The position numbers were made by a program, and so were the translations under genes. 64,000 nucleotides of DNA from Chlorobiota bacterium (GTDB lineage Bacteria > Bacteroidota > Bacteroidia > Bacteroidales > F082), in assembly GCA_030596395.1 (NCBI GenBank), contig JAUVKF010000005.1, positions 1-64,000 of the forward strand. The letters are read 5' to 3'. This document shows, piece after piece, positions 1-64,000 of this stretch. Every line of letters begins with the position of its first letter. The first letter of the stretch is position 1. The notes below the pieces were generated by a model. That model did not search any database. It saw nothing but the letters and a program-made list of their open reading frames with translations, and was not told the DNA's origin.

Positions 1-66
1 TGCCTTTTCGAATCCCATTTTTTTTCGTGATTGGGCTACCACAGTAAATGCACTTTTTTTATTCAA
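1..66 (-). CDS. Possible 5' end of a minus-strand gene, cut by the window edge
   Basis: An open frame runs leftward off the window from a TTG at 64-66; an in-frame stop lies just upstream (82-84). The visible 22 residues include SAFTVVAQSRKKMGFEKA, which reads like a real soluble protein start but which I cannot assign. Support for a gene comes from a -7-like box TAGCTTTG on the minus strand at 83-90, 16 nt before the TTG, the same spacing as seen for the TTG-started gene at 49858. An ATG at 16-18 is an alternative start. Low certainty because only 22 codons are visible. Confidence 0.35.
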   Translation of the reverse strand, partial: MNKKSAFTVVAQSRKKMGFEKA

Positions 67-343
67 AACCTTTGATTTGCTTCAAAGCTAATAAAGATAC
101 AGGATACAGAGCTTCCTAGCCTCCTTTTTGTCTATTACGCCACATTTTATCATTTTATACGATGTTCAATTTATAGCATGAAATTGAAAATAAAATGAAT
201 CAGAAATCAATATAAATGGTGAACTTCGGGTTTTTCTCACCACTCCTATTATTAATTTGAATGTGTTAAAAAGCAGCTTACAGGTATTAGCGGATTACTT
301 AGCGGTTATCTTTGCCTGTCCTTGCAGTTAATTCAATGAAATT
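67..343. other. Divergent intergenic region upstream of the antiporter
   Basis: No convincing gene is seen between the possible minus-strand start and the antiporter. It carries TAGCTTTG on the minus strand (83-90) and TATCTTTG on the plus strand (307-314), the latter 29 nt before the antiporter ATG. Both match the Bacteroidota -7 consensus TAnnTTTG. No clear -33 TTTG partner was found. Confidence 0.4.
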
Positions 344-2233
344 ATGCTGATCAACATATCATTTCATTTTGATTATTTTCCTTTAATGGTGGTTGCTGCC
401 ATAGCCTGGGGAACACCTGTATTATTATCCTTATTTAAATTGAAAAAGGTGCCATCGGTAATTGTTGAAATTATCCTTGGATACTTTATTGGGCAATACT
501 TGCTGGGGTCAATTGATCATGAGAGTTTCAGGATACTTGAGTTTTTTGCCCTTACCGGTTTTATTTTCCTTATGTTTCTGAGTGGTCTCGAAATTGACGT
601 AGATCAGATTATGGCCTCATTGCCAAGAAAGAGGCTGACTTATGTGCGCTTTATCAAGAATCCTTTATTGGTAGGTATTGTGTATTTTTTCCTGTCGATT
701 ATTTTGGCTTATGTTGGCACATTATTGTTATCGAACCTTATTGATATTCCTCATGTCTGGTATTTTTCATTGATTATGGTGACCACTTCGGTAGGTATTG
801 TACTACCCGTGTTGAAAGACAGGGGGGAAATAAAAAACCGCTATGGACAGATGATCATCATAGCTGCTGCAGTTGCTGATATTTTCAGCATTATATTATT
901 CACTTTTACTGCTTTTATTATAAAAAGTGGTTTTCAGGCCGAATTGCTTTATATACTTGGTTTATTCATCATTTTCTTTGTTTTTTATTCACTTGGCAAC
1001 AAGGTAAAAAATGTGCCGGTGTTAAAAAAATTAGCATTTCAATTATCGCACGCTGCTTCACAAATACGCATCAGGGGGTCAATTTTACTGATCATGCTTT
1101 TTGTTGTTATTGCTCAATTTATTGGAGAAGAGGCAGTGCTGCTTGGTGCTTTTTTAATCGGACTGGTCCTTTCAACCATGCTACACCGCGAAAGATCAGT
1201 CATGCTGCTTAAACTCGACGGTATGGGTTACGGATTCTTTATCCCTATCTTTTTTATCATGGTAGGCATTGAATTTGATCCTTCGGCATTGATGGAATTC
1301 GATCAGTCGTTAATTTGGTTTCTTGTTTTCCTATTGATTACCCTTTTTGCTGTAAAATTCATTCCAGCCTTTCTTTGGAGGCGATTGTTCGGATTAAAAA
1401 AAGCAATGGCCGGTGGCTTCCTGATGTCGTCAAGGTTAAGCCTGATTATTGCGGCCTCTGCCATTGGCCTTGAAATGGGGGTTATTACACCAGGCATCAA
1501 TGCAGGTTTTATCATTATGGCTGTTATCACCTGCTTTATCTCTCCCGTAATTTTTAACTGGTTATCGCCAGGGAATATTTTAAAAAGCGATAAAACAATA
1601 ATAATAGGAGGAAGTAGTACTGCTGTATTATTGGCCCGGCGGCTGGCTATGCATGGCAAAAAATCAGTTATTGTTGAAAATGACACTGTAAGAGCTAAAG
1701 AATTAACAGCTAAAGGAATCTATTGCATTGAAGGTGACGGATGTAGTGCTGAATTGTACAAAGATCTGAATATGAATTCGTCAGATTTTGTTATAGTAGA
1801 AACAGGCTCGCCGGACAAGAACCATGAAATTTGCAAACTACTCCGAAATGAGTTGTTGCATGACAATATCATTACACGATCCAGCACATCGGACATTGAA
1901 CTCAAATTAAAATACCTCGGTGTTGAAACCATTGATGTAATTGGCGCATTGGCTACTACGATTGAAAACCTGATATTAAGGCCAACAACTTATCACGCAC
2001 TTGTTGAATCGTTCGAAAACTTTAGTGTTGAAGAAATTTTGATCGCTAATAAAAGTGTTGACGGATTACAGCTTAAAGAAGTTCCTTTCCATAAAGATGC
2101 CATCCTGATGATGGTTAAAAGGGGAAATTCTTTTTACATTCCGCACGGTGATACTTATTTTCGCATGGGTGATGTATTGCATGTATTTGGGACTAATACC
2201 GCTTTACAGGATACCCGCGAAAAGGTAGGTTAA
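344..2233 (+). CDS. CPA2-family cation (K+):proton antiporter with C-terminal TrkA domains
   Basis: A 629-residue inner-membrane antiporter of the Kef/CPA2 type. Residues 1-400 are a chain of hydrophobic helices with a Na_H_Exchanger-type core (GIVLPVLKDRGE and an acidic GEEAVLLGAFLIGLVLS segment). From about residue 415 a cytosolic RCK/TrkA-N fold begins with KTIIIGGSSTAVLLARRL, a nucleotide-binding glycine pattern, followed by a TrkA-C domain (about 545-629). Family knowledge says such proteins exchange K+ or Na+ for H+ in pH and salt homeostasis, gated by nucleotide binding to the RCK domain. Length is normal for the family and it stands alone behind its own -7 box. The transported ion cannot be read from sequence. 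Confidence 0.88.
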   Translation: MLINISFHFDYFPLMVVAAIAWGTPVLLSLFKLKKVPSVIVEIILGYFIGQYLLGSIDHESFRILEFFALTGFIFLMFLSGLEIDVDQIMASLPRKRLTYVRFIKNPLLVGIVYFFLSIILAYVGTLLLSNLIDIPHVWYFSLIMVTTSVGIVLPVLKDRGEIKNRYGQMIIIAAAVADIFSIILFTFTAFIIKSGFQAELLYILGLFIIFFVFYSLGNKVKNVPVLKKLAFQLSHAASQIRIRGSILLIMLFVVIAQFIGEEAVLLGAFLIGLVLSTMLHRERSVMLLKLDGMGYGFFIPIFFIMVGIEFDPSALMEFDQSLIWFLVFLLITLFAVKFIPAFLWRRLFGLKKAMAGGFLMSSRLSLIIAASAIGLEMGVITPGINAGFIIMAVITCFISPVIFNWLSPGNILKSDKTIIIGGSSTAVLLARRLAMHGKKSVIVENDTVRAKELTAKGIYCIEGDGCSAELYKDLNMNSSDFVIVETGSPDKNHEICKLLRNELLHDNIITRSSTSDIELKLKYLGVETIDVIGALATTIENLILRPTTYHALVESFENFSVEEILIANKSVDGLQLKEVPFHKDAILMMVKRGNSFYIPHGDTYFRMGDVLHVFGTNTALQDTREKVG

Positions 2234-2490
2234 CAGCGTATTACCACAACCCTAACTTGTCCATATTATGAGTGGGAAAAATTTATATGTGAATTAGCTC
2301 AAAAAATCCGAAAGATCTCTCCTGAAGAATGCCGATGGCGCAATTTAAAAACAGGAACTTAACATCAAAAAGTTCCTGAGATCCAGAAAATAGCGTATGA
2401 TATGATTACATTTGTTCCACATATCACCAAGTAGCACAAATAGTGAAAATGAAAAATTCAGATTCATAATAATGCACAAAAAAGAATTAT
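2234..2490. other. Intergenic region with a 9-bp hairpin and a short open frame
   Basis: After the antiporter stop, the same frame stays open for 42 codons without a start codon, reading TCPYYEWEKFICELAQK and a later EECRWRN; it may be a gene remnant but matches nothing I recognise. A perfect hairpin follows: CAGGAACTT (2352-2360) pairs with AAGTTCCTG (2370-2378) across a 9-nt loop. There is no U-run, so it is not a canonical intrinsic terminator. Confidence 0.4.
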
Positions 2491-3138
2491 ATGAAAAATA
2501 TATTAATGAGTATTATCATAATAATATTTACAACTAGTTGTATTCAAACCCCAACAACAGAAAAACCACCAACAGAAAAACAATTAACGTCTATGTATAT
2601 GAGAGATATTGGACATTTCATTAATTCGACATATACAGATTCAACTGACTTAAGTTCAATTGTCGATTTTAAGTATTTGGATATTAACAAAAAGATTAAA
2701 GAATGTGATCTGGAAAAATCAATTGAGCTTTATTCCAAAATAATACATTCCGATTCATGCACTGAATTTCCCATTTTTGAAGTCAAAAACTCAAACATTT
2801 CTGTACTGATAGTGGGTGATAAAAACCAATGGGCTGCTATTTGGGCTAGCTACCTGATAGATAGGAATTCTATGACAATTAAAAAAGTTGAATTTTATTA
2901 TAAAGCGGAAGTGCCCGGTTTAGGAGTTAAAATTACAAATACTGAATTTGAAGAACAATTTATTAATCTTCCAATCCCAATAAATGGTCATTCATTCGGT
3001 TTGAAACAAAATGAAAAAATCATCATTCAAGGTGAAAATATTATTGACGGAATAAGTGGGGCTACATTATCGAGCAAATCCGTAGTTGAAATATCAAATA
3101 AATTAGAATTATTTGCAGAATACTTGCGCGAACAATGA
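2491..3138 (+). CDS. FMN-binding domain lipoprotein with a covalent flavinylation motif
   Basis: A 215-residue lipoprotein. The N-terminus is a lipoprotein signal peptide with lipobox TTSC (Cys17). The C-terminal half resembles the FMN-binding domain of NqrC/RnfG: PGLGVKITNTEFEEQF around residue 145 and DGISGATLSS at 186-195. In that family the Thr of SGAT (here Thr192) receives FMN through a phosphoester bond made by ApbE. The protein should therefore be a surface- or periplasm-anchored, flavinylated electron carrier. Neither ApbE nor Nqr/Rnf genes are nearby, so its partners are unknown. Upstream DNA is AT-rich and the gene sits in an accessory-looking stretch. I am fairly sure of the domain, less of the role. 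Confidence 0.75.
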   Translation: MKNILMSIIIIIFTTSCIQTPTTEKPPTEKQLTSMYMRDIGHFINSTYTDSTDLSSIVDFKYLDINKKIKECDLEKSIELYSKIIHSDSCTEFPIFEVKNSNISVLIVGDKNQWAAIWASYLIDRNSMTIKKVEFYYKAEVPGLGVKITNTEFEEQFINLPIPINGHSFGLKQNEKIIIQGENIIDGISGATLSSKSVVEISNKLELFAEYLREQ

Positions 3139-3311
3139 ATTGAGCTAAATTTCAAATCTTTTTTAATCTTTCTCTATCTCATTGCTGGATGTATACTCAC
3201 ATATTCCCGATGAAGGATTAGATGCAGACTATAATGCAGGTTGCGGGCTTTCTTTCTCGTAAAAAGGCCAGACGAATTTATAAATTCAATTTTTGATCAT
3301 TACAGCAAGCG

Positions 3312-3776
3312 TTACTTTGCTGAGAATGTTAAAATCTTTGGCCTGACCAGGCTGTCGAAATCCTTGTATTTCATTTTTATCAGCTCAACATGAGAGCATG
3401 CATTAAAGGCAATCTCTTCATCTTCGGCCAGACTTTTTGCCACATACACATCCATGCCATATAAATTACCAAAAGGAGGCATGGCTCCCAGTTCACATTC
3501 AGGAAACTTATCCCTGAATTCATTTTCATGAGAAATTTCAACTTTTTTGGCACCCGAGGCTATTTTCAACAAATCAAAATCGACATGATAAGAAGCGGGC
3601 AGAACTGCCATCGCCATGTTACCATCTATTTTTACAATTACCGATTTTGCTAATTCTTTTCCCGGTATATGCGCGCTGGCTGCAATTGTTTGAGCTGTAT
3701 AAGCTTTTGAATGACTGATCGTAATGTATTCAACATTATGACTGTCTAAATACTCTTTCAATTTATTAATGGGCAT
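3312..3776 (-). CDS. YbaK/EbsC-family aminoacyl-tRNA deacylase
   Basis: A 154-residue protein of the YbaK/ProX editing family, which hydrolyses mischarged aminoacyl-tRNA in trans (often Cys- or Ala-tRNAPro). The conserved GKELAKSVIVK segment near residue 40 carries the family lysine, and MPPFGNLYGMDVYV (about 100-113) matches the GxxxPFG region. The full-length domain stands alone with no synthetase attached. The start is well marked by an unusually complete Shine-Dalgarno AGGAGG (3782-3787, minus strand) 5 nt before the ATG, rare in this phylum. The exact tRNA substrate is not predictable. Confidence 0.85.
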   Translation of the reverse strand: MPINKLKEYLDSHNVEYITISHSKAYTAQTIAASAHIPGKELAKSVIVKIDGNMAMAVLPASYHVDFDLLKIASGAKKVEISHENEFRDKFPECELGAMPPFGNLYGMDVYVAKSLAEDEEIAFNACSHVELIKMKYKDFDSLVRPKILTFSAK

Positions 3777-4147
3777 AACAACCTCCTTTTTTACAAAGTT
3801 TCAGTACAACGATTATATAAAAATACAAATAAAGTATGTCAAACAAAAATTATTGTTCAGAAAACGACTTTTTCAACGACACAGTGTTCATTCATTTTTG
3901 CCGGAATGACAAGGAAGAATAATTTAGTAAATCTGGTATGGGACGATTCAATTTCCTGATATTTATCATATTGAGATGTTAAATTTTAGTTAAGAAAGCG
4001 CTGTAATAGTTACAGTGTAGTTAAGTTTTATATTTTTAACGATGTATAGCTTTGATATTATCATATTCAGGCAATAACCAAAATTTATCTATCTCGAAAA
4101 ACATCTATTTGCGGTAAATCTTTTAATTATTAACTAAATATAAAATT
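3777..4147. other. AT-rich divergent intergenic region
   Basis: About 370 bp between the divergent YbaK-family and NTF2-like genes. Apart from the Shine-Dalgarno at 3782-3787 (minus strand) and a near-match to the -7 box, TCTATTTG at 4105-4112 (plus strand), I see no gene, repeat or strong hairpin. Confidence 0.35.
3782..3787 (-). promoter_or_regulatory. Strong Shine-Dalgarno for the YbaK-family gene
   Basis: AGGAGG on the minus strand, 5 nt before the ATG at 3774-3776. It decides the start of this gene and is notable because nearly every other gene in the window lacks such a site. Confidence 0.7.
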
Positions 4148-4663
4148 ATGAAAACAAGATTAACATTTGTATTGATTATGATCTTAGGAATTTTAATTAC
4201 TGGATGCGAACAAAAAGAGCAAAAAATTGAAGAAGTAAAAATTGACCTTGTAAACGATGAGTTTCCAGAAGCAAAGCAAGAGGTAATAGATACCTTTGTT
4301 GGCATTGCACAAAGCATTAAAGACGGAGACATTGATAAACTAATCTCTTATCATGCCTATGGCCCAAAGTTTACCGAATTTAAGAATGGAGAGCCGCGCA
4401 ATGGAGCCGAGGCCAATGAAATTCATGAACGCAATGTTTTTGGTTCTGTAACCGAAGTAGTGAAATTCGACGCGAACGATTTGCAAGTTGCAGTTTATGG
4501 TGATGTAGCCAATGTAACTTTTCACTCCGATTTTCACCTGAAATTTGGTGAAGACCTGGTTGTAGTACACGACCAAATTACTTTGTTATTCGTTAAAACA
4601 AATAAGGGTTGGAAGCTGGTACACGAACATCATTCACATCTGAATAAAGAAGAAAACATATAA
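4148..4663 (+). CDS. NTF2-like (SnoaL/DUF4440-type) lipoprotein
   Basis: A 171-residue predicted lipoprotein: signal peptide and lipobox ITGC with Cys20, an acidic linker, then a domain of about 120 residues with the cone-fold pattern of SnoaL/DUF4440 proteins (helical start QEVIDTFVGIAQSIKDGDIDKLISYH, then alternating beta strands ending VKTNKGWKLVHEHHSHL). Such domains bind small ligands or act as accessory subunits; no catalytic role can be assigned. It stands alone with no operon partner, and its codon use is AT-rich like its neighbours to 6760. The fold call is from pattern only. Confidence 0.65.
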   Translation: MKTRLTFVLIMILGILITGCEQKEQKIEEVKIDLVNDEFPEAKQEVIDTFVGIAQSIKDGDIDKLISYHAYGPKFTEFKNGEPRNGAEANEIHERNVFGSVTEVVKFDANDLQVAVYGDVANVTFHSDFHLKFGEDLVVVHDQITLLFVKTNKGWKLVHEHHSHLNKEENI

Positions 4664-4842
4664 TGTTCCACAACGTGTATAGTTCAATGCTTCCATGAGC
4701 CAACTAAACGTATTATATATTAAAATTAGATGGGGAAGAAAGTGCAAATTTATACGGAATTCTTTGGATGATAATGATTTAACATCATTTATTTAGGGAA
4801 ATGGAAAAAGGATTATTTATTAATAAATGAAACTTTAAAAAA

Positions 4843-5616
4843 ATGAAAATCATAATTGGGTTTATGTTATTAATAATAGTTTCATTTTCAAGTCGTAGCT
4901 ATGATACAGTAGACCCTACTGAAACTACAACTTCATCAAGAATAGAAACTTTTACATTTTCATCAAATGGAACGGCTATAAAAGGAAAAATATTTTTGCC
5001 CGCCTCATATGAAACAAACAAAAATCTGCCGGCAATCTATTTAATTGACTTTACAGAACAGCATTTTAAACTTGCTACTGATGAATTTGAAATGGTAATT
5101 GATGGTGTACAACAGATTCAGGGTTTTGATGCATTAGTTGTTACATTAGAAGAACATCTTGATATTGATGCTAAACCGAAAGTATTTCAAGAATATTATG
5201 ATACTTTTAAAAATATGACTTCTTATGTTGATGGTAAATACACCAACAATACTTCCAGAACATTTATTGGAAGAGGTAGTGAAGCAGGCTTAGTACTTAT
5301 GACTCTTTTTCTCGAAAATCCAAAAACTTCTGTATTTGATAATTTTATTGCTACAGACTCCCCTGGCACTTTCAATTCAACTATTGTTGACATGATTGAA
5401 AAAGATGATTTTCCGAAAAATAAACTAAACAAAAAACTTCATTTTTCTTTCTCAACAAGTAATGATTATGACCAGTGTACCAAAATGATCAACACAATTA
5501 ACGAAGCACAATATCCATGGTTGCAGTTTGAATCAATTGAATACACGAATAGTAATTACGAAAATACTTATCCAATCTCTTTTGCTGCAGGAATAAAATA
5601 TAGTTTCAATAAATAA
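4843..5616 (+). CDS. Secreted alpha/beta-hydrolase (esterase D-like) with degenerate active site
   Basis: A 257-residue protein with an N-terminal export signal (residues 1-16). The middle reads like the esterase D/enterochelin-esterase fold: strand LPAIYLID, then the nucleophile-elbow region RTFIGRGSEAGL (139-150) and a C-terminal TYPISFAAGIKYSF that matches the end of the fold. The usual G-x-S-x-G is altered (R and A replace the flanking glycines around Ser146), and the C-terminal position where the catalytic His normally precedes this segment has no His. It is either a very divergent enzyme or a binding-only pseudoenzyme. It is a monocistronic AT-rich gene without a recognisable partner. 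Confidence 0.55.
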   Translation: MKIIIGFMLLIIVSFSSRSYDTVDPTETTTSSRIETFTFSSNGTAIKGKIFLPASYETNKNLPAIYLIDFTEQHFKLATDEFEMVIDGVQQIQGFDALVVTLEEHLDIDAKPKVFQEYYDTFKNMTSYVDGKYTNNTSRTFIGRGSEAGLVLMTLFLENPKTSVFDNFIATDSPGTFNSTIVDMIEKDDFPKNKLNKKLHFSFSTSNDYDQCTKMINTINEAQYPWLQFESIEYTNSNYENTYPISFAAGIKYSFNK

Positions 5617-5921
5617 AACTATAGCTATATATAAGCCCTAAATTATGAGTAAAGGGCCTTTTCAATCTACCTGTACTCTATTTCTGTCAATTTCATATTC
5701 TTCAAGTTAAATATGGAACCTTAAAATATGTGTAAGAAACTATAATTATCAAAAACGAAAGGCTAACAACATATATAAAAAATAGCTGCTTAAGTGCTAA
5801 AACAAAAATGAAATTCATGAATTTAAGAACAGCGTTAAACAGAAAGATTAGTGCGTAAAAATCTGGCCGTTCAGATATATATTACAACTATATTTGTTAT
5901 TTAAAATCAACGCTTACATAC
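5617..5921. other. AT-rich intergenic region with a promoter near its 3' end
   Basis: About 305 bp with no open frame of note. The only assignable signal is the -7 box TATATTTG at 5889-5896, annotated separately. Confidence 0.35.
5889..5896 (+). promoter_or_regulatory. Predicted -7 promoter box (TATATTTG)
   Basis: Exact match to the Bacteroidota -7 consensus TAnnTTTG, 25 nt before the ATG of the isochorismatase-domain lipoprotein gene. Confidence 0.5.
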
Positions 5922-6764
5922 ATGAACAGGACTGAAAATTATGTTTTTATAATCTTTTTTTCATTGCTCATTGTATTTGGTTCTTGTAAAACAGAGGATA
6001 TAAAAGTTGACGAGGAAAAGTATGATAATTATATTTTAGAGTTTGCACTCGAAAGCATATCGAACAGGGGTGTAATAAATAATATTGATAATTCCATAAC
6101 TGTTGCAAGCCCCTTTAAAGATGAAAATGAATATGTTGCGCATTTCTCTTTATCTGATGGCGCTACCTCTGAACCCAAGTCAGGAAGTAGTTTCGGTACT
6201 GGTAATAATCAAATTACAGTTACTTCTAAAGATGGTATTCAACGAGTATATGATCTGATTCTTGAGTTCCGTAACAAAACGGCTCTATTAATCATTGATT
6301 TACAAAATGCGAATTTTCCGGTTTACAAGCAACAGGAACTGCTAGCCAACATCAACACTTTGCATAGTAAAGCAGCCTTGAGTGATAAGGCAATAACAAT
6401 TTTTATGCAGCATACTGATAGCGGCGTATGGGAGTATGGAAGTGATACATGGCAAATAAAAAGTGAGGTGCAACCACTGGATAATGATATTCTGTTAAGA
6501 AAAATAACTATTTCGGCAATGACTCAAGAAATGGAAGATGTTTTGAATAATTTAGGAGTTTACAAGATACTGCTTACCGGAACCCTTACAAATTTATGTA
6601 TTGCGGAATCAATTATTCCAGCCTATAATCTAGGATTTCGAATCATTGTTCCTGAAGAAGCACATACTACGAACTACGAAAATCCTGATAAGGTTATTAG
6701 TGATTTTTATATAACTTATGCGGAATATATTGAGGTTTATACAGTAGATAAAATTGATTTTTGA
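5922..6764 (+). CDS. Lipoprotein with DUF5018-like domain fused to an isochorismatase-family hydrolase
   Basis: A 280-residue protein with three parts. A signal peptide ends in lipobox FGSC (Cys22). Residues 35-117 look like the Bacteroidota beta-sandwich seen in DUF5018-type modules (FSLSDGATSEPKSGSS then VTSKDGIQRVYDLIL). Residues 119-280 form an isochorismatase-like cysteine hydrolase with the likely triad intact: Asp126 in LLIIDLQN, Lys194 in LLRKITISAM and Cys226 in TLTNLCIAES. The family is normally cytosolic (isochorismatase, nicotinamidase, N-carbamoylsarcosine amidase), so membrane anchoring outside the cytoplasm is unusual. The substrate is unknown. A -7 box 25 nt upstream supports the start. 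Confidence 0.72.
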   Translation: MNRTENYVFIIFFSLLIVFGSCKTEDIKVDEEKYDNYILEFALESISNRGVINNIDNSITVASPFKDENEYVAHFSLSDGATSEPKSGSSFGTGNNQITVTSKDGIQRVYDLILEFRNKTALLIIDLQNANFPVYKQQELLANINTLHSKAALSDKAITIFMQHTDSGVWEYGSDTWQIKSEVQPLDNDILLRKITISAMTQEMEDVLNNLGVYKILLTGTLTNLCIAESIIPAYNLGFRIIVPEEAHTTNYENPDKVISDFYITYAEYIEVYTVDKIDF

Positions 6765-6868
6765 TACTATTTTAAAAGTAAACCGGCATTTAAGTTCTAG
6801 CCATTTCTGCCTGCTGTTAACCTGATCATATTTCTATGGCAAGCAATTCATCTTTTAAGATTGAAGAC

Positions 6869-8926
6869 TTACCCGTACTTCTCCTTCAAATAGTCATAAG
6901 TCTTAAACTGTGCCCTTACGGGTTCATTTTTGTTTTTTTGCCGATATACATTATTTGGTTCACCATTAATATAGCGGGCTTTAACATTGTCAGCCAGTTG
7001 AATGTTAATAATATCCATAAGTTCCTCCTGGATATGCTTGTCGTAAACAGGTGTAATAACTTCAAAACGGTGGTCAAAATTGCGTACCATCCAGTCAGCT
7101 GAGCCAAGGAAATATTTTGGGTTAGCTGCATTGGCAAAAACAAAAACCCTTGAATGTTCCAGAAAACGGTCAACAATACTGATAATCTCAATATTATCAC
7201 TTATTCCTTTTATCCCGGGTTTAATAACGCAAATACCACGGCAATTTAATTTGATCTTAACACCGGCCTGTGAAGCCTGGTAGAGTTTTCTTGCTATTTT
7301 TTTATCCACCAGGCTATTCATCTTAAGAATGACCCATGCTTCTTTACCTGCTTTGGCATTTTTAATTTCACTGTTTAAAAGCGAGATAAATTTATCCCTT
7401 AAATAATATGGCGCTACCAGCAAGTGCTTGAATTTTGGTGGATTATAAGGCGCTTCAAAAATATGGAACATGGTATTCACCTCTCGTGCAATAGCCTGAT
7501 TAGCGGTCAGCAGGCTTTCATCGGCATAAACCTTGGCCGTGGATTCGTTGAAGTTACCCGTACTGATGTTTGCATAATAGATGTTTTCACCTTCTTCTTT
7601 TCGTCTGATCAATAAAAGTTTGGCATGAACTTTAAAACCCGGTAAGGTTTTAATCATCTTCACCCCTTCTTCGCTTAGTCGTTCGGCCCAATAAATATTG
7701 GCTTCCTCGTCGAACCGGGCCTGGATTTCGAGAAATACCGTAACATTTTTACCATTCCGTGCTGCATTGATCAGTGCATTGATCACATTTGAATTTCGTG
7801 CTGCCCGGTAAAACGTCATTTTAATGGCCCTTACCTGCGGATCAATAGCAGCTTCACGAAGCAGATCCACAATATACTGGAAGGACTGGTAAGGATAATG
7901 CAACATGATATCCTGTTTCCTTATTACGCTCAGTATACTTACATTATGCGGCAACAGATTATGTTTGAGCGCTGGCATTTTTGGATAAAACAAGGTTTTA
8001 GGCCTGACTTTGGGAAACGACATAAAATCTTTGAAATTATGATAACGACCACCTCCCCTTAAAGTGTCAATTTCAGTAATTCCCAGGCGTTTTGTCAGCA
8101 GTATAAACAGATCTTCCGGAATACGCTTGTCATAAACAAAACGAACAGGTGTTCCTTTCTTACGTTTCTTGATGCTCTCGGTCATCAGTTCTACAAAGCT
8201 CTTCGACACATCATCATCAATATCCAATTCTGCATCACGCGAAAATTTGATGGTAAATGCTTCAAAACTATCATAACCAAAGGGTCTGAATATTTCTCCC
8301 AAACAAAAGCGGATCACATCATCCAGAAAAATGATATATTTCTTTTCTGTCTCGGAAGGCAACTGTACAAATCGTGAAATATCATCCGAAGGAACCATAA
8401 TCAAGGCTGAGTTATCTTCCATCTCACCGCTTGTATCTTTCATTAAAACAACCAAGTAGATCGATCCGTCATGGATGGTATCGGGATTGACAAGTTTCTT
8501 CAACATGATAGGAAACAGGAACGGACGCACCTCACTATTAAAGAATTGCTGTACAAACACTCCCTGTTTTTTGTCAAGATTGGTTTCATCAAGAAATATG
8601 ATGTTGTATTTGGTCATTTCTTCCCGAAGGGAATAAAATGTATCGGTAAATCTTTTTTCCTGTTGCTCAACTATGCTTAAAATTTCTTTAAACAATGAAC
8701 GAGGATTGTAATCGAAATGATCATTTTTAACTTTCTCAACATCCATCAACCTTTTAATGCTGGCAACCCTTACCCTGAAAAACTCATCGCGGTTGTTGGA
8801 AAAAATTCCCAAAAACTTCAGTCTTTCAATAAGCGGATTTTTAGGGTCCATCGCCTCCTGCAACACCCTTTCGTTAAAATGGAGCCATGAAACTTCGCGG
8901 TTGATCAGGTTTTTGTCGTTGGGCAT
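6869..8926 (-). CDS. ppk1: Polyphosphate kinase 1
   Basis: A 685-residue polyphosphate kinase, which polymerises the gamma phosphate of ATP into polyphosphate at the inner membrane. The N-terminal domain starts NREVSWLHFNERVLQEA, a PPK1 signature. The catalytic phospholipase-D-like half has KVHAKLLLI with His434, matching the autophosphorylated His435 of E. coli, followed by NISTGNFNESTAKVYAD. Length is usual. The stop is followed by a convergent lipoprotein gene. It lies 6 nt downstream of sixA, so the two are very probably one transcript. Confidence 0.96.
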   Translation of the reverse strand: MPNDKNLINREVSWLHFNERVLQEAMDPKNPLIERLKFLGIFSNNRDEFFRVRVASIKRLMDVEKVKNDHFDYNPRSLFKEILSIVEQQEKRFTDTFYSLREEMTKYNIIFLDETNLDKKQGVFVQQFFNSEVRPFLFPIMLKKLVNPDTIHDGSIYLVVLMKDTSGEMEDNSALIMVPSDDISRFVQLPSETEKKYIIFLDDVIRFCLGEIFRPFGYDSFEAFTIKFSRDAELDIDDDVSKSFVELMTESIKKRKKGTPVRFVYDKRIPEDLFILLTKRLGITEIDTLRGGGRYHNFKDFMSFPKVRPKTLFYPKMPALKHNLLPHNVSILSVIRKQDIMLHYPYQSFQYIVDLLREAAIDPQVRAIKMTFYRAARNSNVINALINAARNGKNVTVFLEIQARFDEEANIYWAERLSEEGVKMIKTLPGFKVHAKLLLIRRKEEGENIYYANISTGNFNESTAKVYADESLLTANQAIAREVNTMFHIFEAPYNPPKFKHLLVAPYYLRDKFISLLNSEIKNAKAGKEAWVILKMNSLVDKKIARKLYQASQAGVKIKLNCRGICVIKPGIKGISDNIEIISIVDRFLEHSRVFVFANAANPKYFLGSADWMVRNFDHRFEVITPVYDKHIQEELMDIINIQLADNVKARYINGEPNNVYRQKNKNEPVRAQFKTYDYLKEKYG

Positions 8927-8932
8927 ATTAGT

Positions 8933-9427
8933 TTACTTAAGCATTCGTGGAAAAATCACAAAGTTAACATGAAAGCTTGAATTGTTAATTTGTCCCCATT
9001 TATCACAATTAAAATTGATGCTTACCACACTCGAAGTAGGCAGGTTTTCGATGGTCGGACTCACAAAATCATTTACAAAATAAGTAAGTGTTGGATTGTG
9101 GCCGAAGATCATAACCGAGTTAATGTCATCCTGTAATCCAAACAATTCTGAATAAATTTCATCTGAGGAGGCATGGTATAAATTAGATTCTTGCTTGATT
9201 TCATTTTCAGGGTAGCCAATTCCCGTTGCAATGATCTTAGCGGTTTCAAATGCCCGAAGCGCAGAAGAGCTTAGCAACAGATCGGGTTTCACTTGTTTTT
9301 CTTTCAGGAATTTGACGATGCGTTTTGTTTTTTTTATACCTACCGGGAGAAGCGGCCGGTCATGATCAGATAATGAGGGGTTTTCCCAGGATGATTTTGC
9401 GTGACGTACAATAAGGAGTGTTTTCAT
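8933..9427 (-). CDS. sixA: SixA-type phosphohistidine phosphatase
   Basis: A 164-residue histidine-phosphatase-superfamily protein. The RHG signature is at the N-terminus (LIVRHAKSSW, catalytic His9), with LSSSALRAFETAKII (about 53-68) as the second arginine region and a late IFGHNPTLTYF His. SixA removes phosphate from phosphohistidine, for instance on phosphotransfer proteins. Tight linkage to ppk1, whose mechanism uses a phosphohistidine, is recurrent in Bacteroidota and may be functional, but that is inference. A minus-strand box TAGTTTTG at 9447-9454 lies 19 nt before the ATG. Confidence 0.88.
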   Translation of the reverse strand: MKTLLIVRHAKSSWENPSLSDHDRPLLPVGIKKTKRIVKFLKEKQVKPDLLLSSSALRAFETAKIIATGIGYPENEIKQESNLYHASSDEIYSELFGLQDDINSVMIFGHNPTLTYFVNDFVSPTIENLPTSSVVSINFNCDKWGQINNSSFHVNFVIFPRMLK

Positions 9428-9446
9428 TTAGACAATGTAGTTTACA

Positions 9447-9454
9447 CAAAACTA
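9447..9454 (-). promoter_or_regulatory. Predicted -7 promoter box of sixA-ppk1
   Basis: CAAAACTA on the plus strand reads TAGTTTTG on the minus strand, an exact TAnnTTTG, 19 nt before the sixA ATG. Confidence 0.45.
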
Positions 9455-9488
9455 AAGTTTATTTATTAATAAAAATTCAGGAAATAAT

Positions 9489-10064
9489 TTATAATTCTTT
9501 GTAATTGGCGTATGCCGAATGATTATCCAATGTGAGCTTTATCCTCTCATTCCATTCTCTTTGCTTCTTCCTATTGGTGCTGTGGTTGGTCTCGGCATCG
9601 TATCTATCCTGCATGGCGTCATACTCATCACGGAGCTTATACAGTAACTTTTTCAAAGTCCTTTCATTGAGGCTGCCGCTTTTTCGTAAAAAGAGGATGT
9701 TTTTGTATAAAATACGTCCGTATAACTCACAGATGTCGAAATGCAATTGTTCATGTTTTAAAACTTCACCAATCCTGTAATCTTTATGATACCATGATTC
9801 GTTACAGTAAAAACGCACATAAACATTTACGGTGATTTCATTGCCATTGATAATACCATCGTACCCAAACCCACAGGTAGAGGCGGCAACAGCAAAATCG
9901 ATACTCGGATTTTTCCTGGCTTGAAAATCTGTCCAGGTTAACTTAAGATCAGGAGCCCAGTTGATTGCAGGGCCATCTGGTGTAGAATTACAGCCTGGTT
10001 TTAATGGTTGAGAAAAAGAGCTAAATAAGAGTAAGACTGGAATTAGTATTGCGAGTTTTTTCAT
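9489..10064 (-). CDS. DUF922-family secreted zinc-protease-like protein
   Basis: A 191-residue exported protein (signal peptide 1-18). It has the DUF922 layout: an N-terminal LTWTDFQARKNPS segment, paired cysteines (Cys64, Cys87) and the zinc-site-like helix KHEQLHFDICELYGR with His104, Glu105 and His108. The family is predicted to be a Zn-dependent protease, but I know of no defined substrate. A long charged C-terminal helix follows (KKQREWNERI). It is separated by 61 nt from sixA on the same strand and may be its own unit. Confidence 0.72.
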   Translation of the reverse strand: MKKLAILIPVLLLFSSFSQPLKPGCNSTPDGPAINWAPDLKLTWTDFQARKNPSIDFAVAASTCGFGYDGIINGNEITVNVYVRFYCNESWYHKDYRIGEVLKHEQLHFDICELYGRILYKNILFLRKSGSLNERTLKKLLYKLRDEYDAMQDRYDAETNHSTNRKKQREWNERIKLTLDNHSAYANYKEL

Positions 10065-10187
10065 TTATACACTTTTAACTAATCAACGCAGTAAATGCGA
10101 AAATTATTTTTCAAGTGTTTGTTAAGGTTCTATATATTACTTTTCCAGTATGGGTAAATCTAAAATTCTCAAAAGAAGAGTTTAAGT

Positions 10188-11468
10188 TTAGTAACCAAAT
10201 AAAGGAAAACCTCCCATCATTTCGTTAACCCGCTGACGCACAGAAGAAATAACAGATTCATTTTCAAAATCGCTGATTACCTCATCAATAAAACCAACGA
10301 TAGGTTCCATGTGTTCTTCCTTCAATCCGCGTGTTGTAATTGCTGGAGTTCCAACCCTCAAACCGCTGGTTTGGAACGGCGACCGGCTATCGAAAGGAAC
10401 CATGTTTTTATTGATGGTAATATCAGCAAGTTCAAGTATGTTTTCAACTTTGCGGCCTGTAATATCAGGGAATTTGCTTCTGAGGTCGATCAGCATTAAA
10501 TGGTTATCTGTCCCATCTGAAATCACTTTATACCCGCGGTTAACAAAAGCTTTTGCCATCACTTCGGCATTCTTTTTAACCTGGAGGATATATTCAAAAT
10601 AGCTGTCGGTTAATGCTTCTCCAAAAGCAACTGCTTTTGATGCAATCACATGTTCCAGTGGGCCACCCTGAATTCCGGGAAATACAGCAGAATTGAACAC
10701 CGCCGACATCATCTTGGTGGCGCCCTTCAGTGTTGTCAATTCCCAGGGGTTCTCAAAATCTTCACCCATTAATATCAATCCGCCACGAGGGCCGCGCAAA
10801 GTTTTATGTGTAGTAGTTGTTACAACATGACAATGTTCGATTGGATCGTTCAGGATGCCTTTGGCAATCAGTCCTGCAGGATGTGTAATATCAGCCATCA
10901 GAATAGCACCGATTTCATCAGCCAGTGTACGCATTCGTTCGTAATCCCAATCGCGAGAATAGGCCGATGCCCCGGCAATGATCATTTTTGGCTTTTCTTT
11001 CAGGGCTAATTCTTCCATTTCATCGTAGTCGATGGTGCCGGTTTCTTCTTTAACCTTGTATGCAATTGGTTTATATAAAATACCCGATGAGTTCACGAAC
11101 GACCCATGCGAAAGATGCCCGCCATGCGAAAGGTCGAGGCCCATAAAAGTATCGCCGGGTTTAAGGCATGCCAGGAAAACAGCCATATTGGCCTGGGCAC
11201 CCGAATGGGGCTGAACGTTGGCATATACCGCATCAAACAGCTCACAGGCACGGTCAATGGCCAACTGCTCGGTTCCGTCCACATTCTGGCAACCTCCGTA
11301 ATATCTTTTACCCGGATAACCTTCGGCATATTTATTCGTCATTACCGATCCCATGGCCTCCAAAACCTGATCGCTCACAAAGTTTTCTGAAGCAATCAGT
11401 TCAATACCATTCATCTGGCGGTTTTTTTCTTGTTTAATCAGGTCGAATACTTTTTGGTCTCTTTCCAT
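10188..11468 (-). CDS. glyA: Serine hydroxymethyltransferase
   Basis: A 426-residue PLP enzyme interconverting serine and glycine while charging tetrahydrofolate with a one-carbon unit. The N-terminus [21 protein letters not shown] is diagnostic. The PLP lysine is Lys222 in [26 protein letters not shown] and the [12 protein letters not shown]-terminal motif are intact. Length is typical. A minus-strand -7 box TAATTTTG (11500-11507) lies 31 nt upstream. Monocistronic by spacing. Confidence 0.97.
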
Positions 11469-11499
11469 GCTGTAATATATTTTTTTCGCTAATTTCCGT

Positions 11500-11507
11500 C
11501 AAAATTA
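11500..11507 (-). promoter_or_regulatory. Predicted -7 promoter box of glyA
   Basis: Minus-strand TAATTTTG, an exact TAnnTTTG, 31 nt before the glyA ATG. Confidence 0.5.
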
Positions 11508-11525
11508 TTAATATTTCAGGATTAA

Positions 11526-11685
11526 GAGACTGTTTGGATTTTGTTTTTAGAATTTATTATGATGTATTTTTTGTCAGATCGAGGCATTTTTGAGACGCAT
11601 AGCCATAGCTACGGGTCGAAATAATAACGATGAGATGGCTAAAAAGACACATAAGAAAACTGAAAGATTAATTCCAAACAGTCTC
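11526..11685. mobile_element. MITE-like inverted-repeat element with 3-bp TAA target duplication
   Basis: A 160-bp segment bounded by perfect 13-bp terminal inverted repeats, GAGACTGTTTGGA (11526-11538) and TCCAAACAGTCTC (11673-11685). It is flanked on both sides by TAA (11523-11525 and 11686-11688), fitting a 3-bp TNA target duplication of the kind made by several IS5-group transposases. The inside has no usable gene; it shows partly self-complementary blocks around GCATAGCCATAGCTACG. It is too short for a transposase, so it must be moved in trans. Confidence 0.75.
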
Positions 11686-11726
11686 TAATAATGAAAATAA
11701 AACAAACCAATTTAAGTTATCATTGC

Positions 11727-11734
11727 TATGTTTG
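11727..11734 (+). promoter_or_regulatory. Predicted -7 promoter box of the M16 peptidase operon
   Basis: TATGTTTG matches TAnnTTTG; it lies between the MITE-like element and the ATG at 11820 and would give a leader of about 80 nt. Confidence 0.4.
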
Positions 11735-11819
11735 CAACCAATAGGTAAATAAGTCGGTCAGTATCTTTTAAAGAGGGCGTGCTGATGCTTATTTTAAGGT
11801 TTAGAGAACAGGGGAAATA

Positions 11820-13061
11820 ATGGTAAAATTTGAAAGGTTTACATTGGGTAACGGGCTTACGGTGATTGTTCATCGCGACAGGACTACGCCAATGGTTGCC
11901 ATGAATATCATTTACAAAGTCGGTTCAAGGGATGAACATCCTGATAAAACAGGCTTTGCACATCTGTTTGAACATTTGATGTTTGGTGGTTCTATTAACA
12001 TACCCAAATACGATGAGCCATTGCAGCAGGCCGGTGGTGAAAACAATGCCTTCACCAATAACGATTTTACCAATTATTATCTTACCATTCCCAAAAATAA
12101 CCTCGAAACCGCATTCTGGCTTGAATCGGACCGGATGCTTTCGTTGGCATTTACCACAAAAAGCCTGGAAGTTCAACGTCAGGTGGTGATTGAGGAATTT
12201 AAACAAAATTACCTCAATCAACCTTATGGTGACGTTTATTTGCTGCTCAAACCCATGGCTTATCAAAAACATCCTTATCGCTGGAACACCATCGGAAAGG
12301 ACATCAGCCATATTGAAAACGCTACAATGGAAGACGTGAAGGCATTTTATGCAAAATATTACAATCCCAATAATGCCATTTTATCAGTTGCCGGTGACGT
12401 GGCAGTTGATCAGATAAGAACATTAGCGGAAAAATGGTTTGACAACATAAGCGCAGCAAATGGTGCGGAAAGAAATTACCCGACAGAACCTGAACAAACC
12501 GTAATAAATGAACAGGTCGTCGAACGACCTGTCCCGCAAAATGCCATATATATGTGCTGGAAAATGCCGGCAAGGACCGACCAGGGTTTTTATACCACCG
12601 ACCTGATTTCGGATGTGTTGTCGAATGGTAATTCCTCGCGCATGTTTCAGAACCTGGTGAAAGGGAAAAAATTATTCTCCGAAATCAATGCCTTTGTTAC
12701 GGGTGATTTGGATCCCGGTCTTTTTATTGTATCCGGAAAGATGATCAATGGGGCTGGCAAACAAGAAGCAGAAGATGCTATTTACGGAGAACTTAACAAG
12801 TTAACGGATCAGTCTGTTAGCGATCAGGAGTTAGATAAAGTCAAAAATAAAATTGAGGCAAATCTTGTTTTCTCAAGGTTATCAGTACTTAGTAAAGCTA
12901 TGCAACTGGCTTATTACGAAATGCTTGGCGATGCAAATAGCTGGAATGAAGAAATGAAAAAATACAGGGCTGTAACTAAAGCTCACATTATGGTTAAATC
13001 AGGTGAATTGTTTCAAAAAAAGAATCAAACCACTTTGTATTACAGGGCTATTAATAATTAA
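11820..13061 (+). CDS. M16 family zinc metallopeptidase, catalytic subunit
   Basis: A 413-residue pitrilysin/M16 peptidase. The inverted zinc motif HxxEH is present as HLFEH (His48, Glu51, His52) in KTGFAHLFEHLMFGG, and a distal acidic helix IEEFKQNYLNQPYGD supplies the third ligand. No signal peptide is evident, although in Bacteroidota such pairs are sometimes exported. It is 6 nt upstream of a second M16 gene, and together they form the usual active/inactive heterodimer (PqqL or mitochondrial-processing-peptidase style). Probable role is degradation of short or unstructured peptides. Confidence 0.9.
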   Translation: MVKFERFTLGNGLTVIVHRDRTTPMVAMNIIYKVGSRDEHPDKTGFAHLFEHLMFGGSINIPKYDEPLQQAGGENNAFTNNDFTNYYLTIPKNNLETAFWLESDRMLSLAFTTKSLEVQRQVVIEEFKQNYLNQPYGDVYLLLKPMAYQKHPYRWNTIGKDISHIENATMEDVKAFYAKYYNPNNAILSVAGDVAVDQIRTLAEKWFDNISAANGAERNYPTEPEQTVINEQVVERPVPQNAIYMCWKMPARTDQGFYTTDLISDVLSNGNSSRMFQNLVKGKKLFSEINAFVTGDLDPGLFIVSGKMINGAGKQEAEDAIYGELNKLTDQSVSDQELDKVKNKIEANLVFSRLSVLSKAMQLAYYEMLGDANSWNEEMKKYRAVTKAHIMVKSGELFQKKNQTTLYYRAINN

Positions 13062-13067
13062 CAGAAA

Positions 13068-14363
13068 ATGGTTCAGGCATCAGCAGTAAATAGAATAATT
13101 AAGCCTTCGCACGGAAAACCTGTTCATCTGGCGATGAAGGAACCTGAGCTATCAGTATTGGATAATGGGATTGAAGCATATTGTATTGATGCCGGAGAGG
13201 AAGAAGTAAGTCGCATTGACATTATAATTAATGCAGGATCGGCTTACCAGGATAAAAAATTGGTTGCAACAAGCACAGGTAAATTACTGAAAGAAGGCAC
13301 AAAAAATTTAAGTAGTATTGACATTGCTGAGAAAATTGATAAACGAGGGGCTTATCTTGACATCGGTGTTACAAAAGATTCATCTGTAATCACGCTGTAT
13401 TCATTGAATAAACACCTATCCGAATTGCTTCCTTTGATAGGGGAAATGCTTGCCACAGCTGAGTTTCCCGATGAAGAGCTAAACATTCATATTGAAAGAC
13501 AACGCCAGGAATTTTTAACCAACAACGAAAAAGTCAGGTACAGGGCAATGCTCGAATTCAACAGCATGGTTTTTGGCAAAAATTCGGCATACGGACAGCA
13601 ACTTCAAGTAGAGGATTTTAGCAAGCTGCAAAAGCCCGATGTTGTTGAATTTTATAAGAGCAGGTATATCCCTCAAAATGCATACGCAATTGTCAGTGGT
13701 AAATTAAATGAGGAGATCATCTTATTAATGAATAAGTATATCGGGAATGGTTGGGCAGGCCATCAATCGAGTATAAAGGACCCTGCATTTACTTTGCATA
13801 CAACCCCCGAAAAAAGAGCATTCAAAAAAGAAGGCGCATTGCAATCTGCCATAAGAGTTGGCCGGCCTATTATCAGCAAAACACATCCCGACTATAATAC
13901 TTTTGTTTTGTTGAACACTATACTTGGGGGCTATTTCGGATCGCGATTGATGTCGAATCTGAGGGAGGACAAAGGCTATACCTACGGAGTCAGTTCGTTT
14001 GTTGCCAATTTCATCAAAGCCGGTTATTTCAGCATTTCTACCGAGGTCAACGCAGATCATACTGCAGCTGCGCTAAACGAAATTTGCTATGAATTGGAAA
14101 AACTCAGAGAGCAAAAAGTTGGACAGGAAGAACTTCAACTGGTAAAAAATTACATTTACGGCACCTTCTTACGAAATTTTGACGGCCCTTTTGCGTTAGC
14201 TGAAAGGTACAGGTCGGTAAAAGACTTTGGCCTGAGTTTTGATTTTTACAGGAACAGCCTGGATGAAATGCTGGAAACTAATGCCGACCAGTTGATTGAA
14301 ACTGCCAGAAAATACCTCAATCCGGATGATATGATGCAACTGGTTGTAGGTAACATTGACTAA
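13068..14363 (+). CDS. M16 family peptidase, non-catalytic partner subunit
   Basis: A 431-residue M16 fold lacking the zinc motif: where HxxEH should be, the sequence reads ATSTGKLLKEGTKN. It retains the substrate-binding R/Y motif in its second half, LREDKGYTYGVSSF (about 303-316). This split of duties, HxxEH in one chain and the R/Y motif in the other, is known for heterodimeric M16B peptidases. It follows the catalytic gene by 6 nt and is almost certainly co-translated. The stop is immediately followed by a long palindromic element. Confidence 0.9.
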   Translation: MVQASAVNRIIKPSHGKPVHLAMKEPELSVLDNGIEAYCIDAGEEEVSRIDIIINAGSAYQDKKLVATSTGKLLKEGTKNLSSIDIAEKIDKRGAYLDIGVTKDSSVITLYSLNKHLSELLPLIGEMLATAEFPDEELNIHIERQRQEFLTNNEKVRYRAMLEFNSMVFGKNSAYGQQLQVEDFSKLQKPDVVEFYKSRYIPQNAYAIVSGKLNEEIILLMNKYIGNGWAGHQSSIKDPAFTLHTTPEKRAFKKEGALQSAIRVGRPIISKTHPDYNTFVLLNTILGGYFGSRLMSNLREDKGYTYGVSSFVANFIKAGYFSISTEVNADHTAAALNEICYELEKLREQKVGQEELQLVKNYIYGTFLRNFDGPFALAERYRSVKDFGLSFDFYRNSLDEMLETNADQLIETARKYLNPDDMMQLVVGNID

Positions 14364-14492
14364 TTAGTGTTTGTCCATAATGTCCGATTTCTTCGTTATA
14401 CTCGTCTTTAAAACAGTCATTTACAAAAGTAAACTCTTTTATTTTAAAGACTTCACAAGTCTCGAACCCGAACATCCTGAACCAAACACTAA
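14364..14492. repeat. 129-bp nested palindrome (MITE-like or large hairpin)
   Basis: Outer arms TTAGTGTTTG (14364-14373) and CAAACACTAA (14483-14492) are perfect inverted repeats. Inner arms GTCTTTAAAA (14404-14413) and TTTTAAAGAC (14442-14451) are also perfect, and TTTAC/GTAAA (14420-14424, 14429-14433) closes on an AAAA loop. The DNA between outer and inner arms is also partly complementary, so the whole element can fold into one long stem. It starts at the base after the M16 stop. No clear target duplication was found, so mobile origin is unproven. Confidence 0.65.
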
Positions 14493-14548
14493 CTTTATGG
14501 TTGGTCACTAGTTAACAGACAGTTTTAAGTTGACTGTCAAACTCCAAA

Positions 14549-16573
14549 ATGAAACTGTTTTTTCAAATACTGATCGTAATAATCGCTGCATTAAAGCTTC
14601 ATTCACAGGAGCCTGTAGCTTTTAATTGTATCGAAGTAGAAGATGACGGTGATGTTGTTCTTCGTTGGATTCCCCAGGGCACAGGTATTTTGTATCACAC
14701 AGTTTATTATTCTGCCAACGGTACCACATTCGATAGTATTGATTTTACGCCCGCAGTTTCTTTTTTATATACGCACATTGGTGCTGATGCAGGCCTTGGA
14801 TCGAGGTGGTATTATTTAAAAACTGTTTACAACGATGATTTTGCATTGTCGGATACGCTGCAAACAATTTATCTGCAGGTTGACAACAACGACCCGGATT
14901 TCAACCAGGCCGACCTTTACTGGAATGCAATTCACGATCCTTTTCCTGATGGCTATTCACAGTGGTATAAAATACTACGTGAATATCCAATAGGCAACTG
15001 GACCTTACATGATTCTGTATTTATTTCCGAAACTACATTTTCGGAACCCGTTATCGTTTGCTACGATTCGATAACATACCGTATCATTATCGAGAACAGC
15101 ATAGGATGTAGTTCAATATCCAATTTACGTGGTGCCATTTTCAGGGATGTTAATTATCCGATTAAACCTTTTTTCGATTCAGTTAGCATCAACCAGGATG
15201 AATACCCGGTATTGGGATGGACATCCTCTGAAAGCACTGATGTTACAGGCTACATCGTTTACCGTTTTGAAAACGACAATTGGTTGGAGATCGATAGAAT
15301 TGACGGCAGGGATTCGACCTTTTATATTGATTCTGTCTCAAATCCCTGCACCGAATCGTTTTCGTATGCTATTGCTGCCCTTGATAGTTGTGCCAACAAA
15401 AGCCCCGGAACATTTCAAACACCGCTAAACACAATTCTTCAAAGTGATGTAATATATAATGTTTGTTCCGCAACTAATGCAGTAACATGGTCAGCTTATG
15501 ATAATGCTACACCGGATTTGGAAGTCTACAAAATCTTTTGCAGTATCGATAGTGGCCCTTTTGAACTAGCCGGTCAAAGCAATCCAGGTGATACAGTTTT
15601 TATTCATGAGAATATTGAACCGGGTTTTACATACACCTACTACATCCAGGCAGTTTTTGGGGCAGGCAGCTCTTCATCCTGCAAAAAAACCATTACAGCC
15701 GGTGCGTATCAAAAACCGGCTTTCATCTATTTTGCTAACGCAGATGTGTTGCCATCAAACAATATTGAACTGACAATAGATGCAGATACGAGTGCTGATT
15801 CATTTACACTGAATATTTTCAGGAAGGAACCGCAATCCACATTGTTTTGGAAAATTGATAGTTTGCGTAGTGATGAAATCAGTAGTATTCCGCTTGTTTT
15901 CACCGATGAAAATGCCGACCCAAATATCGGCACATACTACTACTATGTAGAAGTAATGGATAGCTGTGGAAAAAATGTTTTGACCTCTAACGAGAACAAA
16001 ACCATTTATTTAATTGCCGAAAATTCGGATAGCGATAATAACTATTTACAATGGAATGCCTTTGAAGGATGGGATGCCGGTGTTGAAAAATATTACATTT
16101 TCAGAATGATTGATGGGGTTGAACCAACAAACCCAATTGACTCGGTCGGTGCATCAACATTGGAATATACCGATGATGTTTCAGCAATTGACAATGTTGC
16201 CGGCCAACTTATTTACTGGGTGCAGGCATTGGAAAAAGATGGCAACCAATTTGGATTTAAAGCTCAAGCTAATTCAAACAGAACTGCGGTAGCTGTAGCA
16301 TCAGAAATGTTCCTGCCAAATGCTTTCCGTCCCGGTGGTTATACACCAGAATTCAAGCCAATCTACCGCTTTTTCAGCGGCGATAATTACCTTTTTCAAA
16401 TTTATAATCGCTGGGGCCAGATGATCTTTGAAACCAACAAGCCTGAGCAGGGATGGGATGGTAAATATAAGGCAAATGTTGTTCCGCAAGGCGTATATGT
16501 TTACAAACTGGTTTATCAGAATCCTGACCGGAATTCGGTTGTAAAAACAGGTACAGTCTCAGTAATTTATTAA
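14549..16573 (+). CDS. Type IX secretion cargo protein with Fn3-like repeats and type B sorting domain
   Basis: A 674-residue exported protein. It has a signal peptide (1-19), then several beta-sandwich repeats of fibronectin-III character with recurring blocks such as YKILREYPIGNWTLHDSV, YIVYRFENDNWLEIDR, YYIFRMIDGVEP and aromatic YxYYVE ends. The C-terminal 90 residues carry the gliding-motility-associated (type B) sorting domain: FLPNAFRPGG, then YNRWGQMIFETN, GWDGKYKANVVPQGVYVYKLVY. The protein should cross the outer membrane by the type IX system and stay at the surface or be released. The binding target is unknown. Confidence 0.85.
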   Translation: MKLFFQILIVIIAALKLHSQEPVAFNCIEVEDDGDVVLRWIPQGTGILYHTVYYSANGTTFDSIDFTPAVSFLYTHIGADAGLGSRWYYLKTVYNDDFALSDTLQTIYLQVDNNDPDFNQADLYWNAIHDPFPDGYSQWYKILREYPIGNWTLHDSVFISETTFSEPVIVCYDSITYRIIIENSIGCSSISNLRGAIFRDVNYPIKPFFDSVSINQDEYPVLGWTSSESTDVTGYIVYRFENDNWLEIDRIDGRDSTFYIDSVSNPCTESFSYAIAALDSCANKSPGTFQTPLNTILQSDVIYNVCSATNAVTWSAYDNATPDLEVYKIFCSIDSGPFELAGQSNPGDTVFIHENIEPGFTYTYYIQAVFGAGSSSSCKKTITAGAYQKPAFIYFANADVLPSNNIELTIDADTSADSFTLNIFRKEPQSTLFWKIDSLRSDEISSIPLVFTDENADPNIGTYYYYVEVMDSCGKNVLTSNENKTIYLIAENSDSDNNYLQWNAFEGWDAGVEKYYIFRMIDGVEPTNPIDSVGASTLEYTDDVSAIDNVAGQLIYWVQALEKDGNQFGFKAQANSNRTAVAVASEMFLPNAFRPGGYTPEFKPIYRFFSGDNYLFQIYNRWGQMIFETNKPEQGWDGKYKANVVPQGVYVYKLVYQNPDRNSVVKTGTVSVIY

Positions 16574-16627
16574 AGGATGTTAAAAAGAAATCATAGCTGC
16601 TGACAGAGCCTCTTCTATTCCATTTAA

Positions 16628-18139
<1,512 letters not shown>

Positions 18140-18168
18140 ATATTAATTATTAAACCATAACATCAGAT

Positions 18169-20196
18169 ATGAAAAAGAAACAAATCATTATTAAAGGACT
18201 GTTATTCATTTTTGTCCTGGTAATTTTTGGTAATCATATTAAAGTTAATGCTCAAAATCCACCCGACAATAAAACATTGGTAACAATTGGTGATGAAGCA
18301 GTAACAGTTGGCGAGTTCATGCATATTTATAATAAAAACAATACCCAGTCGAGTATGCAGGAACCCAGTTCAATAGAGGAATACCTCGACTTATTTATCA
18401 ATTTTAAATTGAAAGTGAAAGAAGCTGTTGACTTGCAATTGGATACCATCGGTGAATTTCAAAAGGAGCTGGCAGGTTACAGGGAACAGCTTGCTAAACC
18501 TTACTTCGTGGATGAAAGTGTAAATGAAGCCTTGTTAAAAGAAGCTTACGACCGCAAACTTTATGATGTACGTGCCAGCCATATTTTAATTATGGTAAAC
18601 GAAAATGCCACTCCGGAAGACACCCTCGAAGCCTATAATGAAATTACCAGGATCAGGGAAGAAATTGTTGCCGGAAAAGATTTTGGTGAAGCGGCAATTG
18701 AATATACTGACGACCCATCTGCCCGCGACCGCGAAGAGATCCCCGGCAAACAACGTTATCGCAAGGGTAACAGGGGCGACCTGGGCTATTTTACTGTTTT
18801 CAACATGGTTTATCCTTTCGAGAATGCAGCTTACAAAACACCCGTTGGACAGGTGTCCCAGACAATTCGTACAAGGTTTGGCTACCACCTCGTAAAAGTT
18901 ACCGATAAAAAAGATGCCCTTGGTGTTGCAGAAGTTGCCCATATATTTGTTAGCCTTAACCCGGCCACAACAACACCTGAGGATTCAGCAAGCAAACAGG
19001 AAAAAATTAACAATATTTCTCAAAAGATAAAGGAAGGAATGCCATTTGAAGATGCTGTTAAACAATATTCAGAGGATAAAGGTTCTGCCCGCAATGATGG
19101 TAAACTTTCACCTTTTACCTGTAACAGGGTTGTTCCTGAATTTGTAATAGCTGCTCAATCTTTGGAAGTAGGTGAAGTTTCTGATCCGGTTAAAACTTTA
19201 TATGGTTACCACATCATTAAATTGATCAGTCGCGACACACCGGGAACTTTTGAGGAAGAATCGGAAAAACTAAAAGAACGTATTAAAAAAGATGACCGCT
19301 CCCATAAAAGTGAAGATGCAGTATTGCAGCGTATAAAAGCGGAGAATAAACTCAAGATATACGGTAAGGCGAAACTGGCTTTATTGGCCGAAATAGATAC
19401 ATCTTTATTAAACGCTGCCTTTAAAGCTGATACTTTTGCTACTTTTATAAAGCCGATTATGAAAATTGGAAAAGATAAATACAGCCAGTATGATTTTGCC
19501 CTGTATGTTGAGGAAAATCAACGGAAACAAACCGACATAGATAAGGACGTTTACCTGGAGAATTTATTTGCTGAATTTGTAAATAAAAATTGTCTGGCTT
19601 TTGAAGATAGGAATCTTGAAGAAAATTATCCTGAATTCAAAGCATTGATGCGCGAATATCATGATGGAATTTTACTCTTTAACCTGACCGATGAAAAAGT
19701 ATGGACGAAAGCAGTAAAAGACACCACTGGTCTTGAAAATTATTTTAGCGAACATAACGACAAATATGTTTGGGATGATAGAGTAGATGCTACTATTTAT
19801 CAAATCAGGAATGAAAACGATTTGGAGAAAGTAAGGGCTATAGTTAGCGAAAATGAAAGCGATGGCGACATTGCACGGATACTTGACGAAGATAGCATAC
19901 AATCTGTTAAAATAATTCCTGGAAAATTTGAAAAAGGTGATAACCAATATATTGACAGAATAGAGTGGAAAGCAGGAAATCTTGAAGAGGCTTCATCAGA
20001 TGTTGAGAAACTGGTAACCATCGTTAAAATAAAAGAGGTTTTACCTCCACAGCAAAAAGCATTTAATGAGGCGCGTGGTATTGCAACTGCTGATTACCAG
20101 GGCTTTCTTGAAGAGGCGTGGATTAAACAATTAAAGGAAAAATACCCCGTTGTAATCAACCAGGAGGTGCTTAAGCAAATATTGGCATCTGAATAG
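18169..20196 (+). CDS. Periplasmic peptidyl-prolyl isomerase, PpiC/SurA type with two parvulin domains
   Basis: A 675-residue exported protein (signal peptide 1-28 ending NAQ). The N-terminal helical part resembles the SurA chaperone core (EYLDLFINFKLKVKEAVDL). Two parvulin domains follow: about 130-247 (VRASHILIMV ... GDLGYFTVFNMVYPFENAAY ... TRFGYHLVKV) and 252-355 (VAHIFVSLNP ... LYGYHIIKLI). The remaining 300 residues are helical and charged, unlike E. coli SurA. It should help outer-membrane proteins fold in the periplasm. First of three consecutive chaperone-like genes. Confidence 0.88.
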   Translation: MKKKQIIIKGLLFIFVLVIFGNHIKVNAQNPPDNKTLVTIGDEAVTVGEFMHIYNKNNTQSSMQEPSSIEEYLDLFINFKLKVKEAVDLQLDTIGEFQKELAGYREQLAKPYFVDESVNEALLKEAYDRKLYDVRASHILIMVNENATPEDTLEAYNEITRIREEIVAGKDFGEAAIEYTDDPSARDREEIPGKQRYRKGNRGDLGYFTVFNMVYPFENAAYKTPVGQVSQTIRTRFGYHLVKVTDKKDALGVAEVAHIFVSLNPATTTPEDSASKQEKINNISQKIKEGMPFEDAVKQYSEDKGSARNDGKLSPFTCNRVVPEFVIAAQSLEVGEVSDPVKTLYGYHIIKLISRDTPGTFEEESEKLKERIKKDDRSHKSEDAVLQRIKAENKLKIYGKAKLALLAEIDTSLLNAAFKADTFATFIKPIMKIGKDKYSQYDFALYVEENQRKQTDIDKDVYLENLFAEFVNKNCLAFEDRNLEENYPEFKALMREYHDGILLFNLTDEKVWTKAVKDTTGLENYFSEHNDKYVWDDRVDATIYQIRNENDLEKVRAIVSENESDGDIARILDEDSIQSVKIIPGKFEKGDNQYIDRIEWKAGNLEEASSDVEKLVTIVKIKEVLPPQQKAFNEARGIATADYQGFLEEAWIKQLKEKYPVVINQEVLKQILASE

Positions 20197-20358
20197 AAAC
20201 AAGAAATATCTACCCTTGAAGAAGGTGGCTTTGAATTTCACCGAATGGGCGCTTTTATTATTAAACGAAAGAATTGGAATGGTGGCATTATTCCAGGCAT
20301 CATTATCATGTTTTAACGAACGAGGAATATAACCACCATCAAAGAAGTGGTTTTCTAA
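20197..20358. other. Short intergenic region between PPIase genes
   Basis: The 162 bp hold a 38-codon open frame from TTG 20216 to 20332, reading KVALNFTEWALLLLNERIGM in its first half. It has no ribosome site or recognisable family and is not called a gene. Confidence 0.3.
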
Positions 20359-21225
20359 ATGAAATATAAACTGAACAGCTTAATCATTTTTGTTAGTCTG
20401 GCTTTACTTGTTGGCGGCTGTGACCCGGCGATCAATAACGAAAAAGGAACTGTTATTGCCAAAGTGCACAACAAATACCTTTACGAAAGTGATATTAAAG
20501 GGCTTGTTCCACGGGGAACTTCGTTGCACGACAGTATTGTGATGGTAAAAAACTTTTCCGACAACTGGATCAAAACCCGGCTGATGGTGGAACAGGCCAA
20601 AAAAAACCTCCCGGAACAACAGCTTGATTTTGACCAGCAGCTTGATGATTACCGAAATTCGCTAATTATTTACCGGTATGAAACAGAGTTGATTAACCAG
20701 ATGCTGGATACTATTGTTAATGACGAGGAAATTGAAAAGTATTACAATGAACACCTCAGTGATTTTGAGTTAAAGGAAAATATTGTCAAGCTTCAGTATG
20801 TAATTGTCGATCAGGATAGCGAAGAAGAAACCCTTTTCAGGGAAATATTCAAATTACCCGACTCGCTAATGCTTGATTCGTTGGAAGCATCTGGTAAGTT
20901 ATACGCCAGAAGTTATTTTCTGGATACGGCTTATTGGTTCAGATTTGATGATTTGTTGCAGACAATTCCAATTGAAACCTACAACCAGGAGTTATTTCTT
21001 AAGGGCCGAAGATTTATTGAATTATCCGATAACCAGTTCACTTATCTGCTTAATTTTGTTGATTTTAAAATTAAGGACGATGCCTCACCACTCGATTTTG
21101 AGCGTAATGATATAATCAGCATAATCATCAACAGGCGCAAAAGGGAACTTATAAAAAAGGTCAGAAAAGACCTATATGTAAAAGCAGTTGAGAATAAGGA
21201 ATTTGAAGTTTATTACAATGATTAA
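20359..21225 (+). CDS. SurA-like lipoprotein without a working parvulin domain
   Basis: A 288-residue predicted lipoprotein with lipobox VGGC (Cys21). The N-terminal portion has the SurA/PrsA-type chaperone arrangement (VIAKVHNKYLYESDIKGL, then LVEQAKKNLPEQQLDFDQQL helices and EIEKYYNEHLSDFELKENIV). The place where a parvulin domain is expected is shortened and lacks the GDLGxF and FGYHxxxV signatures, so it likely acts only as a holdase. Its stop overlaps the next gene start by 8 nt, implying coupled translation with surA. It has no homologue in E. coli that I recognise. Confidence 0.7.
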   Translation: MKYKLNSLIIFVSLALLVGGCDPAINNEKGTVIAKVHNKYLYESDIKGLVPRGTSLHDSIVMVKNFSDNWIKTRLMVEQAKKNLPEQQLDFDQQLDDYRNSLIIYRYETELINQMLDTIVNDEEIEKYYNEHLSDFELKENIVKLQYVIVDQDSEEETLFREIFKLPDSLMLDSLEASGKLYARSYFLDTAYWFRFDDLLQTIPIETYNQELFLKGRRFIELSDNQFTYLLNFVDFKIKDDASPLDFERNDIISIIINRRKRELIKKVRKDLYVKAVENKEFEVYYND

Positions 21226-22609
21226 AAAAAACATATACGCTGTTACAGTCTTTTATTCGATACCATTCATTTTGCTGAATCTGCTTTTTGGAATTGCTGC
21301 AGCGCAGGATGAGGAACAAGGGGAAGAACATATCATTGACCAGGTAGTTGCAGTAGTTGGTAAAAATATTGTGTTGGAGTCGGATATAGAAAACCAATAT
21401 GCTCAATACAGGATGCAGGGTGGTGTAAGTGGAAGCGCTTCTGAAATCAGATGCAAATTGCTCGAAGATATCCTCTACCAAAAACTGATGGTTGCTCAGG
21501 CTGAATTTGATAGCGTAGTTGTTAATGAGGGCCAGGTGAACAGCGAAATGGATAGAAGGATATCAAGTTTCATCAACCAATTTGGGTCGCAGGAAAAAAT
21601 GGAGAAATACTATGGTAGGAAAATGGTGGAGATCAAAGCCGAACTTTTTAGTATTATCGAAGAACAATTACTGGCACAACAGGTACAGCAAACCATAGTA
21701 AGTAATATTACCGTAACACCATCTGAAATAAAATCATTTTACCGGTCAATTCCTGAGGACAGTATTCCGCTCATCAAGACTGAATATGTAATTGCACAGA
21801 TTGTTAAAAACCCTCCAATCAGCATTGAAGAAAAATTAAGGGTGAAGGAACAATTAATGGAATTACGGAAACGGATCCTCAAGGGAGAAAATTTTTCAAC
21901 CATGGCCATATTGTATTCTGAAGATCCGGGGTCGGCAAAAAAAGGAGGCGAACTTGGATTTTACGGGCGTGGCCAACTTTACCCTGAGTTTGAAGGCGTA
22001 GCTTTTAAATTGAAGGAAGGGGAAGTTTCCAATATTGTTGAAACTGAAGCTGGTTACCACATTATTCAGATGATTGAACGAAAAGGGGATTTCGTCAATG
22101 TCCGTCACATCCTTTTATCGCCAAAAGTTTCGCCTGTCGATCTGCTAAAAGCCCGTAACCAGTTGGATAGCATTGCACAATTGATCCGCGACGACTCCAT
22201 AACTTTTGATGAAGCTGTTAACCAGTTTTCAGATGCTGATGATAAAAACAGTGGTGGGCTTTTAGTTAATCCCTATTCAATGGGAACAACATTCGAACCC
22301 GAACAACTCGATCCACAGGTATCATTTACCATTGAAAAGATGACAGTTGGTGAAGTATCAAATCCGGTTCCTATGAAAACCGAAGATCATAAAGATGCTT
22401 ACCGTATCTTATTATTAAAGGAAAAAACCCAACCTCATCGTGCTAACCTTCATGACGATTACTCCAGAATCCAGGAATGGGCACTGCAACAAAAGAAGAT
22501 GGTAGCCATTGATGAATGGGTTGATGATAAAATAAAAGATACTTATGTCAGAATTATTGAGTCTTACCAATCTTGCCAGTTCGACCACGATTGGATTTTA
22601 AAAAAATAA
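21218..22609 (+). CDS. surA: SurA periplasmic chaperone/peptidyl-prolyl isomerase
   Basis: A 463-residue protein using the ATG at 21218, which overlaps the previous stop by 8 nt; a longer frame from a TTG at 21188 would put extra charged residues before the signal peptide and is less likely. Signal peptide ends near IAAAQ. The SurA N-domain includes IDQVVAVVGKNIVLESDIENQYAQ, and two parvulin domains follow at about 180-283 (GELGFYGRGQLYPEFEGVAF, AGYHIIQM) and 287-395 (VRHILLSPKV). It should escort beta-barrel proteins to the BAM complex. Confidence 0.9.
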   Translation: MIKKNIYAVTVFYSIPFILLNLLFGIAAAQDEEQGEEHIIDQVVAVVGKNIVLESDIENQYAQYRMQGGVSGSASEIRCKLLEDILYQKLMVAQAEFDSVVVNEGQVNSEMDRRISSFINQFGSQEKMEKYYGRKMVEIKAELFSIIEEQLLAQQVQQTIVSNITVTPSEIKSFYRSIPEDSIPLIKTEYVIAQIVKNPPISIEEKLRVKEQLMELRKRILKGENFSTMAILYSEDPGSAKKGGELGFYGRGQLYPEFEGVAFKLKEGEVSNIVETEAGYHIIQMIERKGDFVNVRHILLSPKVSPVDLLKARNQLDSIAQLIRDDSITFDEAVNQFSDADDKNSGGLLVNPYSMGTTFEPEQLDPQVSFTIEKMTVGEVSNPVPMKTEDHKDAYRILLLKEKTQPHRANLHDDYSRIQEWALQQKKMVAIDEWVDDKIKDTYVRIIESYQSCQFDHDWILKK

Positions 22610-22645
22610 TTAAAAACCGACTTCACTTTTGCACATTTAAAATAG

Positions 22646-23635
22646 ATGCCGGTAAAATTTAAAAAAATGAACTATCAATCAGACGTAGAGGCAATAAATG
22701 CCTTTGTTGAAAAATATACAGCGCTGAAAAGCGAAATCGGAAAAGTAATTGTTGGGCAGGATAAAATAGTGATGCAAACACTTTTATCCATTTTCAGCCA
22801 AGGACATGTTCTTTTGGTTGGCGTTCCGGGCCTGGCAAAAACACTGTTGGTAAACACAATTGGACAAGTACTTGGCCTGACCTATAGCCGCATCCAGTTT
22901 ACCCCCGACCTGATGCCTTCCGATATTATCGGCACTGAAATACTTGATGAGACACGCCATTTTAAATTCATCAAAGGGCCGGTTTTTGCCAACATCGTAC
23001 TTGCTGATGAGATAAATCGTACTCCGCCTAAAACACAATCGGCGCTTCTTGAAGCCATGCAGGAAAAATCGGTTACCGTTGCCGGTGAATCGTATAAGCT
23101 TGAAGAACCATTTTTCGTTCTGGCTACCCAAAACCCAATCGAACAGGAAGGAACATACCCTTTACCGGAAGCTCAACTCGACAGGTTCATGTTTAATTTA
23201 ATCCTCGATTATCCCTCATTCGATGAAGAATTGGATGTGGTTAAACGGACTACTTCTCAAAATCCTGAAATGGTGAATAAGATTCTTGATGCTGAGGAGA
23301 TCTTATATTTTCAGCAACTGTTGCGGAAAATTCCGGTTGCAGATAATGTAATGGATTTTGCGGTAAAACTTGTTTCAAGAACCCGCCCGGGAACCTCCTC
23401 GGCCCACGAATGGGCTGATAAATACCTGAACTGGGGTGCAGGGCCCAGGGCATCGCAATACCTGATCATCGGTGCTAAAACCCACGCTGCCATCATGGGA
23501 AAATATTCACCGGATATTGAAGACGTCAGGGCTGTTGCACTGCCTATACTGCGCCACCGGATTGTTAGAAATTACAAAGCCGAAGCCGAAAGGGTTGATA
23601 CGGATGTTATCATTAAAAAATTTATGGAAATATAA
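22646..23635 (+). CDS. MoxR-family AAA+ ATPase
   Basis: A 329-residue AAA+ ATPase of the MoxR group. Walker A is in VLLVGVPGLAKTLLVNTIG, Walker B in NIVLADEINRTPPKTQSALLEAMQEKSVTVAG, and sensor 1 in LATQNPIEQEGTYPLPEAQLDRF. The C-terminal helical lid RTRPGTSSAHEWADKYLNWGAGPRASQ region is complete. MoxR proteins act as chaperones, often with DUF58 and VWA proteins; none follow here, where a lipid acyltransferase comes next. An ATG at 22667 (MNYQSDVEAIN) is an equally good start. Confidence 0.92.
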   Translation: MPVKFKKMNYQSDVEAINAFVEKYTALKSEIGKVIVGQDKIVMQTLLSIFSQGHVLLVGVPGLAKTLLVNTIGQVLGLTYSRIQFTPDLMPSDIIGTEILDETRHFKFIKGPVFANIVLADEINRTPPKTQSALLEAMQEKSVTVAGESYKLEEPFFVLATQNPIEQEGTYPLPEAQLDRFMFNLILDYPSFDEELDVVKRTTSQNPEMVNKILDAEEILYFQQLLRKIPVADNVMDFAVKLVSRTRPGTSSAHEWADKYLNWGAGPRASQYLIIGAKTHAAIMGKYSPDIEDVRAVALPILRHRIVRNYKAEAERVDTDVIIKKFMEI

Positions 23636-23718
23636 TTTTTTGTTTACTGAAAGATGATTAATCCTGGTATAATTTCTTTATCTGATAAATTGTCTTATTT
23701 TTATAAAATAATAAGCCA

Positions 23719-24864
23719 ATGAATATGTCGGAAAATGATTTTGATGCCATTCGTCCTTACCATCAACACGAGATTCCTGCAGCCTTAAAAAGAATAGCAA
23801 GCGACCCGCTTTTTCAGCAACTAATGAGTTACCTGTTTCCTGTGGAAAAGCACGAAGAGTTGACAAAAATGTTATTGAAGGCAAAAAGTACTGATGAATA
23901 TCAAAAGGCATTTATGTTTCCGGTTATACGGTCGATTGTAGATAAAACTGCAGAGGAACTTACACTTTCCGGGATGGAATATATTTCGGATCAAAGTTCA
24001 AATGTTTTCATCGCAAATCATCGTGATATTATTTTAGACTCAGCAATATTGGGTTTATTATTGCTTGAGCATGATTTCAAGACCTGTGAAATTGCCTGGG
24101 GAGATAACCTGATAATATCAAAATTTATTGAAGATATCGGTAAATCGAATCGTATGATCACTGTATTCAGAGAAGGAACGCCTAAAGAGATTTTTAAGAA
24201 TTCACAAAGGCTCTCCAAATACATCAGGCAGTCAGTGACAAAAAGAAATCAGTCGGTTTGGATAGCGCAACGAAAAGGACGGGCCAAGGACGGTATTGAT
24301 TTAACTGATGTGGGTGTTTTAAAAATGCTCAGCCTGTCAGGCGATGCAGATATCATTCAATCAATCCGTGAATTGAACATTACACCGCTTACCATTTCTT
24401 ACGAATGGGAACCCTGCGATGGAATGAAAGTAAGGGAACTCTATTTGTCTGAATATCACGCATATATTAAAGATGAACACGAAGACCTGAGAAGTATTAT
24501 TGGTGGTGTTGTTTCTAACAAAGGACGAATTCATATTAATATCGGTCAAAAACTTAATAAATTACTGGATAAAGTAGATCGTAGCTTGCGGAAAAATGAA
24601 ATCCTTCAGGAAATCGCCAACCTGATTGATAAACAAATCCATCGGAACTATAAGTTGTGGCCATCAAACTATTATGCTTACGACTTACTGGCCAACCAAC
24701 AGCAATTCGCTGATAAATACGATGAGGAAACAAAAAAAATATTTGCTAAACGCCTTGATTATACGCAGGAAATAATAAATGGCGATCGGGATAAAATAAG
24801 ACAGCTTTTTATAAATATCTATGCTAACCCGGTTGTAAACCAGATGGTATCAAATCAGGTCTAA
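23719..24864 (+). CDS. PlsB-like lysophospholipid/glycerophosphate acyltransferase
   Basis: A 381-residue protein with a central acyltransferase fold. The catalytic His block reads NVFIANHRDIILDSAILG (about 95-112), a variant spacing of the usual NHxxxxD. Further blocks are ITVFREGTPKEIFKNSQRL and VWIAQRKGRAKDG, the latter equivalent to the EGTRSR phosphate-binding motif. A long helical C-terminus follows. No transmembrane helix is evident. The likely reaction is transfer of an acyl group to a glycerophosphate or lysolipid. It precedes the ammonia-lyase/FabG/ketosynthase genes on the same strand, 139 bp away, and related acyltransferases occur in aryl-polyene and flexirubin clusters. Confidence 0.75.
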   Translation: MNMSENDFDAIRPYHQHEIPAALKRIASDPLFQQLMSYLFPVEKHEELTKMLLKAKSTDEYQKAFMFPVIRSIVDKTAEELTLSGMEYISDQSSNVFIANHRDIILDSAILGLLLLEHDFKTCEIAWGDNLIISKFIEDIGKSNRMITVFREGTPKEIFKNSQRLSKYIRQSVTKRNQSVWIAQRKGRAKDGIDLTDVGVLKMLSLSGDADIIQSIRELNITPLTISYEWEPCDGMKVRELYLSEYHAYIKDEHEDLRSIIGGVVSNKGRIHINIGQKLNKLLDKVDRSLRKNEILQEIANLIDKQIHRNYKLWPSNYYAYDLLANQQQFADKYDEETKKIFAKRLDYTQEIINGDRDKIRQLFINIYANPVVNQMVSNQV

Positions 24865-24958
24865 GTCAACCATAAAACAGGAGTTGATTAACAAAATGAT
24901 TAGTTATACCACTGTTATTTCATTTTTTTCTTTCATTTAGTTTTTCCAATCATTATTG

Positions 24959-24966
24959 TACTTTTG
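24959..24966 (+). promoter_or_regulatory. Predicted -7 promoter box of the ammonia-lyase/FabG unit
   Basis: TACTTTTG matches TAnnTTTG, 37 nt before the ATG of the ammonia-lyase gene, suggesting that this unit is transcribed separately from the acyltransferase. Confidence 0.5.
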
Positions 24967-25003
24967 CAGCTTATAATTACTAGGCAGATCAATTGTTTGC
25001 ATA

Positions 25004-26548
25004 ATGGTTAATATTTCTAAGGAACGGCTACTTTTTTCTGATTATTTCAATATCTTATTCGAAAACAGCAATATCTCAGTTGATACAGCTACCATTGTTA
25101 ATGTTGGTAGTTGCTTCAATTTTTTGAAGGGTTTCCTGGAAAACAAAGTTATCTATGGGGTAAATACGGGTTTGGGGCCTATGGCGCAATACCGTGTTGA
25201 AACTGATGATCAGCAAAAGCTTCAGTACAACCTGATCAGAAGCCATGCTGCTGGGAGCGGAAATGCCCTTACACCATTGTATGTTAAAGCCTCTATGATC
25301 AGCCGTTTAAAAAGCCTGGCTCTGGGCTATTCAGGCATTCATCCTGATGTAATAGAATTATTAGTTACCTTAATTAATGCTAACGTCATGCCCTATATTC
25401 CTGAGCATGGTGGTGTTGGAGCCAGTGGCGATTTGGTTCAGCTTTCGCACATTGCCCTTGTTTTAATTGGTGAGGGTAAAGTTTATTACAATAACAAATG
25501 GCAGGAAACCATAAAAGTGTTTGACGAGCTGAATATCAAGCCTTTAAAAATCCACCTTCGGGAGGGCTTGGGTATGATTAATGGTACTTCAGTTATGTCA
25601 GGAATTGGTATCGTTAATACTATCAGGGCCAAGCAATTGATCAACTGGTCGGTGATGGCTTCTTCTTTAATTAACGAAATTGTAAAGTCATTCGACGACC
25701 ACTTTTCCAAAGAGTTAAATTCTACAAAAAAGCATAATGGTCAGCAGATTATTGCTGATGCCATGCGCCTGACCCTGGCCGACAGCAAATTGATCGAAAA
25801 ACGCACCGACCATCTTTATAATGGTAAGATCGAGGAAAAAATCTTTAAACAAAAAATACAGGAATATTACTCATTGCGTTGTGTGCCCCAGGTATTAGGC
25901 CCGGTTTGTGACACTATCCGTGGCGCCGAAGAAGTGTTGGTTAATGAGGTTAATTCTGTTAATGATAACCCCGTAATCGACATGAACAGTAAAACCGTTT
26001 ATCATGGTGGAAATTTTCATGGTGATTATGTTTCGTTTGAAATGGACAAACTGAAGATCGCCATCACAAAAATGTCAATGCTGGCTGAAAGGCAAATCAA
26101 CTTTTTGATGAACCACAAACTGAATGAGATCCTGCCGCCATTTGTGAACCTCGGTGTTCTGGGTCTGAACCTTGGCCTTCAGGGAACACAATTTACTGCG
26201 GTTTCAACCGTAGCTGAAAATCAAACATTGTCCAACCCGATGTATATCCACAGCATCCCCAATAACAACGATAACCAGGATATCGTCAGCATGGGTACCA
26301 ACGCTGCATTAATGACCAAAAAGGTGATTGAAAACACATTTGAAGTTTTGGCCGTAGAATTCCTGGCCATTATCCAGGCCGTTGATTACCTGAAGATTCA
26401 GGACAAATTAGCTACTTCTACTCGAAACAGTTATAACAGTTTAAGAAAAGTCGTTCCTGTTTTTGTTGATGATTCACCAAAATACGATGACCTTAAAAAG
26501 ATAAAGGATTTCTTACTTGCCAACGATCCAAAAATTGTAAAAGAATAA
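25004..26548 (+). CDS. Aromatic amino acid ammonia-lyase, probably tyrosine ammonia-lyase
   Basis: A 514-residue member of the HAL/PAL/TAL family. The MIO cofactor triad Ala140-Ser141-Gly142 lies in GGVGASGDLVQLSHIAL, and catalytic Tyr51 in IYGVNTGLGPM. The selectivity site reads Ser80-His81 in NLIRSHAAGSG. By memory the chain closely follows the Flavobacterium johnsoniae enzyme shown to be an active tyrosine ammonia-lyase, including GGVGASGDLVQL, YYSLRCVPQ, YHGGNFHGDY and SIPNNNDNQDIVSMGTN. No other histidine-degradation gene is near, arguing against HutH. Its product would be p-coumarate (or cinnamate/urocanate if the call is wrong). FabG begins 1 nt after the stop. Confidence 0.8.
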   Translation: MVNISKERLLFSDYFNILFENSNISVDTATIVNVGSCFNFLKGFLENKVIYGVNTGLGPMAQYRVETDDQQKLQYNLIRSHAAGSGNALTPLYVKASMISRLKSLALGYSGIHPDVIELLVTLINANVMPYIPEHGGVGASGDLVQLSHIALVLIGEGKVYYNNKWQETIKVFDELNIKPLKIHLREGLGMINGTSVMSGIGIVNTIRAKQLINWSVMASSLINEIVKSFDDHFSKELNSTKKHNGQQIIADAMRLTLADSKLIEKRTDHLYNGKIEEKIFKQKIQEYYSLRCVPQVLGPVCDTIRGAEEVLVNEVNSVNDNPVIDMNSKTVYHGGNFHGDYVSFEMDKLKIAITKMSMLAERQINFLMNHKLNEILPPFVNLGVLGLNLGLQGTQFTAVSTVAENQTLSNPMYIHSIPNNNDNQDIVSMGTNAALMTKKVIENTFEVLAVEFLAIIQAVDYLKIQDKLATSTRNSYNSLRKVVPVFVDDSPKYDDLKKIKDFLLANDPKIVKE

Positions 26549-26549
26549 T

Positions 26550-27278
26550 ATGAAATACGCACTGGTAACTGGTGGTTCAGGAGGTATCGGACAAGCCATT
26601 TGTATTAAATTAGCCGGCATGGGATACCATGTATTGGTGCACTATAATTCGGGAAAAGTAGCTGCAGAAAAAGTTGTCAGTATTATTGAGGAATCAAACG
26701 GATCAGCCGAAACAATTCAATTTGATGTAACCGGTTTTGAGAATGTACAATTGGCTCTCTCAAATTGGAAGAAGAATAACAATGATGTTCATATCTCAGT
26801 ACTCGTCAACAATGCCGGTATGTCTAAAGATAATTTGATGATTTGGATGAAGCAGGAAGAATGGTCGAAAGTGATTGACACCAACCTCAATAGTTTCTTT
26901 TATGTTACATCGCAATTATTGCAGGATATGATTATCAACAAGTTTGGCCGAATTATTAATGTGGTTTCATTATCAGGGTTGAAAGGACTACCCGGCCAAA
27001 CCAATTATTCAGCTGCCAAAGCAGGCGTTATTGGTGCTACCAAGGCGTTGGCCCAGGAGGTAGGCAAGAAAAAAGTAACTGTTAATGCAGTTGCTCCCGG
27101 GTATATCAGAACCGAAATGATCAAAGAACTGGACGAAAAAGAACTGAAAAAACTGATTCCCGTTAACCGTTTTGGAACTCCTGAAGAAGTTGCTGAGGCA
27201 GTGGGCTTCCTGGCCTCAGAAGGATCATCATATATTACCGGTGAGGTGATTAATATCAACGGTGGTTTATATACCTAA
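26550..27278 (+). CDS. fabG: 3-oxoacyl-ACP reductase (SDR family)
   Basis: A 242-residue short-chain dehydrogenase. Cofactor motif TGGSGGIGQAI is at 7-17, NNAG at 87-90, and the catalytic Ser140, Tyr153 and Lys157 are in VVSLSGLKGLPGQTNYSAAK. The C-terminal GFLASEGSSYITGEVININGG is typical of FabG. It is one nucleotide downstream of the ammonia-lyase, so the two are co-translated. Here the reductase probably works on aryl-primed polyketide-like chains rather than housekeeping fatty acids; this is inferred from context. Confidence 0.88.
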   Translation: MKYALVTGGSGGIGQAICIKLAGMGYHVLVHYNSGKVAAEKVVSIIEESNGSAETIQFDVTGFENVQLALSNWKKNNNDVHISVLVNNAGMSKDNLMIWMKQEEWSKVIDTNLNSFFYVTSQLLQDMIINKFGRIINVVSLSGLKGLPGQTNYSAAKAGVIGATKALAQEVGKKKVTVNAVAPGYIRTEMIKELDEKELKKLIPVNRFGTPEEVAEAVGFLASEGSSYITGEVININGGLYT

Positions 27279-27331
27279 CACGGATAAACCGAAAAAACAA
27301 ACCCCAAAAATCAAAATCCAAATAGTTTCTC

Positions 27332-27349
27332 CCAAAGGGACGCCTTTGG
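27332..27349. repeat. Small intergenic hairpin (CCAAAGG/CCTTTGG)
   Basis: Perfect 7-bp arms CCAAAGG and CCTTTGG around GACG, 53 bp after the FabG stop. The complementary strand shows a central CGTCC, also seen in the hairpins at 28830 and 40165. No U-run follows. Confidence 0.5.
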
Positions 27350-27541
27350 CAGATTATTGCAATTTAGGATTTTTCTGCCTATAAAAACACGAATATCAAA
27401 CTAAGATACAAAGTACATCCACCAGCTCAATTTTTATTCAGATGTTATCTCGATTTTCGTTGCCTGCCAGTTAACTTTTCCAAGCGATAATTTCTTAATA
27501 TTGCCAGTGAAAACAAATGCCTAAAAATTAAAAACTGATTT

Positions 27542-28759
27542 ATGCATAGGGTTGTTATCACCGGAATGGGGGTTTATTCTACGATCGGTAAAAATCTGGA
27601 TGAAGTAAAGGAATCGTTGTATCGTGGCAAATCGGGAATAGTTATTGATCCTGAACGGCAGGAATTGGGTTTTAGATCCGCCCTGACAGGCTTTATTGAA
27701 AGACCAAATATGAAAGGTGTTTTGCCACGGAGAATGCGTGTAGGCTTACCTGAACAGGGAGAGTATGCTTACTTTGCAACTATTGAAGCTTTAAAAAATG
27801 CCAATATTGATGAGGACTTCCTGGCGAATAATGATGTAGGAATATTATATGGCAACGACAGCTCAGCAATACCGGTAATTGAGGCTGCAGATTTGATGCG
27901 TGAGAAAAAAGATACCATGCTTTTGGGGTCAGGCTCCATCTTCCAATCCATGAACTCAACCATTAGCATGAATCTTTCGGTTATATTAAAACTTAAAGGC
28001 ATTAATCTTACCATCAGCGGGGCCTGTGCAAGCGGTTCTCACGCTATTGGGTTGGGCTCCCTGCTAATCAAACAGGGTTTGCAAAAAGTTATTGTGTGTG
28101 GTGGCGCTCAGGAGGTTAATGCACTTTCAACCGGTAGCTTTGACGCTCTTGCAGCCTTTTCTGTACGCATGGATGAACCAACCAAAGCTTCCAGACCATT
28201 CGACCGCGACAGGGATGGGCTTGTGCCCAGTGGCGGTGGTGCAACGGTTATCATCGAAAGCTATGAATCAGCAATTAAAAGGGGTGCTCCCATTCTTGGT
28301 GAAATCCTTGGGTATGGTTTTAGTTCCAATGGAGAGCACATCTCTGTTCCTAATGTGGAAGGCCCGGTAAAATCGTTGGAAATGGCTTTAAAGGAAGCAA
28401 ATTTAAAATCTACTGATATTGATTACCTGAATGCGCACGCTACTTCAACACCTGTTGGCGACACCAACGAAGCCCAGGCAATCTTCCAGGTATTTAACCA
28501 GGGGCGAGTTCCGATAAGCTCAACAAAATCAATGACAGGCCACGAAATGTGGATGGGTGGCGCCAGCGAAGTAATTTATTCGTTGCTGATGGCACATAAC
28601 GATTTTATTGCACCCAACATCAATTTTGAAAACCCTGATGAACATTCAGCAAAACTGAACATTATTTCAAAAACCACCGAACATAAAATTGACACTTTTC
28701 TTTCTAATTCATTTGGCTTTGGCGGAACCAATTCATCTCTGATTGTCAAAAAACTTTAA
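27542..28759 (+). CDS. Beta-ketoacyl-ACP synthase (KAS I/II type)
   Basis: A 405-residue ketosynthase with an intact Cys-His-His triad: Cys162 in TISGACASGSHAIG, His299 in LNAHATSTPVGDTNE and His334 in STKSMTGHEMWMGG, with Lys329. It condenses an acyl-ACP with malonyl-ACP. The sequence departs from housekeeping FabF (for example GMGVYSTIGKNLDEVKESLYRGKSG near the start), as do the ketosynthases of aryl polyene and flexirubin pathways. It lies 263 bp after FabG with its own possible promoter (TAATATTG near 27496). No acyl carrier protein or dehydratase gene is nearby. Confidence 0.85.
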   Translation: MHRVVITGMGVYSTIGKNLDEVKESLYRGKSGIVIDPERQELGFRSALTGFIERPNMKGVLPRRMRVGLPEQGEYAYFATIEALKNANIDEDFLANNDVGILYGNDSSAIPVIEAADLMREKKDTMLLGSGSIFQSMNSTISMNLSVILKLKGINLTISGACASGSHAIGLGSLLIKQGLQKVIVCGGAQEVNALSTGSFDALAAFSVRMDEPTKASRPFDRDRDGLVPSGGGATVIIESYESAIKRGAPILGEILGYGFSSNGEHISVPNVEGPVKSLEMALKEANLKSTDIDYLNAHATSTPVGDTNEAQAIFQVFNQGRVPISSTKSMTGHEMWMGGASEVIYSLLMAHNDFIAPNINFENPDEHSAKLNIISKTTEHKIDTFLSNSFGFGGTNSSLIVKKL

Positions 28760-28761
28760 AC

Positions 28762-28787
28762 CCGCTAAGTCGACCTGGACTTAGCGG
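28762..28787. terminator. Perfect 10-bp hairpin after the ketosynthase gene
   Basis: CCGCTAAGTC (28762-28771) pairs fully with GACTTAGCGG (28778-28787) over a 6-nt loop, 2 nt after the stop. No U-run follows, so termination is plausible but not canonical; it may instead protect the 3' end of the mRNA. Confidence 0.45.
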
Positions 28788-28829
28788 ATTGAAATTATAA
28801 AAGATCATTTTTAATTCAACCCTTCCCTT

Positions 28830-28851
28830 CTTCAAACGTCCACGTTTGAAG
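28830..28851. repeat. Dispersed palindromic hairpin, copy 1
   Basis: Arms CTTCAAACGT and ACGTTTGAAG are perfectly complementary around CC, between convergent genes (ketosynthase and birA). A second copy at 40165-40186 has G and C where this has A and T, preserving the pair. Confidence 0.6.
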
Positions 28852-28877
28852 AATAATTGAAAGCTCTTACTGGAAAT

Positions 28878-29621
28878 TTACAGAACAAACTCCACTTCCT
28901 TAAAATCAAACAACTGTATTTTACCATTCTCCAACCTTAATTTCAGCCTGCCATATTCGCCAATACCTTCCAGCGTTGCTTTAAATTCATTTTTCCCTTC
29001 ACGGAAGTTACCCTGTTTTTTGTACAGGTAAAGATTTTCAAGGTATAATTTATTCAGTTTTTCCAGGTAGTTTTTTGAGCCAAGCCTTGAATAAATTGTA
29101 TTGATTTCGATCAAGAGTTTCGATAATACATCTTCCACCGAAACCGATGCTCCGGTATAATGGATCAACGAAATGGGGTTAGGTGCATCCGAACGAAATG
29201 TTTCCTGGTTTACATTCAGGCCAATGCCAATAACAGAATAGTCGATTTCATTTCCTTTTAGAATATTTTGTATTAAAATCCCCGCAACTTTGTCATATGC
29301 GATGTAAATATCATTGGGCCATTTTATCTTTACTGCTTCATCAGGAACAAATTTGGTAATGAGCGTACGAATGGCTAACGAAATCATTTGCGTCAGGATA
29401 AATTGTTCAGCGGGATCAATCACTGAAGGCTTTAATACTAAGCTAAAAGTCAGGTTCTTTCCTTTCTCGCTTTCCCACAGGTTATTACTATGGCCTTTCC
29501 CTTCGGTTTGTTCATCGGCCCATACTACCAGCCCTTCATCAGGAGGTGAATTGTTAATCAATTCCAACGCTAACTTGTTGGTTGAATCGATGCTTTCGAA
29601 GTGTTTTATCCTGTAATTCAT
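28878..29621 (-). CDS. birA: Biotin--[acetyl-CoA-carboxylase] ligase, group I
   Basis: A 247-residue biotin protein ligase that attaches biotin to carboxylase carrier domains through biotinyl-AMP. The core reads HFESIDSTNKLALELI, DEQTEGKGHSNNLWESEKGKNLTFS (the biotin-binding loop, with S-N-N in place of the usual GRxGR), then IKWPNDIYIAYDKVAGILIQN, where Lys in KVAGIL is the catalytic-site lysine, and SVIGIGLNVNQ. There is no N-terminal DNA-binding domain, so it is not a repressor. It is divergent from rsfS. Confidence 0.9.
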   Translation of the reverse strand: MNYRIKHFESIDSTNKLALELINNSPPDEGLVVWADEQTEGKGHSNNLWESEKGKNLTFSLVLKPSVIDPAEQFILTQMISLAIRTLITKFVPDEAVKIKWPNDIYIAYDKVAGILIQNILKGNEIDYSVIGIGLNVNQETFRSDAPNPISLIHYTGASVSVEDVLSKLLIEINTIYSRLGSKNYLEKLNKLYLENLYLYKKQGNFREGKNEFKATLEGIGEYGRLKLRLENGKIQLFDFKEVEFVL

Positions 29622-29705
29622 ATTTTAATTCAATAAAAATATAAAAACATATAAAAATACGGAATAGCCAGACATTATAACTTAGGCAACATACTGTATT
29701 TTCTT

Positions 29706-29713
29706 TACTTTTG
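29706..29713 (+). promoter_or_regulatory. Predicted -7 promoter box of the rsfS-ftsH operon
   Basis: TACTTTTG, exact TAnnTTTG, 36 nt before the rsfS ATG. It excludes the upstream in-frame TTG at 29711, which lies inside the box. Confidence 0.55.
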
Positions 29714-29749
29714 CGGTTCATCCGAAAAATTCAATTTGAATTAAAAAGT

Positions 29750-30127
29750 ATGGGTAAAACGGTTCCCAAAGATGACACACTACAAATTGTAGAGCAGGTA
29801 GTTGCAGGCATGCAGGATAAAAAGGCCAAACATATTATCAGCCTCGATTTATCGGAAATTCCAAACGCTGTAACACGTTTTTTCGTGATCTGCCACGCAC
29901 CTTCAAAAACCCAGGTAAATGCAATTTATGATAGCATTCTGGAATTTGTACGTAAACAATGTGGTGTTAAACCTTTCAATAGAGAAGGTTATGAAAATTC
30001 GGAATGGATTTTGATAGACTATGTTGACGTTGTGGTCCATATCTTCCTCGAAGATATCAGAAGTTTCTATCACTTAGAGGATTTATGGGCCGATACAAAG
30101 TTGGAAACATATACAAGTGACGATTAA
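29750..30127 (+). CDS. rsfS: Ribosomal silencing factor RsfS
   Basis: A 125-residue RsfS/Iojap protein. It binds ribosomal protein uL14 on the large subunit and blocks subunit joining under nutrient limitation. Recognisable blocks are HIISLDLSEIPNAVTRFFVICHA, SKTQVNAIYDSI and SEWILIDYVDVVVHIFLEDIRSFYHLEDLWAD, the last being the family signature. The ATG at 29750 is chosen because the promoter box sits over the upstream alternative start. The ftsH ATG follows 29 nt after the stop. Confidence 0.93.
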   Translation: MGKTVPKDDTLQIVEQVVAGMQDKKAKHIISLDLSEIPNAVTRFFVICHAPSKTQVNAIYDSILEFVRKQCGVKPFNREGYENSEWILIDYVDVVVHIFLEDIRSFYHLEDLWADTKLETYTSDD

Positions 30128-30156
30128 GATCGAAACTTTATTAACGATTGGACAGA

Positions 30157-32307
30157 ATGACAGAAGATAACAAAAATAAAAACCAGAATAAGCCCGAAAA
30201 CAAGGAGTCGAAAAATCCTTTCAGTAATTTCATGGGGAAAGGTGACGGAAAAAAGCCAAAAATTAATTTTTATTGGATTTATGGGTTGCTTGCCGTTGTA
30301 TTTATCGGCATTCAATTTTTAAACTGGGGCGATGGAGCAAAACAAACCGACTGGAGAGAACTGAAAGACATGCTCGAAGCAGGTGATGTAGATAAAATCG
30401 TGCTTGTCAATAAGGATTATGCAGAGATATTCATCAGAGCTGAAAAACTGAATGATGAAAAATACAAGGATGTTAAAAACGAATCTACATTCGGTAAATC
30501 CAGCCCTCAGTTTTATTATAACGTGGCTTCTCCCGAGAAGTTTATCGAGCAAGTAGAATCTGCACAGCAAGGTGCTATTAGTCAAGTTTATGTTGAAACA
30601 GACACCAGAAAGAACTGGGGTGGTGAAATCCTGAGCTGGATATTTCCCATTGCCTTGCTAGTTGGAATATGGTTCTTTTTTATGCGAATGATGAGCAAGG
30701 GCGGCGGTGGAGCAGGTGGTCAGATATTTAACATTGGCAAATCCAAGGCCCAGGTTTATGATAAAAACACCAGTGTAAATATTTCTTTCAAGGATGTTGC
30801 CGGCTTAGAAGAAGCGAAGGTTGAAATTAAGGAAATTGTTGATTTCCTAAAAACACCTGAAAAATACACCAGGCTTGGTGGTAAAATTCCAAGAGGTGTG
30901 TTATTGGTTGGCCCTCCCGGAACAGGTAAAACACTGCTGGCAAAATCTGTTGCAGGCGAGGCGCATGTGCCTTTTTATTCTATCTCAGGTTCTGATTTTG
31001 TTGAGATGTTTGTGGGTGTTGGCGCATCGAGGGTGCGCGATTTATTTAAGCAAGCCAAAGAAAAAGCACCGAGTATTATTTTTATCGATGAGATAGATGC
31101 AATTGGCCGTGCTCGTGGAAAAAACCCGGTTACAGGTGCAAATGATGAAAGAGAAAACACACTGAACCAGCTCCTTACCGAGATGGATGGCTTTACACCA
31201 AATTCAGGAGTAATTATTTTAGCAGCAACAAACAGGGCAGATATCCTTGACAAAGCCCTGATGCGTGCCGGAAGGTTCGACCGCCAAATACATGTTGAAT
31301 TGCCTGACCTTGAAGAGCGTAAAGCGATTTTCCTTGTGCACGTGAGGCCGCTTAAACTTGCCAAAAATGTGAATATTGAGTTTCTGGCAAAACAAACCCC
31401 TGGATTTTCAGGTGCTGATATTGCAAATGTGTGTAATGAGTCGGCATTGATCGCTGCACGTGCCGATCATCAATCCATAACTAAAAAGGATTTTATGGAT
31501 GCCGTCGACAGGATTATTGGCGGGCTTGAAAAGAAAAATAAGGTGGTAACACCAAAAGAGAAAAAAGTAGTCGCTTTTCATGAAGCCGGACATGCCTCCA
31601 TTAGCTGGTTACTTGAGCATGCGCATCCTCTGGTGAAAGTTACCATCGTTCCCCGTGGGAAATCACTTGGGGCTGCCTGGTATTTGCCCGAAGAACGGCA
31701 ATTGACGAGTGTTGATCAGATGATTGATGAAATGACGGCTACATTAGGTGGCAGAGCTGCCGAGCAAGTTGTATTTGGGCAGGTTTCAACCGGGGCGCTC
31801 AATGACCTCGAACGCGTGACCAAACAGGCATTTGCCATGGTTGCATATTACGGTTTTAGCAATGAAATAGGCAATATCAGTTTCTATGACTCTTCCGGTC
31901 AGCAAGATTATGCTTTTAACAAACCGTTTAGTGAAAAAACCAATGAGGTAATTGATAAGGAAGTAAGGTTATTGGTAGAAAAATGTTACAATAAAGCTAT
32001 AGATATCCTGACCGAAAATAAGGAAGGCCTTAATAAACTGGCCAATAAATTATTGGACAAAGAAGTAATTTTTAGCGATGACCTTGAAGCGATTTTTGGG
32101 AAAAGGCCATGGGGTGATTCTCCCGCCCTTGTTAAATCAACTGATTTAGATGAAGAAGAAAATGCCCACAAAGACGTAGCAGTTACAGCAGAAGAGAAAC
32201 CAAAACCTGATACGGACTCATCTACCGTAAATGGTGATAAAAAAACAAACAAAAAAGATGAGCCGGATCCAAAAATAAAAAAGGGGAAAACTAAAACAAG
32301 CAAATAA
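30157..32307 (+). CDS. ftsH: ATP-dependent zinc metalloprotease FtsH
   Basis: A 716-residue membrane AAA+ protease. Two transmembrane segments (about 33-52 and 160-178) flank a periplasmic domain. Walker A is [13 protein letters not shown] (Lys258), Walker [16 protein letters not shown], and the second region of homology includes [21 protein letters not shown]. The zinc site HEAGH has His475, Glu476 and His479. A lysine/acid-rich tail of about 55 residues ends the protein. The ATG at 30157 is preferred over a TTG at 30148. It degrades unassembled membrane proteins and regulators and lies in the conserved rsfS-ftsH-LUD-cdsA-psd cluster. Confidence 0.96.
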
Positions 32308-32328
32308 AAACAGCATTTTAACGATTAA

Positions 32329-32970
32329 ATGGAGGAAAGTACAACAAAGGAAAAGATCCTGAAAAAAGTTCGTAGTGCATTGATCAGCAATACGGAGAAC
32401 CCATTCAAGGACGTTGATTTCAACAGCCCCATTTATCATGAAATATCAGAAACTCCTGAAATTCAGTTTGCACTGCAACTGAAAGAAACCGGAGGCACCT
32501 TTGTTTATTGCGAAAATGAAAAAGCAATTTCTGAGAACATCAGGATATTGATGAAGCAAAAGGCCTGGGGGGATATTTTCACATTTGACGAACGTATTTA
32601 CGGACTTCTAACGCAGGAAGGCATTGCCGTAGAAAAAGATCCTGACAAGTTTAAATCCTTGAAAGTTGGAATAACACGTTGTGAATATTTAATTGCACGT
32701 TTTGGTAGCATTATGGTTTCTTCAGGCCTGTTATCCGGCAGGAGGATATTTTCATTTCCTGAAATTCATATTGTTATCGCCGCTGCATCACAGGTTGTTA
32801 CTGAAATAAAAGATGCTTTACGTGGTATGCAGAAAAGATATACCTCAGATCTTCCCTCGCAAATATCAATTATCAGTGGGCCAAGCAGAACAGCCGATAT
32901 TGAAAAAACACTGGTCATGGGAGCACACGGGCCAAAAGAACTTTATGTATTTTTTGTTGATGACCTCTGA
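32329..32970 (+). CDS. LUD-domain protein (LutC/YkgG family)
   Basis: A 213-residue protein of the LutC/YkgG family. Characteristic blocks are GITRCEYLIARFGSIMVSS in the middle and SGPSRTADIEKTLVMGAHGPKELYVFFVD at the end. LutC is a subunit of lactate oxidation complexes in other bacteria, but in Bacteroidota this stand-alone version recurs between ftsH and cdsA, so a lactate role should not be assumed. It starts 21 nt after ftsH and is probably in its operon. Confidence 0.85.
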   Translation: MEESTTKEKILKKVRSALISNTENPFKDVDFNSPIYHEISETPEIQFALQLKETGGTFVYCENEKAISENIRILMKQKAWGDIFTFDERIYGLLTQEGIAVEKDPDKFKSLKVGITRCEYLIARFGSIMVSSGLLSGRRIFSFPEIHIVIAAASQVVTEIKDALRGMQKRYTSDLPSQISIISGPSRTADIEKTLVMGAHGPKELYVFFVDDL

Positions 32971-33061
32971 TTTTCTCCCAGGCAGATTTAATTCTTGAGG
33001 TGTGATAAGCTGCGAATCATTGTTTTTTTACCTTTACCTTTCATAAAAATAGTCGCTTCGT

Positions 33062-33874
33062 TTGAAAGATATTTACATACGTACGATTACCGGAGCCTTA
33101 TTTCTTGTGGCTGTGATTGGTTCAATCCTGCTACACCCGCTTACATTTTTTGCACTGATGTTGGTTTTTGCTTTTCTGGCGCTAAATGAATTTTTTATTA
33201 TTTCGGGAAGCAATAATGGCAGAAAAAACAATATTCTCTTTTTTATATTTGGTATTTTATTTTATGCCATTACGGGTTTAATAGGCCTTGGGTATATTGA
33301 TATCCGGTTTTCATATTTCTTGTTGTTAATGTTCCCGCTCTCTGTTTTATTTGAGCTATTCAGAAAGAATGATGCATCATGGCTTAGGGTAGGGACTTAT
33401 TTTACAGCTTATCTTTACATTTCTGTTCCTTTTGGGCTGCTGAACGCACTTTTTCTTATCCCGGGGAAAGATGGCTTTTTTTCAGGCATATTGATTGGAT
33501 TATTTGTGTTGGTCTGGACCTGCGATATATTTGCATATCTCAGCGGGTCGATGTTTGGCCGGCACCGTCTGTTCGAAAGGATATCTCCCAAAAAATCATG
33601 GGAAGGAAGTATTGGTGGCCTCATTTTCGCTTTGATTGCGGCTTATATTCTTTCAATTTTTTACACCGAGCTTACGCTATATCAATGGATGATCATGGCA
33701 GTTATCATTGTAATTACCGGAACCCTGGGCGATTTGAGCGCATCGCTGTTAAAGCGTATTGCTGGTGTAAAGGATACAGGAAGTATCTTCCCGGGCCATG
33801 GCGGGGTACTCGACCGCTTTGATGCAACCATTTTTGCAACACCATTTGTTTTTGTTTATGTTAACTTAATTTAG
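33062..33874 (+). CDS. cdsA: Phosphatidate cytidylyltransferase
   Basis: A 270-residue inner-membrane enzyme making CDP-diacylglycerol from phosphatidate and CTP. It has about eight hydrophobic helices and the family signature AGVKDTGSIFPGHGGVLDRFDA at the C-terminus, with SPKKSWEGSIGG before it. The best start is a TTG at 33062 (MKDIYIRTITGALF), since no ATG exists before the first helix. It ends 2 nt before psd, so substrate supply and decarboxylation steps of phosphatidylethanolamine synthesis are co-expressed. Confidence 0.94.
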   Translation: MKDIYIRTITGALFLVAVIGSILLHPLTFFALMLVFAFLALNEFFIISGSNNGRKNNILFFIFGILFYAITGLIGLGYIDIRFSYFLLLMFPLSVLFELFRKNDASWLRVGTYFTAYLYISVPFGLLNALFLIPGKDGFFSGILIGLFVLVWTCDIFAYLSGSMFGRHRLFERISPKKSWEGSIGGLIFALIAAYILSIFYTELTLYQWMIMAVIIVITGTLGDLSASLLKRIAGVKDTGSIFPGHGGVLDRFDATIFATPFVFVYVNLI

Positions 33875-33876
33875 CT

Positions 33877-34527
33877 ATGCGTACTCACCGTGAAGGATAT
33901 AAGATTATTTTGATCACCACTATTGCCTGTATTGCTGCATGGTTGTTGATTAAAACATACATTCCAATACCTATTGTACGATATATACTCCTGGTTGGCC
34001 TGTTGATATTGTTATTATGGGTAGTTCGGTTTTTTCGTTTCCCCAAACGCAAGATTAATCGTGGCGATCATATTTTGTCAACAGCCGATGGAAAAATTGT
34101 AGCCATCGAAGAAGTTATGGAAATGGAATATTTTAACGATAAACGGATAATGATCTCTGTTTTCATGTCACCTTTCAATGTTCATGTTAACTGGTATCCA
34201 TTTGACGGCAAGATTAAATATTCAAAATACCATCCCGGCAGGTTCCTGATAGCGCATCACCCAAAATCATCCGAATTTAATGAATGCACCAGTGTGGTTC
34301 TTGAAAACACTTCGGGCAATAATGTCCTTATCCGCCAGGTGGCAGGCATTATGGCACGCAGGATTATTTGTTATGCTGTAAAAGGAGATAGTGTGAAACA
34401 GGGCGAAGAAATGGGTATTATCCGGTTTGGATCAAGGGTTGATTTTTTCCTGCCAACAAGCGTAAAAGTTGAAGTAAAAATGGACGAGAATGTTCGCGCT
34501 CAAAAAACTGTGATTGCAAAATTTTAG
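33877..34527 (+). CDS. psd: Phosphatidylserine decarboxylase, short form
   Basis: A 216-residue decarboxylase of the short (Psd-B) class producing phosphatidylethanolamine. Two N-terminal membrane helices are followed by LSTADGKIVAIEEV, VFMSPFNVHVNWYPFDGKI and the self-cleavage site GIIRFGSRVDFFLP, where cleavage between Gly and Ser gives the pyruvoyl prosthetic group. It lies 2 nt after cdsA. The synthase pssA is not in the window. Confidence 0.94.
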   Translation: MRTHREGYKIILITTIACIAAWLLIKTYIPIPIVRYILLVGLLILLLWVVRFFRFPKRKINRGDHILSTADGKIVAIEEVMEMEYFNDKRIMISVFMSPFNVHVNWYPFDGKIKYSKYHPGRFLIAHHPKSSEFNECTSVVLENTSGNNVLIRQVAGIMARRIICYAVKGDSVKQGEEMGIIRFGSRVDFFLPTSVKVEVKMDENVRAQKTVIAKF

Positions 34528-34546
34528 GGATGCTTTTTCACTTTAG

Positions 34547-34573
34547 CTTTGCGGCTCTGCGTCTTTGCGTGAA
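34547..34573. repeat. Short 8-bp tandem repeat
   Basis: Three 8-bp units, CTTTGCGG, CTCTGCGT and CTTTGCGT, lie between the convergent psd and HAD genes. Similar words recur between genes in many Bacteroidota genomes; function unknown. Confidence 0.4.
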
Positions 34574-34581
34574 TTTAAACT

Positions 34582-35277
34582 TTACAAAAACTTTTTCAGT
34601 TCAACAAGGTCTTTGATATAATACGTGCTCCCATTTTGGGCATACTTGCTAAATGGATCGAATAAAACCTGGTCCATGCCAAAATTTTTTGCCCCCAATA
34701 TATCCACATCAGGGTCATCGCCTATCATGATGCTGTATTCAGTAATTGCGCCCGATTTTTTAATTGCATATTCAAAAATTCGCCGATCGGGTTTTTTGTA
34801 ACCTGCTTCTTCCGAGGTAATTACCTTGTCAAAATATCTGCCCAATCCCGAAACTTTAAGTTTAGTGGTTTGGACTTCGCTGAACCCATTGGTTATCAGG
34901 TATAATCTGTAACCGGATTTTAAATATTCTAGGATTTCGATGGCATTCGGAAACAGACTCACTTTTAATGGGCTGATCGTAACATAGTCATGGCCGATAG
35001 ATTCGGCCAGTTTTTCGTTATTAATCTCAAAATCGTTTAAAGTCAGATAAAACCGTAAACCACGGAGCCTTTCTTTTGTTATTTTGCCAACCCGGTACTT
35101 AGCCCACAATTCTTCATTGTGAATGGTATATGATTTTAAAAATTCGCTTACCGAAGGAACCCCCAGATCTGATAATCTATGTTTTTCATAAATTTCCTCA
35201 AAAGCCATCAGGGCGCTGCGATCGAAATCCCACAGGGTACGGTCGAGATCAAAAAAAACAGATTTGTATTTTAGCAA
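34582..35277 (-). CDS. YjjG-type HAD-superfamily phosphatase
   Basis: A HAD hydrolase of 232 residues from the TTG at 35275-35277 (MLKYKSVFFDLDRTLWDFDRS). Motif I is FFDLDRTL, motif II LITNGF, motif III the lysine of EEAGYKKPDRRIF, motif IV MIGDDPDVDILGA. Close in pattern to the YjjG nucleotidase, it probably dephosphorylates (non-canonical) nucleoside monophosphates. A longer frame from TTG 35304 is rejected because a -7 box TACTTTTG (minus strand, 35302-35309) covers that codon. Confidence 0.82.
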   Translation of the reverse strand: MLKYKSVFFDLDRTLWDFDRSALMAFEEIYEKHRLSDLGVPSVSEFLKSYTIHNEELWAKYRVGKITKERLRGLRFYLTLNDFEINNEKLAESIGHDYVTISPLKVSLFPNAIEILEYLKSGYRLYLITNGFSEVQTTKLKVSGLGRYFDKVITSEEAGYKKPDRRIFEYAIKKSGAITEYSIMIGDDPDVDILGAKNFGMDQVLFDPFSKYAQNGSTYYIKDLVELKKFL

Positions 35278-35301
35278 ATTATTATTTTTTATATTGGCTT
35301 G

Positions 35302-35309
35302 CAAAAGTA
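35302..35309 (-). promoter_or_regulatory. Predicted -7 promoter box of the HAD phosphatase gene
   Basis: Minus-strand TACTTTTG, 24 nt before the TTG start at 35277. It decides the start by overlapping the longer frame's start codon. Confidence 0.5.
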
Positions 35310-35369
35310 GTTAATAAAGGGGTTTGCAACTAATTACCTCAAATGATTGCCGCATTTGCAGTTAATAGT

Positions 35370-35377
35370 TACTTTTG
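35370..35377 (+). promoter_or_regulatory. Predicted -7 promoter box of the giant cargo gene
   Basis: TACTTTTG, 31 nt before the ATG at 35409, which also has an AGGAG ribosome site (35392-35405 region). It lies downstream of the ATG at 35343, which is therefore not the start. Confidence 0.5.
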
Positions 35378-35408
35378 TATGCTTGCCAAAAAAAACAGGA
35401 GTACCGAG

Positions 35409-38400
35409 ATGAAGAAGAGTTACGTTTTAAAGTTCTTAGTGGCATTTGTTTTATTTGCCTTCTGGAATCTGAATAAAGCCCATACCCAGGGAATTGAAAC
35501 TTTATCAATCACCCAATGTGCAGATGTCGATGCGGTTTTAGCATTAATTGATACCGTATTCCTTGCTGGTGTTCATCCGACACAAATCAATAATATTTCG
35601 TTTACCGGTGACCCTGGTGCTGTGGGATATTTTAGCGGGGGTCAAATTTTTGGTTTTCAGGTACCCCGGGGTATTGTTATGTCTTCTGGATTTGCAGGCA
35701 CTTTGGATACAACAAATAACTGTGAATCTCAAAATTCAAGTAGTTCTACCAGTGGAGGTTCCGACACGGATTTAAATGTTTTAACCAGTTTGTCAATTGA
35801 TGATGCATGTATTATTGAATTTGATTTTAAGCCATCTGGAGATAGTGTAAAATTCAATTATATTTTTGGTTCGGAAGAATACCACGATTTTGTGAATACT
35901 CAGTTCAATGATGTATTTGGGTTTTTTCTTAGTGGACCTGGTATCAGCGGTCCATTTACTAATGATGCAATCAATATTGCAGAGGTTCCGGGAACACATA
36001 ATCCTGTCAGCATTAATAATGTTAACTGCGGAAGTGCGCCTGCAGGTTGTAATGCAACTTTGGGAGGCGGTCCGGGATGTAGTTATTTGGTTGATAATAC
36101 TCAACAATCCCAAGGTCGCTTTCAACAAATTGCATTAGATGCTTATACACTATCTTTTGTGGCCGATAATGGTGTTGCATCTTGTGAATGGTTTCATATT
36201 AAGCTAGCCATTGGGGATGCCGGGGATGCTGCGTACGACAGTGGCGTATTCCTTGAAATGGGTAGTTTTGACCCTGGTAATATTTCGGCTGAAACTGATT
36301 TTTCGCATCCGATTATTAATGATGTTTTGTATGAGAGTTGCAACATAAATGAAGCAGTAATATATTTCTCTATTGGTTCATTAAGAAATGACCCCTATAT
36401 AGTACCGTTCTATCTGATAACAGATTCAATCGATGGCAATGCTGCCGCAACGCGTGATGTAGATTATCGCCTCGATTATGGTAATTATCCAGGAGATACA
36501 ATTTATATAGAAGCCGGCAAGCTTTACGACTCGATAAAAATTACAGCCTATACTGATGACATTACAGAAGGCCTTGAGCATGTAAGTATAAAATTTAATT
36601 CGATAATGTGTGGTGGTCCGTTAGGCGCACTGGATACCGCTGTTGTAATGATATCAGATACACCTGATTTTCTGGATTCCAGCTACTACTTCAGTACTTA
36701 TTGTGAAAATGAAATAACCATTGGCTTTGGAGACAGTATTGGGGGTGTTTCACCTTATACCTACGATTGGTACACTTTAGGTGAAACAACTGATACGGTA
36801 CAAATTAACCCATCTGGTAATAACCTTTTGATAATCCCATGTAATATATTTGATGCCTGCCAACAATTTACCTCCGACACAGCAATCATAATTATCCCGG
36901 ATTTAATTGCCAATGCAGGCCCTGATAAGTCAATGTGTAATGTTGATGGTGTGTATATTGAAGGTAGCTCGCCAGGGGCACAGCATTTTTTGTGGGAATC
37001 TTTTCCTGATGATCCTTCACTTATCGGTCAGGAAAATCTGGATACAGCATGGGTCTCTCCAACACAAGTAACCGATTACCTTTTAACTGTTTCAGACAAT
37101 TGTACAAATGAAGATACGGATTCAGTTCATGTAACTTTAGACGAAGCTGTTGCCTTAGCCGGAGATGACCAGGTTATGTGTTATAATGATTCTGTTACAC
37201 TTACAGCAAATGGTGGAGAAGGGTACTCCTGGGAATGGACATCCGTTCCACCTGATCCATCAATAGGCGGTCAGATAAATGATCAGAGCATAACTATAAG
37301 CCCCTCAGCACCATCAACAGTTTATACTGTAAAAGTCACAAATGATTGTGACAAATTTGCTTTCGATGATGTAATAGTCACAGTAAACCCGCTTCCAAAT
37401 GCTGATGCAGGATCCGATAATTCAATATGCATGGGGCAAGCATATCAGCTACATGCAGATGGCGGCATAGATTTTCTATGGACATCGTCTCCTTTTGATA
37501 ATTCCTTAACCGGACAGGATACTTTACAGAGGCCCTGGGTTGTTCCTTCAACAGTGGAACCATATACTTATTATGTTCAGGTTTGGGATAATAACCAATG
37601 TACCAATATCGATTCAATGGTCTTGCGAGTTGATCCGGTACCCAACCTTAGCTTAGCAGTTGATGATGATTTATTGTGTTATGGAGAATCAGCAACATTA
37701 TCTGTTGTGGGTGACGCAAACTATACCTGGACAGCAGATCCATCAGATCCAACATTAGCAGGCCAGGAAACAAACCAAACCATAACTGTAACGCCCTTAG
37801 AAAACACTATTTATACATTGGTAGGTGTTGTTGCCGGTTTTGATTGTCCGGCCACCTTAACGCAATCAATCGAAGTGAAACCCGAACTATTATCCACGTT
37901 CGATGTTCAGGCAGATGAGATTTGCCAGGAACAAACATTTACGGTTATGTACACCGGTAATGCAAGTGTATCAGCAAATTACACCTGGGATTTCGATGGT
38001 GCACAGATTATTGCAGGGTCAGGAGGTGGACCCATCGATATTTCGTGGGATACAGAGGGTTTAAAAACAATAACACTTTCGGTTGAGGAGGACGAATGCC
38101 TCAGTGAAATAAGCAGTACGAATGTTGATGTATTACTAACACCGGTATCAGGATTTGATTCAAATGTTCAGGAGGGTTGCGTACCATTCACAGTTGATTT
38201 TATCAATACGTCTTCCAACTTGGGCAGTAACGTAAGTTACCAGTGGAGTTTTGGAACAGGCGATGAGAGCACGGATGCTGCTCCCACCTACACCTTTACT
38301 CAGCCAAATTTGTATTCGGTAACACTTGTTGTTACAAACGATGGAAAATGTTCAAATACCATCTCGCAAACTGACTACATTAAAGCCAATGAAACACCTG

Positions 38401-38918
38401 TTGCTGATTTTGAACCTGTTCCACCCGAAACCGTTCTGGAACAACCAACTATTGATTTTACCAATAATTCATCCAGTAGCGAATCGTTGCTCTACGATTG
38501 GAATTTTGGAGACGGTAATACTTCAACGGAACAATCACCTTCACATTCATACAGCGAAGTGGGTATTTACCTTGTTAAGCTTTTGGTTACAACTCCAAAC
38601 GATTGCGTAAATGAAATTGAAAAAGAAGTAATCATACATCCGGATATTGCAGTACATGCACCCAATGCCTTTACGCCAAATGGTGATGGTTTGAATGATG
38701 TTTTTGAGATAAAAGGTGTTGGCATTAATGAATACCTCTTACAGGTTTATTCCCGTTGGGGTGAATTGATTTATGAGTCGAAAAACCTTGAAGACCAATG
38801 GGATGGTAAATTCAATGGAGAGCTGGTTCCGGCCGGAACTTATGTTTATACCATTAACTACAAGAGCATGCTGAACAGGGATTACAACAAAAAAGGTTCT
38901 GTAACGGTTGTTCGATAA
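35409..38918 (+). CDS. Giant type IX cargo protein: choice-of-anchor L, PKD-type repeats, type B sorting domain
   Basis: A 1169-residue exported protein from the ATG at 35409 (MKKSYVLKFLVAFVLFAFW, a clear signal peptide). Residues about 30-280 form a choice-of-anchor L domain with FNYIFGSEEYHDFVNTQFNDVFGFF. A Calx-beta-like stretch follows (AATRDVDYRLDYGNYPGDTIYIEAG). Several PKD/Ig-like modules of about 90 residues repeat NADAGSDNSICMGQAYQL-type openings, and two classical PKD domains end in YQWSFGTGDESTDAAPTYTF and YDWNFGDGNTSTEQSPSHSY. The C-terminus HAPNAFTPNGDGLNDVF to GTYVYTINY is a type B sorting domain. It is probably a surface adhesin; its target is unknown. Confidence 0.9.
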   Translation: MKKSYVLKFLVAFVLFAFWNLNKAHTQGIETLSITQCADVDAVLALIDTVFLAGVHPTQINNISFTGDPGAVGYFSGGQIFGFQVPRGIVMSSGFAGTLDTTNNCESQNSSSSTSGGSDTDLNVLTSLSIDDACIIEFDFKPSGDSVKFNYIFGSEEYHDFVNTQFNDVFGFFLSGPGISGPFTNDAINIAEVPGTHNPVSINNVNCGSAPAGCNATLGGGPGCSYLVDNTQQSQGRFQQIALDAYTLSFVADNGVASCEWFHIKLAIGDAGDAAYDSGVFLEMGSFDPGNISAETDFSHPIINDVLYESCNINEAVIYFSIGSLRNDPYIVPFYLITDSIDGNAAATRDVDYRLDYGNYPGDTIYIEAGKLYDSIKITAYTDDITEGLEHVSIKFNSIMCGGPLGALDTAVVMISDTPDFLDSSYYFSTYCENEITIGFGDSIGGVSPYTYDWYTLGETTDTVQINPSGNNLLIIPCNIFDACQQFTSDTAIIIIPDLIANAGPDKSMCNVDGVYIEGSSPGAQHFLWESFPDDPSLIGQENLDTAWVSPTQVTDYLLTVSDNCTNEDTDSVHVTLDEAVALAGDDQVMCYNDSVTLTANGGEGYSWEWTSVPPDPSIGGQINDQSITISPSAPSTVYTVKVTNDCDKFAFDDVIVTVNPLPNADAGSDNSICMGQAYQLHADGGIDFLWTSSPFDNSLTGQDTLQRPWVVPSTVEPYTYYVQVWDNNQCTNIDSMVLRVDPVPNLSLAVDDDLLCYGESATLSVVGDANYTWTADPSDPTLAGQETNQTITVTPLENTIYTLVGVVAGFDCPATLTQSIEVKPELLSTFDVQADEICQEQTFTVMYTGNASVSANYTWDFDGAQIIAGSGGGPIDISWDTEGLKTITLSVEEDECLSEISSTNVDVLLTPVSGFDSNVQEGCVPFTVDFINTSSNLGSNVSYQWSFGTGDESTDAAPTYTFTQPNLYSVTLVVTNDGKCSNTISQTDYIKANETPVADFEPVPPETVLEQPTIDFTNNSSSSESLLYDWNFGDGNTSTEQSPSHSYSEVGIYLVKLLVTTPNDCVNEIEKEVIIHPDIAVHAPNAFTPNGDGLNDVFEIKGVGINEYLLQVYSRWGELIYESKNLEDQWDGKFNGELVPAGTYVYTINYKSMLNRDYNKKGSVTVVR

Positions 38919-38963
38919 ACCAAAAACGGAAAAATTATAACGCTTTTCCAAAAGTCCTCTTAT

Positions 38964-39055
38964 TTGTCATCCTGATCCGTCGGTTGACGGAGAAGGATCT
39001 TTGTGAAACCCCAATCAAGATTCTTCACTTCACTTCGTTTCGTTCAGAATGACAA
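38964..39055. repeat. Dispersed inverted repeat between genes
   Basis: The segment begins TTGTCATCCTGA and ends TCAGAATGACAA, imperfect inverted copies of each other, with AAGGATCT and AGATTCTT facing inward and a small TCCGTC/GACGGA hairpin (38976-38991). Repeats with the wording TTCGTTCAGAATGAC are commonly dispersed in Bacteroidota. Only one copy is in this window. Confidence 0.5.
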
Positions 39056-39108
39056 TTTCGGGATAATTTTGAACAGCTTTTTTTATATGGTTTACTTATC
39101 ATATTGTC

Positions 39109-39116
39109 TAAATTTG
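39109..39116 (+). promoter_or_regulatory. Predicted -7 promoter box of gap
   Basis: TAAATTTG, exact TAnnTTTG, 24 nt before the gap ATG. Confidence 0.5.
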
Positions 39117-39140
39117 TTTTCGTAAAATCTTTCATCATCT

Positions 39141-40154
39141 ATGAAAAAAATCAGGGTAGCCATTAATGGATTTGGCAGAATCGGACGCATCACATTCCGT
39201 CAGATTCAAAAAAGCGAAAACATTGAAGTAATTGCTGTCAACGATATTACCGACTCGGCCAACCTGGCCCATTTATTAAAATACGACACCTTGCAGGGGC
39301 GCTTCGAAGGGACGATCGAGCACAATGGCGACCACATGATGATAAATGGTAAAAAGGTACTTGTCTTTAGTGAACCTGATCCAGGTAAATTACCATGGGG
39401 AGCGCTTAACATTGATGTCGTAGTTGAATCCACCGGCGAATTTATTGACAGGGATGATGCTATAAAACATATTGAAATGTCTGGTGCACGAAAGGTTATT
39501 ATTTCGGCGCCGGCAAAAGGCGAGCGTGAAAATGTTAAATATGTTGTACTTGGGGTAAACGACCATATTATTGATTCGGATGATATCATCATCTCCAATG
39601 CATCGTGTACAACCAACAATGTTGCCCCTCTGATCATGATCCTTGACGAAATTTGGGGTATTGAAAAGGGGTTTATGACAACAATTCATTCATACACCAA
39701 GGATCAAAATCTGGTTGATGGGCCACACCAGGACTGGAGACGAGGGCGTGCGGCTGCTTATTCAATTGTTCCCACAACAACAGGTGCTGCCAAAGCAGCT
39801 ACCAAAATTTTTCCTCACCTGGCAAAAAACCTCGGTGGCGCAGGCATGCGGGTTCCGGTTATAGATGGATCGCTAACAGATTTAACATGCATCTTAAAAA
39901 AATCAAGCAGTATTGAAGAAATAAATCGCGCCTTTAAAGAAGCAGCGCAGGACAGATTAAAAGGCATTTTAGAATATACCGAAGACCCGATTGTTTCGAT
40001 GGATGTGATCGGAAATACCCATTCGGCTGTTTTTGATGCGAACCTTACCGCTGTTTTAGGTGATAAAAACAAACTGGTTAAAGTGGTTGCCTGGTACGAT
40101 AATGAAATGGGCTACTCAACTCGGTTGGTTGAATTGATCGAGAAATTTGCCTGA
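39141..40154 (+). CDS. gap: Glyceraldehyde-3-phosphate dehydrogenase
   Basis: A 337-residue type I GAPDH, converting glyceraldehyde-3-phosphate to 1,3-bisphosphoglycerate in glycolysis. The Rossmann start INGFGRIGRITFR is at 9-21, and an Asp at position 35 favours NAD+ over NADP+. Catalytic Cys156 is in SNASCTTNNVAP, and the C-terminal WYDNEMGYSTRLVEL is complete. Monocistronic, with its own -7 box and a hairpin after the stop. Confidence 0.97.
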   Translation: MKKIRVAINGFGRIGRITFRQIQKSENIEVIAVNDITDSANLAHLLKYDTLQGRFEGTIEHNGDHMMINGKKVLVFSEPDPGKLPWGALNIDVVVESTGEFIDRDDAIKHIEMSGARKVIISAPAKGERENVKYVVLGVNDHIIDSDDIIISNASCTTNNVAPLIMILDEIWGIEKGFMTTIHSYTKDQNLVDGPHQDWRRGRAAAYSIVPTTTGAAKAATKIFPHLAKNLGGAGMRVPVIDGSLTDLTCILKKSSSIEEINRAFKEAAQDRLKGILEYTEDPIVSMDVIGNTHSAVFDANLTAVLGDKNKLVKVVAWYDNEMGYSTRLVELIEKFA

Positions 40155-40164
40155 TCTAAATCAG

Positions 40165-40186
40165 CTTCAAGCGTCCACGCTTGAAG
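40165..40186. repeat. Dispersed palindromic hairpin, copy 2
   Basis: Arms CTTCAAGCGT and ACGCTTGAAG are perfectly complementary around CC, between convergent gap and lpxH. A half copy CTTCAAGCGTGGA follows at 40209-40221. Copy 1 is at 28830-28851. Confidence 0.6.
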
Positions 40187-40241
40187 TGTAATATGTCATT
40201 TTGTAGTTCTTCAAGCGTGGAGCAATTAAATGCCAGAATTA

Positions 40242-41000
40242 TTATTTATAATATTCAATCCGCATTTTTCCATCTTCAAAAACACCATATGAAAAATGAG
40301 TCAGCCAATCACCAAGGATAACAACTTCAGCATTGTCGGATACATTCTGAATAATCGGAATATGCCGGTGTCCGAAAATAAAATAGTCAATTTCAGGATT
40401 AGCAATAGCCTCTTTTTCAGCGAAATGGATAAGTATTTCCTCGTTGTGGATTGACATATTATCGGTTTTACCCTCCCTGGAAAAGTGGGCCAGACGGCTT
40501 TTTCTTGAAAAATAAATTCCCATCCGCGATCCTAAATCGGGATGTAACCACTTGAACAGAAATTGGTTGGGTTTGAATTCAAAAACTCTTTTCAGTAACT
40601 TATATCCATGATCACCAAGACCCAGGCCATCACCATGTGCAAGAAATAATTTTTTTCCATCAAATTCACGAACTACAGGCTTGCGGTGCAACTGAACATT
40701 TAATTCGTCATGTAAATAATTAAAAGCCCATATGTCGTGGTTTCCCCGAAAAAGATGTACCGGAATCCCGCTATCTGTAATTTCAGCAATTTTACCCAGA
40801 AGCCTTACATAGCCTTTCGGAACAACAAACTTATACTCAAACCAGAAATCAAACACATCACCCATCAGGAAAATCTCAGACGCATCTGTTGAAATTTTAT
40901 CCAACCAGCTCACCAACATTTTTTCGCGGATCAAACTTTTCTTGTTATCAGGAATCCCAAGATGAAAGTCGGAGGCAAAGTAAAGTTTAGTTTTTCCCAA
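40242..41000 (-). CDS. lpxH: UDP-2,3-diacylglucosamine diphosphatase
   Basis: A 252-residue calcineurin-like phosphoesterase that cleaves UDP-2,3-diacylglucosamine to lipid X in lipid A synthesis. Metal-ligand motifs are SDFHLG, MGDVFDFWFE, RGNHD, FLAHGDG and FGHRH. The frame begins with TTG at 40998-41000 (MGKTKLYFASDFHLG); no earlier ATG fits. It lies on the same strand as lpxK and the purine phosphorylase, 261 bp away from the latter. Confidence 0.9.
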   Translation of the reverse strand: MGKTKLYFASDFHLGIPDNKKSLIREKMLVSWLDKISTDASEIFLMGDVFDFWFEYKFVVPKGYVRLLGKIAEITDSGIPVHLFRGNHDIWAFNYLHDELNVQLHRKPVVREFDGKKLFLAHGDGLGLGDHGYKLLKRVFEFKPNQFLFKWLHPDLGSRMGIYFSRKSRLAHFSREGKTDNMSIHNEEILIHFAEKEAIANPEIDYFIFGHRHIPIIQNVSDNAEVVILGDWLTHFSYGVFEDGKMRIEYYK

Positions 41001-41110
41001 GAGTGTTTTCTAAATTAATGGTTAAAAATACAAATATGCAGAAAAATAAAAATCTATTAACGTATATTAGATGAGAAAGTATTGATTGAGAGCGTACTTT
41101 TTATGAAAGC

Positions 41111-41163
41111 TTCCCCAAAACCAGCTACGAATAAAAGTAGAAAAATAACTTAAATTTGGGGAA
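41111..41163. repeat. 9-bp inverted repeat upstream of lpxH
   Basis: TTCCCCAAA (41111-41119) and TTTGGGGAA (41155-41163) are perfect inverted repeats 35 bp apart, in the gap between the purine phosphorylase stop and the lpxH start. It could be a hairpin or a regulator site; no family recognised. An 8-bp tandem word (ACTCCAGC, ACTCCACC) follows at 41170-41185. Confidence 0.4.
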
Positions 41164-41261
41164 CTTTATACTCCAGCACTCCACCACTCTAATTCACGAT
41201 CAAGGTATAATATTCTGATTTATAATTTTTCATGATAACTGGTTTAATAGAACAGGGGTTA

Positions 41262-42071
41262 TCAAACTTCTTTCACCAGGTCTTTAATGATTATATTTAA
41301 TTTAGGAGCAACAAGTGAAGCGGCGTCAACTACTTCATCGTGAGATATTTCTACAATTTTTCCCTCGACCCCCAGATCAGAAATTACGGATACGGCAAAA
41401 ACGGGTAACCGCATATGACGAGCTACAATAACTTCAGGTATAGTTGACATGCCAACAGCATCGGCACCAAGTGATTGTATATATTTATACTCTGCCAGAG
41501 TTTCGTAAGTAGGTCCTGACACAGCTGCATATACACCTGTTTTATAATGGATGCTATGATGACGGGCTACTTTTTTAGCTTTACTCAATAGCCGTTTATC
41601 ATATGCCTCGCTCATATCGACAAAGCGCGGACCGAATTCAAGATTATTGGGACCCACCAGCGGGTTTGGCATCAGGTTAATATGATCGGTGATAAACATA
41701 ATATCACCCACTTCAAAATCGTGGTTAACGCCACCGGATGCATTGGAAACGAATAAGTAATTAATTCCCAAAAACTTAAGAACACGGACCGGAAAAACTA
41801 TTTCTTCCATGCTATAGCCTTCATAGTAATGAAATCGCCCCTGCATAGCAACCACCTGAATACCGTTTAAGGCACCAAATATTAAATGCCCCTCGTGTCC
41901 TTTTACAGTTGATATTGGGAAGTTTGGTATTTCAGTATAAGCTATTTTTTCTGAAACTTCTATTTCATCTGCTAACTGACCAAGCCCTGACCCCAAAATA
42001 ATTCCAATGTGCGGTTTTTGTTGAATCCGGTTTTCAATAAAACTAACTGTTTCTTTTATTTTGTCTGACAT
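41262..42071 (-). CDS. punA: Purine-nucleoside phosphorylase (trimeric class)
   Basis: A 269-residue phosphorylase splitting purine nucleosides into base and ribose-1-phosphate. Signatures: IGIILGSGLGQLADEI with the phosphate-binding serine, GRFHYYEGYSMEEIVFPVRV, FVSNASGGVNHDFEVGDIM, YAAVSGPTYETLAEYK and AVGMSTIPEVIVARH, the last supplying the base-binding region. Its start overlaps the end of lpxK by 29 nt, a conserved Bacteroidota arrangement implying coupled translation, though the two pathways are unrelated. Confidence 0.93.
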   Translation of the reverse strand: MSDKIKETVSFIENRIQQKPHIGIILGSGLGQLADEIEVSEKIAYTEIPNFPISTVKGHEGHLIFGALNGIQVVAMQGRFHYYEGYSMEEIVFPVRVLKFLGINYLFVSNASGGVNHDFEVGDIMFITDHINLMPNPLVGPNNLEFGPRFVDMSEAYDKRLLSKAKKVARHHSIHYKTGVYAAVSGPTYETLAEYKYIQSLGADAVGMSTIPEVIVARHMRLPVFAVSVISDLGVEGKIVEISHDEVVDAASLVAPKLNIIIKDLVKEV

Positions 42072-43110
42072 AGTTTAGGATTAGATTATCAAACTCTTCT
42101 TCATCCGGCTGGTGTAATTTAACCTTTACCGGTTTGTAAAATACAGGCAGGTTTTGAAACGTGCTGATGTAAGGAGAATTAATTAGCCTCATGGCATCTT
42201 TTTCGGTAGTAACAATTATCTTTTTTCGTGTAAAAGCATCATCATAATTTTTAATGATCAAATCAATATCTTTTTTTCGGTAAGCATGATGATCAAAAAA
42301 ATCAATTACATGTAATTCAATGCAAAGGTTGTGCAGATGCTCCTGTAAAGGATAGGAGTTGGCTACACCGCTGAACAGGATGATGGAATTTAAATCGTCG
42401 GGAATCGTGTTTTTTCCGCTCTCAAATAGCGGAATAAAGTCACCATAGTCCAGATATGAGAAAAAAAGCGATTGGTGTTGTTCAGGTTTCAGAATATTGG
42501 TAATCCTTTTCCGGGTAATCGGAGATAGCACGCGGTGCGATTTGGAAACAATAATAATATCAGCTCTTTTTGTTGCGTGTCTCGTATCACGTAATGATCC
42601 AACCGGTAATAAATAATCCTCTTTGTACAATTTGTGAAAATCGGTTAACAAGATTGAAACTCCTGGCTTTACATACCTGTGCTGAAAAGCATCATCCATT
42701 AAAACCACATCAAGCGAGCTGTCATTTTCCATCAGGTTTTGGATACCTTCACGCCTTCTTTCAGCAACAGCTACCATAATCTTTTTCCCGAATTTTCGGA
42801 TATATTGCATGGGTTCATCCCCGATATCTTTGTACATCGAAAACTGGTTACCAATTAAAAAGCCTTTCGTTTTTCTGCCGTAACCCCGGCTTAAAGTGGC
42901 AATTTTGCTATCAGTAATAAGCAAGCGTATTAAATATTCAATCAGGGGTGTTTTGCCGGTTCCTCCTGTGCTAATATTGCCAACACTGATTACCGGCAGA
43001 GCAAACGATTCTGTCCGTAAAATACCTCTGTTAAACAAAAAATGCCTGAACCTGACAGCCCAGCCGTAAAGCCAGGCAAAAGGAAATAATATGATTTTCC
43101 AGGAATCCAC
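42043..43110 (-). CDS. lpxK: Tetraacyldisaccharide 4'-kinase
   Basis: A 355-residue kinase phosphorylating the lipid A disaccharide precursor at the 4' position on the inner membrane. The N-terminal membrane-associated helix ILFPFAWLYGWAVRFRHFLF is followed by Walker A in VGNISTGGTGKTPLIEYL and by IATLSRGYGRKTKGF and VVLMDDAFQHRYVKPGVSILLTDF. It starts with GTG at 43108-43110. It is first in a minus-strand unit with the purine phosphorylase; lpxH lies further downstream. Confidence 0.95.
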   Translation of the reverse strand: MDSWKIILFPFAWLYGWAVRFRHFLFNRGILRTESFALPVISVGNISTGGTGKTPLIEYLIRLLITDSKIATLSRGYGRKTKGFLIGNQFSMYKDIGDEPMQYIRKFGKKIMVAVAERRREGIQNLMENDSSLDVVLMDDAFQHRYVKPGVSILLTDFHKLYKEDYLLPVGSLRDTRHATKRADIIIVSKSHRVLSPITRKRITNILKPEQHQSLFFSYLDYGDFIPLFESGKNTIPDDLNSIILFSGVANSYPLQEHLHNLCIELHVIDFFDHHAYRKKDIDLIIKNYDDAFTRKKIIVTTEKDAMRLINSPYISTFQNLPVFYKPVKVKLHQPDEEEFDNLILNYVRQNKRNS

Positions 43111-43247
43111 TTCTAAATTACTTATACGATAAAAATTAATTTAGATTAACTTAGTCAGATATTTTATGTTTATTACCCCTTTGTAAAAAGGGATGAAAAT
43201 ACAAAAAAGATTATTTGGTTTCAACTGAACGACAAATTTAAATCCAA

Positions 43248-44342
43248 ATGAAAATAAAAGACATTACTACTTTTCTTGAAGAGTACGCCCCATTAAGCCT
43301 TCAGGAGCCTTATGATAATTCAGGTTTACTTATTGGGACGGAAAACCAAACAATCAGCAAAGCACTGATTACACTGGATGTAACAGATGCTGTAATGGAT
43401 GAGTCAATTGCAGAAAAATGCAACCTGATCATAGCACACCATCCATTAATTTTTAAAGGTATAAAAAGCCTTACCGGTAAAAATTTTGTAGAAAATCTTA
43501 TTGTAAAAGCAATCAAAAATGATATTTCTATCTATGCTATTCACACGAACCTCGACAATTTATGGAACGGTGTGAATGGAATGCTGGCTGAGAAACTGGG
43601 CCTTACGAACACAAAAATCCTTTCGGTAAATGATAAAGGCTTAAAAAAACTGGTTACTTTTTGTCCGGTTGAACATGCCGATAAGGTGAGAAAAGCAATG
43701 TTTGATGCCGGTGCCGGGCATATTGGTAATTACGATAACTGCAGCTACAATATTAAGGGCGAAGGTACATTCAGGGGGATGGAAGGAACCGAACCCTTTG
43801 TTGGAAAAAAAGGGGCGTTGCATTTTGAGAAAGAGATTCGAATTGAAACCATAGCTCCTGATTACAAAACAGGGAAGGTAGTTCATGCAATGTTAAGCGC
43901 GCATCCTTACGAAGAAGTAGCTTATGATATTTATTCGCTGGATAATTCGGATGCTCGAATTGGTTCCGGAATGATTGGCGAGCTGCAAGAGGAAACTGAT
44001 CCTGTTACATTTCTAAAGCATGTAAAATCAGTATTGAACAGCAAAATAATTAAGTACAGCCCGCCTGTCGACAGAAAAATAAAAAGGATAGCAATTTGTG
44101 GTGGTAGTGGTAGCTTCCTGATTCATAAGGCATTTAGTGCCGGGGCTGACATTTTTATAACCGGCGATGTAAAGTACCATGACTTTTTCGAATACAATGG
44201 CCAGATGATTATTGCCGACGCAGGACACTATGAAACAGAACAATTTACTAAAGAATTATTACATACTGTTTTAAAGGAAAATTTTCCTACTTTTGCACTC
44301 CTGATTTCACGGACGGTAACAAACCCCGTGAATGTTATTTAA
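43248..44342 (+). CDS. Nif3-like dinuclear metal centre protein (YqfO type)
   Basis: A 364-residue Nif3/YbgI/YqfO-family protein. The N-terminal half has IIAHHPLIFKGIKSL and AIHTNLDNLWNGVNGML, metal ligands of the family; the C-terminal half has GDVKYHDFFEYNGQMIIADAGHYETEQF. A PII-like insertion (VTFCPVEHADKVRKAMFDAGAG and onwards, about 130-230) marks it as the long YqfO form. Related proteins are described as GTP cyclohydrolase I type 2 or nucleic-acid-linked factors, but the role is not settled. It is 21 nt upstream of the zinc-ribbon gene. Confidence 0.9.
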   Translation: MKIKDITTFLEEYAPLSLQEPYDNSGLLIGTENQTISKALITLDVTDAVMDESIAEKCNLIIAHHPLIFKGIKSLTGKNFVENLIVKAIKNDISIYAIHTNLDNLWNGVNGMLAEKLGLTNTKILSVNDKGLKKLVTFCPVEHADKVRKAMFDAGAGHIGNYDNCSYNIKGEGTFRGMEGTEPFVGKKGALHFEKEIRIETIAPDYKTGKVVHAMLSAHPYEEVAYDIYSLDNSDARIGSGMIGELQEETDPVTFLKHVKSVLNSKIIKYSPPVDRKIKRIAICGGSGSFLIHKAFSAGADIFITGDVKYHDFFEYNGQMIIADAGHYETEQFTKELLHTVLKENFPTFALLISRTVTNPVNVI

Positions 44343-44363
44343 AACGCTGAAATTAAATTAACT

Positions 44364-45134
44364 ATGGTGAATAAAAAGCAAGCAGAGACAGAGGAAATAA
44401 GTGTTGAACAGAGGCTTATTGCGTTATATACCTTACAGCAAATCGACTCACAGATTGATAAAATTAAGATTATTCGTGGCGAACTTCCTTTAGAGGTTCA
44501 GGATCTTGAAGATGAAATAGCAGGTTTAGAAACCAGGGTTTCAAATTTCAAACTGGAAATCGAAAATTTGAATACTGAAATCGCTGACCGGGAAAATTCC
44601 AAAAAAGAAAGTGAGACGTTGATAAAAAAATACGAAGAGCAGCAAATGAACGTCCGCAATAATCGCGAGTTTGATTCATTAACGAAAGAAATTGAATTTC
44701 AAAAACTGGAAATTCAACTTGCTGAGAAAAAGGTAAGAGAATCAAGTTTTAGAATTGAAAACCTGGATACTGATATTGAAGAAGCTGATGGCAGACTGAA
44801 AGAAAGAACTGTTGACCTGGAAGCTAAAAAAGGAGAGTTAACCGATATTGTAGCTGAAACAGAAAAAGAAGAGAAAGATCTGGCGAAAAAGTCGGGGGAT
44901 AATGAGAATTTTATTGAAAACAGGTTGTTGACAGCTTATAAAAGGATTCGTGAAAATGCACGCAACGGACTTGCGGTTGTTCAGGTTGAACGTGATGCTT
45001 GTGGCGGTTGTTTTAATAAGATTCCTCCTCAGCATCAGCTTGATATCAGGATGCACAAAAAGATTATTGTATGTGAATATTGTGGCCGTATCCTGGTTGA
45101 TAGTGAAGTTGTAAAAACGGTTAGCGAGAACTAG
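44364..45134 (+). CDS. Coiled-coil protein with C-terminal C4 zinc ribbon
   Basis: A 256-residue protein of the CT398-like family. Residues 20-185 form a long charged coiled coil (heptads such as LEDEIAGLETRVSNFKLEIE). The end carries a zinc ribbon with CGGC and CEYC pairs (ERDACGGCFNKI ... KIIVCEYCGRILVD). The family accompanies nif3-like genes across Bacteroidota and Chlamydiae, suggesting a shared but unknown task. A bidirectional terminator follows. Confidence 0.88.
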   Translation: MVNKKQAETEEISVEQRLIALYTLQQIDSQIDKIKIIRGELPLEVQDLEDEIAGLETRVSNFKLEIENLNTEIADRENSKKESETLIKKYEEQQMNVRNNREFDSLTKEIEFQKLEIQLAEKKVRESSFRIENLDTDIEEADGRLKERTVDLEAKKGELTDIVAETEKEEKDLAKKSGDNENFIENRLLTAYKRIRENARNGLAVVQVERDACGGCFNKIPPQHQLDIRMHKKIIVCEYCGRILVDSEVVKTVSEN

Positions 45135-45159
45135 AAAATACTTTTCTAAAAAATTGAAT

Positions 45160-45192
45160 AAAGAGGTTGGTTAAGTGCTAGCCTCTTTTTTT
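45160..45192. terminator. Bidirectional intrinsic terminator
   Basis: Arms AAAGAGG (45160-45166) and CCTCTTT (45182-45188) close a hairpin followed by a T-run on the plus strand. It ends transcripts of the zinc-ribbon gene; the stop of the convergent MBL gene lies within it, so it probably serves both directions. Confidence 0.7.
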
Positions 45193-45880
45193 ATGCAATA
45201 TTTTTTTTGCCAGCTGCTTTTTTCAATTGATCCATGCCGACCCTTTTTCCGTGAGCGGGGTAGAACCACTTTATTTCCCATTCAAGAATTTGTTTCCAGG
45301 TTTTATGTAATTGCAATTCATCGTCAGCAAAACCGGGATATATAGTACCTGCGAAATTGAACAGGCAATCGCCTACAAAAGCCCGGTCAGCAAATATTAA
45401 ACTTGAAGATCCTTCGGTATGGCCGGGTGTGTGAACAATTTTTGCATCGAAACCAAGTTCCTCTAAATTTAAAAAATGGTCAAAAGTAATATCAGGGATT
45501 AATGCTGGATATGAACCAACTTTTCGTTCGATTGAATTTTTTATTTTGCCCATTTTTGAGATAAATTTAAAACCGGGAGAGGTGCCTTTTGGAATAGGCG
45601 TAAACCCGTTTTTAAGGAAGCCGGCTTCGCGGGCGTGCACAATTACTTTAGCACCTGATAAGGCTTGCAAATCAGCTGCACTTCCTGCATGGTCGTAATG
45701 AGTATGCGTCAGGAAAATGTATTTCAGATCGGTTATTGCCAATCCTGCTGAGGTTATTGCTTTTTGAATCTTGCCCGACTGCCCCCTGCTACCGGTATCA
45801 ACCAGCAAGCCTTTTCCATCCTGGATCAATAAAAAGACATTTGTAAATCTTGCCTTTGTGGATATTACTCTGGGATTCAT
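45191..45880 (-). CDS. MBL-fold metallo-hydrolase
   Basis: A 229-residue metallo-beta-lactamase-fold hydrolase (236 if the TTG at 45901, overlapping the priA stop, is used). The metal motif HxHxDH is FLTHTHYDHAGSA; further ligands are in VHTPGHTEGSSSLIF, ADRAFVGDCLF and FYPAHGKRV. This pattern fits glyoxalase II-like or general thioester/lactone hydrolases; the substrate is unknown. It is the last gene of a minus-strand unit after priA. Confidence 0.82.
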   Translation of the reverse strand: MNPRVISTKARFTNVFLLIQDGKGLLVDTGSRGQSGKIQKAITSAGLAITDLKYIFLTHTHYDHAGSAADLQALSGAKVIVHAREAGFLKNGFTPIPKGTSPGFKFISKMGKIKNSIERKVGSYPALIPDITFDHFLNLEELGFDAKIVHTPGHTEGSSSLIFADRAFVGDCLFNFAGTIYPGFADDELQLHKTWKQILEWEIKWFYPAHGKRVGMDQLKKAAGKKNIA

Positions 45881-45897
45881 TGTATCTGTTTTTATGC

Positions 45898-48387
45898 TCA
45901 AATTGGATCAACATCAAATTGCACAATTACCGACCGGTATTTACCAATTTTCCTGAAGTTTTCATAAGCTTCGGTAATAAGCTCTTTCACAACTTTATGA
46001 TTGGTGTTTTTAGGATTTTTAAGCATTATTTGCTTAATGTAATAGTTTTTGATCCTGGCAATTAACGGAAATTCTGGCCCAATTACCCTGTTGCCAAATT
46101 TTGAATGCAGTTCAATCCCGAATGTTTTGGCTGCTTCATTTAATACATCCGGATTTTTATGTTTCATTTTTACAATGATCAATCGATAGTAGGGTGGATA
46201 TTTAAAACGTTCCCGCTCACTAAGCTGACTTTTGTACATAGCCTGATAATCATGATTTACAACATATTTGATAATCGGATGATCAGGTTGCCAGGCCTGT
46301 ATGATCACTTTTCCCTGTTTATATTTTCGGCCCGACCGTCCACTCACCTGTGCCAGCATCTGAAAGCTCCTTTCATGCGCCCTGAAATCAGGAAAGCTAA
46401 GCATATTGTCAGCACTTAAAACTCCCACAACCTGCACATTGTCAAAATCGAGGCCTTTTGTAACCATTTGTGTACCGGTCAAAATATCGGTTTTTCGGTT
46501 TTCAAAATCAGATATAATCCGGTGATAGGCATTTTTCGAACGGGTTGAATCCAGGTCCATCCTGTCAATCCTTGCATCCGGAAGCAGTATGGAAAGTTCC
46601 TCTTCCACTTTTTCAGTTCCAAAGCCCTGCATTTTCAGGTGAGTACTGCCGCAATCAGGGCAAGCGGGAGGTATGGTGGTTGAATAACCACAGTAATGGC
46701 ATTTTAACAACTCACTCCGCTTATGGTAGGTGAGGGTTACATCACAATTTTTACATACAGGAATGTAATTACATTGTTCACACTCGATCCGCAACGAAAA
46801 ACCCCGCCTGTTTTGGAAAAGAATTATCTGCTGATTTGCTTCAAGTGCTTTTTTAATTTGTGCAAAAAGGACGGAAGAGAAATGAGATTTCAGCAATCGC
46901 CTTCTGTGCTCATTCCTCATATCAACAACCTCAATCTCCGGCATTTCCATACCACCATACCTTTGCGTTAGTTCAACCAGTGCATATTTTCCGTTTTTGG
47001 CATTAAAATAACTTTCGATAGCAGGAGTCGCTGTCCCTAATAACACTTTTGCATTGTGCAGGGATGCCAGAAAAATAGCAGCATCACGGGCATGGTAGCG
47101 CGGTGCGGGGTCAAATTGCTTGTAAGAATAATCGTGCTCTTCATCCACGATGATCAAACCCAGATTTTCGAATGGCAAAAAAATTGCCGACCGGGGACCT
47201 AAAATGATCTTGTAAGCTTTGTTGTCTGCTGATTTATCCAGTCCGGCTACATTGTTCCATACTTCCGCCCGTTCATTCCGGCTGTAACGAGAATGATAGA
47301 TGCCGACCTCGTTTCCAAAGTATTTTCTTAGCCTGATGATGATCTGCGTTGTAAGAGCAATTTCGGGTAACAGATACAAAACCTGTTTTCCGCTGTCAAT
47401 GGCTTCTTTGATGAGGTTGATATATATTTCGGTTTTACCCCCCGAGGTTACACCATGCAATAACACAACATTGTGGTCTTCAAACCCCGATTTTATATTA
47501 TCATAAGCCTCTGATTGATGTCCTGTTAACTTAACTTCGGACAATATTTTATCCTGCGGGTCGTCTTCCAGCCTGCTTACCACTTTTTCGTATTCTTCAA
47601 AAACACCTTTGTCGACCAGCGCTTTAAAAGCAGCCTGCCCTGCGTCGGCTTTTTTCAACAATTCGGTTTTTCTGACTTCATCTTCTTTATCCTGAAAAAC
47701 AGCACTTAATGAAATATAGCTCATCACCAACTCGAGTTGCTTGAAAGCCCGCTTGCCAAGTTCATCCATTAAAAGTTGCAAAGCCTCCTCATTTTCAAAT
47801 GTATCGGTAAGGCGGACAAACTTTTCCTTTTTCGGCTTAAAACCATCCTGCAGTTCTTCTTCCAAAACGAGCATCTTCTTCTCGATCATTTTTTTGAGAA
47901 AAGGAAGCACATTCTGAAAGCCGAGTGTCTTTCCAATTTCGCCAATGGTAAGCCTTTTCTTTGCAAGTAATGCCTCAGTTATTTTAAATTCATGTTCATC
48001 CAGGATATCATGATCGGGAATAAAAGATGGCGACAACAGGACTTTTGATTCACTGGCCAGCTTAAATGCAGATGGAAAAGCGGCATTCATTACTTCACCC
48101 TCAGTGCTCATGTAGTATGAAGAAATCCATTCCCAAAACCTGAATTGAACCTTATTTACAAGTGGCTGCTCATCCAGCAGATGTAAAATATACTTCGGAG
48201 TGTATTCAGGAACCGATTGATGCAGCTTTTTAATGAGACCCGCATATATTTTCTTTTTACCAAACTGAACGGCAACACGTTGACCTTCTTTAACAAATTC
48301 ATTTAATTCAAAAGGAACCCTATAGGTAAATGTTCCCTTGATTGGAAGAGGCAAAAGAATATCAGCAAACAGGGTGATCCGCTCCAT
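45898..48387 (-). CDS. priA: Primosomal replication helicase PriA
   Basis: An 829-residue helicase that restarts stalled replication forks. The N-terminal DNA-binding domain starts MERITLFADILLPLPIKGTFTYRVP. Walker A is LLHGVTSGGKTEIY, the DEEH box is IIVDEEHDYSYKQFDPAPRYHARD, and eight cysteines form two zinc sites (CEQC, CKNC, CHYC, CPDC). The ATG at 48385-48387 is used; the frame stays open 27 codons further, but a promoter box TACTTTTG sits only 4 nt before this ATG. Confidence 0.95.
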   Translation of the reverse strand: MERITLFADILLPLPIKGTFTYRVPFELNEFVKEGQRVAVQFGKKKIYAGLIKKLHQSVPEYTPKYILHLLDEQPLVNKVQFRFWEWISSYYMSTEGEVMNAAFPSAFKLASESKVLLSPSFIPDHDILDEHEFKITEALLAKKRLTIGEIGKTLGFQNVLPFLKKMIEKKMLVLEEELQDGFKPKKEKFVRLTDTFENEEALQLLMDELGKRAFKQLELVMSYISLSAVFQDKEDEVRKTELLKKADAGQAAFKALVDKGVFEEYEKVVSRLEDDPQDKILSEVKLTGHQSEAYDNIKSGFEDHNVVLLHGVTSGGKTEIYINLIKEAIDSGKQVLYLLPEIALTTQIIIRLRKYFGNEVGIYHSRYSRNERAEVWNNVAGLDKSADNKAYKIILGPRSAIFLPFENLGLIIVDEEHDYSYKQFDPAPRYHARDAAIFLASLHNAKVLLGTATPAIESYFNAKNGKYALVELTQRYGGMEMPEIEVVDMRNEHRRRLLKSHFSSVLFAQIKKALEANQQIILFQNRRGFSLRIECEQCNYIPVCKNCDVTLTYHKRSELLKCHYCGYSTTIPPACPDCGSTHLKMQGFGTEKVEEELSILLPDARIDRMDLDSTRSKNAYHRIISDFENRKTDILTGTQMVTKGLDFDNVQVVGVLSADNMLSFPDFRAHERSFQMLAQVSGRSGRKYKQGKVIIQAWQPDHPIIKYVVNHDYQAMYKSQLSERERFKYPPYYRLIIVKMKHKNPDVLNEAAKTFGIELHSKFGNRVIGPEFPLIARIKNYYIKQIMLKNPKNTNHKVVKELITEAYENFRKIGKYRSVIVQFDVDPI

Positions 48388-48391
48388 AAAA

Positions 48392-48399
48392 CAAAAGTA
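48392..48399 (-). promoter_or_regulatory. Predicted -7 promoter box of priA, adjacent to the ATG
   Basis: Minus-strand TACTTTTG ends 4 nt before the priA ATG, so the transcript probably begins at or next to the start codon (leaderless). The same spacing occurs at tilS. Confidence 0.5.
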
Positions 48400-48470
48400 G
48401 GGAATTGAGGTGTGTAATTGATGCATGTTGAAAATTATACGAGAAAGAGAATTTGACGGCAGATGCAAAT

Positions 48471-48572
48471 AGTCTTCAGTCTGCAGTCCTCAGTCAACAG
48501 TCCTCAGTCAACAGTCCTCAGTCAGCAGTCCTCAGTCAGTCGACAGTCCTCAGTCGGCAGTCGTTAGTCAAA
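48471..48572. repeat. Heptanucleotide tandem repeat array (AGTCNNN)
   Basis: About 14 units of 7 bp, mainly AGTCCTC alternating with AGTCAAC, AGTCAGC or AGTCGGC, broken once by a 4-bp insertion (48534-48544). It lies between the hydrolase stop (48663) and priA. It is followed by a TGCCGAAACGGC-type hairpin near 48599. Confidence 0.8.
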
Positions 48573-48662
48573 AAAAATATTCGTTTAATTTCCTGCCTTT
48601 GCCGAAACGGCTACGTGCAGGCAGGTGAGACATCTAAATAGAGGTTGGTGCGTATGAATACC

Positions 48663-49325
48663 CTAAATACTCAAAAGGATTTTATTAATAATCTCTGAAA
48701 CTTCCCTGGCCTTATTATAAACCATCAAATGTGTTCCTCCATCAATAACGTAATCAGGCTTGACTTTCTTAACAGGAAAGATTTTATCCACGCTACCATT
48801 AACGATAACCACATTATCAGGTTTTGAATTGTTTTTCCATCTCACCAATTGGCCGATTGACCAATAATTGATTTCAACATCTCCTTCGGAAATAAATAAG
48901 TCGAGTTTTTCCTGTTCATCTTTTGTTTTTGCACTAAACACGTAGTAATTACCCGGATTGGGTTTATTCAGGATGTGTTTTGGAAGCAAATTAGTTAATC
49001 CCAATCTCCCAAAGTTTCTGAGAGATGAGGAAAGCCCTCCTGTGGTGGCAGTACTTGAAACTAGAATCACCTGTTTGAGATTAATAATTTTGTTAATTTC
49101 GATTGCCATCATACCACCAAACGAGAGGCCGATCAGAATATCATTCTCCTGAATATGGTAGGTATCGATCATGCGTTTTGCATAATCAGCCATTTTTTCA
49201 TTCTTCAGGGGTTTGATCCACTCTGCATAGTTCTTTTCAAAACGCTTGTCTATTTCTAAGAAAGAAAATGCCTTTTTATCGGCGCCGAGACCAGAGAGAA
49301 AATGGAGGGTTGGCCTGGAACTCAT
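48663..49325 (-). CDS. Alpha/beta-fold hydrolase
   Basis: A 220-residue alpha/beta hydrolase. The nucleophile elbow is GLSFGG in ILIGLSFGGMMAIEI; an aspartate lies in NGSVDKIFP and the catalytic His in DGGTHLMVYNKA near the C-terminus, so the triad appears complete. No signal peptide. The start ATG (49323-49325) overlaps the upstream stop as TGATG, indicating coupled translation with the small membrane protein gene. The substrate is unknown. Confidence 0.8.
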   Translation of the reverse strand: MSSRPTLHFLSGLGADKKAFSFLEIDKRFEKNYAEWIKPLKNEKMADYAKRMIDTYHIQENDILIGLSFGGMMAIEINKIINLKQVILVSSTATTGGLSSSLRNFGRLGLTNLLPKHILNKPNPGNYYVFSAKTKDEQEKLDLFISEGDVEINYWSIGQLVRWKNNSKPDNVVIVNGSVDKIFPVKKVKPDYVIDGGTHLMVYNKAREVSEIINKILLSI

Positions 49326-49858
49326 CACGATTGCTTATCATTTTTAAGATTGACCCACTTCGCTTCATGTTCAGTGTAATCAAGAAGTCTTGTATTCAAT
49401 TTTTCCGCACAAAGTCGCCCGGTTATTATAGCTTCTTCTTTATTATCAAATACACCTACATCGTAATGCTCTTTTTCCGATATAATCAACCTGATGCGCA
49501 AAACTTTATATCTGTCCTTGTAGCTGATACTTTGAACACCGCCCTGCTTTACAATTTGCTCGTTATGTACTGTAACGTAATCTATATCAGGCAATTTTAG
49601 CCATTTACCAGAACGGAGTCCAAGTAAGGAAACATATTCCCGATAAGTTTTGTTTTTCAAATTAATTTGAATTCCGGTGGTAAGTATATTAGCTGCAATA
49701 CCAGCCAGAATTAATGCGATTTCTACACCAAATAAAGTAAAGCCTTCTGCATATAACCTGTAAATACCGTAAACTACAGCCATTGCGCCAAGTATCCGGA
49801 ACTGGGGCCAGACATAATAACCTGACCTTTTTGTATAAATGTTATTTTTAAAAACCAA
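49325..49858 (-). CDS. Small membrane protein, PH-like tail
   Basis: A 177-residue protein I cannot name. Two hydrophobic helices (about 21-36 and 43-62) are followed by a soluble beta-rich domain (LKLPDIDYVTVHNEQIV, YKVLRIRLIISEKEHYDVGVFDNKEEAI) reminiscent of membrane-linked PH-like domains. The start is TTG at 49856-49858; a box TATATTTG (minus strand, 49875-49882) lies 16 nt upstream, just after the dsbD stop. It overlaps the next gene by one base, so the two probably act together. Confidence 0.6.
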   Translation of the reverse strand: MVFKNNIYTKRSGYYVWPQFRILGAMAVVYGIYRLYAEGFTLFGVEIALILAGIAANILTTGIQINLKNKTYREYVSLLGLRSGKWLKLPDIDYVTVHNEQIVKQGGVQSISYKDRYKVLRIRLIISEKEHYDVGVFDNKEEAIITGRLCAEKLNTRLLDYTEHEAKWVNLKNDKQS

Positions 49859-49883
49859 TTGGTGTTTAATTAATCAAATATAC

Positions 49884-52334
49884 CTACTCTGCTTTAAACA
49901 CACTTTTTCCTTCCTTGAAATTCTTAGACCCTGCATCAAGAAATTCAACAAAGGCATTCACATCAAGGTCGTAAGCACGGGGCTGTACAAGCACTTCGCC
50001 ATTATGGCCCATTAACACATAAAAAGGCTGTGCGTTCACTCCAAATTTGGTGATCTGCAGATCGGCATATTTTTTACCAACTGTTTTCTTTACTTTTCCA
50101 TCGTAAGCGGATGTTATCCATTCCGATTCAGGGATTTTGGTTTTGTCGTCCACGTAAAGAGCAACGATAATAAAGTCTTCCCGTAGTTTTTTCAACACTT
50201 TTGGATCAGACCAAACATTGGCTTCCATTTCACGACAATTTACACAACCGTGACCGGTAAAATCAATGAATATGGGTTTGTTCTGTTCTTTGGCACATTT
50301 TACTGCCTGGTCATAATCGAAGTATCCTTCCAATCCGTGGGGAAGATGAAGAAACTCATGATATTTTGGGGTTTCGCATATTTCTATAACATCACCACTA
50401 CCTCCTCCTGAACCGGAATAAAGTTTCACATTGTCGCGCACCGTGGCATTCAGGTCAAAATCGTGCGTTTGCTGCGGTGGCAGGTAGCCAGATAAAAACT
50501 TAAGCGGGGCACCGAACATACCCGGTATCATGTAAACTACAAAAGTAAAAGTAATGATCGACAGTGTTAACCGGGGCACCGACAAATAAGGCACTTCTGA
50601 ATCGTGTGCAAATCTCAACTTACCCAACAGATACAGTCCCAATAAGAAGAATATTACAATCCAGAATGCGATATAAATTTCGCGGTCGAGTATGCCCCAA
50701 TGATAGGTTTGATCGGCAATGCTGAGGAATTTCAACCCAAGTGCCAACTCTAAAAACCCTAGTACTACTTTTACAGAGTTTAACCATCCGCCCGATTTTG
50801 GCAAATTGGCCAGCATAGATGGGAAAAATGCAAACAATGTAAACGGGAGCGCAAATGCCAGCGAAAACCCAAACATACCCACGATGGGTTTAATCACCTG
50901 TCCTCCTGCAGATTCAACCAGAATTGTCCCAACGATTGGGCCAGTACAACTAAACGAAACAAGCACGAGTGTCAGGGCCATAAAAATCGGCCCCAGGAAG
51001 CCACCTTTGTCAGCAGCCTGGTCTGATTTGTTTACCATCCAATGCGGTAATGTAATTTCAAACATCCCAAAGAAAGAAGCCGCAAAGATGACGAAGATGA
51101 GGAAGAACAAAACATTAGGCAACCAGTGCGTGCTGAGCCAGTTGGCAATATCAGGCCCTGCAACTACGGCCAGTACCGATCCGATAAATGTATAAATTGC
51201 TATAATGCTGATGCCATATAAAATGGCCTGTCCCCTACCCTTGGCTTTGTTTTCTCCTTCTTTCATGAAGAAAGAAACTGTCATTGGTATCATCGGGAAA
51301 ACACAGGGGGTTAAAATGGCAACCAGGCCACTTATGAAAGCGATGATAAAGAATCCCCAGAGTCCGGCTTTTTTGCCTTGTATATCTGAAGAGGAAATTG
51401 ACTCTTCTGCAGCTTCGGAAATATCCGAATCGGCAATCAATTCACCAGTCTGCCCGTTGAATGTTAACTCAATATCTTCGTATAAAGCAACACAACCCAC
51501 ATCATTACAAACCATATAAGCAATTTCACCGATCACCGGAACAGCCTCATCTTCAGACGTTAGTTTAATAGTTTGCCTGAATGTAGCTTCCTCTTCAAAA
51601 AACTTGATATCCAACTCAAAAACGTCATCAAATTCTTCAATCGGTGTGGTTATCTCAACAGGATCCCCAACAGGTTTAAACCCTTTTGGATCTTCAAAAA
51701 TGAATTCGGTGGGTAAAGGCCCGTCTTCAGGTACATCCAATGAGTATAAATGAAACCCTTTATCAATATGAGCTGTGAAATAAATATCAATTTTTTCACC
51801 TGATTTTTCAGTTTTTATATCCCATTTTACAGGTTCTAAAATCTGTTGTACAGGTACACCTGAAGTTTGCTTAGCATCGTCCGGTTCAAGCGAAAATTCA
51901 AAATCAACATCGGTTGGCGGAAGACATTTGGTATCGTCACAGCACATGTATTCAAGCGAACCTTTAACTGTAGTAACTGAATTGGAAAGTACTTTTACCT
52001 TTTGCCTGAAAACAGCTTCATCGGCAAAGTACTTAAGCACCATTTCAAAGTTCGGATCATATTCCTCAATCACTTTACTCTCTTCTGTAACTGACCCAAC
52101 AAATTCATAACCTGATCCTTCTACGAAAGTAAAAGTTGTTGCCGGAGGCGTCATTGGGATATCCTGCGAATACAGGTGCCACGTGGGATCGATCTCGGCT
52201 TTGAATATCAATTCAAACTCGTTTCCTGAAATTTTTTCCTGAGCAAAACTCCATTTAACCGGTTCGAGTATCTGTGCCTGAAGCCCTATTGTAAGGCCTA
52301 AAAGGGCAAAAAATAAAATGATTCTTTCCTTCAT
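49884..52334 (-). CDS. dsbD: Thiol:disulfide interchange protein DsbD with duplicated N-terminal domain
   Basis: An 816-residue protein moving electrons from cytoplasmic thioredoxin to periplasmic thiols. After a signal peptide (1-20), two DsbD-alpha-type domains occur in tandem: residues 24-150 (Cys131/Cys132 and Cys137) and 167-295 (Cys276, Cys281), both opening with ILEPVKW. The transmembrane core includes IAILTPCVFPMIPMTVSFF and LVSFSCTGPIVGTILVES, each with its cysteine. The C-terminal thioredoxin-like domain has GHGCVNCREME (Cys697, Cys700). Family members usually have one alpha domain. A minus-strand box TACTTTTG lies at 52370-52377. Confidence 0.92.
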   Translation of the reverse strand: MKERIILFFALLGLTIGLQAQILEPVKWSFAQEKISGNEFELIFKAEIDPTWHLYSQDIPMTPPATTFTFVEGSGYEFVGSVTEESKVIEEYDPNFEMVLKYFADEAVFRQKVKVLSNSVTTVKGSLEYMCCDDTKCLPPTDVDFEFSLEPDDAKQTSGVPVQQILEPVKWDIKTEKSGEKIDIYFTAHIDKGFHLYSLDVPEDGPLPTEFIFEDPKGFKPVGDPVEITTPIEEFDDVFELDIKFFEEEATFRQTIKLTSEDEAVPVIGEIAYMVCNDVGCVALYEDIELTFNGQTGELIADSDISEAAEESISSSDIQGKKAGLWGFFIIAFISGLVAILTPCVFPMIPMTVSFFMKEGENKAKGRGQAILYGISIIAIYTFIGSVLAVVAGPDIANWLSTHWLPNVLFFLIFVIFAASFFGMFEITLPHWMVNKSDQAADKGGFLGPIFMALTLVLVSFSCTGPIVGTILVESAGGQVIKPIVGMFGFSLAFALPFTLFAFFPSMLANLPKSGGWLNSVKVVLGFLELALGLKFLSIADQTYHWGILDREIYIAFWIVIFFLLGLYLLGKLRFAHDSEVPYLSVPRLTLSIITFTFVVYMIPGMFGAPLKFLSGYLPPQQTHDFDLNATVRDNVKLYSGSGGGSGDVIEICETPKYHEFLHLPHGLEGYFDYDQAVKCAKEQNKPIFIDFTGHGCVNCREMEANVWSDPKVLKKLREDFIIVALYVDDKTKIPESEWITSAYDGKVKKTVGKKYADLQITKFGVNAQPFYVLMGHNGEVLVQPRAYDLDVNAFVEFLDAGSKNFKEGKSVFKAE

Positions 52335-52369
52335 TTTTGTTTCACCATTTGGTTTTAAAAAATAAACCG

Positions 52370-52377
52370 CAAAAGTA
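52370..52377 (-). promoter_or_regulatory. Predicted -7 promoter box of dsbD
   Basis: Minus-strand TACTTTTG, 35 nt before the dsbD ATG. Confidence 0.5.
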
Positions 52378-52460
52378 CTAAATCTGACGGTTGGTATAGC
52401 ATTACCTTACAGGAGGGTGAATTATATAAAATCCTAAACTAAAATCTTGCAAGAAATGTT

Positions 52461-53792
52461 CTAAATGGTCAATTTTACTACAAGTACTGTTTCTGTTTTT
52501 TCTGTGATTTTAAATTCATCGGAAGACCTGTATCCAATAAGCCAGATAATTTTTCCAGCAGATTCCATCACATAAACATTTTCTTTTTCGAATAAGTCAA
52601 TTTTCTGATCAATCAGAAAATCACTAACCAATTTGGAACCCTCCATCCCAAAAGGAATGAAACGGTCACCAACTTTCCATTTTCTAACAATGAGTGGAAA
52701 GCTCAATTTTTCCAGGTCGAAATAAGCAATAAAAGGATTTTTGCTAATTTGAAGAAGACCAATGTTCTCCGCTATTTCCAACTTTAAAGATATTGGCGTA
52801 TTGATATTATCACCGACATATCTGATGTAATAAGTATCATCTTCGGATTTGGGGCCTGCTTTCTTTAGCAATAAAAATTCCCTGTCGATTAAAAGCTGGT
52901 AATCACTCGAATAAAATAGTTTTCCCGTATTGTTATTTTGAACTACCTCACAAATGGCATCGGTTACATCGCGGTTAAATCCAAAATCTTTTAGCAGATA
53001 AAATACCAATGAATGTTGATCCAGACTATCAAATAGTTTATCCAATGGAATTTTTACCACCTCAACTTGATCAATAAACAGTTCATTCCGCTTACCTTCA
53101 ATAAAATGTTGGATCATTTGATGATCTTCAGTTAAATACTGAAGGCTTTTGTTTATTGGTTTTCTGTAGTCAACTTTTATCTTTTCAAGTTGGGGTAATA
53201 GGTTATGACGGATTTGGTTGCGTAAATATTTATCGGATAAATTTGAGGAGTCTTCACGAAAATCCAGAATTTTTTCTTTAGCGTATTGTTCAATTTCTTT
53301 TCTTTCAGCAAAAAGCAAAGGCCTGATCACATTTTCACGTTTTAAAGGCATGCCTTTCAATCCGGCAACACCCGAACCTCTTAATAAATTAATAAAGAAA
53401 GTTTCGATCTGGTCATCCGCATGTTGAGCTACAGCAATTTTATCATAGCCATTTAATTGGCAAACCTCCTCAAACCAGTCATATCTCAATTCGCGGGCTG
53501 CTTCTTGGATTGAGCATTGATGTTGTTTGGCATATTCCGATGCATCGCAGGTATTAATATGAAATTTAACTTTATATTTCGTTGCACGGTTTCTTACAAA
53601 TACCTCATCCTGGTCTGATTCATCACCACGTAATTTGAAATTGCAATGTGCAATCCCAATTGAATATCCTGCCTGTGTGAACAGGTCAAGCAAAACAACC
53701 GAGTCGATGCCACCGCTGACTGCAATGAGGATTTTCTCATCTTTAGTACAAAGATTGTTTTCGGTAATGAATTGTTCAAATGCTTCAAGCAT
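52461..53792 (-). CDS. tilS: tRNA(Ile)-lysidine synthase
   Basis: A 443-residue TilS, which modifies C34 of the AUA-reading tRNA-Ile to lysidine. The PP-loop is AVSGGIDSVVLLDLF (26-31 core), with IAVAQHADDQIETFFINLLRGSGVAGLKGM and RPLLFAERKEIEQYA of the N-ATPase domain. The C-terminal domain ends IIWLIGYRSSDEFKIT. Length is normal. A promoter box TACTTTTG ends 4 nt before the ATG (53797-53804), and two heptanucleotide arrays lie just upstream. Confidence 0.94.
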   Translation of the reverse strand: MLEAFEQFITENNLCTKDEKILIAVSGGIDSVVLLDLFTQAGYSIGIAHCNFKLRGDESDQDEVFVRNRATKYKVKFHINTCDASEYAKQHQCSIQEAARELRYDWFEEVCQLNGYDKIAVAQHADDQIETFFINLLRGSGVAGLKGMPLKRENVIRPLLFAERKEIEQYAKEKILDFREDSSNLSDKYLRNQIRHNLLPQLEKIKVDYRKPINKSLQYLTEDHQMIQHFIEGKRNELFIDQVEVVKIPLDKLFDSLDQHSLVFYLLKDFGFNRDVTDAICEVVQNNNTGKLFYSSDYQLLIDREFLLLKKAGPKSEDDTYYIRYVGDNINTPISLKLEIAENIGLLQISKNPFIAYFDLEKLSFPLIVRKWKVGDRFIPFGMEGSKLVSDFLIDQKIDLFEKENVYVMESAGKIIWLIGYRSSDEFKITEKTETVLVVKLTI

Positions 53793-53796
53793 GAAA

Positions 53797-53804
53797 CAAA
53801 AGTA
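53797..53804 (-). promoter_or_regulatory. Predicted -7 promoter box of tilS, adjacent to the ATG
   Basis: Minus-strand TACTTTTG ends 4 nt before the tilS ATG, predicting a leaderless or nearly leaderless mRNA as at priA. Confidence 0.5.
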
Positions 53805-53857
53805 CTAAAGGAGGAGCAATTATGCTTAATTGTAAACAAACCAAAAGACTAATGTTG

Positions 53858-53892
53858 AAGTCTAAAGTCTAAAGTTCAAAGTCTGATGTCTG
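53858..53892. repeat. Short heptanucleotide tandem array (AAGTCTA)
   Basis: Five units of 7 bp: AAGTCTA twice, then AAGTTCA, AAGTCTG and ATGTCTG. It lies 23 bp from the larger array at 53915 in the korB-tilS gap. Confidence 0.65.
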
Positions 53893-53914
53893 AAGAATTA
53901 ATAATAAAGGTCTA

Positions 53915-54047
53915 CCAGTATCCAGCATCCAGTATCCAGTATCCAGTATCCAGCATCCAGCATCCAGTATCCAATATCCAGCATCCAGTATCCAGTATCC
54001 AGTATCCAGTATCCAGTATCCAGTATCCAGTATCCAGTATCCAGCAT
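53915..54047. repeat. Heptanucleotide tandem repeat array (CCAGYAT)
   Basis: Nineteen consecutive 7-bp units, CCAGTAT or CCAGCAT with one CCAATAT, covering 133 bp without interruption and ending 10 bp from the korB stop. Near-identical units suggest copy-number variation by slippage. Confidence 0.9.
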
Positions 54048-54057
54048 CCTGTTCACC

Positions 54058-55110
54058 CTAATTCTTGCTATTCCCGTTTTCGCCAATGATCCAGGTGTTA
54101 CCTGTTCTAAGCAGGTCATCAACTGATTTAAGTGGCGAAGTTCTTTTTTCGTGTTCTATCGAATTCCAGACCAACGATTCGAGGGTCTCTGCTTTTACAG
54201 AACGAATAACACCGAGAGCGGCAGGAAACTCGGGAGGTTTCATTTCGCACAGCATGATATGAACGCCAGGATCGGCTTTATAAGGATCATGAACAAGGAT
54301 ATCATCGAGGGTAACACCATTTTCGCCGATTGTTACCACTTCAAGGCCTGAGCTTGTTAATACCAGTCCTTTGTTTTGCTCTTTTCCAAAAATCATGGGT
54401 TTATCTGCGTGCAGAAAGATCTGACTGTCTTCCTTGGTTTCACGGGCAGTGATCAGGCCGTGTATTTTATTGTTGAATATCACACAATTAGCCAGTATTT
54501 CAACGATCGAAGTTCCACGGTGTTTTGCTGCTTCAAGAAAAACTTCGGTCATCATTTTGGGATTGGTATCAACAACCCTGGCAAAGAATTTTCCTCTTGC
54601 CCCAATTACAAGTTCACCAGGATTAAATGGCGGTTCAAATGTACCTTGCGGTGAAGATTTTGTTTTTGATCCTTTGGGTGTAGTTGGTGAATATTGCCCT
54701 TTGGTCAAACCATATATCTTATTATTAAACAACAGGACATTGATGTCGGCATTACGGCGTGCCATATGAATAAAATGGTTTCCTCCGATAGCCATCGAAT
54801 CACCATCACCTGTTATCATCCAGACACTTAATTTTGGATTGGTAAGTTTGATGCCTGTTGCAAGCGCTGCTGCGCGTCCATGAATGCCATGTATACCATA
54901 GGTGTTCATATAATACGGAAATCGTGAAGAGCAGCCAATACCTGATACAACTACAAAATCTTCTTTTGGGATTCCCAACTGTGGAAATACATTTTCTACT
55001 GACCGTAAAATAGCATGGTCACCACAACCCGGGCACCATTTAACCATTTGATCGCTTTCAAAATCTTCCTTTGTCAGTTCTAATTTTTTTGTTTTGATTG
55101 TTTCTGCCAT
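54058..55110 (-). CDS. korB: 2-oxoglutarate:ferredoxin oxidoreductase, beta subunit
   Basis: A 350-residue TPP-binding subunit of a 2-oxoacid:ferredoxin oxidoreductase. The N-terminal CPGCGDHA pair (Cys26, Cys29) with [19 protein letters not shown] and the TPP motif [23 protein letters not shown]...NN (101-130) are all present. With KorA it decarboxylates 2-oxoglutarate to succinyl-CoA and reduces ferredoxin. It starts 4 nt after korA. 2-oxoglutarate specificity is inferred from overall similarity to KorB. Confidence 0.93.
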
Positions 55111-55114
55111 GGTC

Positions 55115-56962
55115 TTACTTTTTTAAAAAGTCAGTAAACTTCTCCTTCAATTCTGTAACCATAAAAGGTAATCCCTGGAGTTTATTGTATTGGTGATAAT
55201 TGTATTCCGGGAAATTCATCCGTAAATAATTTACAAACTGTCCGAGGTTTATTTCGCATACCAATATTTTTTTGAATCTGGCAAAAACCTCCCTGGTATT
55301 TTTAGGAAGGGGTTTGATATATTTAAAGTGAGCCATGCTAATATTAATTCCCTCTTTTCGCAATTCCTCAACGGCAGTTAGCATAACGCCATAAGTTCCT
55401 CCCCAGCTAACTACCAATAATTCCCCTTCTTCTTCGCCTATCACATCAAGTTCAGAAATATAGTTCGCAATGCGATTAACCTTTTCTTCCCTGATCTTAC
55501 TCATTTTCTGGTGGTTTAACGGGTCTTGAGAAACATTTCCGCTAATATTTTCTTTTTCCAGTCCGCCAATACGATGCCGTAATCCTTCCGTTCCGGGTAT
55601 AGCCCACGAGCGGCTCAGTTTCTTCGGATCGCGTAGATAAGGTTTAAAGTTGGGATCGTTTGCCTCAACCAGAGGTGGAGTAATAGAAGGGAGATCAGCT
55701 ACATGGGGAACTCTAAACACTTCCGATCCATTTGCCAGCGAGCCGTCAGTTAAAAGTATTACCGGGGTCATGTGCTCAAGCGAAAGTTTCGCGGCTTCAT
55801 ATGCCGAATAAAAACAATCCGATGAACTAATAGCAGCCATAACAATAACCGGGGCTTCACCGTTTCTTCCAAACAGAGCCTGCATCAAATCCGACTGCTC
55901 CGATTTAGTAGGTAAACCTGTTGAAGGGCCACCTCGCTGCACGTCCACGATAACAATAGGGAGTTCAGTCATAACTGCCAAACCGATGGCTTCGCTTTTT
56001 AGCGATAATCCCGGGCCGGATGTACTGGTCACCGGTAAAGCACCCGCAAAGGAAGCGCCAAGCGTAGAGACAATACCCGCAATTTCATCTTCGGCCTGGA
56101 ATGCTATGGCAGAGAATTGTTTGTGCCGTGATAATTCCTGTAATATCTCAGAAGCCGGTGTAATTGGATATGATCCAAGGAACAATTTAAGCCCCGATCG
56201 TTCAGCAGCAGCCAATAATCCCCACGCTGTTGCAAGGTTGCCGGTAACATTTCTATATAAGCCTTTATCTAATGGTGCGGGTTCTATTTTAAAGGTGTTG
56301 GCAAAAGCCTCAATGGTATGTGCAAAATGATATCCTGCTGTAAGTACCGTTTGGTTGGCTTTAACAACTATTGGATTGGCTTTAAACTTACGCTCAAAAA
56401 ACTCATGGGTTTTCTTGCAATCTCTGTTGAACATATAAAACACCATTCCCAGGGCAAACATATTTTTACTTTTCTGAGCCGATTTGTTGTCAATGTGCAA
56501 CTCTTTTACGGCTTCACGGGTAAGTGTAGTAATTGGCGCTTCCACAACCTGGTGTCCGACAAGCGATCCATCTTTCCGGGGATCATTTTTATACCCGGCT
56601 TTATTGAAATTCTTTTCAATAAAAGCATCAGTATCAACAATAATGATTGCCTCCTTGGTAATCCATCCCATATTTGCTTTCAGGGATGCAGGGTTCATTG
56701 CAACTAATACATCAGCGAGATCGCCTGATGTATGTATATCACTGTGTCCAAAGTGAATCTGGAAACCCGATACACCTGCCACAGTTCCCTGTGGTGCCCT
56801 GATCTCAGCCGGATAATCAGGAAATGTGGCAAAGTCATTTCCGGCAAAAGCTGTGGAATCCGAAAAAAGATTCCCGGTCAACTGCATTCCGTCACCCGAA
56901 TCCCCGGCAAATCTTATTACCGCATTTTCCAGTTCAACTACTCTGTCTTTCTTTAAAGCCAT
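55115..56962 (-). CDS. korA: 2-oxoglutarate:ferredoxin oxidoreductase, fused gamma-alpha subunit
   Basis: A 615-residue chain fusing the gamma domain (about 10-190: IRFAGDSGDGMQLTGNLFSDS, DYPAEIRAPQGTVAGVSGFQ) to the alpha domain (about 210-615: GSYPITPASEILQELSRHK, AFQAEDEIAGIVSTLGASFAGALPVTSTSGPGLSLKSEAIGLAV). This fusion is the usual KorA layout in Bacteroidota. It leads the korA-korB unit, divergent from a ferredoxin gene that is a likely electron acceptor. A box TAATTTTG (minus strand, 56985-56992) lies 22 nt upstream. Confidence 0.93.
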   Translation of the reverse strand: MALKKDRVVELENAVIRFAGDSGDGMQLTGNLFSDSTAFAGNDFATFPDYPAEIRAPQGTVAGVSGFQIHFGHSDIHTSGDLADVLVAMNPASLKANMGWITKEAIIIVDTDAFIEKNFNKAGYKNDPRKDGSLVGHQVVEAPITTLTREAVKELHIDNKSAQKSKNMFALGMVFYMFNRDCKKTHEFFERKFKANPIVVKANQTVLTAGYHFAHTIEAFANTFKIEPAPLDKGLYRNVTGNLATAWGLLAAAERSGLKLFLGSYPITPASEILQELSRHKQFSAIAFQAEDEIAGIVSTLGASFAGALPVTSTSGPGLSLKSEAIGLAVMTELPIVIVDVQRGGPSTGLPTKSEQSDLMQALFGRNGEAPVIVMAAISSSDCFYSAYEAAKLSLEHMTPVILLTDGSLANGSEVFRVPHVADLPSITPPLVEANDPNFKPYLRDPKKLSRSWAIPGTEGLRHRIGGLEKENISGNVSQDPLNHQKMSKIREEKVNRIANYISELDVIGEEEGELLVVSWGGTYGVMLTAVEELRKEGINISMAHFKYIKPLPKNTREVFARFKKILVCEINLGQFVNYLRMNFPEYNYHQYNKLQGLPFMVTELKEKFTDFLKK

Positions 56963-56984
56963 AGTAAAGTATATTTTAACAGGA

Positions 56985-56992
56985 CAAAATTA
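56985..56992 (-). promoter_or_regulatory. Predicted -7 promoter box of korAB
   Basis: Minus-strand TAATTTTG, 22 nt before the korA ATG. Confidence 0.5.
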
Positions 56993-57279
56993 CTCTTAAT
57001 ATTTTCGCACAACATACATAAAAGTGCATTTTTTTAACATTAATTTAATAATTAAAAGTTGTTGTTATTCATGGTATATCAGATTGTTTATTAACCTGTT
57101 ACTACATGATCAATTAACAGACAGTAAGTAATCGCAGCTTAATTATATCCAATCTAAATTCTAAATAGTGAAGATCGGGTTTAGCAGCCAAAAAAAAGGA
57201 TTAAAAACCAGGTATTAAAACTACTATTTAGATTACCTAAAAATTTATTTAATAATCAAATTTCTATAAAGTATATCTA

Positions 57280-57287
57280 TATATTTG
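57280..57287 (+). promoter_or_regulatory. Predicted -7 promoter box of the ferredoxin gene
   Basis: TATATTTG, 27 nt before the ferredoxin ATG. Confidence 0.5.
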
Positions 57288-57314
57288 CCGCATTAACAAC
57301 TAAAACTCTTTATT

Positions 57315-57482
57315 ATGGCTTACGTGATTAATGACGACTGTACAGCATGTGGCAGTTGCATTGATGAATGCCCGGTAGAAGCAATTACTGAAGGCGATAT
57401 TTATGTTATTGATCCCGATCTATGCACCGATTGTGGTGCTTGTGCTGATGTTTGTCCGGTTGAAGCTATTCATCCTGAATAA
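57315..57482 (+). CDS. 2[4Fe-4S] ferredoxin
   Basis: A 55-residue clostridial-type ferredoxin. Two cluster motifs of the form CxxCxxCxxxCP are perfect: CTACGSCIDECP (9-20) and CTDCGACADVCP (37-48). It carries low-potential electrons and is placed divergently from korAB, whose product electrons it would accept. It has a -7 box 27 nt upstream and a strong intrinsic terminator after the stop, so it is transcribed as a single short mRNA. Confidence 0.96.
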   Translation: MAYVINDDCTACGSCIDECPVEAITEGDIYVIDPDLCTDCGACADVCPVEAIHPE

Positions 57483-57507
57483 CATTAAATCATAATTAAC
57501 AAACATA

Positions 57508-57534
57508 AACCCGGAAGCATTTCCGGGTTTTTTT
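57508..57534 (+). terminator. Intrinsic terminator of the ferredoxin gene
   Basis: Perfect 9-bp stem AACCCGGAA/TTCCGGGTT with loop GCAT (57517-57520), followed by a run of seven T. Canonical Rho-independent terminator, 26 nt after the stop. Confidence 0.92.
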
Positions 57535-57590
57535 ATGCACTTTTTATTATTTTTAACGGTTCTAAATAATATCACAAGCATGTTTATTTC

Positions 57591-57598
57591 TACTTTTG
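57591..57598 (+). promoter_or_regulatory. Predicted -7 promoter box of sucA
   Basis: TACTTTTG, exact TAnnTTTG, 26 nt before the sucA ATG. Confidence 0.5.
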
Positions 57599-57624
57599 CT
57601 AACTTGAACGTTTAACATGATTAA

Positions 57625-60483
57625 ATGGATAATCTTGATTTTCTGGGAACTACTGATCCTGATATAATTGAAGAACTTTACAATAAGTTTAAATCAAATC
57701 CGGAGGATGTTGATGAATCCTGGCGCAAGTTTTTTGAAGGTTTTGATTTTGCAACTCAATTGTATCCTGTTAAAGAACATGGTGGAACTGATACTTCAGA
57801 TGAGTTTAAAGTCATTAACCTGATCAATGATTACCGCCGCCGTGGACATCTTTTTACAAAGACCAACCCGGTACGTAAAAGAAGAACCTACACACCCACA
57901 CTGGATATTGAAAATTACGGCCTGGAAAAAAAAGACCTTGATCGTGTATTTCAGGCCGGCAAAGAAATTGGAATCGGGTCTGCCAAATTAAAGGATATTG
58001 TTGCCTTTTTAGAACAAACCTATTGCAGGGCGATCGGTGTGGAATACCTGTTCATCAGGGATGTGGAAATGGTAAAATGGCTCCAGGAAAAATTTGAAGG
58101 CTCAAGGAACACACCAAAATACACCAACGAAGAAAAGATTTTCATTCTTCAAAAATTGCAGCGGGCGGTTCAGTTTGAAAAGTTCCTTCAAAAAAAATTC
58201 CCCGGCCAGAAAAGGTTTTCACTGGAAGGCGCTGAATCGTTGATACCGGCTCTTGATGCCGTAATGGAAAAAGGATCGGAACTGGGTATCAGTGAGTTTA
58301 TTATTGGCATGCCGCACAGGGGCAGGTTAAATGTACTTGCCAATACATTAAGAAAGCCTTATGTTGACATTTTTACTGAATTTGAAAGTCCGGAATATGA
58401 AGATGAAGGCTTACTGGGCGATGTAAAATATCACCTCGGTTATACCAGTGAAAGAAAATCTTTAGATAACACCTCAATTAAATTCACCCTGGCTCCAAAT
58501 CCATCACATCTTGAAGCTGTTGACCCTGTTGTTGAAGGCATTACCCGTGCCAGAATCGGTCACTTCTATAATGGTGAATTTGGTAAAGTTGCCCCTATAC
58601 TTATCCATGGCGATGCTTCAATTGCAGGCCAGGGGATTGTGTACGAAGTAATCCAGATGCAAGACTTACAAGGGTATAAAACCGGAGGTACTATTCACCT
58701 TGTGGTAAATAATCAGATAGGATTTACCACTGATTATCTTGATGCCCGTTCGAGCACTTACTGTACAGATGTGGCAAAAACAACCCTCTCCCCTGTTTTT
58801 CATGTAAATGGCGATGATCCGGAAGCATTGGTTTTTAGTATCCAGACGGCTATGGAGTTCAGGAACAAGTTCAATAAAGATGTTTTTATCGACCTGTTGT
58901 GTTATCGTAAGTATGGTCATAACGAAGGTGATGAACCGCGGTTTACACAACCCATCCTGTACAAATTCATTGAAAAGCATCCTGACCCTTATCAAATCTA
59001 TAAGGATGAACTATTAAAAGATGGGATTGTTAATGAAGATGATTGTGCGGCTTCAGAAATTGCATTGAACAATAAATTAGAAGCACATCTTGATGAAGCA
59101 AAAGCCAGTGTAAAAAAAGCAACAATTGACAGCTTTTTAAAAGACACCTGGAAAGACATAAAGAAGGCAAAACCGGAAGACTTTCTAAAATCACCAAAAA
59201 CAGGCATCACAAAGAAAAACCTGCTTGAAATAACCGATAAAATAACACGCCTTCCGAAGGACAAAAAGTTTTTTAGAAAGACTATTCGGCTACAGGAGCA
59301 ACGTCGGAAAATGGTATTGGATAAGCATTCGTTTGATTGGGCTATGGCCGAACTGCTCGCCTATGGCAGCTTGTTAAATGAAGGAATTCCGGTAAGGTTA
59401 AGCGGTCAGGATGTTGAAAGAGGCACTTTTTCGCATCGTCATGCAGTAATGAGTATTGAAGATGCCAATGAAAAATACATTCCGCTGAATCATATTTCGG
59501 AAAAGCAATCTGAATTTACAATATACAATTCATTGTTGTCGGAGTATGGTGTGCTTGGTTTTGAATATGGATACTCGTTAGCATCACCCAACACATTGAC
59601 GATATGGGAAGCCCAGTTCGGTGATTTTGCCAATGGCGCCCAGGTAATATTCGACCAGTTTTTAAGCAGCGCTGAAGATAAGTGGAACGTAATGAACGAC
59701 CTTGTGATATTGCTGCCCCACGGTTACGAAGGACAGGGTCCTGAGCACTCGAGTGCACGGATGGAAAGGTTCCTGATACTTGCTGCAGAAAACAATATGC
59801 AAATAGCGAATTGTTCAACACCTGCAAACTTTTTCCATATCTTGCGCAGACAACTCAAACGAGCTTTCAGAAAACCACTGATCATTTTCACACCAAAAAG
59901 TTTGCTGCGTCATCCAAAATGTATCTCTACCATTAATGACTTTACAACCGGCAGATTTAAAGAAGTAGTTGATGATGAAACTGCTGATCCCCAAAAAATC
60001 ACAAAACTCGTTTTTTGTACCGGAAAGCTGTATTACGATCTTATTGCAGAAAAAGAAAAACTTGAAAATGAAAGGTTTGCTATTATCAGAATCGAACAAT
60101 TGTATCCTTTTCCTATTGAACAATTGCGTACATTAAAAGCAAAATATAAAAACGCGAAAACGTATATCTGGACACAGGAAGAGCCTGCCAATATGGGTGC
60201 CTGGGAATTTGTAAGAAAAAATATGGCCACTGATTTCAATATTAAAGTAATTGCCCGTCCACCCAGCGGAAGCACTGCAACAGGTTCTTCAAAATTCCAT
60301 GCCATCAGGCAGCAGAAAATACTCGATAAAGTATTTGAAGAATGTGATTGCCCGTATATTGGTGAAGAGTGCAACATGGCCTGCATTGGTAACAGGTGGA
60401 AATCGTTTGAAAAAGAATTAAAAGAATTGCATGTTGATCACATCGACAGCAAATTTCATTCAGGTGTAAAACCGCTGAAATGA
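57625..60483 (+). CDS. sucA: 2-oxoglutarate dehydrogenase E1 component
   Basis: A 952-residue TPP-dependent E1 subunit of the NAD-linked 2-oxoglutarate dehydrogenase complex. The N-terminal peripheral-subunit-like region is DPDIIEELYNKFKSNPEDVDESWRKFF. Catalytic-core blocks are IIGMPHRGRLNVLANTLRKP, HGDASIAGQGIVYEVIQM, VVNNQIGFTTD, and in the C-terminal half SGQDVERGTFSHRHAV, WEAQFGDFANGAQVIFDQF and LLPHGYEGQGPEHSSARMERF. Usually sucB follows; here it does not, and the next genes are FG-GAP proteins, so E2 must be elsewhere. It is transcribed away from korAB after the ferredoxin terminator. Confidence 0.95.
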   Translation: MDNLDFLGTTDPDIIEELYNKFKSNPEDVDESWRKFFEGFDFATQLYPVKEHGGTDTSDEFKVINLINDYRRRGHLFTKTNPVRKRRTYTPTLDIENYGLEKKDLDRVFQAGKEIGIGSAKLKDIVAFLEQTYCRAIGVEYLFIRDVEMVKWLQEKFEGSRNTPKYTNEEKIFILQKLQRAVQFEKFLQKKFPGQKRFSLEGAESLIPALDAVMEKGSELGISEFIIGMPHRGRLNVLANTLRKPYVDIFTEFESPEYEDEGLLGDVKYHLGYTSERKSLDNTSIKFTLAPNPSHLEAVDPVVEGITRARIGHFYNGEFGKVAPILIHGDASIAGQGIVYEVIQMQDLQGYKTGGTIHLVVNNQIGFTTDYLDARSSTYCTDVAKTTLSPVFHVNGDDPEALVFSIQTAMEFRNKFNKDVFIDLLCYRKYGHNEGDEPRFTQPILYKFIEKHPDPYQIYKDELLKDGIVNEDDCAASEIALNNKLEAHLDEAKASVKKATIDSFLKDTWKDIKKAKPEDFLKSPKTGITKKNLLEITDKITRLPKDKKFFRKTIRLQEQRRKMVLDKHSFDWAMAELLAYGSLLNEGIPVRLSGQDVERGTFSHRHAVMSIEDANEKYIPLNHISEKQSEFTIYNSLLSEYGVLGFEYGYSLASPNTLTIWEAQFGDFANGAQVIFDQFLSSAEDKWNVMNDLVILLPHGYEGQGPEHSSARMERFLILAAENNMQIANCSTPANFFHILRRQLKRAFRKPLIIFTPKSLLRHPKCISTINDFTTGRFKEVVDDETADPQKITKLVFCTGKLYYDLIAEKEKLENERFAIIRIEQLYPFPIEQLRTLKAKYKNAKTYIWTQEEPANMGAWEFVRKNMATDFNIKVIARPPSGSTATGSSKFHAIRQQKILDKVFEECDCPYIGEECNMACIGNRWKSFEKELKELHVDHIDSKFHSGVKPLK

Positions 60484-60490
60484 TACAGGA

Positions 60491-60532
60491 GTTAATGGTT
60501 ATTGGTTACTCGTTATTTGTTAAATGTTCCTT
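60491..60532. repeat. Heptanucleotide tandem array (GTTANNN)
   Basis: Six units of 7 bp: GTTAATG, GTTATTG, GTTACTC, GTTATTT, GTTAAAT, GTTCCTT, starting 8 bp after the sucA stop. Degenerate, but the GTT phase is exact. Confidence 0.6.
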
Positions 60533-60708
60533 TAATTGTATATCCTGATAGGAGATTACCTTCTGGCTCCAACAAATCCCTCATTCTTTAAAATACCCTG
60601 AAGTAACTGATAAACATGTATAACTGGTGTGTGGCGAACAAGTTATCAACATTATGTATTTATATTCGATATAAATAGTATGCCAAATAGTTAGTTGACA
60701 ATGTATTA

Positions 60709-60718
60709 CCCCCCCCCC
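60709..60718. repeat. Homopolymeric C10 tract
   Basis: Ten consecutive C in otherwise AT-rich DNA, about 160 bp before the first FG-GAP gene. Such tracts can change length by slippage. Confidence 0.8.
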
Positions 60719-60881
60719 TGTAAATTTTTACATCCGATAAAAGCATTTGACAAAACTCCTTTATTGTAGTATCTTTATAACAACCAAAGCAGAGCTGGGA
60801 ATAAATGCAATTTTGATTAACCATATCTGCTTAGTTTGAAAAGTTGCTGTAAATTACATAAAAAATGTAAACAATATATCT

Positions 60882-62345
60882 TTGAATAAAGCAATCCTCC
60901 TATTAGCATGTGTATTTCTTCTGTCCTTTTCTACCGGGGATAACAGGAGCGAATATAATGTACCATTAATGGCGTGGAGTGTTACTGCCGGTGATATTGA
61001 TCTGGATGGTGACAATGATATTGTTGTTGGACATAAAACTGCGTGGCAACATACTAACCCAACGATTACATTATTAAAAAATATTAACAACGGAATATTT
61101 GAAATAATTGATACATCCATTATATTTTGTGGTTATCAGGAAAATATTTTAACTACCAATGTAAATCTTGATGATTATCCTGATATTATTTCATTTATGT
61201 CAGATTTTTCTTCAGGGAACGCTGAAAGATATATAAGAATATTTTATAATTATAATGGGGAATTTAGCTTGTTTCATGATTTTTTACTTAATAGTAATGC
61301 AACATTTTCAGATATTAATTTCGGAGATATTAACGGCGATTATTTTAACGATATTATTGTTGCTTCTAATAACGGCCGGTTCTGGGGTGCTATCTATAAT
61401 GACGGTACAGGTAATTTCTCAAATCCCCAATATAATCAAGTAAATTATAATCCAAACGGTTTGGTATGCAACGATCTAAATAATGATGGCAGGGATGATA
61501 TTGTTGTTTGCGGCCTTAAAACGAAAATTTATTTTAGTTATCCTGATGGTTTTCAGGAGATTGAACTTGAAACCGAAGATTTTTTTATTCGTGTTTTTAT
61601 TGTTGACTTTGATCTTGACGGATTAAAGGATATTATTGCTTTTGATGATATTCTCGGAGCTTTTACCCTTATCGCCAGATTCAAAAATATCGGAAACAAT
61701 TCTTTTGAACGGTTACCGGATATAGTAAAACAGCCTGGGTCCCACGTGTATTTTATAACTGATTTTAATAATGATACATTACCTGACATCCTGCTACAAT
61801 TGGCTAATTTCTCAGGGTATAAAATTTATTATAATAAAGGAAATTTCCAATTGGGTGATTCTTTGTTTGTACCTGTTCCTTTTTATGGGGAAGGGTGGCG
61901 CAATTGCTATTGCGCAGATATGGACGGCAACGGCTATCAGGACATAATTACCACACGCGCTTTAAATGCCCCCCTGCCCGCTAATGTCAATATCATGTTT
62001 AATGATGGAAACGGAAATTTTGTGGAGGACCCGCTTACTTTAATATATCAGTACTCATCAACAATCAATTATCATTTCTCATGTTACCCTAATCCTTTCC
62101 AAACGGAAACAACATTTGAGTTCAAAACAGAAAAAAATGAAATGGCAGAACTTTACATATACAACCTTCAGGGAAGGTTAATCACATGTTTAACAAAAAG
62201 TGTAAAGAAAGTAGGTCAAATTAATTATTTAAAATGGGACGGGCTTGATACAGGTGGTAAACCATGCAAGCCCGGTAGCTACATAGCATCTCTTAAGGTA
62301 GGTGAAAAGCTTGTCCAAAACATTAAACTCATTAAATCACAATAA
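60882..62345 (+). CDS. FG-GAP/VCBS-repeat type IX cargo protein, paralogue 1
   Basis: A 487-residue exported protein beginning with TTG (MNKAILLLACVFLLSFSTG); the start is fixed by its alignment with paralogues 2 and 3, whose ATG is at the same position. Calcium-binding FG-GAP/VCBS motifs recur, for example DIDLDGDNDIVVGH, DINGDYFNDIIVAS, DLNNDGRDDIVVCG, DFDLDGLKDIIAFDD and DMDGNGYQDIIT, indicating a beta-propeller. The final 90 residues (FSCYPNPFQTETTFEF to LIKSQ) are a type A sorting domain, sending it through the type IX system to the surface. Ligand unknown. Confidence 0.88.
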   Translation: MNKAILLLACVFLLSFSTGDNRSEYNVPLMAWSVTAGDIDLDGDNDIVVGHKTAWQHTNPTITLLKNINNGIFEIIDTSIIFCGYQENILTTNVNLDDYPDIISFMSDFSSGNAERYIRIFYNYNGEFSLFHDFLLNSNATFSDINFGDINGDYFNDIIVASNNGRFWGAIYNDGTGNFSNPQYNQVNYNPNGLVCNDLNNDGRDDIVVCGLKTKIYFSYPDGFQEIELETEDFFIRVFIVDFDLDGLKDIIAFDDILGAFTLIARFKNIGNNSFERLPDIVKQPGSHVYFITDFNNDTLPDILLQLANFSGYKIYYNKGNFQLGDSLFVPVPFYGEGWRNCYCADMDGNGYQDIITTRALNAPLPANVNIMFNDGNGNFVEDPLTLIYQYSSTINYHFSCYPNPFQTETTFEFKTEKNEMAELYIYNLQGRLITCLTKSVKKVGQINYLKWDGLDTGGKPCKPGSYIASLKVGEKLVQNIKLIKSQ

Positions 62346-62349
62346 ACAT

Positions 62350-63798
62350 ATGAAAAAAACACTTATTATAATCACATGCTTAATTCTTCTGTCCTTTTCT
62401 ACCGGGGATTACAGGAGTGAATATAATGTACCATTATTGGCATGGAGTGTTACTGCCGGTGATATTGATCTGGATGGTGACAATGATATTGTTGTGGGGC
62501 ATAATTATAGTACTAAAACGCATTGGAGTGGGGTTTCCATCTTGCTCAATGATAACAATGGCTATTTTGAGTTATATGATTCGATTTATCTTTATGCGGG
62601 CCAGTCTAATGTTTTATTGGAAAACCTTAATATATTACCAAATAAAGAGATTATCGCTAATTATATAGATTCTTTATCCGGAATAAAATTCTTGGCTATA
62701 ATAAATGATTTTGATCCGACAGATATTATATACTTTACGGTCAATACTGAGGAAGCTATAAATTATAAAACTACGGGTGATATAAATGGTGACGGAGAGC
62801 CGGACATCGTTATTGCCTCAAACAAAGGCCAGTACTGGGGTGTTCTTTATAATGACGGAACAGGTAATTTTTCAAATCCGCAGTATAATCAGGTAAGTTT
62901 TGATCCCAATGACGTGGCAGTAAACGACCTGAATAACGATGGCAGGGATGATATTGTAGTATGTGGGCAGAAGACCGAAATATTTTTTAGCTATCCTGAT
63001 GGCTTTCAGGAGATGGATATTGAAAGCGAATATTTTTTTATTAAAGTTTATATTGTCGATTTTAATGAGGACGGTTTAAAGGACATTATTGGATTTGATG
63101 ATATTTTTGGTACATATACCCAGATAACAATTTTCAAGAATATAGATGGGACTAATTTTGAGAGGCTTCCATATGAATTAAAGCAACCGGGTGCCCATGT
63201 GTATTTTATCACGGATTTTAATAATGATACACTACCAGACATTTTACTTCAGTTGGCTAATTTCTCAGGGTATAAAATTTATTATAATAAAGGAAATTTC
63301 CAACTGGGCGACTCATTGTTTGTACCTATACCTTTTTATGGTGAAGGGTGGCGCAATTGCTATTGCGCAGATATGGACGGCAACGGCTATCAGGATATAA
63401 TTACCATACGGGCTTCAAATGCACAATTGCCGGCTAATTTGGATATCAGGTTCAACAATGGTGAAGGAGATTTTGTTGAAAACCCATTATCCTCAATAGA
63501 AAATTACAGTTCACCAATTGACAAAACATTTTCATGTTATCCGAACCCTTTCCAGAATAGGACAACATTTGAGTTCAAAACAGAAAAAAATGAAATGGCA
63601 GAACTTTACATATACAACCTTCAGGGAAGGTTAATCACATGTTTAACAAAAAGTGTAAAGAAAGGAGGTCAAATTAATTATTTAAAATGGGACGGGCTTG
63701 ATACAGGCGGTAAACCATGCAAGCCCGGCCCGTATTTAGCTTACCTGAAGGTAAACGGTAAAATCAAGAAAACCGTAAAACTTATAATAACAAAATAA
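62350..63798 (+). CDS. FG-GAP/VCBS-repeat type IX cargo protein, paralogue 2
   Basis: A 482-residue close paralogue of the preceding gene, using the ATG at 62350 (MKKTLIIITCLILLSFSTG) 4 nt after its stop. The signal region, first calcium motif and C-terminal third are nearly identical to paralogue 1 even at the DNA level, while residues about 40-140 differ strongly. Metal motifs include DIDLDGDNDIVVGH, DINGDGEPDIVIAS, DLNNDGRDDIVVCG and DMDGNGYQDIIT. It ends with a type A sorting domain (FSCYPNPFQNRTTFEF to LIITK). Tandem placement implies one transcript. Confidence 0.88.
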   Translation: MKKTLIIITCLILLSFSTGDYRSEYNVPLLAWSVTAGDIDLDGDNDIVVGHNYSTKTHWSGVSILLNDNNGYFELYDSIYLYAGQSNVLLENLNILPNKEIIANYIDSLSGIKFLAIINDFDPTDIIYFTVNTEEAINYKTTGDINGDGEPDIVIASNKGQYWGVLYNDGTGNFSNPQYNQVSFDPNDVAVNDLNNDGRDDIVVCGQKTEIFFSYPDGFQEMDIESEYFFIKVYIVDFNEDGLKDIIGFDDIFGTYTQITIFKNIDGTNFERLPYELKQPGAHVYFITDFNNDTLPDILLQLANFSGYKIYYNKGNFQLGDSLFVPIPFYGEGWRNCYCADMDGNGYQDIITIRASNAQLPANLDIRFNNGEGDFVENPLSSIENYSSPIDKTFSCYPNPFQNRTTFEFKTEKNEMAELYIYNLQGRLITCLTKSVKKGGQINYLKWDGLDTGGKPCKPGPYLAYLKVNGKIKKTVKLIITK

Positions 63799-63800
63799 GC

Positions 63801-64000
63801 ATGAAAAAAACACTCATAATAATTACCGGCTTACTCCTTCTTGCCTTTACAACTGCCAGTATAAGAAGCATGTATAAAGTGCCCCGCGAAGCTGCATCGG
63901 TTTGTGCTGCTGATATTGACATGGATGGGGATAATGACTTATTTATTGGACATTTGTTTAATTCGCAAACTAATTGGACAGGAATATCCATTCTAATTAA
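63801..64000 (+). CDS. FG-GAP/VCBS-repeat protein, paralogue 3 (cut by window edge)
   Basis: The ATG at 63801, 2 nt after the previous stop, opens a frame of 66 complete codons to the window end: signal peptide MKKTLIIITGLLLLAFTTA, then YKVPREAASVCAADIDMDGDNDLFIGH, the same first calcium motif as the other two. It is more diverged from paralogues 1 and 2 than they are from each other. The array may continue beyond the window. Confidence 0.85.
   Translation, partial: MKKTLIIITGLLLLAFTTASIRSMYKVPREAASVCAADIDMDGDNDLFIGHLFNSQTNWTGISILI

Follow-up and report, generated by a model that had tools for sequence, protein, structure and literature searches.

The gene array at the end of the window appears to encode T9SS-exported, integrin-alpha-like FG-GAP propeller proteins that evolve by recombination of modules and whose expression is probably subject to phase variation at a poly-C tract, a reading to which we assign a probability of roughly 0.6. 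The window, the 64-kb stretch of DNA analyzed here, is the start of an 82-kb contig (C96) of an environmental Bacteroidales MAG (G000; 3.4 Mb in 113 contigs, 94% complete, 0.8% contaminated). In the mechanism that we propose, genes p1, p2, and p3 form a promoter-driven tandem array inserted between sucA and sucB; recombination moves two kinds of module over otherwise conserved backbones, namely the C-terminal sorting tail and a block that starts midway through blade 1 and ends in the opening strands of blade 3; slippage of the C-tract would tune or switch array transcription, as it does at Bordetella fim promoters; and promoterless copies could act as donors. The local expansion noticed by a first-pass annotation of the window grew to seven copies at four loci once the whole genome was searched: p1 to p3 on C96, q1 and q2 in tandem on C13, r on C24, and s on C81. 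Comparison with other genomes (one per species) found members in two of the five other genomes of the genus, with two and three copies, and in 7 of 173 genomes of the taxonomic family, indicating that this is a patchy, accessory gene family. Genome-wide counts given throughout derive from pattern and similarity searches.

The three paralogues lie head to tail on the forward strand, as the first-pass annotation had described, with p1 at positions 60882 to 62345, p2 at 62350 to 63798, and p3 from 63801, leaving gaps of 4 nt (p1/p2) and 2 nt (p2/p3). The initial 200 nt of p3 fall within the window (63801 to 64000), and the extension of the contig suggested together with the copy count completed the gene at contig position 65219. 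All three are full-length ORFs of 472 to 487 residues comprising a signal peptide, FG-GAP repeats, and a type-A T9SS sorting tail, located at 62085 to 62342 in p1 (TIGR04183, 36.6 bits with a cutoff of 23) and at 63538 to 63795 in p2 (36.1 bits). The stepwise comparison of p1 and p2, also suggested at that stage, revealed that DNA identity is not uniform along the gene: it was 96% in an 80-nt stretch at the 5' end (86% when the first 166 nt are taken together), dropped to 50% in the 285 nt that follow, stood at 74% in the next 387 nt, and came to 86% across the 538 nt of the last third, with 91% in the C-terminal 197 nt. The strong divergence between similar ends reported for this pair is therefore borne out by the 50% stretch; as for the ends themselves, "almost identical" describes the 5' end well but overstates the last third.

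The predicted proteins scored above the Pfam cutoffs for FG-GAP models (PF13517, 61 to 92 bits versus 26.9; PF01839, 27 to 60 bits versus 22.1), and all seven copies exceeded the TIGR04183 cutoff (23.8 to 37.1 bits; q2 only just), so that both the repeats and the type IX cargo status originally proposed were confirmed by HMM. The T9SS translocon SprA is encoded in the genome (TIGR04189, 2560 bits; found in none of 14 control genomes). From these features we infer that the propeller proteins are displayed on the cell surface, where they would bind a ligand, a glycan, or other cells. An AlphaFold2 model built with 17 homologues (mean pLDDT of 80.9) consists of a seven-bladed propeller and an Ig-like tail, and the closest solved structures were integrin alpha propellers (Z of ~30, rmsd of ~3.0 Å over ~328 residues, 14 to 15% identity), the predicted fold being a seven-bladed propeller of the integrin alpha type. 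A viral origin was also considered and rejected: the best BFVD matches were generic propeller-like proteins, with no sign of such an origin.

Comparison of all copies set apart a block of ~110 residues (alignment codons 54 to ~165) from the backbone, and the seven copies can be described as interchangeable modules, with backbones A, B, R, and S and block classes a to d. One pair of backbones carries swapped blocks on two contigs, since p1 is A-a and p3 is B-b on C96, and q1 is A-b and q2 is B-a on C13. In the core, amino acid identity reached 94% between p1 and q1 (backbone A) and 97% between p3 and q2 (backbone B), and the blocks paired the other way, p1 with q2 at 55% (class a) and p3 with q1 at 62% (class b), against 23 to 31% between classes. 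Among the 409 informative sites of this quartet, 332 supported the backbone grouping, 68 the swapped grouping, and 9 the grouping by locus; the swapped sites were nearly all found in a single stretch, codons 54 to 163 (permutation P ≤ 5e-5), so the mosaic cannot be put down to chance. Block and core trees rejected each other (AU P values of 1.7e-69 and 6e-7). On the forward strand, the quartet test and identity profiles place the class a block of p1 at 61035 to 61358, its 3' edge lying between 61358 and 61409, and block b of p3 begins at 63954. In p2, which has backbone A, the block (62503 to 62811) is nearest to class c at 36 to 40% amino acid identity, a weak assignment.

The same shuffling is seen in other copies and other genomes. 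Block a is found on backbone R in G005 (contig C7; 64% to p1), block c on backbone R in both r and G002 (contig C300), block d on backbone S, and block b on a third backbone in a Chlorobiota-labeled MAG (51 to 55%). A pair from UBA5537 shares a 100% identical N terminus and block, then a core at 77 to 92%, then 100% identity again, followed by unrelated tails, indicating that tails and cores also move. A bounded block is thus exchanged between paralogues, the property by which cassette systems are recognized, and the alignments demonstrate that these adhesin-like T9SS paralogues have a history of recombination within the gene. The evidence for it is strong, but to call it gene conversion between p1 and p2, as first suggested, is too narrow, given that the exchange involved at least two loci of this genome, has parallels in relatives, and included the C-terminal tails. 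Internally deleted, decaying FG-GAP copies were also observed in G005, at L057:6632-7510 (C18) and L054:10964-11644 (C7) (block b, and a remnant). In the predicted fold, the block (p2 residues 52 to ~158) takes in the outer half of blade 1, all of blade 2, and the strands that open blade 3, with a DxDxDGxxD calcium-loop motif shortly before each of its edges. By comparison with integrins, this block may be what sets binding specificity.

The exchanged blocks are not young. With dS of about 1.1 to 1.4 and dN/dS of 0.18 (p3/q1) and 0.43 (p1/q2), the matched blocks are, judging from their substitutions, old alleles under net purifying selection. Flanks and cores gave dS values of 0.07 (p3/q2), 0.39 (p1/q1), and 1.03 (p1/p2). 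Three accounts fit these values: block exchange may not be recent, the donors may be absent from the assembly or unsampled, or the flanks may have been homogenized more recently, and at different times, around blocks that were already old. Positive selection as the source of the divergent middle was rejected on average by the dN/dS of the matched blocks, although between-class distances are saturated, and the idea of selection for variation in one propeller region, put forward on first inspection, was not supported. The age and constraint of the blocks argue against selection for novelty and in favor of an old set of alternatives that has been kept and re-sorted.

The proposed switch element lies upstream of p1, where a conserved AT-rich box (60644 to 60708, forward strand, as are the elements that follow; ...TATGTATTTATATTCGATATAAATAGTATGCCAAATAGTTAGTTGACAATGTATTA) precedes a C10 homopolymer (60709 to 60718), the sole C or G run of at least 7 within the window. 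Across ~200 nt, this region is 76% identical to the sequence preceding s on C81, and a similar sequence is found upstream of a sortilin/BNR gene on the same contig. The tract is followed at a distance of 27 nt by the −33 box of a predicted Bacteroidota-type promoter (60746 to 60777; TTTG-N20-TATCTTTA, −33/−7) that matches the consensus and is kept on C96, C24, and C81 (two genes). Downstream there is a conserved leader (60783 to 60832) with an AAGCAGA...TCTGCTT inverted repeat that could form a hairpin; the fold z-score of only −1.17 makes this RNA structure a potential one, and no Rfam element was found in the leader (only nuoG at an E value of 4.9). The leader core occurs five times in the genome, before p1, q1, r, s, and the sortilin/BNR T9SS protein gene on C81, all of them T9SS propeller genes. 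A different core promoter sequence occurs seven times in G005 and G002, before FG-GAP genes or remnants and one BNR-like T9SS protein gene, and is absent from three congeners lacking the FG-GAP family. Promoter and leader motifs are confined to genomes that have the family, before T9SS-tailed propeller genes or their remnants.

The C10 tract that had been remarked upon next to the array belongs to this conserved promoter element: a C-tract stands at a fixed place, 27 to 36 nt upstream of the −33 box, in 10 of 11 related promoters in three species of the genus, the exception being the promoter on contig C74 of G002. Its length differs between loci, from C6 to C16. Just four sites in the 3.4-Mb genome have runs of at least nine C's, and two of them are these promoters. 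In Bordetella pertussis, the gain or loss of a single C in the fim3 promoter tract switches transcription (PMC10172299), and by analogy poly-C phase variation of the p1-p3 promoter is probable and a switching role like that in fim3 likely, with a difference in tract position. The tract is located upstream of the −33 box rather than between the activator site or −35 and the −10, as in the Bordetella Pfim, so a transcriptional effect is not assured. The same poly-C promoter was also seen in G005 before a BNR-like T9SS gene (C52, L102; C16) and before another FG-GAP T9SS gene (C32, L103; C10), indicating that the regulon is wider than the FG-GAP family. A G9 run inside a regulator-propeller-like ORF on C95 of the source genome (near 24127, L073:1501; frame WIGGGYYLN) is a candidate tract for translational phase variation.

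The strongest competing explanation is ordinary paralogue evolution, in which old duplicates underwent occasional gene conversion that homogenized their flanks, the C-tract is incidental, and the products are constitutive adhesins or matrix proteins that do not switch. The age of the blocks (dS of >1), the purifying selection acting on them, and the variable homogenization of the flanks are all compatible with it. However, it leaves unexplained why a C-tract has been kept at nearly all of these promoters across three species in spite of the rarity of long C runs, and we consider it unlikely, if still a serious contender. Under the preferred reading of module recombination with probable poly-C phase variation, switching in the present day is something we infer, and ongoing phase or antigenic variation is plausible.

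Gene order supports the insertion of the array. In four congeners, sucB starts about 10 to 160 nt after sucA, and in the source genome 4.9 kb with FG-GAP genes separates the two, a comparison that shows p1-p2-p3 to be an insertion between them. At seven loci in the taxonomic family, an FG-GAP gene is followed by a large gene related to one that has a Peptidase_C13 (legumain-like) domain and a T9SS tail (G000:C13, G002:C300, G005:C7, G005:C8, G005:C18, G022, and G027). On C13, the peptidase, which carries a T9SS tail, is encoded at L010:4491-7763; further loci are L053, L054, L055, L057, L047, and L048. No solved homologue of the C13 peptidase was found by sequence. The tail of p3 is 69% identical to that of the peptidase on contig C13, and the terminator downstream of p3 matches the one after that peptidase gene, so p3 looks like the deletion scar of a lost peptidase neighbor, and the C96 array probably once had an adjacent peptidase gene. 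Other scars include a peptidase fused to an FG-GAP N terminus (G005:C8) and mini-ORFs made of a signal peptide plus a tail ahead of the genes on G002:C74 and G005:C18; together they indicate that arrays grow and shrink. Directly upstream of s, we also observed a WG-repeat-like tandem protein (L012:295-1209 on C81) with internal DNA repeats of ~68%.

This association raises the possibility that the C13 peptidase cooperates with the FG-GAP proteins or processes them, making the arrays a propeller-protease secretion module in which variation is secondary. The seven loci with a peptidase gene behind an FG-GAP gene, and the peptidase-like tail and matching terminator of p3, speak for it; yet no peptidase adjoins r, s, or the present C96 array. 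We regard this explanation as rather doubtful, although it is compatible with the preferred one. Finally, an artifact of short-read assembly behind the block swap between C96 and C13 is very improbable: the source genome is a MAG, C13 is an 11-kb contig with a repeat (IS) at its end, and p1 and p2 share an exact stretch of up to 103 nt in the tail, where misassembly is possible, but at the junctions the exact matches between backbones A and B span just 7 to 14 nt, far below any assembly k-mer, making a k-mer chimera unlikely; the matched blocks have diverged too far to have been simply transposed in silico; and independent assemblies carry other combinations of backbone and block.

The sister array on C13 could provide donors for module recombination. 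About 140 nt ahead of q1 lies the end of a repeat, 100% identical at six other places and read here as the end of an IS, which replaces the −33 box and everything upstream of it; r and s keep their promoters. Being cut off from its promoter, the C13 array may be silent and usable as a donor, although the IS itself might drive transcription. The leader of q1 holds a 162-nt MITE-like element, an inverted repeat that occurs about twenty times in the genome, and another copy of it (~162 nt; AGAGACTGTTTGGA...TCCAAACAGTCTCT) is present in the window at 11522 to 11690. A more elaborate two-layer system, in which poly-C slippage upstream of a promoter shared by the regulon would select the T9SS propeller arrays to be expressed, and the exchange of blocks between expressed and promoterless arrays would re-specify the ligand-binding blades of an integrin-like propeller, is a speculative extension that we consider improbable.

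Several features recall known systems. As in Bordetella pertussis fim2/fim3, a C-tract of similar length is found in the promoter region of surface-protein genes (PMC10172299); here, however, the tract stands outside the core promoter, 27 to 36 nt upstream of the −33 box, and both the phylum and the type of protein are unrelated. In the vlhA family of Mycoplasma gallisepticum, full-length genes for surface proteins also lie in tandem, and a simple repeat of variable length precedes the promoter (PMC4534519), but each vlhA gene has its own promoter and the repeat is a trinucleotide, whereas here each array has a single promoter and the repeated unit is a single C, and the protein families are unrelated. 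The exchange of a bounded variable block between paralogues on conserved flanks is shared with vlsE, pilE/pilS, and Anaplasma msp2 (PMC4534519). Unlike in those systems, the copies described here are few, full-length ORFs with signal peptide and tail, their blocks are old, and there is no proven expression site or dedicated silent library. The resemblance to integrin alpha and FG-GAP propellers (PF13517 and PF01839) extends in the model to the seven blades, the DxDxDG loops, and the structural Z score, at the low identity given above and with the differences that these proteins are bacterial and that a T9SS type-A tail follows the propeller.

Phase variation in Bacteroidota is known mainly from invertible DNA. 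Full-text searches of the literature library used here returned no description of T9SS FG-GAP propellers with phase variation or gene conversion, nor of a poly-C promoter combined with block swapping, and it is plausible that we are dealing with a surface-diversity system of a known type in a phylum and a protein fold for which no description was found. If true, a conserved poly-C promoter element dedicated to T9SS propeller proteins, combined with block swapping inside an integrin-like fold, would give uncultured relatives within the Bacteroidota a second way of diversifying their surface, and would indicate where in the propeller binding specificity probably resides.
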